From assembly GCA_030065985.1 (NCBI GenBank), contig JASJCM010000019.1, positions 1-45,627 on the forward strand: a stretch of DNA of 45,627 nt. The letters are read 5' to 3'. This document shows, in pieces, positions 1-45,627 of this stretch. Each line of letters opens with the position of its first letter. The first letter of the stretch is position 1. The stretch comes from Woeseiaceae bacterium. GTDB lineage: Bacteria > Pseudomonadota > Gammaproteobacteria > Steroidobacterales > Woeseiaceae. The translations under genes were made by a program, and so were the position numbers. The notes below the pieces were generated by a model. The model saw only the letters and a program-made list of their open reading frames with translations. It made no database searches and was not told the origin of the DNA.

Positions 1-639
1 CCGTTCCGTGCTGACAACCTGTCCAAGCTGCTGCACCAGATCGTGTACGCAACGCCACCGCCGATTCACACCTATCGTGACGACCTGCCCGAGGAGCTCG
101 AGCACGTCGTTATGACGACAATGCAGAAAGAGCCGAACAAGCGGCTCACGACCGGCAACGCGATGGCGGCCGAGCTCACCCGCGTTTACAAGGACCTGAG
201 GCAGAAGTACGACAGCCTGGACAACCAGGAACACTTCGACCTGCTGCGCTCACTGCATTTCTTCCACGAGTTTTCGCATGCCGAGATCTGGGAAGTCCTG
301 CGCGCCTCCGACTGGCACGAGTACAAGGATCGCGAGGACATCGTCCGCGAAGGCGAGGTCGACGACCGCTTCTACATCATCGTGTCGGGCAAGGTCGAGG
401 TGCAGTCCAACGGCGACAGGATCGGCGCTCTCGAGAGCGGCGAGTGTTTCGGCGAAACAAGCTACGTCCGGGGCGCGAAGCGCCAGGCATCAATCAGGGC
501 CGATGGCCAGGTGACGATCCTGCGCGTGAGCTCGACGCTGATGGAGCAGGTTTCTTCGGCTTGCCAGCTGCGTTTCAACAAGGTCTTCCTCCGCTCGCTG
601 ATCACTCGCCTGCAGGGCGACGGCGGCGCCAATACCTGA
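1..639 (+). CDS. Ser/Thr protein kinase with C-terminal cyclic-nucleotide-binding domain (5' truncated)
   Basis: The frame is open from base 1, so the gene starts upstream of the window; 212 residues are visible. The first ~60 residues match the end of a Hanks-type kinase lobe (DNLSKLLHQIVYATPPP, then a DLP..LE.VV...M.KEP..R pattern). From about residue 75 to 200 there is a CRP-like cNMP-binding fold (FYIIVSGKVEV, GECFGE, an Arg in KRQASI where the phosphate-binding cassette Arg is expected). This is probably a cytoplasmic kinase gated by a nucleotide or by the CNB fold as a protein-interaction module. Kinase catalytic motifs lie outside the window, so activity cannot be judged. A second Ser/Thr kinase of different architecture lies at 30797-32002. 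Confidence 0.85.
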   Translation, partial: PFRADNLSKLLHQIVYATPPPIHTYRDDLPEELEHVVMTTMQKEPNKRLTTGNAMAAELTRVYKDLRQKYDSLDNQEHFDLLRSLHFFHEFSHAEIWEVLRASDWHEYKDREDIVREGEVDDRFYIIVSGKVEVQSNGDRIGALESGECFGETSYVRGAKRQASIRADGQVTILRVSSTLMEQVSSACQLRFNKVFLRSLITRLQGDGGANT

Positions 640-694
640 TTTCTAGGTAAATCCGGCTATACCAGCTGTAACGTGCGCGAGTCACACTTCGTGC

Positions 695-1651
695 ATGCGT
701 CAATTTGCATTACTTCTGTTGCTTGCCGGGCTTGGCACAACTGCCAGCGCCAATGAGCGGACGTCCGATGCCATACCGCTGCGTAACCATAACCCGTTCC
801 TGCAGGTTTTCGGATTGCCAGCATTCCAGACGGCGGCGCTGGGCAGCGACATCAGCATCGGCTACGACATTACGAACGATGCCGACGACAAGCTGCTGCC
901 GAATGAGACGCTGATAATAGACAGCGAGAGCCAGGTCCTGAACCTTGCCTGGCGCCAGCGCATCAAGGACCGTATCGAGCTACGGGTCGATCTGCCCTGG
1001 GTACGGCACTCTGGTGGTTTTCTCGACGGTACGATCAAGGATTGGCATGACGTTCTGGGGCTGTCCAATTCGGCACGCGAGATTCCAAACGATCAATTTG
1101 AACTGTTGTATGAGCGCGGTGGAACGACGTACTTCGATCTGTCGTCGCCGACATCCGGCATTGGCGACGTGCGCCTGTCAGCCGCTTATGCCTGGCCTGC
1201 CGTCACGGTACGTGCCGGCGTCAAGTTTCCGACCGGGGATGCCGCCAGCCTGACCGGTAGCGGGGCGACCGACTTCAGCCTCGCAGCCTATTTCGATCGG
1301 AGCGCTGAGCTTTTGCGACGCGACCTGCAGTACTCAACCTTCGCTGGCGTGCTGGTCCTCGGCGACGGCGATGTCCTGCCTGAATTCCAGCGCGACGCGG
1401 TGGCTTTTGCCGGACTGGCGTTGCGCTGGCACGCGACCGACAGGATTGCGCTGACGACCCAGTGGTACTTGCAGGATTCCTATTTCGACATCGACATTGA
1501 TGAGATTGGCGGCACGACTCTGCAGCTCGGTGTCGGAGCCGATTACCGATTCGATCGGGCTTTGCTGCGGCTTGCGATCGCGGAGGACATTATTGGGTCG
1601 GCCGCGCCAGATTTCGCGCTTCACCTTTCCGTCCGGTACTTCGGCAGCTGA
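695..1651 (+). CDS. DUF3187 family outer-membrane-type protein
   Basis: 318 residues. A signal peptide is clear (residues 1-19, MRQFALLLLLAGLGTTASA, cut before NE). The rest resembles DUF3187 proteins: an early RNHNPFLQVFGLP segment, then alternating hydrophobic/polar strands with many aromatic residues, ending in ALHLSVRYF. This composition fits a beta-barrel in the outer membrane; that location is inference. Function is unknown. The ATG at 695 was chosen because it starts the signal peptide. It lies 55 nt after the kinase fusion and 42 nt before the amidohydrolase gene on the same strand, so the three could be cotranscribed. Confidence 0.75.
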   Translation: MRQFALLLLLAGLGTTASANERTSDAIPLRNHNPFLQVFGLPAFQTAALGSDISIGYDITNDADDKLLPNETLIIDSESQVLNLAWRQRIKDRIELRVDLPWVRHSGGFLDGTIKDWHDVLGLSNSAREIPNDQFELLYERGGTTYFDLSSPTSGIGDVRLSAAYAWPAVTVRAGVKFPTGDAASLTGSGATDFSLAAYFDRSAELLRRDLQYSTFAGVLVLGDGDVLPEFQRDAVAFAGLALRWHATDRIALTTQWYLQDSYFDIDIDEIGGTTLQLGVGADYRFDRALLRLAIAEDIIGSAAPDFALHLSVRYFGS

Positions 1652-1693
1652 TTTAGGGTTACACTCGGCCCTCCATAAATTGAGGGGGTCTCA

Positions 1694-3007
1694 ATGATCA
1701 AGCGCGTCATCGGCCTGCTGGCCGTATTTTGTGTATCGCCTGTCATGGCGAACGAGCTGGCGGACGCCATCGACAAGGACTACGACGACCACCTCGGGGC
1801 CCTGTTCGAGCATTTCCATCGCAATCCGGAACTATCGACCATAGAGCACGAGACGGCGCGCCGCATGGCGCTCGAACTCAATCTCGCGGGCTTCGTCGTC
1901 ACCGAGGGCGTGGGCGGCACAGGCGTTGTCGCGATGCTCGAGAACGGCGATGGTCCGCTCGTGATGATGCGCGCCGACATGGACGGCCTGCCTCTCGAGG
2001 AAAAATCCGGTCTCGATTACGCGTCGCGTGCCCAGCAGGTCGATCCGGTGACGGGCAATACGGTCTACACGATGCACGCGTGCGGACACGACGTGCACAT
2101 CACGAGTCTTGTGGGCACCGCCCGGCAGATGGCCGCACGCCGGGACGAGTGGGCCGGTACGCTAATGCTGCTGGTGCAACCAGCCGAAGAGCGCGTGCTG
2201 GGTGCTCGCGCGATGCGCGATGACGGTATCTGGGAGCGCTTTGGCCAGCCGGATTACGCGCTGGCATTCCACGTTTCATCGGGCGGCCTCGCGGGACAGA
2301 TCAATGTGCAGGAGGGCAGTCCCTATGCGGGCGCCGATACTGTCGACATCATCATCCACGGCGTTGGGGCGCATGGCGCCAGCCCGCATCGCGGCAAGGA
2401 CCCTATCGTGCTCGGCAGCCAGATCGTTCTGGCGCTGCAAACACTCGTCGCGCGCGAGTTGTCGCCGCGCGATCCCGGGGTGGTGACGGTCGGCTCATTC
2501 CACTCCGGCACCAAGCACAACATTATTTCGGACCGCGCGCACCTGCAGCTCACGGTCCGCAATACCAGCGAGAACACGCGTCAGGTCCTGCTTGACGGCA
2601 TCAAACGGATTGCCGAGAACATGGGCCGCGTCGCGGGGCTGCCCGACGACAAATTGCCCGAGGTGATCATCTCGAATGAGAGCGTGCCGCCGACGGTCAA
2701 CGACGCGTTCCTCGTGAGCCGACTGCGCGGCGCCTGGCGTCAAGCCATGGGCGAAGAGGCCGTCGTCGATATTCCGACCAAGGGTATGGGTGCAGAGGAC
2801 TTTCCGTTCTTCACCCAGGATCCCGACATCTCGAGCGTTTACTGGGCTGTCGGCGGGACACCGCAGGAGGATTTCGATCGGGAGGAGGCCGGTGGCGAGC
2901 CCGTGCCGAGCCATCACTCGCCATTATTCAAGATCGAGCCTCAACCCTCCGTGACACGAGGCGTCGAATCGACCGTCGTTGCGCTGCTCGAGCTGATGCC
3001 GAATTAG
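1694..3007 (+). CDS. Exported M20-family amidohydrolase (hippurate/N-acyl-amino-acid hydrolase type)
   Basis: 437 residues with a signal peptide (residues 1-19, ending SPVMA before NELADAID), so it should act in the periplasm. The M20D signature is present: RADMDGLPLEEKSGL, the metal-binding HACGHDVH (Cys and His ligands), VQPAEE with the catalytic Glu, and the late GMGAEDFPFF segment. Family members hydrolyse N-acyl or aryl-acyl amino acids or remove N-acetyl groups; the substrate here cannot be read. A strong Shine-Dalgarno (GAGGGGG, 1682-1688) precedes the ATG at 1694. It is convergent with xseB (9 nt apart). Confidence 0.88.
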   Translation: MIKRVIGLLAVFCVSPVMANELADAIDKDYDDHLGALFEHFHRNPELSTIEHETARRMALELNLAGFVVTEGVGGTGVVAMLENGDGPLVMMRADMDGLPLEEKSGLDYASRAQQVDPVTGNTVYTMHACGHDVHITSLVGTARQMAARRDEWAGTLMLLVQPAEERVLGARAMRDDGIWERFGQPDYALAFHVSSGGLAGQINVQEGSPYAGADTVDIIIHGVGAHGASPHRGKDPIVLGSQIVLALQTLVARELSPRDPGVVTVGSFHSGTKHNIISDRAHLQLTVRNTSENTRQVLLDGIKRIAENMGRVAGLPDDKLPEVIISNESVPPTVNDAFLVSRLRGAWRQAMGEEAVVDIPTKGMGAEDFPFFTQDPDISSVYWAVGGTPQEDFDREEAGGEPVPSHHSPLFKIEPQPSVTRGVESTVVALLELMPN

Positions 3008-3016
3008 GGCCGGCGC

Positions 3017-3256
3017 TCAGTCCTCCTCGTCGACCTCGAAATCCTCGAGGTCTTCGCCACCGGCGCTCTGGAGCAGGATTTCGACCTTCTGTTCGGCTTC
3101 CTTGAGCGCCGTCTGGCAGCCGCGTGTCAGCTTGATACCTTCCTCGAACTTCTTCATTGCCTTCTCGAGCGGCAGGTCGCCGGATTCGAGTTCCTCGACG
3201 AGTTCTTCGAGGTCCGCGAGAGACTTTTCCAGGTTGAATTTCTTGGTCGAGGCCAC
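3017..3256 (-). CDS. xseB: Exodeoxyribonuclease VII small subunit
   Basis: 79 residues, the usual size for XseB. The family core is plain: FNLEKSLADLEELVEELESGDLPLE.A...FEEGI.L...C...L..AEQKV, two antiparallel helices that bundle around the XseA subunit of the nuclease degrading single-stranded DNA to oligonucleotides. The GTG at 3256 is preferred because GGAAG sits 5 nt upstream and the resulting length fits; an in-frame ATG at 3310 would add 18 atypical residues. The C-terminus is acidic (DLEDFEVDEED). The usual partners ispA and dxs are not downstream; the next gene is the convergent amidohydrolase. Confidence 0.9.
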   Translation of the reverse strand: MASTKKFNLEKSLADLEELVEELESGDLPLEKAMKKFEEGIKLTRGCQTALKEAEQKVEILLQSAGGEDLEDFEVDEED

Positions 3257-3350
3257 GGCTGCTTCCAATGGTGGGTTGCGGCGTAAAGCTACCGCTCGCT
3301 GCGCCAACAATCAACGACTGTAACAGCCTGTATCAAGGTAGCATCCACAA

Positions 3351-3379
3351 TTGACACCCTTGTGGCCGGTCAATAAAGT
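3351..3379 (+). promoter_or_regulatory. Sigma70-type promoter for the rubrerythrin operon
   Basis: TTGACA (3351-3356), a 17-nt spacer and TAAAGT (3374-3379). The perfect -35 with ideal spacing makes this the best candidate promoter for rubrerythrin, whose ATG is at 3444. It lies in the divergent space between xseB and rubrerythrin. Confidence 0.6.
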
Positions 3380-3443
3380 GGAAATCGACCACAGAATGTC
3401 AAAATTCTGATCAAGCTAATTGCTGATACCAGAGGAACAACAA

Positions 3444-3863
3444 ATGTCATTGAAAGGCAGCAAAACCGAAGGCAATCTGAAAGACGCATTTGCCGGTGAA
3501 TCCCAGGCTAACCGCCGCTACCTCTATTTCGCAGCCAAGGCCGATGTCGAAGGCTACAACGACGTTGCCGCGGTATTCCGCTCCACGGCTGAAGGCGAAA
3601 CGGGTCATGCGCATGGCCATCTCGAGTATCTCGAGGAAACAGGCGATCCCGCAACGGGTCTGCCGATCGGCTCGACCTCGGAGAACCTCGCTGCCGCAAT
3701 CGCGGGCGAAACGCACGAGTACACCGATATGTACCCGGGCATGGCCAAGACGGCTCGCGACGAAGGCTTCGACGAGATTGCCGACTGGTTCGAGACGCTC
3801 GCCAAAGCCGAGCGTTCGCACGCCAACCGTTTCCAGAAAGCTCTGGACACGCTGGACGACTAA
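3444..3863 (+). CDS. Rubrerythrin-family diiron protein (no rubredoxin domain)
   Basis: 139 residues from the ATG at 3444, preceded by AGAGGAA (3431-3437); an upstream TTG at 3420 lacks such a site. It is a single ferritin-like four-helix domain: [45 protein letters not shown] and [10 protein letters not shown] supply the expected Glu and ExxH diiron ligands. Classical rubrerythrin also has a C-terminal rubredoxin domain (CxxC pairs); here there is no cysteine at all, so electrons must come from another protein. The family reduces hydrogen peroxide in the cytoplasm, often under microaerobic conditions. The Fe-S gene at 3906 and the DUF3501 gene follow on the same strand, and the Fe-S protein is a natural candidate electron partner. 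Confidence 0.9.
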
Positions 3864-3875
3864 CCGCCGCTGGAG

Positions 3876-3897
3876 CGCCGGGCCGCAAGGCCCGGCG
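3876..3897 (+). other. GCAA-tetraloop hairpin between rubrerythrin and Fe-S gene
   Basis: A perfect 9-bp stem (CGCCGGGCC/GGCCCGGCG) closes a GCAA tetraloop, 12 nt after the rubrerythrin stop and 8 nt before the next ATG. There is no T-tract, so it is more likely an mRNA processing or stability element, or a partial attenuator favouring rubrerythrin over downstream genes, than a full terminator. Confidence 0.6.
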
Positions 3898-3905
3898 GCC
3901 CTGCC

Positions 3906-5243
3906 ATGACTGAATCACGACGCGAGGGCAGCCTCGAGGCCCCGACGCGCCATCCACTGGACTGGCGCTCCGACGATTTCTACGACGAGAAGTCGCTGTT
4001 CGACGAGCTCGAACGCGTCTTCGACATATGCCACGGCTGTCGCCGCTGCTTCAATCTGTGTCATTCCTTCCCGACCCTGTTCGACCTCGTCGACGAGTCC
4101 GACACGATGGAAGTCGACGGCGTTGCCAAGGACGACTACTGGCAGGTCGTCGACCACTGTTACCTGTGCGACATGTGCTACATGACCAAGTGTCCGTACG
4201 TGCCGCCCCACGAGTGGAACGTCGATTTCCCGCACCTGATGCTGCGCGCCAAAGCCGCGCGGTTCCGTGAGCAGGGCGCCTCGAAGCGCGATCGCATCCT
4301 GAGCGCCACCGATACGGTCGGCAAGCTGGCCGGCATCCCCGTGGTCGTCAACGCCGTGAACGCGGTCAACAGCAGCAAGAGCGGTCGCAAGCTGCTCGAG
4401 TCTACGCTCGGCGTGCATCGCGACGCACCGGTGCCGAAGTACCATTCGAAGACGGCGCGCAAACGCCTGTCGAAGCGTAATGGCCTTGCAGCCAGCAACG
4501 CGACACCGGGCGCGGCAACGACCGGCAAGGTGGCGCTGTTCACAACCTGCTACTGCAATCGCAATCATCCGACCGTCAATGAAGACCTGGTTGCCGTGTT
4601 CGAACACAACGGCATCGCCGTGACGCTGGCGTCGAAGGAGGTCTGCTGCGGCATGCCGAAACTCGAGCTGGGCGACCTCGAGTCAGTGCAGAAAGCGAAG
4701 GAACAGAACATCCCGGCGCTCGTCAAACTCGTTGACGAGGGATGGGACATTGTGACGCCTATCCCGTCGTGCACGTTGATGTTCAAGCAGGAACTGCCGC
4801 TGATGTTTCCGGACGACGCTGACGTCATCAAGGTACGCGATGCCATGTTCGATCCGTTCGAGTACCTGATGCAGCGGCACAAGGACGGACTGCTGAAGAC
4901 GGAGTTCGAGAAACCGCTCGGCAAAGTAACTTACCAGGTGCCGTGCCACCTGCGCGTGCAGAACATTGGTCTGAAGACCCGCGATGCGCTACAGCTCGTA
5001 CCTGACACGACAGTCGAGGTCATCGAACGGTGCTCCGGCCACGATGGCACTTACGCTGTGAAGAAAGAGTTTCACGACGTGTCGAAGAAGATCGCGCGTC
5101 CTGTCGTCAACAGGCTCAAGAAGGCGGAGGCCGATCACTTCACGAGTGACTGCCCGATGGCCGCCGAGCAAATTGTGCAGGATGTCGACGACCACGAAGC
5201 CAACAACCCGATGGGACTGCTACGCACGGCATACGGAATATGA
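3906..5243 (+). CDS. Heterodisulfide-reductase/GlpC-like iron-sulfur protein
   Basis: 445 residues. Two N-terminal [4Fe-4S] ferredoxin motifs are visible: CHGCRRCFNLC (about 43-53) and CYLCDMCYMTKCP (about 88-100). Two cysteine-rich CCG-type domains follow. The first runs from TTCYCN to KEVCCGMP plus PSC; the second has QVPCH, then ERCSGHDG in place of canonical CCG, then DCPMA. This is the architecture of GlpC/HdrD electron-transfer subunits, but no catalytic flavoprotein subunit is adjacent. Gene order (rubrerythrin, this gene, DUF3501) suggests it passes electrons to, or is maintained with, the rubrerythrin. It ends in an ATGA overlap with the DUF3501 gene, implying translational coupling. 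Confidence 0.85.
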   Translation: MTESRREGSLEAPTRHPLDWRSDDFYDEKSLFDELERVFDICHGCRRCFNLCHSFPTLFDLVDESDTMEVDGVAKDDYWQVVDHCYLCDMCYMTKCPYVPPHEWNVDFPHLMLRAKAARFREQGASKRDRILSATDTVGKLAGIPVVVNAVNAVNSSKSGRKLLESTLGVHRDAPVPKYHSKTARKRLSKRNGLAASNATPGAATTGKVALFTTCYCNRNHPTVNEDLVAVFEHNGIAVTLASKEVCCGMPKLELGDLESVQKAKEQNIPALVKLVDEGWDIVTPIPSCTLMFKQELPLMFPDDADVIKVRDAMFDPFEYLMQRHKDGLLKTEFEKPLGKVTYQVPCHLRVQNIGLKTRDALQLVPDTTVEVIERCSGHDGTYAVKKEFHDVSKKIARPVVNRLKKAEADHFTSDCPMAAEQIVQDVDDHEANNPMGLLRTAYGI

Positions 5244-5827
5244 TGAACAAGTTATCCAGAGACGATCTTTACAGCCTCGAGCAGTATGCCGAGGCGCGCC
5301 CTGCGTTTCGCGACAAGGTCCTTGCGCACAAGCGTGATCGACGCCTCGACCTCGGCACGAACGCGGCGCTGTATTTCGAGGACCGCCTCACGATGCAGTA
5401 CCAGATCCAGGAAATGCTGCGCATCGAACGGATTTTCGAGGCCGAGGGAATCAATGAGGAGCTGGAAGCCTACAACCCATTGATTCCGGACGGATCCAAC
5501 TGGAAAGCGACCTTCATGGTCGAGTTTCCGGAAGTCGAAGAGCGCCGTGCCATGCTGTCGCAGCTGATTGGCATCGAAGACCGGGTCTTCGTCCAGGTCG
5601 CCGATTTCGATCGCGTCTTCGCGATCGCGGACGAGGATCTGGAGCGGGCCGACGAGACCAAGACCTCGGCTGTGCACTTCCTGCGCTTCGAGCTGTCACC
5701 GGAGCAGGTGGCCGCGCTCAAGTCCGGCGCCTCGTTGATTGCGGGTATCGACCACGAGAACTACCGCGTCGAAGTGAGCCCTGTTGCGGACAACATCCGG
5801 GCATCGCTCATCAAAGACCTGGACTAG
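5240..5827 (+). CDS. DUF3501 family protein
   Basis: 195 residues; the start is ATGATG at 5240/5243, overlapping the stop of the Fe-S gene. The sequence matches DUF3501: KLSRDDLYSLEQYA near the start, then RLDLGTNAALYFEDRLTMQYQIQEMLR, then ALSQLIG-like and HFLRFELSPEQV segments. No signal peptide, membrane span or conserved cysteine motif is seen, so it is cytoplasmic and not itself an Fe-S protein. Function is not established. The coupling with the Fe-S protein and rubrerythrin suggests a role in the same peroxide or redox process. Confidence 0.8.
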   Translation: MMNKLSRDDLYSLEQYAEARPAFRDKVLAHKRDRRLDLGTNAALYFEDRLTMQYQIQEMLRIERIFEAEGINEELEAYNPLIPDGSNWKATFMVEFPEVEERRAMLSQLIGIEDRVFVQVADFDRVFAIADEDLERADETKTSAVHFLRFELSPEQVAALKSGASLIAGIDHENYRVEVSPVADNIRASLIKDLD

Positions 5828-5942
5828 CCGCCACGCAATTCAGCCAGTAGCCGGCACATTTCGGTGTGCACGGCCTCGTATTTTCACGCTAGAATGCCGC
5901 CGGGCACTTTTCCAACAATCCGATCTCTGGCAAAAGGATTGA

Positions 5943-7829
5943 ATGACTAAGCGATACGATGCTGCGGACATCGAAGTCCTCAGCGGTTTGGAGCCTGTCC
6001 GGCGCCGACCGGGCATGTACACAGACACCTCGCGGCCGAATCATCTGGCGCATGAGGTCGTCGACAACTCCGTCGACGAGGCACTCGCCGGCCACTGCAA
6101 AAAGATCGATGTCACGATCTACAAGGACGGTTCTCTCGAGGTAAACGATGACGGTCGCGGCATGCCCGTCGACAAGCACCCGAAAGAGAAGATTCCGGGT
6201 GTTGAGCTCATCCTGACGCGCCTGCACGCAGGCGGCAAATTCTCGAACAAGAATTACCAGTACTCTGGCGGTCTGCACGGCGTCGGCGTTTCGGTCGTGA
6301 ATGCCCTGTCGAAGAATCTCGAGGTCTGGATTCGACGCGGCGGCAAGGAATACAACATGAGCTTTGTCGGCGGCAAGAAGCGCGGCAAGCTCGAGGAAGT
6401 CGGCAAGGTCGGCAAAGCGAACACAGGCACGACGATTCGCTTCTGGCCCGACGAGCAGTACTTCGATACCACGAAATTCGGCCTCAAGGCACTCAAGCAT
6501 GCGTTGCGGGCCAAGGCAGTCCTTTGCCCCGGCCTCAAGGTCACGCTCAAGGTCGAAAAGCCCAAAGAGAAGATCGAGTGGCAGTACACGGGCGGCCTCG
6601 AGGAATACCTGCTCGAGGCGATCGACGGTGCCGAAACGCTGCCCTCCGAACCGTTCTCGGGCAGTATCGCGGGCAACAACGAAGCAGCGGACTGGGCGCT
6701 TGCATGGACCACGGATGGCGGTGCCTCGGTCACCGAGAGCTACGTCAACCTGATACCGACGGCCCAGGGCGGTACGCACGTCAATGGTCTGCGTACCGGG
6801 CTGACCAATGCGCTGCGAGAATTCAGTGACTTCCGCAATCTCGTGCCGCGCGGCGTCAGTATTGCCCCCGAAGACGTCTGGGACGGCCTGAGTTTTGTGC
6901 TCAGCACGAAGCTCGAGGATCCGCAATTCTCGGGGCAGACCAAGGAACGCTTGTCATCGCGCGAATCCGCCGCCTTCGTCGCCGGTGTCATTAAGGACAA
7001 TTTTTCGCTCTGGCTGAACCAGCATCCCGAGACGGGCGATCAGATCGCCAATCTCGCGATCACCAAAGCGCAGAAACGGCTCAAGTCGGCGAAGAAAGTC
7101 GTGCGCAAGAAGGTGGTCACGGGACCGGCACTGCCCGGCAAGCTGGCTGATTGCACGTCGCAGGAGCCCGAGCTGTGCGAACTCTTCCTCGTTGAGGGCG
7201 ACTCCGCCGGCGGTTCCGCCAAACAGGCGCGGGATCGCACGACGCAAGCCATCATGCCGCTGCGCGGCAAGATCCTGAATACCTGGGAAGTCGACACGAA
7301 CGAGATCTTGGGTTCGCAGGAAGTACATGACATCTCAGTAGCGCTCGGTGTCGATCCGGGCACCGACGACATCGACGGGCTGCGGTATCACAAGATCTGC
7401 ATCCTCGCCGATGCGGACTCCGATGGTCTACACATTGCCACGCTGCTATGCGCGCTCTTCCTGCGTCATTTCCGCGAGCTGATTCTCGCGGGTCACGTCT
7501 ACGTCGCGATGCCACCGCTGTATCGCATCGATGTCGGCAAGGAGGTCTTTTATGCGCTCGATGAAGGCGAGCGCACGGGCATCCTTGATCGCATCGAGGC
7601 CGAGAAGAAGAAAGGCAAGGTGACCGTAACGCGCTTCAAGGGCCTCGGTGAAATGGACCCTGAACAACTGCGTGAGACAACCATGAATCGTGACACGCGC
7701 CGTCTCGTCCAGCTAACGATCAGCGGGCGCGACAAGACCGACCAGCTTATGGACATGCTGCTCGCCAAGAAACGCTCCAAGGACCGCCGTACCTGGCTCG
7801 AGACCAAGGGCAACCTGGCGGAGGTGTGA
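5943..7829 (+). CDS. parE: DNA topoisomerase IV subunit B
   Basis: 628 residues (about 630 is usual). ParE is the ATPase half of the enzyme that decatenates replicated chromosomes. The GHKL ATP site is visible ([39 protein letters not shown]), followed by the transducer domain and the Toprim domain ([30 protein letters not shown]). The DADSDG form and the length identify ParE rather than GyrB, which carries a longer Toprim insertion in proteobacteria. parC begins 1 nt after the stop, so the two subunits are cotranscribed. A TAGAAT at 5890-5895 may be the -10 element; no good -35 is seen. Confidence 0.97.
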
Positions 7830-7830
7830 G

Positions 7831-10083
7831 ATGACAACCATGCAGAACAGCCTCAACCTCGAGGGCGTCGAACAACAGCCGCTGAAGGAGTACACCGAGC
7901 AGGCTTACCTCGACTACTCGATGTACGTGATCCTCGACCGCGCTTTGCCACAGATCGGCGATGGCCTGAAGCCCGTACAGCGCCGCATCATTTATGCGAT
8001 GAGCGAACTCGGACTGTCGTCGACATCCAAGCCGAAGAAGTCGGCGCGCACAGTCGGCGACGTTATCGGCAAGTTCCATCCGCACGGCGATTCGGCCTGT
8101 TACGAAGCTATGGTGCTCATGGCGCAGAATTTCTCCTATCGCTACCCGATCGTGATCGGCCAGGGCAACTGGGGTTCGACCGACGATCCCAAATCGTTCG
8201 CCGCGATGCGCTATACCGAATCGCGTCTCGCGCCGTATGCGAAGAGCCTGCTGCAGGAACTCGGGCAGGGCACGGTCGACTGGGCACCGAACTTCGACGG
8301 CACGCTGAAAGAACCCGTCGTGTTGCCGGCACGGCTGCCGAACCTGCTTCTCAATGGTACGACCGGTATTGCCGTCGGTATGTCGACGGACGTACCGCCG
8401 CATAACCTCAACGAGGTTGCCGCCGCGCTCGTGCACCTGATCGACACGCCGAAGGCGACCGTCGCGCAACTGATGAAGCATGTCAATGGTCCGGACTTCC
8501 CGACCGGTGGCGAACTCGTTTCGTCGAAAGACGACATCAAGGAAATCTACACGACAGGTAGCGGCACGCTGCGCTTGCGCGCGGCGTACAAGATGGAAGG
8601 CACGGACATCGTCATTACGTCTCTGCCGTACCAGATCTCCGGCGCGAAAGTGCAGGAGCAGATTGCGACGCAGATGCGCAACAAGAAACTCCCGCAGGTT
8701 GACGACCTGCGCGACGAGTCGGATCACGAAGAACCGACGCGATTGGTCATCAGCAAGAAACGCGGTGTCGATGTGGACCAGCTCATGTCGCATCTGTTTT
8801 CGACAACGTCACTCGAGCGCACGTTGCGCGTGAATATGAACATCATCGGCCTCGATGGCCGGCCGCGCATGTTCAATCTTGTCGAGCTGCTCAAGGAGTG
8901 GCTGACATTCCGCAAAGAGACCGTCAAGAACCGGCTTGGCCATCGCCTGCAAATCGTCACGGACCGCCTGCATATCCTCGACGGCCTGCTCGTTGCGTAC
9001 CTGAACATCGATGAGGTCATCAAGATCATTCGCGAGGAGGACGAGCCGAAGCCCGTGCTCATGAAGCGCTTCAAGCTATCGGATATTCAGGCTGAAGCCA
9101 TCCTCAACCTGCGCCTGCGAAATCTCGCCAAGCTCGAGGAGTTCAAGATCAAGGGCGAGCAGGAAGAGCTCGAGGAAGAGCGCGATCTGCTCGAGAAGAC
9201 GCTGAAGAGCGCCGCCAGGCTCAAGACGCTGATCAAGAAAGAGATCCTCGAGGACGCCGAAGCTTATGGCGACGACCGTCGAACCGATATCGTCGAGCGT
9301 GAGGCCGCGCAGGCACTCGACGAGACGCAGCTCGTCGCGAGCGAGCCAGTCACCGTCGTGCTCTCGCAGGCTGGCTACGCGCGCGCCGCGAAAGGGCATG
9401 AAATCGACCCGACGTCATTGAACTATCGCTCCGGCGATGCGTACCTCGCGTCGGCGCAGGGGCGCAGCAACCAGCTCGCGATGTTCATTGACAGTACTGG
9501 TCGCGTCTACAGCGTGATGGCCGGTACGTTGCCGTCGGCGCGCGGGCAGGGCGAACCGCTGTCGAGCCGCTTCAAGCCGCCCGACGGTTCGGTGTTCTGC
9601 GGCGCTATGATCGGCGACAACGAGCAGAAGTATCTGCTTGCGAGCGACGCGGGCTACGGCTTCGTTGCGACGCTCAGCGAGCTCGTATCGCGCAACAAGG
9701 CAGGTAAGGCGATCTTACGCGTGCCGGCCGGGGGCAAATCCGTCGTGCCGGCGCCTGTTCCGAAGGAAAAGGAATGCCTGATCGCGGCGGTCAGCTCGAT
9801 CGGCCGCCTGTTGCTGTTCGAAATGGAGGAACTGCCCGAGCTCGCCAAGGGCAAGGGCAACAAGCTGATCAATATCCCGGGACCCAAGTACAAGAGTGGC
9901 GACGAGAAGATGGTTGCTGCGACGGTCGTTCCGGAAGACGGTAACCTCGAGGTCTACACGGCGACGCGCAAGATGACGATCAAGTGGGACGACCTCGACG
10001 ACTACTACGGCGATCGCGCTTTGCGTGGCAGTCTCCTGCCGAAGGGATGGCGCAAGGTCGAACGACTCGCCGGCGTCGAATAA
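7831..10083 (+). CDS. parC: DNA topoisomerase IV subunit A
   Basis: 750 residues. ParC performs the double-strand DNA cleavage and religation of topoisomerase IV. The catalytic tyrosine is Tyr128 in [10 protein letters not shown]. The winged-helix segment around [12 protein letters not shown] is intact; the quinolone-determining positions are Ser88 and Glu92, the usual susceptible residues. A coiled tower with many charged residues (about 430-480) precedes a beta-pinwheel C-terminal domain that is shorter than in GyrA and lacks a GyrA box. It follows parE by 1 nt. Immediately after the stop is the long inverted repeat at 10084-10137. Confidence 0.97.
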
Positions 10084-10137
10084 AAATGGGGACATTCTGC
10101 TTTTCTGGCGTGCCAGAAAAGCAGAATGTCCCCATTT
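10084..10137. repeat. Perfect 26-bp inverted repeat with 2-nt centre (MITE/REP-like or bidirectional terminator)
   Basis: Arms 10084-10109 and 10112-10137 are exact reverse complements around GT; the outer end reads AAATGGGGACATTCTGC. It starts at the base after the parC stop and ends 23 bp before the stop of the convergent FimV-like gene, so it can form a hairpin in both transcripts. There is no long T-tract. The GGGGACA ends resemble those of small palindromic elements spread by REP-associated or IS200-like transposases, and a second GGGGACA-ended element lies at 44635-44780. Confidence 0.8.
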
Positions 10138-10159
10138 AGCGGGGATTAACGGTGTCTTA

Positions 10160-12178
10160 CTAGATGGCCTTGGTGTCGACCTTGCCGCCCTCGACGTCCA
10201 TCTCAACCGTATCGTCGTTGCCAGCGGCCGGCATCTCGGCCGTTTTGTCGTCGGCGGTCATGTTTACCGTTACGGCACCGGTCTCGGACGGATCATGCGA
10301 CTGTTCCATTTCGGCCGTATCGTCTTCCGGCTGCTCGAGTGATGCGGTGACGTCGAGCTCGGTGACCGAAGCCATGGGCATTTCCGATGTCACGTCATCG
10401 TCCTCAGGTTCGTCGAGATTGTCGGCCAGCTCAGCCGCGGCGCGTGCAATCTCCTGATTGAGTGCCTGCGTTGCCGACAGCTCTTCCTCGTAATCCTGCT
10501 CGAGAATGTCGTAGTCGACTTCCTTGCTGATCGTGTAGTTGTCGGTGACCAGCGTGTCGTCGCTCGCGCCGACTTTGACGGCCTTGAGGTCGTGTTTCGT
10601 GACGTCTTCGGGCTGCGGCATCTGGGTCGCGTCCATGATGACCGACATGTCGTAGTCCTCGTCATCCGGCAGTACTTCGCTTTCGAGGATTGATTCGATC
10701 TCGGCGCGCACAGGCGGGATGATGTCGGTCTCGACGTCGACGACGGGCTCCGGCTCGAACGGCAGCTCGATGTCGACTTCGGTCGGCGACGGGTAGCCGA
10801 TGTCTTCGGCGACTTCCATGTCCGAGCTATCGTCGAAACCCGTGCCCATGACGAGTTCTGCGTCCAGCGTGAGGTTCTCCTCGGTCGGCGAGTCGTCTTC
10901 GAGGTCATAAACCTCCTCCTCGATGGTCTCGTCAGCAACGGCGACAAGCTCTTCGGTGTGATCCGTCGCGCGACGCTGCGGATGCGCCGCAACCGGAGCA
11001 ATCGGCGTGGAGCCAAAGCGCTCGCGGATACGTCGTCCGAACAGGAGCAGACCGATGATGACGGCGAGGCCGCCACCGATGAGCCATGCCAGCAGCGACG
11101 TCGACTCGCTGCGCGAGCCGGTACTGATGATCGCGGTCGGCACGTTCGGCGATTCTGACGTGGTCTGCGGGCCTTCGAGCTCGGTGTCGGGAATGATCAC
11201 GGTTGATGTCGGTTCACCGGTCCGCTCGACGAACGGATTGTCGTCCGCGAGGATCACGTCGCCAGGTTTGAGATCGGCAGTCGCGCCGACCAGCGTCTCG
11301 GTGGCAACGGTTTCGACCGGCGTCGCTTCGGCCGTCGCTTCAACAACCGGCGGCTCGTAGGCAGAAGCTTCTGTCGCAGCGGGCTCAACGACCGGGGCCG
11401 CTGTTGTCTCTGCGGGTGCAGGGACGTCCGCCGCGACAACCGGAGCGGTACTGCCGTCGAGACTCGGAATCGTGAGCCACGCGCCGGCTTTGAGTTTGTT
11501 CGGATCGCTATCGATGAACGCGTCGGGGTTCATCTGGAAGATCAGATCGACTGCAGGCCACAGTTTCATCGTGCGGTTTTCGATGCGCCCGGCGATGTCG
11601 CCGAGCGTCTCGCCGATCTTGACCTGGTAGCGCGTAGACTGGCCGATTGGCGTGTTGTCGACGGCACGTGCGCGCTGCACGGGGGTTGTCTGCGGCGCAG
11701 GCGCTGCCTCGATGGGCGCCGCGGCAGTCGGAGCAGAGGCGGCCGCGGGCGTCAGCTCGACGCCGGCCGGGTCAACGAGCAGCATGTACTCTCGACTCAG
11801 GTTGGGCGTGTACGGGCAGTTGATCGTGACCCGCGTTGCCAACATCGGCTCACGAATGGCACTCGTACCTGAAATCAGGATCGCGCGCTCCGTGATGCGA
11901 ATGGTGTTGCTGCCGAGGCCTGGCAAGCCGCTGGTCGAGCGGCCCGGGCTGACCGAGACGCAGGTATCGCTGAGCATCTCGTTGGGCGCCAGGGCATACG
12001 CGATGCTGGCGCGCAGCGGCTGACCCAGGTTGGACTGCACGGTCAGGTCGCCGAGCTCGAGCGCGCTAGCCGGCGCGGCTGCGAGACCACCGCCAATGGC
12101 GACGAGCGGCAATAGAGAGCGCGTCGCCGCGCGATCCTTCGCTTTGTTAGCGATATCTGGTTTCTTCACTTTCTGCAC
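10160..12178 (-). CDS. FimV-like LysM inner-membrane protein (short paralogue)
   Basis: 672 residues from the GTG at 12178, which has AGGA 7 nt upstream; an alternative GTG lies at 12169. A signal peptide ends near PASA before LELGDLTV, followed by the FimV N-terminal domain (SNLGQPLRASIAYAL). A LysM peptidoglycan-binding module (RYQVKIGETLGDIAGRIENR to AGAWLTIPS) is next, then a Pro/Ala/Thr-rich linker, one membrane span (LLAWLIGGGLAVIIGLLLFG) and a long Asp/Glu-rich cytoplasmic tail with repeated TAEM/TVEM units. FimV/HubP proteins organise the cell pole and activate type IV pili. This copy lacks the TPR and C-terminal FimV motif of the full-length protein at 21724-25089, so it is a shorter paralogue. 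It lies downstream of the FimX-like gene on the same strand. Confidence 0.85.
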   Translation of the reverse strand: MQKVKKPDIANKAKDRAATRSLLPLVAIGGGLAAAPASALELGDLTVQSNLGQPLRASIAYALAPNEMLSDTCVSVSPGRSTSGLPGLGSNTIRITERAILISGTSAIREPMLATRVTINCPYTPNLSREYMLLVDPAGVELTPAAASAPTAAAPIEAAPAPQTTPVQRARAVDNTPIGQSTRYQVKIGETLGDIAGRIENRTMKLWPAVDLIFQMNPDAFIDSDPNKLKAGAWLTIPSLDGSTAPVVAADVPAPAETTAAPVVEPAATEASAYEPPVVEATAEATPVETVATETLVGATADLKPGDVILADDNPFVERTGEPTSTVIIPDTELEGPQTTSESPNVPTAIISTGSRSESTSLLAWLIGGGLAVIIGLLLFGRRIRERFGSTPIAPVAAHPQRRATDHTEELVAVADETIEEEVYDLEDDSPTEENLTLDAELVMGTGFDDSSDMEVAEDIGYPSPTEVDIELPFEPEPVVDVETDIIPPVRAEIESILESEVLPDDEDYDMSVIMDATQMPQPEDVTKHDLKAVKVGASDDTLVTDNYTISKEVDYDILEQDYEEELSATQALNQEIARAAAELADNLDEPEDDDVTSEMPMASVTELDVTASLEQPEDDTAEMEQSHDPSETGAVTVNMTADDKTAEMPAAGNDDTVEMDVEGGKVDTKAI

Positions 12179-12314
12179 CCCGTATTCCTGCAATACGAAC
12201 CGTATACAACGCTCATATTGTTAGCTACGACGCCATTCTAGGTTCTTTAAGGTGTTGGTCGTTAGCGGATGGTTCTGCGACCGGAGTGTGACCTGCGTCA
12301 CACTTTGCTGGTGA

Positions 12315-14423
12315 TTACGTCGCCTGCGCCGCCGAGAGTTCCTCAAGCGTCGTATGCACGCCGCTGTCAGTGTCCTGCAATACGACCTCGGGCTCGTGAA
12401 CATAATGTCCCTGCATGAAGTCGAGGCCGAGCTGGAACAGCACAGCCATAGCGTTAGCGTTCTCGACGCGTTCGGCGATCGTCTTGATATTGCGCTTCTG
12501 CGCAGCCTTGACGATCTTGCTGACGGCATCCTGCATCGAGTTATCCGTCATCAACGTGTGCATCAGTTCACCGTCGATCTTGATGTAGTCGGGCTTCAGG
12601 ATGTCGAGAATCTGGAAACGTTCCTGGTCGATACCGTAATGCTGCAAAGCGAAGCCAACCCCGAGCTTGCGCGTCTGCTTGACGAGCTCTTTCGTCTGCT
12701 TGATGTGCTTGGCCGCGTCCTGCTCCGGAATCTGGATGACGATGCGTGAGCAATCGAAGTCCTGCTCGTCGAACTTCTGTTCCATCCAGGCGGCTGTCGT
12801 ACCGTCGGTGATCGACTGCTGTGACAGGCGCACGAAGACGCGGTCGGCTTCGTGCTTCGAACAGAAGTCGATCGCCGCCGTCAGCATCCAGCGGTCGATA
12901 TTTTTCATCATGTTGTTGCGTTCGGCCGCCGGCAGGAATTCAGATGGCAGCACCGACGTACCCTGTTCGTCGATCATGCGCACGAGCAGGTCATACATCT
13001 GGATAGAGTCGCTGCGCAGCCCTGCTATCGGCAGCTGCGCCAGCAGGAAGCGGTCGTCCATGAGTGCGGCCTTGAGGTGCTTCACCCAGATCGCATCGAA
13101 TTCACGCTGCTTGGTATCTTCGTCCGCACTCTCGCTAAGGAAAGACTGGCCGCCGCCGGCCTGTTTACCGAGCTTGTAGGCGTCAACGGTCGCGGCGACA
13201 AACTCTTCAAGACTGCCGAACACCTCGCTGAATCCGCAGGCGCCGACAGAGCAGGTCAGATGGGTCGACGTGTTGCCAACATCGAAGGTGACCGTCTTCA
13301 GATGATCGATGAGCTGCTTGCCCCAGACCTGTGCGTCACGAGGTTTGCCGCGTTCGAGCAGCACCATGATCGATGTGCCTTCGAAACGTCCCGCCACATC
13401 ACGCGGGTGCATGCGCTTGCGCACCGTTTCCGCGAGCTGCGCAAGGATCTCCTCGGACTCGATGATGCCGACCTTGTCGTGAATCTCGCCGAAATTATCC
13501 GGCTTGATGTAGACGAGACAGTGCGTGCCGGACTGCGGTTTGCGCTGCAGTCGCTTGATCAGGCGCTCGAGGAATTGAGCGCGATGGTAGAACAGCATCG
13601 TCGGGTCGCGCTTCAGCGCGTCATGCACGAGCTTGGTCGGCTCCTCGGCGACCTTCAGCTGTGGTGCGATTCGAATTTGCACGCAGGGCCCGTCATCGAG
13701 GTCGATCTTGCGAAACTCGAGGTGCAACTCTTCAGCGTCACCCGAGTCGATGTGTGCCTTGACGACCAGCTTTTCGTCTTTTTGCCACTTGCCGGCGATC
13801 GTTGCGACGAGTGCGCCTTTCAGTGCGGCCTGGCTCTCGGCCTCGAAGTTGTCCATAACGGGCATGCCAACGAGGTCGTCCTTGTCCTTGACCTTGAACT
13901 GTTCGAGCCAGGCGTCGTTCACATCCATGAAAATACCTTCCTGGACGAGAGCGTAGGAGCTCGCAGAGGCTGCCATGTGGTCCTTGAGCTGCCGCTTGTA
14001 TTCGGTGGCGGACTGCAGTGTCGAGTTCAGTGCGCGCTCGACGCGCAGCGCTCGCAGCTCGCGCGAGACTACCGACTGCAGACGGCTCTTCAGGCCCATC
14101 GACACAAGGTCGCATGCGCCCGAACGCATTGCGGATTCAATGTCGGCTTCGGCGGCTTGCTCCTGCATCGCAATAACCGGCACTTCCGGGTTATAGCGGT
14201 CTTTCTGCTTTACGACCTCACGGATCGCATCCGCGTAGCTGTCGCAGTTGAGAATGAGGAGTTCGACGTTTTCCGCAGAGAGGGTATCAGCGAGGCGATT
14301 TGGATTGGCCACCCAGTGGCAGTGCGCCGCGTGGCCCGCGTCGCGCAATGCACTGTTGATCATTTGGACGTCGTCCTGATCCTGTGTCAGGACAGCAATT
14401 GAGATGCAGTGGCTACCGTTCAA
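12315..14423 (-). CDS. FimX-like degenerate GGDEF/EAL protein (REC-PAS-GGDEF-EAL)
   Basis: 702 residues, close to FimX of Pseudomonas aeruginosa (691). Order: receiver-like domain (about 5-125; the expected phospho-Asp after LLIL is Asn59), PAS (about 150-255), GGDEF-like (about 275-425) and EAL-like (about 445-690). The GGDEF signature is FEGTS (347-351) and the EAL motif is DLL (478-480), so neither cyclase nor phosphodiesterase activity is expected. KIDGELM, AERVEN and MQGHYVHEP keep the EAL fold. FimX is a c-di-GMP receptor controlling pilus assembly and twitching. The architecture and the adjacent FimV-like gene support that role here; orthology is inferred. Confidence 0.8.
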   Translation of the reverse strand: MNGSHCISIAVLTQDQDDVQMINSALRDAGHAAHCHWVANPNRLADTLSAENVELLILNCDSYADAIREVVKQKDRYNPEVPVIAMQEQAAEADIESAMRSGACDLVSMGLKSRLQSVVSRELRALRVERALNSTLQSATEYKRQLKDHMAASASSYALVQEGIFMDVNDAWLEQFKVKDKDDLVGMPVMDNFEAESQAALKGALVATIAGKWQKDEKLVVKAHIDSGDAEELHLEFRKIDLDDGPCVQIRIAPQLKVAEEPTKLVHDALKRDPTMLFYHRAQFLERLIKRLQRKPQSGTHCLVYIKPDNFGEIHDKVGIIESEEILAQLAETVRKRMHPRDVAGRFEGTSIMVLLERGKPRDAQVWGKQLIDHLKTVTFDVGNTSTHLTCSVGACGFSEVFGSLEEFVAATVDAYKLGKQAGGGQSFLSESADEDTKQREFDAIWVKHLKAALMDDRFLLAQLPIAGLRSDSIQMYDLLVRMIDEQGTSVLPSEFLPAAERNNMMKNIDRWMLTAAIDFCSKHEADRVFVRLSQQSITDGTTAAWMEQKFDEQDFDCSRIVIQIPEQDAAKHIKQTKELVKQTRKLGVGFALQHYGIDQERFQILDILKPDYIKIDGELMHTLMTDNSMQDAVSKIVKAAQKRNIKTIAERVENANAMAVLFQLGLDFMQGHYVHEPEVVLQDTDSGVHTTLEELSAAQAT

Positions 14424-14586
14424 ATCCCGTTCCCTGGTAAGCCGGGTTAACCCCGTGATATCCGTATTCTGTTAACAATTACGGAGTCTAGACACATAAC
14501 TAATAGGTGTCCCGACCCGAAGGTCAAAACCGTGACCTGAATCAAGTTTCTGGCGTTTCCGGAGCCAATTCGGCCCGAAATTTCGG

Positions 14587-14615
14587 CTGGCGCGAATCCC
14601 GGACTCCGGTATCAT
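14587..14615 (+). promoter_or_regulatory. Possible promoter for efp
   Basis: TATCAT (14610-14615) with a weak CTGGCG 17 nt upstream, about 48 nt before the efp ATG. The rest of the 239-bp gap between the divergent FimX-like and efp genes holds a 12-bp palindrome CCGAAATTTCGG (about 14575-14586) and no gene that I can see. Confidence 0.35.
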
Positions 14616-14662
14616 AGCGCCTCGCCGCGACGCCGCGGCCCGACATTCCCGAGCGAAGAATC

Positions 14663-15229
14663 ATGGCAAATTACAGCACCAACGAGTTCCGCAGTGGCCT
14701 GCGCATTATCATCGACAATGACCCTTGTGTGATCGTCGAGAACGAGTTTGTAAAGCCCGGCAAGGGCCAGGCCTTCAATCGCGTGCGTATCAAGAATCTC
14801 AAGACGGGCAAGACTGTGGACAAGACGTTCAAGTCGGGTGAGTCGGTCGAGGCTGCCGATGTCATGGATACGGAGATGCAGTTTCTCTACGCGGACGGCG
14901 AGTTCTGGCACTTCATGGAGCCGAACACCTTCGAGCAATTTGCGGCGGACGAAAAGGCGATCGGTGACGCGAAGGACTGGATTACCGACGGCGATGTATG
15001 CGGCATCACACTCTGGAATAATGAGCCGCTGATTGTGTCGGCGCCCAATTTTGTCGAGCTCGAGATTACGGAGACGGATCCGGGCGTCAAGGGCGACACC
15101 GCGAGCGGCGGCGTCAAGCCTGCGACCCTGTCGACCGGTGCCGTTGTACGAGTACCGCTGTTCGTCGATCAGGGTGAGACGATTAAGGTCGATACGCGCT
15201 CGCGCGAATACGTCTCGCGCGTCAAATAA
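14663..15229 (+). CDS. efp: Translation elongation factor P
   Basis: 188 residues, full length. EF-P enters the ribosomal E site and relieves stalling at polyproline stretches. The KOW-like N-terminal domain carries the modified lysine in FVKPGKGQA, Lys34, the residue that EpmA beta-lysylates. Two OB-fold domains follow, with the family signature [32 protein letters not shown] and the end sequence [15 protein letters not shown]. The modifying enzyme gene epmA lies close by at 15686-16645 on the other strand. The last 8 bp overlap the 3' end of msrC tail to tail. Confidence 0.97.
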
Positions 15230-15689
15230 AGTACTTGCGCGTCTCCTGGAGCGTGCAAAACGATTCGCAGAGTTTTTCGACACCGACCTGGTCCGCTTCG
15301 CTAAAGCGGCGCGTGGTTGGACTGTCGATGTCGAGCACGCCGATCAGGCGCTCGTGCGCAATCAGTGGCACCACGAGCTCCGAACGCGAATCCGGATCAC
15401 AGACAATGTGGCCGGGGAACGCTTGCACGTCGGCGACGCGTTGCGTTTGCAACGACGAAGCTGCGGCACCACATACGCCTTCATCGAGTCGGATGTGAAC
15501 GCACGCCGGCTTCCCCTGGAAAGGACCGAGAACGAGTTCATCGCCGCGCAAGACGTAGATGCCGAGCCAGTTGATGTCTGGCATTGCGTTGTAGAGCAGA
15601 GCGACGAAGTTGGCGGCGGCCGCGAGAGCGTCCGGCTCCTCGTCGAGCAGCGCGTGCAGCTGTGAATCGAGCAGGTTGTAGTCGGTCAT
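15222..15689 (-). CDS. msrC: Free methionine-(R)-sulfoxide reductase (GAF domain)
   Basis: 155 residues, a single GAF domain. The three cysteines of fRMsr enzymes are all present: Cys63 (PACVHI), Cys73 (GVCG) and Cys97 (IVCD), within the typical [30 protein letters not shown] and GVLDIDSP segments. The enzyme reduces free Met-R-SO in the cytoplasm, protecting the methionine pool from oxidation. The start at 15689 forms an ATGA overlap with the epmA stop and is the only sensible beginning; longer upstream reading adds an Arg-rich out-of-family stretch. It is the last gene of the sco-pcuAC-psd-epmA-msrC run. Confidence 0.93.
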
Positions 15690-16645
15690 AATGGTGATGC
15701 AAAAGTAACGACGTCGCGTATATCGTCGGTGTTGTCGTGGACCATTTGCAAGCGCTCGAGCCCCATGGCGACGCCGGCGCACTGCGGCAAGCCGGCCTCC
15801 AGCGCCGCCAGCAATGATTCATCAATTGGCCGAACGGCGCGACCGCGCCGCTTGCGCTCACGGACATCCGCCTCGACGCGTTGGCGCTGTTCCGCGGCAT
15901 CCGTCAACTCAACGTAGCCATTGGCGAGTTCAACGTCGCCGAAAAAGACCTCGAACCGGTCGGCCACGCGTGCGTCGTCTGGACTCAGTCTTGCCAGCGC
16001 GGCCTGGCTTGCCGGGTAGTGCCGGACTACCGTGAGCCGGTCTTTCGCCAGTCCCGGTGCGACTATCGTGGCGAAGAGCCAGTCGAGCCAGTCATCCGGC
16101 TCGCCACCGATCGTGTCGCGCAGTTCCTGATCAGCGAGGGCCGCGAGCGCGCCGGTATCGGCATCGAGCGGATCGACGCCGGTCGCGTCGCGGAACAGGT
16201 CCCGATAGGCGAACTTTGCCGGTGTGCCAGTGGGCGCGGTATCTGCCAGAGCTGCCGCGATCAAAGCGGTCGTGTCATCGACAATCTGCTCGAGTCCCAT
16301 GTCATGTCGATACCATTCGACCATCGTAAATTCCGGCTGGTGCCTGCGGCCGGCTTCGCCGTCCCGGAACACGCGGCAGATCGAATAGATGTCGGGATAG
16401 CCGGCAGCGAGCAGGCGTTTCATCGGGAATTCGGGCGACGTGTGCAGAAATAGCGGCACGTTGCTCACCTGGCTGCGGCCGACTTCGAGGCTTTCGATCT
16501 GCACGTCACTGACCGCGGCCGTGCCAAGCGTGGGGGTGTCGACTTCGAGCACCTTGTGCCTTGCGAAGTACTCGCGAATGCGGCGGAGCAGGGCCGCGCG
16601 GCTCGCGGCCGCTTCAGGGCCGGAGCACGGCCGCCAGTCGGTCAT
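15686..16645 (-). CDS. epmA: EF-P--(R)-beta-lysine ligase
   Basis: 319 residues, a lysyl-tRNA synthetase paralogue without the anticodon-binding domain. Class II synthetase motifs are visible: LEVDTPTLGTAAVSD near the start, motif 2 with CRVFRDGEAGRRHQPEFTM, and motif 3 with GVAMGLERLQM. EpmA activates (R)-beta-lysine and attaches it to Lys34 of EF-P; efp is next door, converging on this operon. The beta-lysine-making aminomutase epmB is not in the window. It overlaps psd upstream and msrC downstream by 4 nt each. Confidence 0.95.
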   Translation of the reverse strand: MTDWRPCSGPEAAASRAALLRRIREYFARHKVLEVDTPTLGTAAVSDVQIESLEVGRSQVSNVPLFLHTSPEFPMKRLLAAGYPDIYSICRVFRDGEAGRRHQPEFTMVEWYRHDMGLEQIVDDTTALIAAALADTAPTGTPAKFAYRDLFRDATGVDPLDADTGALAALADQELRDTIGGEPDDWLDWLFATIVAPGLAKDRLTVVRHYPASQAALARLSPDDARVADRFEVFFGDVELANGYVELTDAAEQRQRVEADVRERKRRGRAVRPIDESLLAALEAGLPQCAGVAMGLERLQMVHDNTDDIRDVVTFASPL

Positions 16646-17508
16646 CCCGTCGTGCCCTTGATCTCGCCGATCTCTTCGCCCATGCGCAGCGTTTCGCCGG
16701 GCTCGAGGTCATCGTCCCATTCGCAGACGCCGGGTGGCATCAGGATAATCACCGTTGACCCCATGTTGAACCAGCCAAGCAGGTCGCCTTTCGCGACCTC
16801 CGTCGGGTGATTCGACAAGTCGAGCGCATCGACGACACCGGCTTTGCGTGGCCGGATCTCGCCGGTCCAGGGCGTCGAGATACTGCCGACATTGAGCGCG
16901 CCGACGAAGATCAGCACGGCGGGCCCGAAGTCGGTCCGAAAGTGCATGACGAGGCGCTCGTTGCGGCGGAACAAACCGCGCAGCCGCGAGACCGTCGTCT
17001 CATTGACGCTAAACAGGTCACCGGGTACATAGCGGGCCGCAACGAGTTTTCCGGCAAACGGCGCGTGCACGCGATGGTAGTTGTACGGCGCGAGGTAGAT
17101 CGTTGCGAAACAACCGTCGATATAGCGCTCGACCTCCTCCAGGTCTGTCGCGAGCAGGTCGCCGACCGTGTACTCAATGCCCTTGGCCTGGAACAGATTG
17201 TCGGCCCTGATGTCACCGGCATAGCTGACTGTGCCATCCACGGGCGAGACCACCGCATCGTCGTCATCGTCAATTTCGCGTGCGCCGTCCTTGAGTTCGC
17301 GAATAAAGAAATCATTGAACGTCGCGAAGTCGCCGGGAACGGCGAGTCTTACTTCTTCGAGATTGACATCGAACGCGCGCGCGAACTGCGTAATCAGGAA
17401 GTCCTTGACACGTTGGTTGCGGATACGGGCGATACGCCAGATGACGGCCGTCAGCCAGTGCCGTGGCAGGATGTGTTGCAGTGCAACAAAGGCGCTATCG
17501 AGCATCAT
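16642..17508 (-). CDS. psd: Phosphatidylserine decarboxylase proenzyme
   Basis: 288 residues. It converts phosphatidylserine to phosphatidylethanolamine at the inner membrane. Family segments are clear: FNDFFIRELK, VVSPVDGTVSYAGDI, the catalytic His in YNYHRVHAPFAG, and the self-cleavage site as FNMGSTVI (usually LGST), where the Ser becomes the pyruvoyl group of the alpha chain. The Leu to Met change before GST is minor. The start at 17508 overlaps the upstream pcuAC gene by 14 nt. Pairing of psd with epmA is usual in gammaproteobacteria. Confidence 0.96.
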   Translation of the reverse strand: MMLDSAFVALQHILPRHWLTAVIWRIARIRNQRVKDFLITQFARAFDVNLEEVRLAVPGDFATFNDFFIRELKDGAREIDDDDDAVVSPVDGTVSYAGDIRADNLFQAKGIEYTVGDLLATDLEEVERYIDGCFATIYLAPYNYHRVHAPFAGKLVAARYVPGDLFSVNETTVSRLRGLFRRNERLVMHFRTDFGPAVLIFVGALNVGSISTPWTGEIRPRKAGVVDALDLSNHPTEVAKGDLLGWFNMGSTVIILMPPGVCEWDDDLEPGETLRMGEEIGEIKGTTG

Positions 17509-17935
17509 CGTCTCCCGGTGCGGATTCCGACGCGAACAGGTAATCGATCGTCAAAAGCGGCGCATCGTCGCTCATTAACTGCAGCGCAACCCGGTCGCCA
17601 AGCTCACCGGGGCGCATCAGCATCAGGTGCTTGCCGCCGCGCTCCAGCGTGACGCTGCCACTCGGTGGAACAACCAGTGCGTCGAGCTCGCGCATACGCG
17701 CAATGCCGTCCTCGATCATCGTCTCGTGAATCTCGACGGTCGCGAACTGTGGGCTCGTGACGCTCGTTATACGAATTGGCTCATCCGTATTGTTTGTCAG
17801 TACAAAGAAGGCGGCGCTCATCTTCATGCCGGGCATCGGCCGAGTGACCTCGACATCGCTGGCGACAAGCGGTGGCTGTGGTTCGCTGCAAGCGGTGAGG
17901 AACAGCGCAATCAGTAATGGCGCGAAGCGCATCAT
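17495..17935 (-). CDS. PCu(A)C-family periplasmic copper chaperone lipoprotein
   Basis: 146 residues with a lipoprotein signal (FLTAC, Cys16). The copper motif H-x10-M-x21-H-x-M is matched exactly, from HETMIEDGIARM to GGKHLML. PCu(A)C proteins hand Cu(I) to the CuA site of cytochrome c oxidase. The Sco-family gene immediately upstream, with a 4-nt overlap, is the classic partner in that job. No oxidase genes are in the window. The overlap with psd downstream places it in the operon with lipid and EF-P enzymes. Confidence 0.93.
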   Translation of the reverse strand: MMRFAPLLIALFLTACSEPQPPLVASDVEVTRPMPGMKMSAAFFVLTNNTDEPIRITSVTSPQFATVEIHETMIEDGIARMRELDALVVPPSGSVTLERGGKHLMLMRPGELGDRVALQLMSDDAPLLTIDYLFASESAPGDDDAR

Positions 17936-18546
17936 GAACCTCCCGCCAGGACGATCGGCAGGTCGTTGACGTAGTTTTCGATGACGTGAGGTCCACCGAA
18001 CAGTGCGTGGAACCTGCCGTCAGGGTCTATGACGAGAACTGCCGCCGAGTGATCGACGTTGTAATTCTCGTCATCGGACGGTTGTTTCTTGAAATAGATG
18101 CCAAGCCCTTCCGTCAGCTGGCTGATACCTTCCACGGTGCCCGTGATGCCGAGATTACCTTCGCCGAAGTAGTCGACGTATTGCCCCATCAGCTCGGGCG
18201 TGTCGCGCTCCGGGTCGACGCTGACCAGGACGATGCGCGGCAGCGGTGACTTACCTGCGTCCGCGAGTTGCTGTTTCGCCGTTGCCAGTACCTGCAGCGT
18301 CATCGGGCAGATGTCCGGGCAATGCGTGAAGCCGAAGAACACGAGATCCCACTGACCCTTGAAGACGCTTTCGTCTATGTTGTTGCCGTGTTGATCGACC
18401 GCCGAAAACGCCGGGACCACGTCGGGGTTCGGGAGAATCATTGCGGACTCAGCAGTCGCTGGCGGTTGCAGCCGGTTCGCGAGATACGCGCCGGCGAGTA
18501 CGGCTGCGACCATTGCGATCGCAACAAAAAGATTTCTGGGTGCCAT
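17932..18546 (-). CDS. SCO1/SenC family copper-dependent thioredoxin-fold protein
   Basis: 204 residues from the ATG at 18546, giving a positively charged start and one N-terminal membrane span ([18 protein letters not shown]). The copper-binding motif is THCPDICP (Cys76, Cys80), with the distal His in [17 protein letters not shown]. Sco proteins act on the periplasmic face, reducing or metallating the CuA centre of cytochrome oxidase. It is the first gene of the overlapped operon, 52 bp from the divergent prmB start. Further upstream in-frame ATGs would extend into prmB and break the membrane anchor. Confidence 0.93.
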
Positions 18547-18598
18547 AGTCCGCAATTCTACAGGCAGACGGGGCATTAAGGTGATAGATTCGCGCGGC

Positions 18599-19474
18599 AT
18601 GAATGTCGAGCAACTCATCCGCGACGTCGCCGGCCGTTTTGAGTCAGCCGATCTCGATTACGGCCACGGCACCGACAACGCCGTCGATGAGGCGGCCTGG
18701 CTCGTGTTCGCAATACTCGGCTTGTCACATGAAGACGCACCCGCCGTGTACGCCGAGACTGTACCCGACGATGCGGCGCAGGCGATCGCCGGTCTTGCAA
18801 CACGTCGAGTCGACGAACGCGTGCCGCTCGCCTACCTCGTCAACCAGGCGTTTTTTGCGGGGCTCGAGTTCTACGTCGACGAGCGGGTGCTCGTACCGCG
18901 TTCACCGTTCGCCGAACTGATCCTCGGCCGTTTCGAGCCCTGGGTCGAGCCGGCTACGGTCCGGCGCGCTGTCGACCTCGGCACCGGCAGTGGCTGCATT
19001 GCGATCGCGACGGCTTATGCATTTCCCGATGCACACGTAGACGCTGTAGACATCTCGGACGATGCGCTTGCCGTCGCTGCCATCAACGTTGAGCGCCACG
19101 GCCTCGAGGAACGGGTGCATCTCGTCAAATCGGATTTCTTTGCCGCGTTGCCGAACGTCCACTACGAACTGATCCTCAGCAATCCACCCTATGTCGACAA
19201 GGTCGACATGGATACGCGGCCGGCCGAGTTCCGGCACGAACCGGAACTGGGTCTTGCTGCGGGCGTTGACGGCCTGGAATCAGTTCACAAGATTCTGCAA
19301 GACGCCTCGCGATTTCTGACAGACAATGGAATACTCGTATGTGAGGTCGGCAACAGCCAGGCAGCGCTGGAAGCTGCTTACCCTGAACTGCCTTTCGTCT
19401 GGCTCGAATTCGAGCAGGGCGGTTCGGGCGTGTTCGTGCTGACCCGGACAGATTTGGAACTGATCAGGAAGTAA
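18599..19474 (+). CDS. prmB: 50S ribosomal protein L3 glutamine methyltransferase
   Basis: 291 residues. PrmB methylates a glutamine of ribosomal protein L3 using S-adenosylmethionine. The PrmB/PrmC N-terminal part includes [12 protein letters not shown] and [21 protein letters not shown]; the SAM fold has [12 protein letters not shown] and the catalytic NPPY ([11 protein letters not shown]). The [11 protein letters not shown] stretch is PrmB-like. ATG 18599 is taken as start; a GTG at 18581 would add six residues. The next gene, aroC, starts 3 nt after the stop; prmB-aroC is a conserved pair. Confidence 0.94.
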
Positions 19475-19477
19475 CAG

Positions 19478-20563
19478 GTGTCGGGCAACAGTTTCGGCAA
19501 AGCATTCGTCGTCACGACCTATGGCGAAAGTCATGGGATCGCGCTGGGCGCTATTGTGGATGGCTGCCCGCCGGGCATGGCATTGTCCGAGGCTGATATC
19601 CAGCACGATCTCGATCGTCGGCGCCCCGGGCGGAACAAGCACACGACCCAGCGTAACGAGCCCGACCAGGTGAAGATCCTGTCCGGCGTGTTCGAGGGGA
19701 CTACGACCGGAACGCCGATCGGGCTCCTGATCGAGAACACCGACCAGCGCTCGAAAGACTATGGCGATATCAAGGACAAGTTTCGCCCGGGCCACGCAGA
19801 CTACACCTACCAGCAGAAGTACGGCATCCGCGACTACCGCGGTGGCGGCCGTTCGTCGGCGCGCGAGACGGCCATGCGGGTTGCGGCTGGTGCAATTGCG
19901 CGCAAGTACCTGAAGGAGCGGGCGGGTATCGAGATTCGTGGTTTCGTGTCGCAGCTCGGTCCGATCGCGCTCGAGGCCACCGACCTTTCGATCATCGATG
20001 ACAACCCGTTTTTCTGTGCGGATCCCGACAAGCTCGACGAACTCGAGACGTTCATGAACGCGCTGCGCGAGGAGGGCGATTCGATCGGCGCGAAGATCAG
20101 CGTGCTTGCGACGGGATTGCCTGTCGGTCTCGGCGAGCCCGTGTTCGACAAGCTCGAGGCGGAGCTCGCGCACGGCCTGATGAGCATCAATGCGGTAAAG
20201 GGCGTCGAGGTGGGTGCCGGTTTTGCGGCCGTGTCGCAGCGTGGCAGCGAACATCGCGATGAGATGTCTGCCGATGGTTTCAGCAAGAACGACGCGGGTG
20301 GCACGCTGGGCGGCATTTCGTCGGGGCAGGACCTCCTGACGAGCATCGCGCTGAAGCCAACGTCGAGCATCACGAAACCGGGCAAGACGATCGACAAGCA
20401 CGGCGACGAGACAGAAATCGTGACCAAAGGCCGTCACGATCCGTGCGTCGGTCTGCGTGCGACGCCAATTGCCGAGGCGATGGTCGCGCTCGTGCTGATG
20501 GACCATTTCCTGCGCCACCGTGGCCAGAACGCCGATGTCGAGACCGAGACACCCGAACTGTAA
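19478..20563 (+). CDS. aroC: Chorismate synthase
   Basis: 361 residues from a GTG at 19478 with AGGAAG just upstream. It makes chorismate from 5-enolpyruvylshikimate-3-phosphate with reduced FMN as cofactor. Signatures: [23 protein letters not shown], the [22 protein letters not shown] core, and the late [10 protein letters not shown] and [17 protein letters not shown] segments. Length is typical. Transcription is probably shared with prmB. Confidence 0.97.
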
Positions 20564-20623
20564 AGCGCGTAAGCCACCAACCCTATTTGAGATACAGGAG
20601 CGCCCCCGGGCGCGGATAGACAG

Positions 20624-21646
20624 ATGAGCAAGACTTATGATGTAGCCGTCGTCGGTGCCACCGGAGTGGTCGGCGAGGCCATGCTGGAGATCCTCAGCGA
20701 ACGGAAATTCCCGGTTGGCGAAATCTATGCCCTGGCGAGCGAGCGTTCGATCGGCAAGACCGTCAGTTTCGGTAACCGCGAGCTCAGCGTCGAGGATCTC
20801 GCGACGTTTGACTTCTCGAAGGTGCAGATCGGCCTGTTCTCTGCAGGCGGCTCGATCTCGGCCGAATACGCGCCGCAGGCCGCGGCGGCGGGCTGCGTCG
20901 TCATCGACAACACCTCGCACTTTCGTTACGACGACGACATTCCGCTGGTTGTCCCGGAGGTCAACCCGGATGCGATCGCCAGGCACACGACGCGCGGCAT
21001 CATAGCCAACCCGAATTGTTCGACAATTCAAATGGTTGTGGCACTCAAGCCGCTTCATGACGCCGCCGGCATCGAGCGTATCAATGTCTGCACGTACCAG
21101 GCCGTGTCAGGTGCCGGACGCAGCGCTGTCGAAGAGCTTGTCAGGCAGACCACGACGTTGCTGAATGGACGGCCCCTCGAGATCGAGGGTGACGCGAAGC
21201 AAATCGCGTTCAATGCCATCCCGCACATCGACGTCTTCCAGGAGAATCGCTACACCAAGGAAGAAATGAAGATGGTGTGGGAGACGCGTAAGATCCTCGA
21301 GGACGACAGCATTCTCGTTAACCCGACCGCGGTGCGTATCCCGGCGTTCTTCGGGCATTCCGAGGCAGTCCACATCGAAACGCGGGACAAGCTGACGGCT
21401 GCTGAAGCGCTCGAATTGCTCGATAAGGCACCCGGCGTGGAGGTCCTCGACGGTACCGCGACGGGCGAATACCCGACGGCCGTGACCGAGAGTTCGGGAG
21501 CCGATCCGGTTTTCGTCGGCCGGGTTCGCGAAGACATCTCTCACCCGCGGGGTTTAGACCTGTGGGTTGTGGCCGATAACATACGTAAGGGCGCGGCTCT
21601 AAATAGCGTCCAAATTGCTGAAATATTGGCAAAAAACTATCTTTAA
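20624..21646 (+). CDS. asd: Aspartate-semialdehyde dehydrogenase
   Basis: 340 residues. It reduces aspartyl phosphate to the semialdehyde with NADPH, feeding lysine, diaminopimelate, methionine and threonine synthesis. The N-terminal nucleotide site is [13 protein letters not shown], and the catalytic Cys is in [12 protein letters not shown]. The length and the NPNCSTIQ form match the bacterial asd found next to fimV in pseudomonads. A short GCGCCC-CC-GGGCGC palindrome (20600-20613) lies just before the start. fimV follows after 77 bp. Confidence 0.95.
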
Positions 21647-21723
21647 GCTATAGTTCGCAGGCAAAGTCGGCCCCCCGGACTGGATGTCGTAATTGGGGCT
21701 TTGTGGGGTTTGGAGAAAATTTT

Positions 21724-24700
21724 ATGACGCGACGTCTCATGCGGTTCTCGCTTGTCTTTGTTCTGATGTTGTCGAGCAAAGTCTGGGCCATCGGACTGGG
21801 CGACATTAACCTGGACTCGGCACTCAATGAGCCGCTGCGTGCAGAGATTCAACTGCTGTCCGCGACGCCCGAAGAACTGGACAGCCTCGATGTCATGCTC
21901 GCGTCCGCCGAGACGTTCAGCCGCTACGGCATCGATCGCCCCTTCTACCTGCAGGAGCTGCAGTTCAACATCCTGTCGACGAGCCCCAACGGGCCCGTTG
22001 TGCAGATCCGTTCGCGTTCTCCGATCACCGAACCCTTTCTGACATTCCTGGTTGAAGCGACCTGGCCGAGCGGTCGGCTACTGCGCGAGTACACCGTGCT
22101 GCTGGATCCGCCGACCTACTCGCCGCCTGCAGCACAGCGCCCGCAGCAGGTCGAGGCACCGCGGCGTGCCGCGCCGACCGACAGTGCACGCATCGAGCGT
22201 CAGCCGGAGCCCGTGCAGCAACAGCGCGCGACGCCGCCGGCGCAGCCTCGCGTTAGTGTCCCGCCAAGTCCGCCCCGTGATACGTCCCGGGATACGTCCA
22301 TGGATACGCCGCCGCAGGAGACCGTGCCGGCGCCAGTGGTCGACGACACGCCGTACTCAATGACGACCAGCGGTGACGTCTATGTGGAGAACGGCGCCAC
22401 GCTCTGGGGCATCACAACGCGCATGCGCCCGGACAGCCGCCTGACGATGAACCAGACGATGTTGGCGATCTTCGAAGCCAATCCGCAGGCGTTCGACGGC
22501 AACATCAACCGCCTCAAGGCCGGCGTTACGCTGCGCATCCCGAGTGCTGACGACATTTTCCAGATCGACCGTGCCGCGGCCTTCAGCGAAGCGAAGCGTC
22601 AGAACGAAGAGTGGAGCGGCACGACCACGGATTACACGAGCGACTACACGTCGACCGAACCCAGCTACACCTACGAGCCGGAACCGGAACCCGAAATGCC
22701 GGCCGAAACCGAGCCAAGCCTGGTACTGGTTCCGCCTGACGAGGAGCCTGCTGGTTTTGACTTCGGTGACGACCTCGAAGCCACCGAACCGCTGACGCGC
22801 GAACAGGAGATCGAGAATCGCATTGCTGAGCTCGAAGCGGCTGATGTACCCGACCAGCCGTCGCTGATCGAAGTACGTGACAGCGAACTGGCCAATCTGC
22901 GCCAGGAGCTCGCGAATATTCGCGGCGAGATTTACGAGCCGCCCGTCGACGAGATGGCCGACGAGATGGCCGACGAGGTCGTCGAAGATGACAGTGGCGA
23001 AGGTGCCGATGCGCTGTTCCCGGATCCCGAGGAGGTTGCGGCGGACGATACCGAAGCAGCCGATGAGGTAGCGGACGAGGCACCGGCCGAGATTGCAGCC
23101 GCCGAAGAAGAGCCTGGCCTGGTTGATCAGATTCTCGGCTTCCTGACCAGCTTCTGGATGTGGATCGTCGGCGCGATTGTCGTCGTCGTAGGCCTGCTGG
23201 TCTGGTTCGCGCGTCGCGGTGGCGGCGATGATGTCGACGAGATGCGGCCGTGGGAGTCGCTGGACGATGATGAAATCGCATCGGCCGGCGCGGCGGGCGA
23301 CCTCTCGTCGACCGAGAGCATGCAGGCTCCGACGCCTGATGAAGCCATCGTTGTTGTCGAGCAGGATACGGGGATCCAGTCGCTGGATGACACGATTGAG
23401 TCGCCGGCAGCCGAAGAACCGGTCGATCTCGCAGCAGCAACCGGCGACACAGGCGAGTTCGACTCGCTCGAAGACACGTTCAGCAGCGAGACTGCGGTCA
23501 ACCTCGACCAGACGGACCCGATCGCCGAAGCCGATTTCCACATGGCCTACGGTCTTTACGACCAGGCCGCCGATCTGATCAACGGCGCACTCGAAACAGA
23601 TCCGAGCGACAAGGCGCTGATGTCGAAGCTTTGCGAGATTTACTTCGTCTGGGGCAATCGTGACGCGTTTATCGACGCAGCATCCCGTCTCAAGACAGCG
23701 GTTGGCGATGGCGATTCCACCGAGTGGGACAAGATTGTGATCATGGGCCAGCAGATCGCGTCCGATCATGAGCTGTTTGCCGGTGCCGGCGTTGCTGGCG
23801 CAACCAAGGCGGTCGACCTGTCCTTCGAAGCGGACATGGACGAGGCGGCAGCGCTGGATATGGATTTCGGTGGTGCGGCCGCTGAAGGCGGCTCGGACAT
23901 CGTCGATCTCGGTGCCACAGCCGAGACGGAAACTCCCGACGAGGGGGTCGACTTCCTGTTCGACGATGCGACGGCGGAAACCGGCGAGACGGCCGAGATG
24001 CCGGCACCGGAGCTTGCGGAAGAGGCAGACGACACGCTCGAAGTCACGGCCGAAATGCCGATTGCTTCTGAGCCAACCGTCGAATCGCCGACGATCGAAG
24101 AGCAGTTCGCAACCGACAGCACGTCGGAGCTGCCGTCACTCGACGATTCGCTCGGTGCGGCCATCTCCGAGAGCGGCCAGGACTCAGAGGCGACTGCAGA
24201 GATCAATCTCGACGAGCTCGATCTCGACATCACGGGCACTAACGAAGCGCTCGAAGACACGGGTGTCAATGAGGCAATTGACCCCGATGCGACGGGCGTG
24301 CAGCCTGCCATGGACATCGACACGGACGCGTCGGCGATTGTCGAGGGACTCGATTTCGACGACCTTGAAACAACCGGCACGGGCATGCGCCTGGCACGCG
24401 ACGAGACGGGTCGGATGCCGATGATGGACACGGAATCGGAAACCGATGCCGCCATCGACGTTGATTCCGACCTGCTGGATGCAACCGGCCACACGCAGAT
24501 TCTGAGCGAAGACCTCGCTGTCGAGACCCAGTCCGATATCGAAGCCGATCTTGGTGATGATGAGGCAACGATGCTCGCCTCGCTCGACGACGAGACCCAA
24601 ATCTCCAGCGATGCCGAGACGATGCTTGCCTCGCTCGACGATGATGACGACTTCGACTTTGCGAAGACCGAAGCATTGCCACCGGAGGCCTTCTCGGGTG

Positions 24701-25089
24701 GTTCCGACGAGACGCAGGAAATGCCGGGCGTCGCAGAGACCGATGTTGACCTCGATCTCGACGATCTGACCGCAGCACTGGCCGTCAGCGAAGTCGGCGA
24801 TACGGTCGAGCAGCCGCGGGACGATGCCACTGTCGAACAACCGCGCCCGTCTATGGACGAAGCAACGGCAGAAGTACCGACGATGTCGCTGGCGCCTGAA
24901 GAGATGAGCGAAGACCTGCACGAGGCGCGCACGATGACTGAGGTGGGCACGAAGCTCGACCTCGCGCGTGCGTACGTCGACATGGGTGATCCCGCAGGCG
25001 CGCGCAGCATCCTCGAGGAAGTCCTCGACGAGGGTGACGAAGGCCAGCGTCAGCAGGCACAGCAACTGCTCGACTCGCTGCCCAGTTAA
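21724..25089 (+). CDS. fimV: FimV, polar organiser and type IV pilus assembly protein
   Basis: 1121 residues from the ATG at 21724, which has GGAG 8 nt upstream; a GTG at 21703 would spoil the signal peptide. Order: signal peptide to VWA; FimV N-terminal domain (IGLGDINLDSALNEPLRAEIQLLSA); Pro/Arg-rich linker; LysM (DVYVENGATLWGITTRMRP to TLRIPSADD, about 215-275); a coiled coil (TREQEIENRIAELEAAD); one membrane span (FWMWIVGAIVVVVGLLVWF, about 475-495); a very acidic cytoplasmic region with a TPR-like unit (ADFHMAYGLYDQAADLINGAL) and duplicated TMLASLDD units; and the C-terminal FimV motif (TKLDLARAYVDMGDPAGARSILEEVL). It recruits pole and pilus factors. The asd-fimV-truA context is canonical. 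Confidence 0.96.
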   Translation: MTRRLMRFSLVFVLMLSSKVWAIGLGDINLDSALNEPLRAEIQLLSATPEELDSLDVMLASAETFSRYGIDRPFYLQELQFNILSTSPNGPVVQIRSRSPITEPFLTFLVEATWPSGRLLREYTVLLDPPTYSPPAAQRPQQVEAPRRAAPTDSARIERQPEPVQQQRATPPAQPRVSVPPSPPRDTSRDTSMDTPPQETVPAPVVDDTPYSMTTSGDVYVENGATLWGITTRMRPDSRLTMNQTMLAIFEANPQAFDGNINRLKAGVTLRIPSADDIFQIDRAAAFSEAKRQNEEWSGTTTDYTSDYTSTEPSYTYEPEPEPEMPAETEPSLVLVPPDEEPAGFDFGDDLEATEPLTREQEIENRIAELEAADVPDQPSLIEVRDSELANLRQELANIRGEIYEPPVDEMADEMADEVVEDDSGEGADALFPDPEEVAADDTEAADEVADEAPAEIAAAEEEPGLVDQILGFLTSFWMWIVGAIVVVVGLLVWFARRGGGDDVDEMRPWESLDDDEIASAGAAGDLSSTESMQAPTPDEAIVVVEQDTGIQSLDDTIESPAAEEPVDLAAATGDTGEFDSLEDTFSSETAVNLDQTDPIAEADFHMAYGLYDQAADLINGALETDPSDKALMSKLCEIYFVWGNRDAFIDAASRLKTAVGDGDSTEWDKIVIMGQQIASDHELFAGAGVAGATKAVDLSFEADMDEAAALDMDFGGAAAEGGSDIVDLGATAETETPDEGVDFLFDDATAETGETAEMPAPELAEEADDTLEVTAEMPIASEPTVESPTIEEQFATDSTSELPSLDDSLGAAISESGQDSEATAEINLDELDLDITGTNEALEDTGVNEAIDPDATGVQPAMDIDTDASAIVEGLDFDDLETTGTGMRLARDETGRMPMMDTESETDAAIDVDSDLLDATGHTQILSEDLAVETQSDIEADLGDDEATMLASLDDETQISSDAETMLASLDDDDDFDFAKTEALPPEAFSGGSDETQEMPGVAETDVDLDLDDLTAALAVSEVGDTVEQPRDDATVEQPRPSMDEATAEVPTMSLAPEEMSEDLHEARTMTEVGTKLDLARAYVDMGDPAGARSILEEVLDEGDEGQRQQAQQLLDSLPS

Positions 25090-25107
25090 GGGCCAGCCCA
25101 ACGCCTC

Positions 25108-25872
25108 ATGCGCATTGCGCTCGGCATCGAATACGACGGCACGTCGTACAACGGTTGGCAGCGCCAGAAATCCGGACTCGGAGTGCAGCAACGCCTCGAG
25201 GAGGCGTTGTCGCTCGTGGCGAACGAACCCATCGACGTGATTTGCGCCGGTCGCACGGATACCGGCGTGCATGCATCCGGCCAGGTCGTGCACTTCGACA
25301 CGACGGCAGAACGCAGCGACCGCGGCTGGCTGCTCGGCGCGAACAGTAATCTGCCCGACGACATCAGCGTGACCTGGGTGCATCGAGTAGACGACGAGTT
25401 CCATGCGCGTTTCTCGGCCACGGGCCGCAGCTACCGCTATCAGATCCTCAATCGCCTGCAGCGTTCTGCCCTGCATCGCCAACGGGCGTGGTGGGTGCAT
25501 CAGCCACTCAACGAGGCGCTCATGAACGAGGCCGCACAAAGGCTGGTCGGCGAACACGACTTTTCCGCGTTCCGGGCTGCAGGATGCCAGGCCGGGTCGG
25601 CAGTGCGCGAGATTACCCGTATCGACGTGACGCGTAGCGGTGACTGGGTAACGTTGCGAGTGTCCGCGAATGCCTTCCTGATGCACATGGTGCGCAACAT
25701 CACGGGTACGCTGGCAGCAATCGGGCTGGGCGAAGAGCCGGCCGAATGGGTAACCACGGTACTCGAGAGCGCCAATCGCACGATAGGCGGCGTTACAGCG
25801 CCGCCACAGGGCCTGACACTCGTCTCCGTGGACTACCCGCCGGAATTCGGCATCCCGTCAGCGTCCGCCTGA
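25108..25872 (+). CDS. truA: tRNA pseudouridine(38-40) synthase
   Basis: 254 residues. TruA isomerises uridines 38-40 in tRNA anticodon arms. The catalytic Asp is Asp51 in [24 protein letters not shown] near the start and [14 protein letters not shown] near the end are family segments. It follows fimV by 18 nt. In pseudomonads trpF usually lies between truA and accD; here accD comes directly after. Confidence 0.96.
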
Positions 25873-25910
25873 CAGGTGTTTTTGGCAACACTTCTGGCTA
25901 TCATGCCCGC

Positions 25911-26777
25911 ATGAGCTGGTTCGAAAAATTAATGCCGTCGCGCATCAGTACCGAGAAGCGCACCCGATCGGTACCTGAAGGCGTCTGGATCAAGTGCACG
26001 AGCTGCGACGCCCAGCTGTATCGCAACGAACTCGAGCGCAACGTCTATGTGTGCCCGAAGTGCAATTTCCACATGCGTGTCGGGGCACGCCAAAGGCTCG
26101 ACTCGTTCCTGGACCCGGAGTCGCAGCAGGAGTTGTCGAGCGGACTCGAGCCTCAGGATCCTTTAAAGTTCCGCGACAGCAAGCGCTATCGTGACCGCAT
26201 CTCGCAGGCACAGAAGAAGACCGGTGAAAAAGACGCGCTCGTTTCTGTGACCGGCACCTTGCTCGGCCGACCCGTGGTCGTGTGTGCGTTCGAGTTTTCG
26301 TTCATGGGTGGCTCTATGGGTTCCGTTGTCGGCGAGCGCTTCGCGCGCGCGGCGCAGCACGCTGCGGACAACAACATGCCGCTCATCTCCTTCTCGGCCA
26401 GCGGTGGCGCCCGCATGCAGGAAGCACTGTTCTCGCTGCTGCAGATGGCGAAGACGTCGGCTGCACTTGCAAATCTGGGGGAGAAGGGCATTCCCTACGT
26501 GTCGGTGCTGACCGATCCCACAACGGGTGGCGTATCGGCGAGCCTGGCCATGCTTGGCGACGTCAATATCGCCGAGCCCGGCGCCCTGATCGGTTTTGCC
26601 GGCCCGCGCGTGATCGAACAGACAGTGCGCGAGCGCCTCCCGGAGGGGTTCCAGCGCTCCGAGTTTCTGCTTGACCACGGTGCGATCGACATGATCGTCG
26701 ACCGTCGCAAGATGCGCGAGGAGATCGCCGAGCTGCTCGCCAAGTTCGAAAACCGGCCCAGTCCCGTCACTGCCTGA
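25911..26777 (+). CDS. accD: Acetyl-CoA carboxylase carboxyltransferase subunit beta
   Basis: 288 residues from the ATG at 25911; in-frame sequence upstream overlaps truA and is not AccD-like. The four-Cys zinc ribbon (Cys29, Cys32, Cys48, Cys51: CTSC and CPKC) precedes the crotonase-like carboxyltransferase core ([48 protein letters not shown]). With AccA it transfers carboxyl from carboxybiotin to acetyl-CoA to give malonyl-CoA. folC follows after 10 nt. Confidence 0.97.
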
Positions 26778-26787
26778 GCTAAGCACC

Positions 26788-28026
26788 ATGTTGCCGGCCG
26801 GAACGCCACTGCCTGACTGGCTGACGTGGCTCGAAACGCTGTCCCCCAACGAAATCGACCTCGGTCTCGATCGCGTGCACGCGGTCATGGCCCGGCTGCC
26901 GCTCGAGTTTCCCGACCACGTTCTGGTGATCGCGGGGACCAACGGCAAGGGCTCCAGCGTGGCCATAGCCACGGCACTGCTACAAGCGGCGGGCTATGAG
27001 ACTGGCGCCTACACGTCGCCGCACATCATCGACTACAACGAGCGCATTGCAATCGGTGGACGGCTTGCCAGCGACGACGAGATTGTTGCTGCGTTCGAGG
27101 CCATCGAGGCTGTGCGCGATGGCGTCCCGCTAACGTACTTTGAATACGGCACGCTTGCTGCGTTTGTGCTGTTCTCCAAGGCCAATCTCGATGTCTGGGT
27201 TCTGGAGGTCGGCATGGGTGGTCGGCTGGATGCCGTCAATGCAGTCGATCCGACGGCCGCGCTGATCACCAACGTTGCGCTGGATCACTGTGACTGGCTC
27301 GGGAACGACATGGAAACGATCGCGGCCGAGAAAGCCGGTGTCATGCGCAAAGACATCCCCGTGGTCTTTGGCGGCTCAGATTTGCCGGAGGCAATCGCTG
27401 ACAACGCCGAAACCGTCGGCGCGCGTCTTCTGCTGCCAGGCCGGGACTTTGACGCCGACGGTTTGCCGCAGCCGGGCCTGCGTGGCGATTTCCAGGTACA
27501 AAATGCCGCTGCGGTGATCGCGTTGCTCGAGGCGGCGGGCTTATCAAATGCAACGGACGCAGAGCTCGTTGGTGAGGTGCTGCCCCGAGTGCAGCTGAAT
27601 GGCCGCAGCCAGCGCGTCGTCGCGAACGGGACACAGTGGTACCTGGACGTCGCGCACAATCCGGCGGCCGCTGCGATGCTGGCCGCGACGCTGGGCGAAT
27701 CGCAGCGGGATGGCGAGACCATCGCGATCATCGGCATGCTCGACGACAAGGACGTTGAAGGCGTGACCGCGCCGTTGGATGAGTACATTAGCCGCTGGAT
27801 CGCGGTTGCGGCAGACAGCCACCGCGCGATCCCGGCAGCCGAACTTGCGCGCCGTATTGCGAATCACAACAATCGCCCGTGCCTCGTCGCCGGTTCACTG
27901 TCCGAAGCGCTCGAAATTGCGGGGCAGTGGACCGGCGAGAATGACACAATACTGGTCACGGGCTCCTTCTACCTGGTTGGTCCCGTGCTGCAGCAGCTTG
28001 AGCTATACTCGCGACCCGAAACATGA
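26788..28026 (+). CDS. folC: Dihydrofolate synthase/folylpolyglutamate synthase
   Basis: 412 residues, a Mur-ligase-type ATP enzyme adding glutamate to dihydropteroate and folates. The P-loop is VIAGTNGKGSSVA; YTSPHIIDYNERI, EVGMGGRLDAVN and NVALDHCDWLG are family motifs, and the C-terminal domain begins near GRSQRVVANGTQWYLDVAHNP. It ends in an ATGA overlap with dedD. Standard accD-folC-dedD order. Confidence 0.96.
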   Translation: MLPAGTPLPDWLTWLETLSPNEIDLGLDRVHAVMARLPLEFPDHVLVIAGTNGKGSSVAIATALLQAAGYETGAYTSPHIIDYNERIAIGGRLASDDEIVAAFEAIEAVRDGVPLTYFEYGTLAAFVLFSKANLDVWVLEVGMGGRLDAVNAVDPTAALITNVALDHCDWLGNDMETIAAEKAGVMRKDIPVVFGGSDLPEAIADNAETVGARLLLPGRDFDADGLPQPGLRGDFQVQNAAAVIALLEAAGLSNATDAELVGEVLPRVQLNGRSQRVVANGTQWYLDVAHNPAAAAMLAATLGESQRDGETIAIIGMLDDKDVEGVTAPLDEYISRWIAVAADSHRAIPAAELARRIANHNNRPCLVAGSLSEALEIAGQWTGENDTILVTGSFYLVGPVLQQLELYSRPET

Positions 28027-28646
28027 TGGAACGTGCCTTGAAAGAACGCATTATTGGCGCCGTGGTGCTGGTGGTATTTGTCGTCCTCGTCGTGCCAATC
28101 TTCCTTGATGGTCCTCCGGACGATGCAGAAATAGTGAGCCAGAGCGTGCTGCTGCCGGGTCAGGAAGAGCAAAAGACGCAAACGGTTGTGCTCGATCGCG
28201 ACCGTACAGAGCCTGTTCCAACAGCGGCGCAGCCGACGCCGACCCCGACGACACAGACCCGGGCAGAGCCCGCGCGCGAAGAGCCTGCCGAGGAACGTCC
28301 CGCACCGGTCGTCCAGCAGCGCGAGGAAGCGCCGCCACCCGTTCCGGAGCCGGTGAAGGAACCCGCGAATGAGCCTGAGCGCGCTGCCCCCGAGCCGGCA
28401 GCGGCCTCGACCACGGGCATGTGGGCCGTGCAGCTGGGGAGCTTTTCAAACAAGGATAACGCGGAACGACTGGCGTCAGATCTGCGCAAGCAGGGCTATG
28501 CCGCGTTCATCAGCGAGGTGTCCACGAACAGTGGGCAGATGCACCGTGTGCGCATCGGACCACAAAAGGATCGGCCCAGCGCCGAGCAAATGGCCGGCCG
28601 ACTCGAGAAAGTTGGACACAAAGGCAAGGTTGTCCCGCACCCGTGA
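28023..28646 (+). CDS. dedD: SPOR-domain protein DedD
   Basis: 207 residues. A short N-terminal cytoplasmic piece and one membrane span (IIGAVVLVVFVVLVVPIFL) are followed by a Pro/Glu-rich periplasmic linker and a C-terminal SPOR domain (about 135-205, WAVQLGSFSNKDNAERLASDLRKQG and MHRVRIGP). SPOR domains bind denuded peptidoglycan at the division septum, so it is expected to act at cell constriction. It overlaps folC by 4 nt and precedes cvpA by 48 nt. Confidence 0.93.
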   Translation: MMERALKERIIGAVVLVVFVVLVVPIFLDGPPDDAEIVSQSVLLPGQEEQKTQTVVLDRDRTEPVPTAAQPTPTPTTQTRAEPAREEPAEERPAPVVQQREEAPPPVPEPVKEPANEPERAAPEPAAASTTGMWAVQLGSFSNKDNAERLASDLRKQGYAAFISEVSTNSGQMHRVRIGPQKDRPSAEQMAGRLEKVGHKGKVVPHP

Positions 28647-28694
28647 TATCATCGCGTTCCGTTACGACCCTGCCGACCTGAGACGACATCGCCG

Positions 28695-29225
28695 ATGCCG
28701 ATCATCGACATTATCATTGCCGTCGCCATCGTCATTTCCATCGTCGTGGGCCTGATCCGCGGCTTCGTCAAAGAAGCGATTTCGATCGGGGCGCTCGTCT
28801 TCGCGATCTGGGCTGCGCTTTACTTCGGCCCGTCGATCGGCGGCGTGTCGGAGAACTGGTTTAATTCCGAAGAGCTCCAGATGTGGTTCGGGCGGATTCT
28901 CGTTTTCCTGGTGATACTGGCTCTCGGTGGGCTGTTGGGCTGGGCGATATCCAAGATCGTACGGCTCTCGGCGCTGAGCGGTACGGACCGGTTTCTGGGC
29001 TCCGTCTTCGGGGCCGCGCGCGGTGTACTGCTCGCAGGCGTGGCTGTCATTGGCGGTCAGTTTGCTGGATTCGACAACGATGACTGGTGGCTGGAGTCGC
29101 GGGTGATCCCGCATCTCGAAGTCGTCGCCGAGTGGATCAAGGTCATGGCACCGGAAGGGCTGGACCTGATCGTTCCGGACAAACAACTGGATGACCAACC
29201 GGGCCAACTCCAGGTCAGGGTTTAG
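28695..29225 (+). CDS. cvpA: CvpA family membrane protein
   Basis: 176 residues with four hydrophobic segments in the CvpA pattern: IIDIIIAVAIVISIVVGLIRGFVKEAIS, ALVFAIWAALYFG, ILVFLVILALGGLLGWAIS and ARGVLLAGVAVIG. The family is needed for colicin V production and envelope integrity in E. coli; the molecular role is not settled. It sits between dedD and purF, and shares their transcript by spacing (15 nt to purF). Confidence 0.93.
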   Translation: MPIIDIIIAVAIVISIVVGLIRGFVKEAISIGALVFAIWAALYFGPSIGGVSENWFNSEELQMWFGRILVFLVILALGGLLGWAISKIVRLSALSGTDRFLGSVFGAARGVLLAGVAVIGGQFAGFDNDDWWLESRVIPHLEVVAEWIKVMAPEGLDLIVPDKQLDDQPGQLQVRV

Positions 29226-29240
29226 GGGAGATATACGCAG

Positions 29241-30752
29241 ATGTGTGGCGTCGTAGGGATAGTCAGCTCACAGCCGGTCAACCAGGGGCTGTACAACGCG
29301 CTTACGGTTCTGCAACACCGCGGCCAGGACGCCGCGGGTATCGTGACGTGGAGCGAGGCGCACGGGCTCAAGCGACGCAAGGCGAACGGGCTGGTGCGCG
29401 ATGTGTTTCGCACGCGGCACATGATGCGCCTGAAGGGCAATGTGGGCATCGGTCACGTTCGATATCCGACCGCGGGCGGCGCGAAATCCTCGGAAGCTCA
29501 GCCCTTCTACGTGAATTCGCCGTACGGTATCTGTCTTGCACATAACGGTAACCTGACTAACTACGACGAGCTCGCTGAACTGCTGATCCGCGAGGATCGC
29601 CGCCATCTGGCAACGAATTCGGATTCCGAGGTGCTGCTCAACGTCTTGGCGCACGAGCTGCAGATTCGCGCGAATGGCAAGCTGACGCCGGACAATATTT
29701 TCGACGCCGTCGAAGCGCTGCATGCGCGCTGCAGAGGCGGTTACGCGATTGTCGCGATGATCATCGGCTTCGGCATTGTCGCATTCCGCGACCCGAACGG
29801 CATCCGGCCGCTGGTGCTGGGCCACAGGGAGGTCAACGGCAAAGATGAACACATGGTCGCCTCGGAGAGCGTCGCGCTCGATGCGCTGCAGTTCAAACGC
29901 GCGCGTGATGTGAAGCCGGGCGAGTGCGTCTTCATCGAAAACGATGGCACGTTCAACAGCCGCGAATTTTCAGGCGAAATACGCCACACACCGTGTATCT
30001 TCGAGCACGTCTACTTCGCGCGTCCGGATTCGATCCTCGACAACCTCTCGGTCTACAAGGCGCGCCTGCGTATGGGCGAGCAACTGGCCGGCAAAATCGT
30101 GCGCGATTTTCCTGATCACGACATTGATGTCGTCATCCCGATTCCGGATACGAGCCGCACGGCCGCGCTGCAGGTGGCGTATCACCTCGGCGTCAAGTAC
30201 CGCGAAGGCTTCATCAAGAACCGTTACATCGGACGCACATTCATCATGCCGGGCCAGGCAGAGCGCGTGCAGTCGGTGCGGCGCAAACTCAATGCGATCG
30301 ACCTGGAGTTTCGCAACAAGAATGTATTGCTGATCGATGACTCCATCGTGCGCGGCACGACCTCGAAGCAGATCATCAAGCTGGCCCGCGAGGCCGGCGC
30401 CCGCAAGGTGTACTTCGCGTCCGCGGCCCCGCCCGTGCGCTACCCGAATGTCTACGGCATCGACATGCCGGCCGCCTCGGAGCTCATCGCCAACGGCCGC
30501 GATACCGAAGAGATCGAGAAGCTCATCGGTGCCGACCGCCTGATCTACCAGGACCTGCACGGGCTGATTCGCTCGGTCCGTCACGACAACTCGGCGATCG
30601 ATGAGTTCGACACCTCGTGTTTCTCCGGCGAATACGTCACCGGCGATGTGACCGAGGAATACCTGTCGGAACTCGAGTCGCGGCGCAATGATGCCGCCAA
30701 GCAGGCGCGCAAGAAGAGTCGCAAGCAGGGCGCCAAGGTCGTTTCGCTGTAA
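29241..30752 (+). CDS. purF: Amidophosphoribosyltransferase
   Basis: 503 residues (E. coli about 505). It catalyses the first step of purine synthesis, moving glutamine nitrogen to PRPP. Cys2 (MCGVVGI) is the N-terminal glutaminase nucleophile with no propeptide; [11 protein letters not shown] and SDSEVLL complete that domain. The PRPP site is [17 protein letters not shown]. The tail is basic ([13 protein letters not shown]). A 7-bp inverted repeat (30760-30766 with 30781-30787) follows the stop but lacks a T-run. Confidence 0.97.
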
Positions 30753-30796
30753 TCAACGCTTGTCGCGACGCGCAGAGCTGGCGACAATTCCCATAT

Positions 30797-32002
30797 ATGA
30801 GCATCAAGGTCATGATCATTGACGGGCAGGCGGACTTCCGCACGCTGCTGATGCATCACGTCACGACGCACTGGCCCGATGCAATCATCACGGCGTACGA
30901 CCCGATCGAGGCGGGGCACCTGCCCGAGGAATTCTCGGGCGCGGGTAACGATCTCGTTCTGCTTGGTAGTGAGCAGGGCGATCGTGACGGCGTGGACGTA
31001 TTGCGCCAGTTCCTCAAGAGAACGAGCTTCCCGCCCGTCGTCTACTTCGGCAGCGAGGAAGACCAGGAGACGGCGCACAAGCTGCGCCCTTCGGAGCACT
31101 TCATCCGCGAGCACATCAGCCACGATTCGCTCGTCGTCGGGTTGAGTGACGTGCTGTTAGCGTCGCAACGCATGGCGTCGACCGACACGCTGTTCCTCGG
31201 CGACCTACGCACCGGTATTCATCCGTTGATCAAGGGTTACCGCTTTATGCGGCGCCTCGGTTCGACCGAGTACTCGGGCGTGTATCTTGCTGAACGTGAG
31301 TCGACGCACCTTCGTGTCGTGCTCAAGGTATTGCGCCAGATGCCGGGCGAGGACGAGAACGACGGCGCTTTTGATCGCTTCCTGCAGGAATACGAAACCA
31401 TCGCCGAGATGGATCATCCGAACATAGTGCGCATCTACGACCTCGGTGTAAGCGATACGCACGCTCATATCGCAATGGAGTACCTCGCCGGAGGCGACCT
31501 GCGGACAAAGATCGAACGTGGCATCCCCGTCCGCGCGGCCGTCCAGTACTTGCGTCAGATTGCCGGTGCGCTGGCAGCGGTCCATGAGAAGGGCGTGCTG
31601 CATCGTGACCTCAAGCCCGGCAACATCATGCTGCGCAAAGATGGCTCGATCGCACTGATAGATTTTGGTCTGGCGAAGACAGCAAAGCTCGAGAGCGAGA
31701 TTACCGACAAGGGCGAGATCTTCGGCACACCGTATTACATGAGCCCGGAGCAGGGGCACGGCAACGGCGTCGACGAGCGCAGCGACATCTACAGCCTGGG
31801 CGTTATCTTCTTCGAGATGCTGACCGGCAAGAAGCCGTTCAAGGCGGACACCGCGATGGGCATCATCTACAAGCACGCACAGGCGCCGGTACCGCTGCTG
31901 CCGCCGCGCCTCGCGCAGTACCAGGCACTCATCAACATGATGCTGGCGAAGTCGGCGGACAACCGGCTGCAGTCCGCGGCGGAGATCGACGAATGGCTGT
32001 AG
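30797..32002 (+). CDS. Ser/Thr protein kinase with N-terminal degenerate receiver domain
   Basis: 401 residues. Residues 1-125 have a response-regulator fold (IKVMIIDGQADFRTLLMHHV), but the phosphoacceptor position in DLVLLG is Gly57 and the conserved Lys near residue 103 is replaced (FIRE), so phosphorylation is unlikely. A Hanks-type kinase fills 145-401: Lys177 in VVLKVL, Glu200, HRDLKPGN (269-276), DFGLAK (289-294), GTPYYMSPEQ and RSDIYSLGVIFFEMLTG. The glycine loop is weak (LGSTEYSGVY). No membrane span is seen. Target unknown. It overlaps miaE by 10 nt, suggesting coupling with the tRNA hydroxylase or simple compaction. Confidence 0.9.
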   Translation: MSIKVMIIDGQADFRTLLMHHVTTHWPDAIITAYDPIEAGHLPEEFSGAGNDLVLLGSEQGDRDGVDVLRQFLKRTSFPPVVYFGSEEDQETAHKLRPSEHFIREHISHDSLVVGLSDVLLASQRMASTDTLFLGDLRTGIHPLIKGYRFMRRLGSTEYSGVYLAERESTHLRVVLKVLRQMPGEDENDGAFDRFLQEYETIAEMDHPNIVRIYDLGVSDTHAHIAMEYLAGGDLRTKIERGIPVRAAVQYLRQIAGALAAVHEKGVLHRDLKPGNIMLRKDGSIALIDFGLAKTAKLESEITDKGEIFGTPYYMSPEQGHGNGVDERSDIYSLGVIFFEMLTGKKPFKADTAMGIIYKHAQAPVPLLPPRLAQYQALINMMLAKSADNRLQSAAEIDEWL

Positions 32003-32616
32003 ACACTCCGGTTCCGGAGAATATTGCCGCGTTCCTTGAGACACCGACGCCGGATGGCTGGCTCGACGAAGCCTGCGAGCGGCTTCCCGAGATGCTGCTC
32101 GATCATGCCAATTGCGAACTGAAGGCGGCATCGACAGCGCTGGGTTTCCTCTATCGCTACCCGGAGCGCACGGCATTAGCGCAACGCATGTCCCGTCTCG
32201 CGCGCGAGGAACTGCGGCACTTCGAGCAGGTACGCTCGATCATGGATGACATGGAGATTCCGTTCGAACGCTTGAGCGCCTCCCGGTACGCCGGCGGCCT
32301 GCGCGAAGCCGTGCGTCCGGACGAGCCCTACAAGCTGCTCGACATGTTGCTGATCGGCGCGCTGATTGAAGCCCGGTCCTGTGAGCGCTTCGCGAAGATC
32401 GCGCCGCGACTGCCGGAGCGGCTCGGTCGATTCTACGGGGGACTGCTTGCCTCGGAGGCAAGGCACTTCGAGCACTACATCGCGTTCGCCAAGTCGGAAT
32501 GCGGCGTAGACGAGAACGAAATCGATACGCGTCTGCAAGAACTCAAGACGCTGGAAGCGTCACTGATTACGGAACCCGATGACGAGTTCCGGTTCCACTC
32601 CGGACTACCGCGGTAA
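31993..32616 (+). CDS. miaE: tRNA-(ms2io6A)-hydroxylase
   Basis: 207 residues. MiaE is a diiron monooxygenase that hydroxylates the isopentenyl group of ms2i6A37 in tRNA, using oxygen. Ferritin-like ligands are visible in DHANCELKAA, REELRHFEQV, IEARSCERF and SEARHFEHY (two ExxH motifs). The start ATG lies inside the end of the kinase gene in another frame. Its 3' end overlaps lpxH by 12 nt tail to tail. Confidence 0.94.
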   Translation: MAVDTPVPENIAAFLETPTPDGWLDEACERLPEMLLDHANCELKAASTALGFLYRYPERTALAQRMSRLAREELRHFEQVRSIMDDMEIPFERLSASRYAGGLREAVRPDEPYKLLDMLLIGALIEARSCERFAKIAPRLPERLGRFYGGLLASEARHFEHYIAFAKSECGVDENEIDTRLQELKTLEASLITEPDDEFRFHSGLPR

Positions 32617-33327
32617 TTCTTCGAGACGCGGTCCGTCCGCGTCCCATTCGACCATGCTGCCTTGCTCGTACCAGTCGCCGAGCACGATGCGGTGCACGGG
32701 TATTTCGTCAACGTGGAACGGGTGAACCGCCGGGCGGTGCGTGTGGCCATGCAGCAGGATGTCGCAGCCGTATTCGCGAATCGTTGCTTCGACGGCGTCC
32801 TGGTTGACGTCCATGATGTCGTCGCTCTTCATCGCGCTGTGCGCGGCGCTCTGTTCGCGGGCCTGGAGCGCGAAGGCAATGCGTTCCTCGATGGACTTCT
32901 GCAGCATCATCGCCTGCCATTCGGGGTTGCGCGTCATCGCGCGCACCTGCTGATACTCGACATCGTCGGTGCACATTGCGTCGCCATGGCTTAATAGGAC
33001 TCTCTCGCCGTGCAACTCGATCAGGTGCGGGTCCTCGAGCAGGGTGATACCGGTTTCGGCAGCAAAGTCGCTGCCGATCATGAAATCGCGGTTGCCGTGC
33101 ATGAAGAATACCGGGATGCCGCTGTCGACGAGTTCCCTCAAGGCGGTCTTCATACCGGCGTAGTAAGGATTGGGATCGTCGTCACCAACCCACGCTTCAA
33201 ACAGGTCGCCGAGGATGTAGAGCGCATCGGCATCACGCGCCGGGCCTGCAAGAAACGCGAGAAACTGCTCGCCGATTTCCGGTCGGCCGGGCTCGAGGTG
33301 CAGGTCTGAGATAAACAGAGTCGCCAT
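32605..33327 (-). CDS. lpxH: UDP-2,3-diacylglucosamine diphosphatase
   Basis: 240 residues. LpxH cleaves UDP-2,3-diacylglucosamine to lipid X in lipid A synthesis at the inner membrane. The calcineurin-like metal motifs are SDLHLEPGRPE, LGDLFEAWVGDDD, HGNRDFMIG, LLSHGDAMCTDD and LHGHTHRPAVH. It starts 1 nt after the cyclophilin gene, so the two form an operon. Confidence 0.96.
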   Translation of the reverse strand: MATLFISDLHLEPGRPEIGEQFLAFLAGPARDADALYILGDLFEAWVGDDDPNPYYAGMKTALRELVDSGIPVFFMHGNRDFMIGSDFAAETGITLLEDPHLIELHGERVLLSHGDAMCTDDVEYQQVRAMTRNPEWQAMMLQKSIEERIAFALQAREQSAAHSAMKSDDIMDVNQDAVEATIREYGCDILLHGHTHRPAVHPFHVDEIPVHRIVLGDWYEQGSMVEWDADGPRLEELPR

Positions 33328-33328
33328 G

Positions 33329-33937
33329 TTATTGGTAGGTGATCCGCGACATCTTCTTGATCACGATTGGCACGACCGGTGCCGGTGCCCCACCCGGACC
33401 GTTGTTGAAGGTCTTGACGTTGACGATCTTGTCGACGACCTCCATGCCTTCGAACACAAAGCCGAACACTGCGTAGCCCCAGCGCCCTCGGCTGGAGTGC
33501 TTCTGCGGATCGAGGTTTGCGGTCTCCGGGTTGGTGTTGGTGTTATCGACGACGTTGATGAAAAACTGCGTGCTTGCCGAATGCGGATCGCCCGTGCGCG
33601 CCATCGCGATGGTGCCGCGCTCGTTCTGCAGGCCGTTGCCGGACTCGTTAGGAATCGTCTCCGATGTCTCCTTCAGTTTGAAGCCGGGCGTGTAGCCGCC
33701 GCCCTGGGCCATGAAGCCTGGCATCAGGCGGTGGAAGACCGTGCCGTCGTAGAAGCCAGAGTCGACGAGCTTGAGAAAGTGCGCCACGGTCAGCGGTGCA
33801 GCTTTGCCGTCGAGCTCCAGCTTGAAGTTGCCTTCGGTGGTCTCCACGAGGATGTGCGGGTGGGCCGGGACCTTGTCGGCGGCAAAGCCAACCGAGCACG
33901 CCAACGCGAGAATCAGGGCGATCAGGGTGTTTTTCAT
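33329..33937 (-). CDS. Periplasmic cyclophilin-type peptidyl-prolyl isomerase
   Basis: 202 residues from the ATG at 33937. The signal peptide MKNTLIALILALACSVGFA is followed by ADKVPAHPHI, so it is exported (PpiA-like). Cyclophilin active-site segments: FYDGTVFHRLMPGFMAQGGG with the catalytic Arg, RGTIAMARTGDPHSASTQFFINV, and YAVFGFVFEGMEVVDKI. It assists folding of envelope proteins by proline isomerisation. Sequence open upstream to 34147 is not coding: it runs into the tRNA-Pro gene. It lies one base before lpxH. Confidence 0.94.
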   Translation of the reverse strand: MKNTLIALILALACSVGFAADKVPAHPHILVETTEGNFKLELDGKAAPLTVAHFLKLVDSGFYDGTVFHRLMPGFMAQGGGYTPGFKLKETSETIPNESGNGLQNERGTIAMARTGDPHSASTQFFINVVDNTNTNPETANLDPQKHSSRGRWGYAVFGFVFEGMEVVDKIVNVKTFNNGPGGAPAPVVPIVIKKMSRITYQ

Positions 33938-34039
33938 CGGGTTTCCGTGAATTCCGTCAAACAGATGGCCGCAATATACCGGACCTTGGGCCGTGCCTGT
34001 AGCAGGATACTGAACGGGCCCCAGGTGGGCGATAATCCC

Positions 34040-34068
34040 TTGATTGCACAGGGCGCTGCCCGTATCAT
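34040..34068 (+). promoter_or_regulatory. Sigma70 promoter for the tRNA-Pro/tRNA-Arg unit
   Basis: TTGATT (34040-34045), 17-nt spacer, TATCAT (34063-34068), about 52 nt before tRNA-Pro. A GC-rich stretch follows the -10, as in stringently controlled stable-RNA promoters. The remainder of the 182-bp gap after the cyclophilin start shows no gene. Confidence 0.55.
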
Positions 34069-34119
34069 CCCAGCCCGCTGTCGGGGGAGGCCCCGGTAGC
34101 GGATGGAAGACCTGGCAAA

Positions 34120-34196
34120 CGGGGCATGGCGCAGTCTGGTAGCGCAACTGCTTTGGGAGCAGTGGGTCGGCGGTTCGAATCCGTCTGCCCCGACCA
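34120..34196 (+). tRNA. tRNA-Pro(UGG)
   Basis: 77 nt with encoded CCA. Acceptor arms CGGGGCA and TGCCCCG pair fully; the anticodon stem ACTGC/GCAGT encloses TTTGGGA with anticodon TGG at 34154-34156; the T-loop is TTCGAAT. It is 27 nt before the split tRNA-Arg gene. Confidence 0.96.
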
Positions 34197-34258
34197 GCCA
34201 GATTCCGGTTAGACTTGAATTGTGCGCCCGTAGCTCAGCTGGATAGAGCATCGGCCTT

Positions 34259-34905
34259 TAAGTGAGGAGCCTGTGCCGGGAAACAGAACCGGTACAGTGG
34301 ACCGCACTGTAACGGGGAAACCTTAGCAGGTAATGCTGATGGCAATCCCGTGGAAACCTGTGGACATCCGACGTATGTCGTGGTGTAGGGTGAGGTGATG
34401 GCCTCGCATCACACCAAGGACAAGGGTGACCTGGGAGTCCTGAAGGCTCAGGTAGATTTATTCGAGCAAGGATTCACAATACTTGTACCACTGACCGAAC
34501 ACAGTCCGTTCGATCTGGTGGCTTACAGGGACGGTGAATTCCGCAGGGTGCAGGTAAAGTACCGGGCACTGGACCGGTTCGGCAAAGTCGACGCGAAGTT
34601 TTCGACCAGCTGGGCGGACAGACACGGTACGCACGCGTCGCCGGTCGACAAGGATGAAGTAGACCTCTACTGCATCTATTGTTCGGATACCGATGAGTGC
34701 TACTATCTGCGCCCCGCCGATTTTGGCTCGAACGTTTCACTGAGGGTAAGGACTCCAAGAAACGGGCAGCTGAAGGGAGTTCACTTTGCTGCCGAGTTTC
34801 GCAGGGCTCCGTAGAGACTATACGTGCGGCGCCTGAGATGGCGAAGAGATAGTCCAGACCACAAACCCGGCATGGGCCGGGGCCGCGAAAGCGGTAGTTG
34901 GTAAG
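34259..34905 (+). ncRNA. Group I self-splicing intron in the tRNA-Arg anticodon loop
   Basis: 647 nt. P1: exon CCTT (34255-34258) with GAGG (34264-34267), giving the required U-G pair at the 5' splice site. P2: 34271-34279 with 34289-34297, 9 bp. P3: CCGCAC (34302-34307) with GTGCGG (34824-34829). P4: ACGGG (34312-34316) with CCCGT (34347-34351). P5: TTAGC/GCTGA (34323-34327, 34335-34339). P7: GACTAT (34816-34821) with ATAGTC (34849-34854). P8: CGCC/GGCG. P9: CCCGGC/GCCGGG (34866-34871, 34876-34881), then a GAAA-capped hairpin (34883-34894). The last base is G (34905). The S element AAGAGATAGTCC is nearly canonical. The endonuclease gene occupies the P6 side, between Q and R. Subgroup IC3 is likely but inferred. 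Confidence 0.92.
34398..34814 (+). CDS. Intron-encoded PD-(D/E)XK homing endonuclease (I-Ssp6803I-like)
   Basis: 138 residues, encoded wholly inside the group I intron. ATG 34398 has AGGG 7 nt upstream; a GTG at 34395 is also possible. The start GDLGVLKAQVDLFEQGF..L.PLTEHSPFDLVA and the catalytic pattern Asp39 ... Gln52-x-Lys54 (RRVQVKYR) fit the PD-(D/E)XK group whose type member I-Ssp6803I is encoded in a cyanobacterial tRNA-fMet intron and also has Gln in the third catalytic position. It would cut intronless tRNA-Arg genes and so spread the intron. The stop codon TAG (34812-34814) is just before the P7 strand at 34816. The frame appears intact. Confidence 0.87.
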   Translation: MASHHTKDKGDLGVLKAQVDLFEQGFTILVPLTEHSPFDLVAYRDGEFRRVQVKYRALDRFGKVDAKFSTSWADRHGTHASPVDKDEVDLYCIYCSDTDECYYLRPADFGSNVSLRVRTPRNGQLKGVHFAAEFRRAP

Positions 34906-34928
34906 CTAAGCCGGCGGTCGCAGGTTCG

Positions 34929-35050
34929 AATCCTGCCGGGCGCGCCAGTTTGTAAGACCGGCAGGTTGAGAACCGAGGTTCGCTCCGAGGAGCGCGCAGC
35001 GCGACGACAAGCGGACCGCGAAGCGGTCGCTAATCCTGCCGGGCGCGCCA
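34929..35050 (+). repeat. Direct repeat of the tRNA-Arg 3' end (19 bp) with hairpin-rich spacer
   Basis: The last 19 bp of the tRNA-Arg gene (34929-34947, AATCCTGCCGGGCGCGCCA) recur exactly at 35032-35050. Similarity extends upstream: GCGGTCGC occurs before both copies (34914-34921 and 35023-35030), with the T-loop part lost in the second. The 84-bp spacer holds short palindromes, CGCTCC-GA-GGAGCG, CGCGC-A-GCGCG and GACCGC-GAA-GCGGTC. The pattern recalls the rtT repeats after E. coli tyrT, which also begin with 19 bp of tRNA 3' end. Confidence 0.75.
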
Positions 35051-35108
35051 TTTCCTAGTGCAGGGAATGCGCAGGCGGCGTGAGCCGCGTTAAAATGTGA
35101 ATTACCGT

Positions 35109-35185
35109 GGTGGGCGTAGCTCAGTTGGTAGAGCCCCGGGTTGTGATCCCGGTCGTCGTGGGTTCGAGTCCCATCGTCCACCCCA
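35109..35185 (+). tRNA. tRNA-His(GUG)
   Basis: 77 nt including the extra 5' G (35109) characteristic of tRNA-His and encoded CCA. Stem CCGGG/CCCGG encloses TTGTGAT, anticodon GTG at 35143-35145. Nearly identical to gammaproteobacterial tRNA-His. A TAAAAT at 35091-35096 could be a local -10. Confidence 0.96.
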
Positions 35186-35200
35186 CCTTTTTCGAGCGTG

Positions 35201-35276
35201 GGGCCTCTAGCTCAATTGGTAGAGCAGTGGACTCTTAATCCATTGGTTCGGGGTTCGAGTCCCCGGGGGCCCACCA
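35201..35276 (+). tRNA. tRNA-Lys(CUU)
   Basis: 76 nt with encoded CCA. The anticodon stem GTGGA/TCCAT closes CTCTTAA; anticodon CTT at 35234-35236. Acceptor GGGCCTC/GGGGCCC contains one T-G wobble. It is 15 nt after tRNA-His, so they are probably cotranscribed. Confidence 0.95.
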
Positions 35277-35319
35277 CTTCTTCAGTGCCTGCATGCCGCA
35301 TTCGCCTGACCCTTCACTG

Positions 35320-37374
35320 ATGATGAAGATCGCCACGCTCGTGGCGCTCTTACCGTGCATCGCCTGGGCCGACGATTCCGACACGATCGATGAGATCGTT
35401 GTGACCAGCACGAGAACGTCCTCATCGCTCGCATCTCATCCCGGCAACATCGATGTGCTGGATCGAACCGAGATCGAAGCCGCGAATCATGCACACATTC
35501 ATGAACTGCTGACCCGCGTTGCCGGCGTCTGGGTGACACGCGGCAGCGGCCAGGAGAGCCTGCCGTCGATTCGTTCTCCGGTGCTGACCGGGGCCGGTTC
35601 CTGCGGCGCGTTCCTGACGCTCGAAGACGGCATACCCTCGAGGCCCAGCGGCTTCTGCAATGTCAACCAGCTGTTCGAGCTGCCGACCGAACTCGCCGAG
35701 CGAATCGAAGTGATTCGGGGCCCCGGCAATGCGCTCTACGGCTCGAATGCGCTGCATGGCACGATCAGTGTCCTGTTGCCCGAGGCCGCTGGCGCGAATG
35801 CCGCGCAGGGCAGCCTCGAGGTGGGGTCGGACGATTTCATCAGTGTTGAAGGGTTCGCTCGCAATGCCGACGGAACACCCGTTGTAGTCGGCGGCACGGC
35901 AACGCACGACGGCGGTTTCCGCAGCGATTCCGGCTTCCGCCAGCTCAAGGGTTTCGCCAAGGCGTCGTGGACTCCCGGCGAAGATACCGTCACGGCCACA
36001 TTGAGCATCAGCGACCTCGACCAGGAGACAGCGGGATTTATCGTCGGGCAGGACGCCTACGCCGATCCCGCTCTCAATAGACAGAACCTCAATCCCGAAG
36101 CATTTCGCAAGGCCGACAGCCAGCGGCTTGGCTTGCGCTGGTCGTTCGAGCGCGGCGACTACGACGTGGACATTCGCCCGTATGTACGGCGCTCGAGAAT
36201 GGATTTCCTGCAGCATTTCCTGCCCGGAAAGCCGCTCGAGGAGAACGGCCATGTCAGCCTCGGCGTCCTAACCAGCGCCCGCAAGGAGACGGATCGGTTG
36301 ACGACGATTGTCGGCCTGGATCTCGATCTTGCCGACGTCTATCTCCGCCAAACCCAGGACGGGCCGGCCGAAGGGTCCGATTTCCTGCGCGAGACGCGAC
36401 CCGAGGGCCAGCACTACGACTACGACGTTACCGCTGTCGACGTGGCGCTTTACACGCAGCTCGAATACCGGCTCTCGGAAAGGACGATAATCAGCGCCGG
36501 CCTGCGAGCGGAGCACGCGCGCTACGACTACCGCAACAACCTGGCGACGGGCAACCTCCGCGACGACGGTACGGCGTGCGGCTTTGGTGGCTGCCTCTAT
36601 TCCCGACCGGCTGATCGCGAGGATCACTTTACGGATCTTGCACCGAAACTCGGCGTCGTCTTTCGCCTGACCGACGATACATCCGTCTACGTCAACGCGG
36701 CACGCGGTTTCCGGGCGCCGCAGATGACCGAGCTGTATCGCCTGCAAAGCGGCCAGCTGGTCTCCGACATCGACTCGGAGACTATCGACTCTCTGGAACT
36801 CGGCTGGCGTGGCACCGGTGTGAACTGGCGCCTCGATACTGCGGCGTTTGCCATGCGCAAGAGAGATAGCGTCTATCGGGACGCCAATGGTTTCAACGTC
36901 AGCGGCGCGCGTAGCCGCCATGCCGGGCTGGAGTTCGCTGCGCAGTTGCGGCTGCATGAGCACTGGACGATCACGTTGAACGGCACGTACGCCCGTCATA
37001 CCTACGATTTCGACGTCGTCGCGGCGCGCGGCGAAGCCTTCGTCTCGGGACGCGATGTCGACACCGCGCCACGATGGCAGGGCAGCGCCGAGCTGCGCTA
37101 CGCAGGAGACGGGCGCGTCGACGCATCGCTGCAATGGGTTTCGCTAGGCCGCTACTATCTCGATGCCGAGAACCTGTTCGACTATCCCGGTCACGATCTT
37201 GCCAACCTGCGCGTCGCGTACGCGTTAAGCCAAAGCTGGACACTGGTTGCCCGAGTGAACAACCTCGCCGATGTCAGCTACGCCGATCGCGCGGACTACG
37301 CTTTCGGAAACTATCGATACTTCCCGGGGCGGGGACGGCAGACGTTCCTGCAACTGCGGTACTCGCGAGACTAA
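35320..37374 (+). CDS. TonB-dependent outer-membrane receptor
   Basis: 684 residues from ATG 35320 (ATGATGAAG), giving the signal peptide MMKIATLVALLPCIAWA; an earlier ATG at 35293 overlaps the end of the tRNA region. The TonB box is DEIVVTSTR. The plug domain follows (RVEVIRGP-like motif as ERIEVIRGPGNALYGSNALHGTISVL), then a 22-strand-type barrel ending LQLRYSRD. The plug has two Cys (GSCGAF and GFCNVN). The substrate (ferric siderophore, haem, cobalamin or other) cannot be told from sequence. Bacterioferritin next door is consistent with an iron role. Confidence 0.92.
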   Translation: MMKIATLVALLPCIAWADDSDTIDEIVVTSTRTSSSLASHPGNIDVLDRTEIEAANHAHIHELLTRVAGVWVTRGSGQESLPSIRSPVLTGAGSCGAFLTLEDGIPSRPSGFCNVNQLFELPTELAERIEVIRGPGNALYGSNALHGTISVLLPEAAGANAAQGSLEVGSDDFISVEGFARNADGTPVVVGGTATHDGGFRSDSGFRQLKGFAKASWTPGEDTVTATLSISDLDQETAGFIVGQDAYADPALNRQNLNPEAFRKADSQRLGLRWSFERGDYDVDIRPYVRRSRMDFLQHFLPGKPLEENGHVSLGVLTSARKETDRLTTIVGLDLDLADVYLRQTQDGPAEGSDFLRETRPEGQHYDYDVTAVDVALYTQLEYRLSERTIISAGLRAEHARYDYRNNLATGNLRDDGTACGFGGCLYSRPADREDHFTDLAPKLGVVFRLTDDTSVYVNAARGFRAPQMTELYRLQSGQLVSDIDSETIDSLELGWRGTGVNWRLDTAAFAMRKRDSVYRDANGFNVSGARSRHAGLEFAAQLRLHEHWTITLNGTYARHTYDFDVVAARGEAFVSGRDVDTAPRWQGSAELRYAGDGRVDASLQWVSLGRYYLDAENLFDYPGHDLANLRVAYALSQSWTLVARVNNLADVSYADRADYAFGNYRYFPGRGRQTFLQLRYSRD

Positions 37375-37394
37375 GGAAGCGTCTCCGCGCCGAT

Positions 37395-37423
37395 TTGCAC
37401 ATCCATCGGCCTGTTCGCATAAT
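37395..37423 (+). promoter_or_regulatory. Sigma70 promoter for the bacterioferritin gene
   Basis: TTGCAC (37395-37400), 17-nt spacer, CATAAT (37418-37423), 34 nt before the bfr ATG. No obvious Fur box overlaps it. Confidence 0.6.
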
Positions 37424-37456
37424 TGCCCCGCCTCGCACTAACCGGAGCGCCAAACC

Positions 37457-37930
37457 ATGAAGGGCAGTCAACGAATCATCGATGCCATGAACGGCCTGCT
37501 GGGCGCAGAGCTCGCGGCCATGGACCAGTACCTCGTTCACGCGAAAATGTACGAGGACTGGGGACTGACGAAGCTCTTCGAGCGCGTTGCGCATGAGTTC
37601 GACGACGAGAAAGGTCACGCGAACGCATTGATCGAACGTATGCTGTTTCTCGAAGGCGTGCCTGACCTTTCCACGCGGCACGGTGTCAATATCGGCAAGA
37701 CGGTCCCGGAAATGCTCAGGAGTGATCTTGACCTCGAATACGCCGTTGCCGAAGCTCTGAAAGAGGCGATTCACCTCTGCGAGAACGAACGCGATTTCGA
37801 GACTCGCCAGGTGCTCGAGCAGCTGCTGGCCGACACGGAGATGGACCACGCTTACTGGCTCGAGCAGCAGCTCGGCCTGATCGACAAGCTCGGACTCGAG
37901 AATTACGTGCAGTCACAGTTGGGCGCATAG
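37457..37930 (+). CDS. bfr: Bacterioferritin-type ferritin lacking the haem-ligand methionine
   Basis: 157 residues, clearly Bfr-like (MKGSQRIIDAMNGLLGAELAAMDQYLVHAKMYEDWG...). The ferroxidase ligands are kept: Glu18, Glu51, His54, Glu94 and the Glu128-x-x-His131 pair. The haem-binding Met52 of E. coli Bfr is Lys52 here (DDEKGHAN against DEMKHAD), so the intersubunit haem cannot bind in the usual way. Such subunits occur as the non-haem partner in two-subunit bacterioferritins. It stores iron in the cytoplasm. It has its own likely promoter and converges on the Crp/Fnr regulator gene (5 nt apart). Confidence 0.92.
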   Translation: MKGSQRIIDAMNGLLGAELAAMDQYLVHAKMYEDWGLTKLFERVAHEFDDEKGHANALIERMLFLEGVPDLSTRHGVNIGKTVPEMLRSDLDLEYAVAEALKEAIHLCENERDFETRQVLEQLLADTEMDHAYWLEQQLGLIDKLGLENYVQSQLGA

Positions 37931-37935
37931 CCGCC

Positions 37936-38634
37936 TCAGGCGACCGCAGGTTCCGCTATCGCCTGCAATCCGTGCCAGTCGAGGATCTCGATCCGTCCGC
38001 GCGGCGCGTAGAGGATGCCGCGGCGGTTCATTCTCGCCATCTGGCGGCATACCGTTTCCTCACTCAAGCCGAGCAGATTCGCTATTTCGCGTCGCGAGAA
38101 GGGCAGCGTGTAGCGCTTGCGACTCTCATCGCCGTGCGGTACGACCAGTTGGATGAACGAGGCTATCTTTGCAGCCGCGCATTTGTGACCCATAACTTGC
38201 ATCAGCGCCCGTGCGTGCGCCAGCTGCGCGTTGAGCGCCGCGACCAGGCGCATGGCGACGTCGCCTCTGTGTCGCACTGCGCGCAGCAGGGCGCGGTGGC
38301 GAATCCTGCAGGCATACACGTCTGTCTCGGCGATCGCCGTGTACTCGTAACGATGGGCAGAGATTGACTGCAGGCCAACCAGCAGCTTGCCTGGCGTGCT
38401 GAGGCCGACGATCTGCTCGCGGCCATCGCTCGTGTGATTGGTGATCTTCACCAATCCGCTGGTCAGCGAGTAGAGGCAGGAACTCCTCTGGCCCTCGGCG
38501 AACAGGGCGGCTCCCCTGGAGAATCGGACCTGCTTGACGGCGTCGATGATCAGGCAGCCTATCCCGTCCTCGGCGACAAGCCCGTTGCTCGGCTCGTACT
38601 CGTGGAACGGGCAAACAATATTGTGGCAGCTCAC
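37936..38634 (-). CDS. Crp/Fnr-family transcriptional regulator
   Basis: 232 residues from the GTG at 38634, chosen because a perfect AGGAGG lies 9 nt upstream; ATGs at 38682/38679 are alternatives. A cNMP-fold sensor domain (GAALFAEGQRSSCLYSLTSGLVKIT) and a long dimer helix precede a winged helix with recognition segment LLGLSEETVCRQMARM. Against Fnr (ETISR), the Glu and Arg that read TGA/TCA half-sites are kept but Ser is Cys. Cysteines at 3, 8, 27 and 109 are notable; Cys109 aligns with Fnr Cys122, yet the N-terminal spacing is not Fnr's, so an Fe-S cluster is possible but unproven. It diverges from the decahaem cytochrome gene and is the likely reader of the palindromes at 38732, 38824 and 41346. 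Confidence 0.9.
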   Translation of the reverse strand: MSCHNIVCPFHEYEPSNGLVAEDGIGCLIIDAVKQVRFSRGAALFAEGQRSSCLYSLTSGLVKITNHTSDGREQIVGLSTPGKLLVGLQSISAHRYEYTAIAETDVYACRIRHRALLRAVRHRGDVAMRLVAALNAQLAHARALMQVMGHKCAAAKIASFIQLVVPHGDESRKRYTLPFSRREIANLLGLSEETVCRQMARMNRRGILYAPRGRIEILDWHGLQAIAEPAVA

Positions 38635-38731
38635 CTCGAGATTCCTCCTGCGCAGATTGCATGGAAACAAAATACCCATCACCGGTCGATACGGAGTTTC
38701 CTGCTCCCGTCTCGGTTACTACCTAAGCGAA

Positions 38732-38747
38732 ACTGACATTTATCAGT
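38732..38747. promoter_or_regulatory. Palindromic operator copy 1 (ACTGACATTTATCAGT)
   Basis: An imperfect copy of the 16-bp palindrome, with ACTGA-N6-TCAGT exact. It lies 98 bp upstream of the regulator GTG and about 92 bp from copy 2 centre to centre. No -10 sits at class II distance in either direction, so autoregulation or an upstream auxiliary site is more likely. Confidence 0.65.
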
Positions 38748-38823
38748 CGCGAATCGTGCCCGCGCGGCGTAGTGGCAAGCCGCAGAATATCGTTTTCCAA
38801 GTAAGTGTTATCCACCCGCTAAA

Positions 38824-38866
38824 ACTGACGATTGTCAGTGTTTCCAGGACCCCCGACACATAAGGT
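38824..38866 (+). promoter_or_regulatory. Palindromic operator copy 2 with -10 element, decahaem cytochrome promoter
   Basis: ACTGACGATTGTCAGT (38824-38839) then, after 21 nt, TAAGGT (38861-38866). If the palindrome is centred at -41.5 the hexamer falls exactly at -12 to -7, the class II arrangement of Fnr-type activators. The transcription start would be near 38873 and the cytochrome ATG is at 38941. No -35 hexamer is apparent, as expected for an activator-dependent promoter. Confidence 0.75.
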
Positions 38867-38940
38867 CAGATAGCGCCGGTGCACACGAAAGGTCGCTGTA
38901 ACCGGGCTGTCAACTCAACCTTTCTTTGGGAGTAACAACA

Positions 38941-41199
38941 ATGAACCGGATCCACACGATTACGAGATGGGCCTGGTCATTCCTCGTAGTGTTTACTCTC
39001 GCATTCGCGATGAGTGGCTGCGAGGGTGACGATGGTGCTGCAGGGGCAGCCGGCCCGGCCGGCCCAACCGGCGCAGGTGGTCCGCCTGGACCGGCGGGCC
39101 CTCCGGGAGCTAACGCTGCCGTGACGCCGATCGAGAGCTGCGCGGTGTGCCACGATGCCGGCTCCTACGCGTCTGCGGCGGAAGCGCACGCGCTACCGCA
39201 GATCGAAGCGGTTAGTGGGGTCACTTTCGCGGTAAACGGGGCCGACCTCGACGTCACGTTCGATTTGGCCGTCGACGGTGTCCCGCAGACAAACTACGAC
39301 TCGATGCAGCGCGGCTATCGGACTGACGGCGCGACGCGGACCAATATCTGCGGCAACGTGAGCCGAAGCGATCCCTGCGATCCGGCCCTCCTGACGCTGA
39401 CCAACAACGGTGGTGGAAACTATACCGTCAAGGTAATTGGCGGCGCGGCCGACGCGGGGACCGACAGTCGCTACCTGTTCCGGGTCGGAGCTGGAAGTGA
39501 CAGAGAGACGCGTGTCTATTTCCACGGTGACTTCCCGGCCTCTCCGGTTTCGGTTGCGGCGGTAAGCGCCGAGGCGTGCACCAACTGCCACGGCCCGGAA
39601 GGCATTGACGTTCACGGCGGTTACTATGCCGCGGCGGACGGTGCCGAACCGTGCCTGACCTGCCACGGCGTTGACGTTGTGAGTCTGGCGGAAGCGACCC
39701 ATGCTTACCACAGCGGTATCTGGGAAGATAACGGCGAGGTCGTCGAGATCACCTATCCGACCTACATGCTGAACTGCAGCGTCTGCCACAACGAAGCACC
39801 GCAACTCGCCGCTGTGAACGCGATGCCGGTCTCCGGCAGTGGCTGCTTCACGTGCCACGGCTCGTTCGACAGTTGGGACCTCGTCGGACCGCCGGACCTG
39901 ACCTTCCACCTGACGATTGCGGATCCGGAGACGGCCGACTGCACGGCGTGCCACGACGGCGCAATCGCGCGGGCAAACGTCAGCGAGTTCCACAACGGCC
40001 TCGCGCCCGCCTTCAGGCGCGGTCCGATCTTCAACGGCGAAGACGTCGGTGTCACCGAGGGCGCGAAGTTTGCCTGGGAGATCACCGGCATCGTCGATGA
40101 CGGGACCGACCTTGCGATCTCCTGGATCGCCTCCTACGACGGCGTAGGAGTGGATCCTTGCAACGACACCGTCGCCGCAGGCGCGCCGGCGTTCCATAAC
40201 ATTGCCGGCAGTAATCTCAGCATGCTGCGCAGCTATGCCCAGGGTGATGACTTCATCATCGGCACGTCGACCAGCGCGCCAGGTCAGCCCCTCAGTGTGA
40301 ACGTGACCGTCGACAACACGGCCTGTGCGGCCGGCGTTGCGACCACCACGATCGCGGCTGACATCGTGGATGCCTCCATCGATCGTGGAATCGTGGCCCT
40401 GCAAGGCAGGCCATGGGTCCTCAGCCCGATCGACAACGCAACGGCTATTCAGGTCCGCGCCAAGACGCCGACGTACGAGTGGATGGTCGGATCGGGTGAC
40501 GCTCCGCTGATGGCACGCCGCGACATCGTCGACACTGACGAATGCCTGAAGTGCCACGTCGGTTCGCTGTATATGCACGGCGGTAACCGCATCGACAACG
40601 TCGACATGTGCCTGCTCTGCCACAACTCGGCAGCGAACGAGCAGAATGTCCGCGTTGACACGATGGGTATCGATCCGTCCGACACCTATGATGGCCAGGT
40701 CGGCGAGACCTACGAGATGAAGACGATGCTGCATCGTATTCACTCTGCCGGCGAGGAAGGGTCACCGGTCTATGTGCTCTATCGAGGCCGCGGCGTTTAC
40801 GGTTTCGCGCCCGATGATTCACTGTTGCCGAACTGGCCGGGCACGGGCCTGCAGACCGTCTTCGGTTCCACGATCGACAATGACGGTAACCCGGGTTCGT
40901 ACGAGATTGCTCATAACTTCCACGCACCGACCTATCCGCGGGCGCTGAACGACTGTGCGGCCTGCCACGTGGCGGGTTTCGACGACCAGCCTGACCCGAC
41001 CATGGCGATGGCGACGACAGTCGAAGCCGGTAGCGTGGTCTGGGAAGACCAGGTTGACGATGTCCTCCAGGGCGCGACGACGACGAGCTGCGTCACGTGC
41101 CACGCTGACGCCGCTTCCAGGGGCCACGCGTACCAGAACAGCTGGACGCCGCAGGCGTTCCCGGAGGGTCGTGACACGATCATCGACGCAGCTGAATAA
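38941..41199 (+). CDS. OmcA/MtrC-type decahaem c-type cytochrome lipoprotein with collagen-like stalk
   Basis: 752 residues; GGGAG 8 nt before ATG 38941. A lipoprotein signal ends AMSGC (Cys27). Residues 28-58 are a collagen-like Gly-X-Y stretch (AAGPAGPTG..GPPGPAGPPG). Ten CxxCH haem sites follow: CAVCH, CTNCH, CLTCH, CSVCH, CFTCH, CTACH, then after a beta-rich domain CLKCH, CLLCH, CAACH and CVTCH. Ten haems, lipidation and two haem blocks separated by beta domains match the OmcA/MtrC family of outer-membrane decahaem cytochromes that exchange electrons with external acceptors. No MtrA/MtrB partner genes are in the window, so its route across the membrane is unknown. Class II Fnr-type promoter upstream. 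Confidence 0.9.
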   Translation: MNRIHTITRWAWSFLVVFTLAFAMSGCEGDDGAAGAAGPAGPTGAGGPPGPAGPPGANAAVTPIESCAVCHDAGSYASAAEAHALPQIEAVSGVTFAVNGADLDVTFDLAVDGVPQTNYDSMQRGYRTDGATRTNICGNVSRSDPCDPALLTLTNNGGGNYTVKVIGGAADAGTDSRYLFRVGAGSDRETRVYFHGDFPASPVSVAAVSAEACTNCHGPEGIDVHGGYYAAADGAEPCLTCHGVDVVSLAEATHAYHSGIWEDNGEVVEITYPTYMLNCSVCHNEAPQLAAVNAMPVSGSGCFTCHGSFDSWDLVGPPDLTFHLTIADPETADCTACHDGAIARANVSEFHNGLAPAFRRGPIFNGEDVGVTEGAKFAWEITGIVDDGTDLAISWIASYDGVGVDPCNDTVAAGAPAFHNIAGSNLSMLRSYAQGDDFIIGTSTSAPGQPLSVNVTVDNTACAAGVATTTIAADIVDASIDRGIVALQGRPWVLSPIDNATAIQVRAKTPTYEWMVGSGDAPLMARRDIVDTDECLKCHVGSLYMHGGNRIDNVDMCLLCHNSAANEQNVRVDTMGIDPSDTYDGQVGETYEMKTMLHRIHSAGEEGSPVYVLYRGRGVYGFAPDDSLLPNWPGTGLQTVFGSTIDNDGNPGSYEIAHNFHAPTYPRALNDCAACHVAGFDDQPDPTMAMATTVEAGSVVWEDQVDDVLQGATTTSCVTCHADAASRGHAYQNSWTPQAFPEGRDTIIDAAE

Positions 41200-41212
41200 C
41201 AAACGGGTCGAC

Positions 41213-41234
41213 GGGTGGGCTTCCGGGCCCACCC
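41213..41234 (+). other. Hairpin after the decahaem cytochrome gene
   Basis: Stem GGGTGGGC/GCCCACCC with loop TTCCGG, 13 nt after the stop. No T-tract; it may protect the mRNA 3' end upstream of the true terminator. Confidence 0.5.
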
Positions 41235-41261
41235 CGCAACACCCATAGAAGAAAAGGCTGA

Positions 41262-41292
41262 GGCCGGGAGAGCAATCTCCCGGCCTTTTTTT
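41262..41292 (+). terminator. Rho-independent terminator of the decahaem cytochrome gene
   Basis: Perfect 10-bp stem GGCCGGGAGA/TCTCCCGGCC, loop GCAA, followed by seven T. It separates the two cytochrome transcripts, so the second gene depends on its own promoter at 41346-41388. Confidence 0.93.
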
Positions 41293-41345
41293 ACCGTTCC
41301 GTTACGGATATTCCTTACCCGACTGCGGTTATCAGGCGGGTTGAA

Positions 41346-41388
41346 ACTGACAATTGTCAGTGCCGAATCCGGAGTCCTCGCTTACGGT
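41346..41388 (+). promoter_or_regulatory. Palindromic operator copy 3 with -10 element, octahaem cytochrome promoter
   Basis: ACTGACAATTGTCAGT (41346-41361) is a perfect 16-bp palindrome; after 21 nt comes TACGGT (41383-41388). Spacing is identical to copy 2, again placing the hexamer at -12 to -7 for a site centred at -41.5. The predicted start is near 41395; ATG at 41467. Confidence 0.78.
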
Positions 41389-41466
41389 AATTTCCGGGGA
41401 AGATTCGCCAAAAGTCAGGCGGTTGTCTCGCGCTCGCGACACAACGACAATCCCGGGAGGCAAGCC

Positions 41467-43788
41467 ATGTCCAGTATGCTCAAACGCCTGTTGCTGATTG
41501 CGGCAGGTGCGTTTCTCATTGCCGGTTGCGAAGGGAGCGACGGCGCTCCCGGTGCTGCCGGAGCCGCAGGTGCACCAGGTGCCGATGGCCAGGACGCCGT
41601 CGATACTGGCACGATAAGCGTCACCGTTACGTCCAGTGGCGGGCCCGTTTCTGGCGTCACCGTTACCACAGACCCGGCAACGGTCAGCGTTGACACCGAC
41701 GCGACCGGGGTCGCGCTATTGGCGGACATCCCGATTGGCGTCTACCAGGTGACAGCGACAATCGGTGCGACCACAACGAGTGAATCCAACGTGGGTGTCG
41801 CGGCCGGTTTGACGACCGACGTATCGTTTACCGTCAGCGGTATCCCCGGCATGGTATCCGGCACGGTCCTGGCACCGGACGGCACCCCCGTCGAAGGCGC
41901 CGTGGTCTCTGCACCGGGCAGCGCTGACGCTACGACCGATGCAACCGGTGCATTCATGATTGATTCGATCGTGAGTGAATTCCTGTCCGTTACGCCACCG
42001 GCCGGCTCAAACCTGTTGGCGGGCGACACGCGCCACTCGGTACGACCTGGAGACATCGTCAGCGTCGAACTGTCGGGTGGCCCCGAAACCGATGCTACGT
42101 TCGTTGGCAGCGACATTTGCCTGATCTGCCACAGTGGCGGACTGGCCAATGCCTGGATGGGTTCCGGGCACTATCGCGTCGTTGAACGCTCGCTCGTCGA
42201 AATGGATCTGAACGGCTGGCCGGCGGATCCGGGCGCAGGGCTCTGCAGCGCCTGGTTCGATACGGGTGTCGTCTCCAATATTCCGGGTGAACCACCGACG
42301 AAGGGCGCGGAAACGCATGGCACGTATATCCGTACGTGCAATGACAATCCGGATCCGCGTTACGAGGTGCTGTTTGACAGCAACACCGACGGCGTAGCGG
42401 ACGAGGTTGTGGACCTCCTGGTTCCGGTCTACGCCACGTATGGCGGTCCGGGCACACAGGCCGGCGAAATCGAAGTGCTCCAGGCACGCGGCGAAGCCAC
42501 CGATATTCATGGTGCGTGGAAACAGCGCTATATGTTCAACATCGGCGATCTTGGCACCTGCCCGACGACGAACCCGGAAGGCACGTTCGACAAGAACCCG
42601 AAACCGGCTTGGGTTACGTGGGATACGACGCAGACTTGCGAAGACATGTTGATCCTGCCGATCCAGTTCAATCAGCGCACGCTAGAGTGGGTCTCCTACC
42701 ATCCGTGGGAATGGTACGAGCAGAAACGGGCGTACTCGAAGAAATGCTCGGGTTGCCACGAGGCCGGCATAACGCTGACGGCAGTCGATGGGCTGGTCAC
42801 CGAGTACGAGGCAGTGGACTATCGAATCGGTTGCGAAAAATGCCATGGACCGGGTAGCAGCCATGTATCGAACGGCGCGGATCCGAACTTCATCATGAAC
42901 CCGAACCACATGACAGCCGAGGCGGCCACCGAGATTTGCGGTGCCTGCCACAACCGCGGTTCGGATCCCATTGATGGCGCGTTCGGATTCCCGTGGCGCA
43001 GTGACGTCGCCGAGTTTGACGGCAACTACGTTGCCGGCTTGCATACCCTGACGTGGGATGCGGTCGATGCGCCGGAAGGCTATTTCCTGGAGAAACCGGG
43101 CAACTGGCCGACGGGCTTCCCGCAGAAGCATCGTCAGCAATACAACAGCTTCTTCGGCTCCGCACATATGGACAATCCGTTTGAGAAGGTCACGTGCTAC
43201 GACTGCCATTCGCCACACAGCGGCAAAGGCGGCCCGTTCCGCTTCTCGAACACGGATTTCGTGAGCGGCGATGAGTTTACGTTTGCTGACAATGACGCCG
43301 CGTTGATGACAAACAGCCGGTGCCTCAGCTGCCACGCCAGCCACGGGCCGTTTTCGACGCTGAACCTTCAGGACATCGCGACCTATCACACGGCGGTGGG
43401 CGGCTCGGCCGAAATGAACGGCATGGCCTTCATGCCGGATCCGGCCGCGCAGACCGCAGCGCTCGATATGGTCGAGCAGGTGGTCAGGATGCACAGCGGC
43501 GAAGCGGCCGGTATGCCGTTCGCCCCTTACAACCCGGACGAGTCACACATACCGGCGAACTACGTACTCGGCGATGGCCCGGTCGGGCGTTGCACGTCCT
43601 GCCATATGACCAAGACTGCGAAGAGCGGCACCTGGTTCGACGATGCCGACGGGCTGAGGATCGCGGGCGACAATACCGATCACAGTTTCAAGGTGGTCGA
43701 GATTCAACCCGGTACGGACCAGCCGAATGCGTGCGGCAGCTGCCATGCATCGTTCCGCACGTCGTCTATTCCGCCGGGCGGCGACTAA
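41467..43788 (+). CDS. Octahaem c-type cytochrome lipoprotein with collagen-like stalk
   Basis: 773 residues; GGGAGG 6 nt before ATG 41467. The lipoprotein signal ends LIAGC (Cys21), followed by seven Gly-X-Y triplets (GSDGAPGAAGAAGAPGADG) and two carboxypeptidase-regulatory-like beta domains (about 48-125 and 125-205, the second with GTVLAPDGTPVEGAVVSAPG). Eight CxxCH sites follow: CLICH, CSGCH, CEKCH, CGACH, CYDCH, CLSCH, CTSCH and CGSCH. The IGCEKCHGPGSSHV segment resembles cytochrome c554-like multihaem proteins. It is likely outer-membrane or periplasm-facing and works with the decahaem protein, with which it shares operator type and stalk design. Enzymatic activity or acceptor is unknown. 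Confidence 0.88.
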   Translation: MSSMLKRLLLIAAGAFLIAGCEGSDGAPGAAGAAGAPGADGQDAVDTGTISVTVTSSGGPVSGVTVTTDPATVSVDTDATGVALLADIPIGVYQVTATIGATTTSESNVGVAAGLTTDVSFTVSGIPGMVSGTVLAPDGTPVEGAVVSAPGSADATTDATGAFMIDSIVSEFLSVTPPAGSNLLAGDTRHSVRPGDIVSVELSGGPETDATFVGSDICLICHSGGLANAWMGSGHYRVVERSLVEMDLNGWPADPGAGLCSAWFDTGVVSNIPGEPPTKGAETHGTYIRTCNDNPDPRYEVLFDSNTDGVADEVVDLLVPVYATYGGPGTQAGEIEVLQARGEATDIHGAWKQRYMFNIGDLGTCPTTNPEGTFDKNPKPAWVTWDTTQTCEDMLILPIQFNQRTLEWVSYHPWEWYEQKRAYSKKCSGCHEAGITLTAVDGLVTEYEAVDYRIGCEKCHGPGSSHVSNGADPNFIMNPNHMTAEAATEICGACHNRGSDPIDGAFGFPWRSDVAEFDGNYVAGLHTLTWDAVDAPEGYFLEKPGNWPTGFPQKHRQQYNSFFGSAHMDNPFEKVTCYDCHSPHSGKGGPFRFSNTDFVSGDEFTFADNDAALMTNSRCLSCHASHGPFSTLNLQDIATYHTAVGGSAEMNGMAFMPDPAAQTAALDMVEQVVRMHSGEAAGMPFAPYNPDESHIPANYVLGDGPVGRCTSCHMTKTAKSGTWFDDADGLRIAGDNTDHSFKVVEIQPGTDQPNACGSCHASFRTSSIPPGGD

Positions 43789-43818
43789 TCCGTTCGTCCT
43801 GACTTCATAGTCATCAAG

Positions 43819-43849
43819 GGGCGGCCGGCAGGCCGCCCTACTTTTTTGA
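43819..43849 (+). terminator. Rho-independent terminator after the octahaem cytochrome gene
   Basis: Stem GGGCGGCC/GGCCGCCC with loop GGCA, then TAC and a run of six T. The ~90 bp from here to the pdxH stop hold no gene that I can support. Confidence 0.88.
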
Positions 43850-43941
43850 GCCGATGTACTTGTGCCATGCGCAGGAAGAAGACGGAATCGTATTGGCAGA
43901 CCAGCCGGGCGGCGAACTCGTCGCGGAAGAGGGCCGCGAGG

Positions 43942-44607
43942 TCAGGGTGCGAGTCGTTCGATAGCCCAGCTTCCGTTGTCCTGTCTCGTGTACTGGAAGC
44001 GATCGTGCAGCCGGTTGCGGCGGCCCTGCCAGAATTCGATCTGATCCGGCACGACGCGATATCCGCCCCAGAACGAGGGCAACGGCACGTCCTTGTCGCG
44101 GAACTTGTCCTTGATTTCCTGGAACTTGGACTCGAGCAACGAGCGTGATGAGATCACGCTGCTCTGCGCCGACACCCAGGCGCCGATCTGGCTGCCACGC
44201 GGTCGCGTCAGAAAATAGGCTAGCGATTCCTTTGCGGGCAGCTTCTCGGCCGTGCCGCGAATCTTGACCTGGCGGGCCGCGTCGGCCCAGAAAAAGAGCA
44301 TCGACACCCAGGGGTTGTCTGCGATCTGTTCGGCTTTCTTGCTCTCAAAATTCGTGTAGAAGACGAAGCCGTTTTCGTCGAACGACTTCAGAAGAACGGT
44401 GCGACTTGAGGGCCGCTGTTTGCCGTCCACTGTCGACAGGACGAAGGCGTTCGGATCGAGCGGTACGGTCTTACAGGCGTACCGAAACCAGGTTTCGAAC
44501 TGCACGATCGGGTCGTCGTCGAGTTCGTCGCGGTCGAGCGCGAGGCCCGTCGCAGAACGCCTCAGCGCGGCGACGTCCATGCCGTAGTGTTCATCGATGT
44601 CTGACAT
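43942..44607 (-). CDS. pdxH: Pyridoxamine/pyridoxine 5'-phosphate oxidase
   Basis: 221 residues from the ATG at 44607 (MSDIDEHYGM). FMN enzyme producing pyridoxal 5'-phosphate. Family signatures: DPNAFVLSTVDGKQRPSSRTVLLKSFDENGFVFYTNFESKKAEQI, VSMLFFWADAARQVKIRGTAEKLP, and the C-terminal FWGGYRVVPDQIEFWQGRRNRLHDRFQYTR. A longer in-frame reading to 44907 would run through the palindromic element and tRNA-Leu and is rejected. Its promoter must lie in or next to the repeat element at 44635-44780. Confidence 0.96.
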   Translation of the reverse strand: MSDIDEHYGMDVAALRRSATGLALDRDELDDDPIVQFETWFRYACKTVPLDPNAFVLSTVDGKQRPSSRTVLLKSFDENGFVFYTNFESKKAEQIADNPWVSMLFFWADAARQVKIRGTAEKLPAKESLAYFLTRPRGSQIGAWVSAQSSVISSRSLLESKFQEIKDKFRDKDVPLPSFWGGYRVVPDQIEFWQGRRNRLHDRFQYTRQDNGSWAIERLAP

Positions 44608-44634
44608 CCCGACACTATACCGGCTCCCGCGTCG

Positions 44635-44780
44635 GGGGACAGTGACCAAGAACGCGGTGGGACAGTGACCGTGTTTTCGGCGGTAAGCAATTGAAAACCT
44701 TACCAAGGTTGCGTAACCCCTTGTGAATACGGTATCGAAAACATGGTGACTGTCCCTAAAAAGGGCGATCGGGTGTCCCC
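44635..44780. repeat. Nested inverted-repeat element (MITE/REP-like), GGGGACA ends
   Basis: Inner arms 44659-44679 and 44736-44756 are inverted repeats of 21 bp with two mismatches (GGGACAGTGACC.../...GGTGACTGTCCC). An extra GGGGACAGTGACC lies at 44635-44647 and TGTCCCC ends the element at 44780. Inside, GGTAAG/CTTACC forms a smaller stem. No gene of its own. This fits a non-autonomous element moved by a REP-associated or IS200-like transposase elsewhere; no transposase is in the window. Confidence 0.7.
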
Positions 44781-44783
44781 GGT

Positions 44784-44812
44784 TCCAATCGGAAATAGCC
44801 TGACGGTATAAT
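44784..44812 (+). promoter_or_regulatory. Promoter for tRNA-Leu (and possibly tig)
   Basis: Consensus -10 TATAAT at 44807-44812, 44 nt before tRNA-Leu; the -35 region is weak (TTCCAA, 44783-44788). Confidence 0.55.
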
Positions 44813-44855
44813 GCCCGGCTGGACGAAACGGCGGGTGTCGACGTCGCCCCGGCAA

Positions 44856-44940
<85 letters not shown>

Positions 44941-44982
44941 CCCAAAACTTCTTAACTAGCAGATTTGTAAGAGATATACAGA

Positions 44983-45627
44983 ATGAACGTCACTGTCGAA
45001 TCGACAGGTGCTCTGGAGCGACGCATGCGCGTCGAGCTGCCTGCCGAGCGCATCGAGAACGAAGTCACGGCTCGCCTGAAGTCGGTTGGCCGCACGGCCA
45101 AGATCAAGGGCTTCCGCCCTGGCAAGGTGCCGCCGCGCGTCGTGCGTCAGCACTATGGCAAGGCCGTTCGCCAGGAAGTCCTCGGCGAGATCATGCAGAA
45201 AAGTTACACCGATGCCGTGATGCAGGAGAACCTGAAGCCTGCCGGCGGGCCGAAAATCGAGACGGAGCAGGAGGACGACAAGGTCTTTGCATACGTTGCG
45301 ACGTTTGAGGTGCTGCCCGAGGTCGAGCTCAAGGACCTCGACAAGATCAAGGTCGAGAGACCCGATGTCGAGATCGGCGACTCGGATCTCGATGAAATGT
45401 TGCTGAGCCTGCGCAAGCAGCGTGCCGACTGGGAGGAGGTAGAGCTCAAATCCAAAGACGGTGACCGCGTCATCGTCGACTTCACGGGCACGATCGCTGG
45501 CGAAGAGTTCCAGGGTGGCTCGGGCACCGAGATTCCGGTCGTGCTGGGACAGGGCCAAATGCTGCCGGACTTCGAGAAAGGCCTGCAAGGCATCGCGGCC
45601 GGTGACGAAAAGACCATCAAGGTCAAG
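44983..45627 (+). CDS. tig: Trigger factor (3' end outside window)
   Basis: 215 residues visible, open at the window end. The N-terminal ribosome-binding domain has the GFRPGKVP signature (KIKGFRPGKVPPRVV) that contacts ribosomal protein L23, and the FKBP-like PPIase domain begins near GDRVIVDFTGTIAGEEFQGGSG. It chaperones nascent chains at the tunnel exit. Normally clpP-clpX follow. Confidence 0.97.
   Translation, partial: MNVTVESTGALERRMRVELPAERIENEVTARLKSVGRTAKIKGFRPGKVPPRVVRQHYGKAVRQEVLGEIMQKSYTDAVMQENLKPAGGPKIETEQEDDKVFAYVATFEVLPEVELKDLDKIKVERPDVEIGDSDLDEMLLSLRKQRADWEEVELKSKDGDRVIVDFTGTIAGEEFQGGSGTEIPVVLGQGQMLPDFEKGLQGIAAGDEKTIKVK

Follow-up and report, generated by a model that had tools for sequence, protein, structure and literature searches.

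A candidate mobile group I intron with a predicted homing endonuclease gene in the anticodon of a Woeseiaceae tRNA-Arg(UCU)

The tRNA-Arg(UCU) gene of a Woeseiaceae bacterium is interrupted by 647 nucleotides between anticodon bases 34 and 35, and it is very likely that the interruption is a mobile group I intron with a homing endonuclease (HE), capable of both self-splicing and homing at this site. The tRNA exons, the ribozyme core, the enzyme family, the empty sites of relatives, and copies at this site with a decayed ORF or none were all observed. In the mechanism that we propose, self-splicing started by guanosine would cut the 647 nt out of the precursor tRNA, and the spliced product would be a functional tRNA that reads AGA. 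The open reading frame (ORF) in the P6 loop would encode a PD-(D/E)XK endonuclease of the I-Ssp6803I type, which, judging from its genomic position, may cut intronless tRNA-Arg(UCU) genes near the anticodon; repair of the cut gene would then copy the intron together with its ORF into it.

The split tRNA gene and its ribozyme core

The window (the whole 45,627-nt stretch of DNA that was analysed) corresponds to a single contig, G000:C72, from a bin of 2.77 Mb with 84% completeness. When introns were allowed, ARAGORN called a tRNA-Arg(tct) with a 647-nt intron at 34224-34947, with the insertion between anticodon bases 34 and 35 where an earlier note on this DNA had placed it; without the intron option, no call for the split gene was made in the window. 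The joined exons form a 77-nt tRNA-Arg(UCU), and all 77 bases match an intact, intronless copy on contig C5 of the same bin. The comparison with an intronless gene bore out the statement of the earlier note that the two exons rebuild a perfect tRNA. As a separate observation, a 22-base stretch at 34929-34950 (the last 19 bases of the tRNA-Arg and three more) recurs with 95% agreement at 35032-35053, i.e., 103 nt downstream. Since C5 was seen by eye to have this repeat too, it is independent of the intron, and it is possibly the scar of an integrated element. The features of the locus are as follows; cells and pairs were counted over 51 aligned loci.

34120-34196: tRNA-Pro, flank of the split tRNA-Arg(UCU)
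34224..34258, + strand: exon 1 of tRNA-Arg(UCU), last base U34 (ARAGORN with introns; equals bases 1-35 of the intact tRNA at G000:C5)
34255..34269, + strand: P1, exon CCUU with intron GAGG (34264-34267) or, shifted, CUU with GAG (34267-34269)
34259..34905, + strand: predicted group I intron, 647 nt, last base G (G34905) (ARAGORN, core alignment and covariance model R1)
34271..34297, + strand: P2 hairpin, 9 pairs (444/458 cells paired; double changes in 9/9 pairs)
34302..34307, + strand: P3 5' strand, partner 34824-34829 (306/306 cells paired; double changes in 5/6 pairs)
34312..34351, + strand: P4 (34312-34317/34346-34351) around P5 (305/306 cells paired; double changes in 2/6 pairs)
34352..34361, + strand: P6 and P6a 5' strands, partner 34801-34810 (P6, 153/153 cells paired; P6a, 238/254, double changes in 5/5 pairs)
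34395..34814, + strand: predicted homing endonuclease ORF, PDDEXK_5, in the P6 loop (PF11645)
34801..34814, + strand: 3' end of the ORF, overlapping the P6a/P6 3' strands and J6/7
34816..34820, + strand: P7 5' strand, partner 34850-34854 (254/255 cells paired; double changes in 2/5 pairs)
34824..34843, + strand: P3 3' strand and P8 hairpin (34830-34843) (pair counts)
34850..34902, + strand: P7 3' strand, P9 stem and GAAA-capped hairpin 34883-34894 (pair counts)
34906..34947, + strand: exon 2 of tRNA-Arg(UCU), C35 to CCA (ARAGORN; match to the C5 tRNA)
35110-35185: tRNA-His, the other flank of the split tRNA-Arg(UCU)

For the core alignment, 60 sequences were picked from 85 (the window and L002-L085), of which 51 loci remained after five were excluded by hand (contig ends, missing exon parts), L012, L027 and L062 were skipped by the parser, and the long outlier L056 was set aside. 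In these loci, 94-100% of the cells were paired in P2, P3, P4, P6a, P7, P8 and P9.2, and for each of the seven helices the observed pairing was reached by 0 of 500 shuffles, a figure that is not a probability because the 51 loci are related. P9.2 had 202/204 cells paired and double changes in 4/4 pairs; pairing amounted to 57% of cells in distal P5 and to 48% in P9.1 in the register chosen, and it is to be noted that P6 and P8 also pair well when slid (95% and 93%, respectively). The U-G pair at the 5' splice site, pointed out in the earlier note, was seen in both registers of P1, where 34258 faces either 34264 or 34267. The two registers had 182/194 and 151/153 cells paired, one of them, when shifted, pairs nearly as well (97%), and, as there were zero double changes, P1 cannot be tested by covariation. 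When the same loci were folded by RNAalifold with the ORF left out, the hairpins of P2, P3, P4, P5, P6, P6a, P8 and P9 were drawn unprompted; P7 is not drawable alongside P3 by this program, which placed a false pairing there. By the pair counts, the group I core of P3, P4, P6, P7 and P8 with its P3/P7 pseudoknot is indeed present. The 647-nt insert is, as read from its sequence and that of its relatives, a group I intron, in which P1 to P9 are present along with the terminal G that had been claimed. From its anatomy and resemblance, the intron may belong to subgroup IC3.

The covariance search that the earlier note had put forward gave a divided answer. Rfam Intron_gpI (RF00028; cut-off of 50 bits) found no match in the window, even at an E value of 10, and none in five near relatives at the gathering score; it did recognize, at 72.7 bits, the intron of locus L185, which has no ORF and interrupts tRNA-Arg(UCU) at the position seen in the window. 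At a looser threshold, the whole length of the model was matched by the ORF-less relative L105 at 24.7 bits (E 2.8e-4), which is under the cut-off, and the relative L108 had no match. The miss on the window copy is probably due to the 0.42-kb ORF that fills its P6 loop. The possibility that the miss disproves the intron was ruled out by the matches of L105 and L185 and by the score of the window with a second model, R1. This model covers the 3' core and was derived, with the window excluded, from 10 relatives that are decayed or have no ORF and that include members of the same genus; it matched the window at 34808-34945 with 163.3 bits. Since intact tRNAs reach up to 39 bits with R1, its threshold was set at 50 bits, and the idea of counting all the R1 matches (113 of 120, in Pseudomonadota genomes) as introns was rejected. 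At least 50 bits was reached in 10 of the 120 genomes, the window's own included. ARAGORN called nine R1 loci as Arg(cct) (three), Ser(tga) (three), Leu(taa), Phe(aaa) and Ser(gct) (one each), the last of which, L185, is by sequence a tRNA-Arg(UCU) split at the window's site. Four of the nine passed Intron_gpI, namely L185, L180 (67.7 bits), L182 (62.4 bits) and L183 (62.2 bits); their hosts are two tRNA-Arg(CCU), one tRNA-Leu(UAA) and one tRNA-Arg(UCU). In L182, the tRNA-Leu(UAA) of another Pseudomonadota genome, the intron position given by ARAGORN is the same as in the window.

The endonuclease gene

The PD-(D/E)XK gene reported in the insert was recovered by the profile search, in which the ORF scored 128.8 bits with PF11645 (PDDEXK_5) against a cut-off of 26.1; no NCBIfam model matched the ORF at its own cut-off. 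The ORF is 139 amino acids long from the GTG at 34395 and 138 from the ATG at 34398, and the latter start is the more probable one, as 138 amino acids is the length of all 24 closest relatives among the matches listed. I-Ssp6803I (2ost) was the best match among solved sequences (E 0.0017) and also the nearest to the predicted fold (Foldseek E 1.5e-8, TM 0.70), which was taken from the one good AlphaFold model of five, the other four being at 40-47 pLDDT. We take I-Ssp6803I to belong to PF11645, and D, Q and K to be its catalytic residues. The D...QxK of the window aligns with the D...QVK of 2ost, and Asp39, Gln52 and Lys54 (ATG numbering), singled out in the earlier note, proved invariant in 57 of 57 intron-borne ORFs (61 chosen sequences minus L022, L035, L041 and L042). 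The ORF product is thus predicted to be a PDDEXK_5 homing endonuclease of the I-Ssp6803I type.

The 3' end of the ORF also forms part of the ribozyme: its terminal bases are the 3' strand of P6 and J6/7, and the adjoining P6a covaries. All 57 intron-borne ORFs close with CCG and the stop codon TAG, and where a valine precedes them, it is coded GTT in 46 of 47. Many free-standing and phage enzymes likewise have a hydrophobic residue and a proline near the C-terminus, in other codons, so the C-terminal residues may be older than the overlap with the RNA.

Distribution, empty sites and competing readings

The protein search counted 1357 relatives, of which the best 120 were listed, and a pattern-based scan, with each species represented by one genome, found 93, of which 80 were kept. 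Together with four viral loci, these 80 genome loci gave 48 calls of tRNA-Arg(tct), among them L059, where the tRNA is intact and the HE comes after it, 11 one-base-shifted calls and 9 other calls; in 16 loci, no tRNA with an intron was called. The 11 shifted calls were made by ARAGORN as tRNA-Ser(gct). That they represent a different tRNA was rejected, as they measure 73-77 nt without the intron and have no long variable arm; they are read as tRNA-Arg(UCU), because a one-base shift of the splice site explains them. This exposes a gap in annotation, in which the default ARAGORN run misses the gene and the one-base splice shift yields a tRNA-Ser(GCU). Among the carriers are Gammaproteobacteria, Bacillota, Bacteroidota, Rhodothermota, Ignavibacteriota and Chloroflexota; no relative was found on plasmids at E 1e-5. 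Within the class, the core pattern occurred at 17 places in 16 of 369 genomes, and the 16 places that were parsed consisted of four with a full ORF (window included), one with a fragment and 11 without an HE match. In a set of 60 genomes (own included), the intron core was found in 11, an HE match in eight and a full-length HE in five. Such a mixture, with sites empty, full, decayed or devoid of the ORF, is consistent with a homing cycle.

Several individual copies deserve mention. Genome G305 has the ORF-less tRNA-Arg(UCU) intron twice, on contigs C1 and C2 (L137, L143). A copy of gammaproteobacterial type is filed under a Halobacteria archaeon bin (L037), probably on a mis-binned contig. Two Ectothiorhodospiraceae bins (L022, L035) have the intron and HE with parts of the tRNA exons missing, as judged by eye, from either an assembly error or a broken gene.

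Within the genus, the intron core was present in 8 of 37 genomes and an intronless tRNA-Arg(UCU) in 16 of 37; genome G000, that of the window, is in both sets, and 14 genomes are in neither. A first pattern for the intronless gene, which found it in 4 of 60 genomes, was dropped as too strict. The looser patterns also catch tRNA-Arg(CCU) and others, hence only the rows with TTCTAA were counted, by eye. This distribution bears on the reading, which we consider improbable but worth weighing, that the intron splices as proposed and is immobile, being inherited with its host, with the HE having some other role or none. The absence of the ORF from many copies, including the 11 class places just mentioned, and an enzyme tree that mostly groups by phylum would agree with such inheritance. 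However, the intron is patchy within the genus by the patterns used, intron-bearing and intronless genes even meeting in G000, and the active-site residues of the enzyme are kept, which argues for the mobile intron.

The presence of an intact tRNA-Arg(UCU) on C5 raises the alternative that the window holds a decayed tRNA pseudogene, i.e., that an inserted nuclease gene broke the tRNA and the C5 copy serves the cell; the failure of Intron_gpI on the window could be counted in its favour as well. The gene order of C5 is that of the window (the end of tRNA-Pro is followed by Arg, His, Lys and a TonB receptor), and the larger ORFs of the two contigs correspond in the same order at 75-92% protein identity. 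Because of this shared order and identity, C5 most likely represents the orthologous locus of a near relative that was binned together with the window; origin by a large duplication is less preferred. At up to two mismatches, a second tRNA-Arg(UCU) was absent from 9 of 11 intron-bearing genomes, G000 and G044 having an intronless copy, and at up to three mismatches it was absent from eight of nine further intron-bearing genomes, the isolates Wenzhouxiangella limi and Longimonas halophila among the eight. If the patterns and assemblies miss nothing, splicing must work where the intron-bearing gene is the only tRNA-Arg(UCU). A pseudogene is also at odds with helices kept by paired changes, an open ORF with an invariant active site, exons identical to an intact tRNA, and the same layout at dozens of loci; considering that C5 looks like the locus of a co-binned relative, we regard this alternative as very improbable.

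Two genomes with a second copy have additional features. In G044 (L122, L123), a 50-base piece resembling tRNA-Pro precedes the intronless copy. The complete genome of Neobacillus sp. SuZ13 (L049/G426) has a tRNA-Arg(UCU) with an ORF-less intron, the HE downstream of it, and an intronless gene as follows.

G426 C1:5739193-5739233: intronless tRNA-Arg(UCU) of Neobacillus sp. SuZ13

With an intronless second copy, splicing need not be essential in G000, G044 or SuZ13, and the HE has not converted that copy; these exceptions weigh against the proposed mechanism, although the C5 copy in G000 may come from a co-binned relative. Finally, an archaeal-type tRNA intron, which would be removed by a splicing endonuclease protein, has the anticodon loop as its usual place (see also the available text of PMC4033280), but hardly any credence can be given to it at a site with a group I core, P3/P7 and a terminal G.

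Addresses of the enzyme family and comparison with known systems

The HE was also found outside the intron. In six Bacillota loci, the HE match starts 93-211 nt downstream of a tRNA-Arg(UCU) with a 286-292-nt intron, and there is no HE match inside these introns; in one of the six, L080, the HE frame is cut short. The HE adjoins an intact tRNA-Arg(UCU) at L041, L042, L052 and L059; the tRNA of L042 is a manual reading of what ARAGORN calls Pyl. The L041 enzyme groups with that of L024 (support 100/81) inside the clade of intron-borne enzymes from Gammaproteobacteria, and its gene ends in GTT-CCT-TAG; its HE has therefore probably left an intron. At L059 (1618-2217, Planctomycetota), the intact tRNA and the HE gene are followed, by eye, by repeated tRNA 3' halves, as if an HE cassette had regenerated the tRNA on insertion.

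In phages, the nearest tRNA upstream of the HE was an intact tRNA-Arg(UCU) in 20 of the 20 loci counted, Synechococcus phage Sf-FR1 and Acinetobacter phage Herod among them, at a distance of 25-68 nt except in one locus, where it was 239 nt. The downstream neighbour was of nine kinds or absent, and Arg(UCU) makes up 20 of the 96 tRNAs at these loci. The 20 loci represent few independent events, because about 12 remain as distinct sequences at 95%, and a single clade holds most of those included in the tree. The count leaves out L162, L164, L167 and L084 (distant, or with another or no tRNA adjoining) and L163, where the HE lies inside a split tRNA; the more distant L084, L162 and L167 are without the upstream tRNA-Arg(UCU) pattern. 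Of 22 phage records, H1-H3 were examined, and H3 (the same as L167) is without the pattern; the viral scan with L082 gave two loci. In L163 (the same as L082), at about 3920-4520, the HE and an intact tRNA-Arg(UCU) seemingly lie within another split tRNA, the exon-like ends of which pair, by eye, as acceptor and anticodon stems.

A tree of 86 enzymes, unrooted and with many weak forks, has 12 changes of address, and most sequences are grouped by phylum. By position, one HE family with a constant neighbour, tRNA-Arg(UCU), and a changing place looks like stages of 'collaborative homing'. A bolder and rather doubtful reading is that the family is defined by its target tRNA-Arg(UCU) and not by the intron, so that the phage enzymes would cut the genes of hosts or rival phages and intron-bearing bacteria would be immune. 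If true, the intron would be both parasite and shield at tRNA-Arg(UCU), and a single target would suffice to display how, step by step, a free-standing nuclease joins an intron to become a mobile element.

The novelty that the earlier note implied for an endonuclease-bearing intron in a gammaproteobacterial tRNA-Arg(UCU) proved smaller. The available text of PMC4853749 describes putative group I introns in the tRNA-Arg-TCT of Beggiatoaceae (Candidatus Thiomargarita nelsonii and Maribeggiatoa BOGUAY), which, as known here by description, resemble the window in tRNA and in bacterial class. The interrupted Thiomargarita gene (bases 79335-79658) has 324 bases in total, too short for an ORF of the window type, and no endonuclease is mentioned for it in that text. 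Novelty is limited, then, by the putative tRNA-Arg(TCT) introns already in print and by the endonuclease-bearing copies in dozens of genomes of several phyla. The open-access literature, as far as its available text goes, yielded neither an endonuclease-bearing tRNA-Arg(UCU) intron nor a phage PDDEXK_5 gene tied to tRNA-Arg(UCU). In the portions available, tRNAscan-SE 2.0 mentions fMet and Ile2 tRNAs as having group I introns (PMC8450103), a cyanobacterial survey lists introns in tRNA-Arg, Gly and Lys with UCU unmentioned (PMC5733544), and a 2014 review gives cyanobacteria and alpha- and beta-proteobacteria as carriers, with most such introns at position 37/38 (PMC4033280). The tRNA-Arg(CCU) and tRNA-Leu(UAA) introns of Pseudomonadota that R1 found (L180, L182, L183) are in other tRNAs, and no HE match was obtained at these loci by tblastn.

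Like the window intron, the tRNA-fMet intron of Synechocystis PCC 6803 is a group I intron in a bacterial tRNA gene, and the fold of its PD-(D/E)XK endonuclease is the same. However, its host tRNA differs, the two enzymes share 20-22% identity in structural alignments, and its ORF lies in P1, overlapping P1/P2 by 61 nt (available text of PMC3073962), whereas that of the window lies in P6. From this difference in placement, it would seem that members of the PD-(D/E)XK class invaded tRNA introns at more than one position. In layout, the window intron is like the T4 td intron with I-TevI, the P6-loop ORF of which has a 3' end that is part of P6a and P7, an overlap of ORF and core that was given the name 'core creep' (same source); the td intron differs in its protein-coding host gene and its GIY-YIG enzyme.

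In the collaborative homing of phages, the endonuclease gene lies beside, not inside, an ORF-less intron (PMC2988022 and PMC10448857, available text), and how such arrangements arise is stated there to be not clear (PMC10448857). The six Bacillota loci share this layout by position, but on bacterial chromosomes and at a tRNA gene; at the window locus, the HE is inside the intron. Unlike the phage systems, the present family has in-intron and free-standing forms, and at one kind of tRNA it offers the intact target, the free enzyme, the adjacent and in-intron genes and the decayed ORF, stages that occur in named isolates and phages besides metagenomes. It thus addresses the origin of the joint mobile element of HE and intron. 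One HE family with one tRNA neighbour and several addresses, so far a positional finding, may be the more interesting result, and the phage HEs beside intact tRNA-Arg(UCU) genes make the origin of such mobile introns testable.
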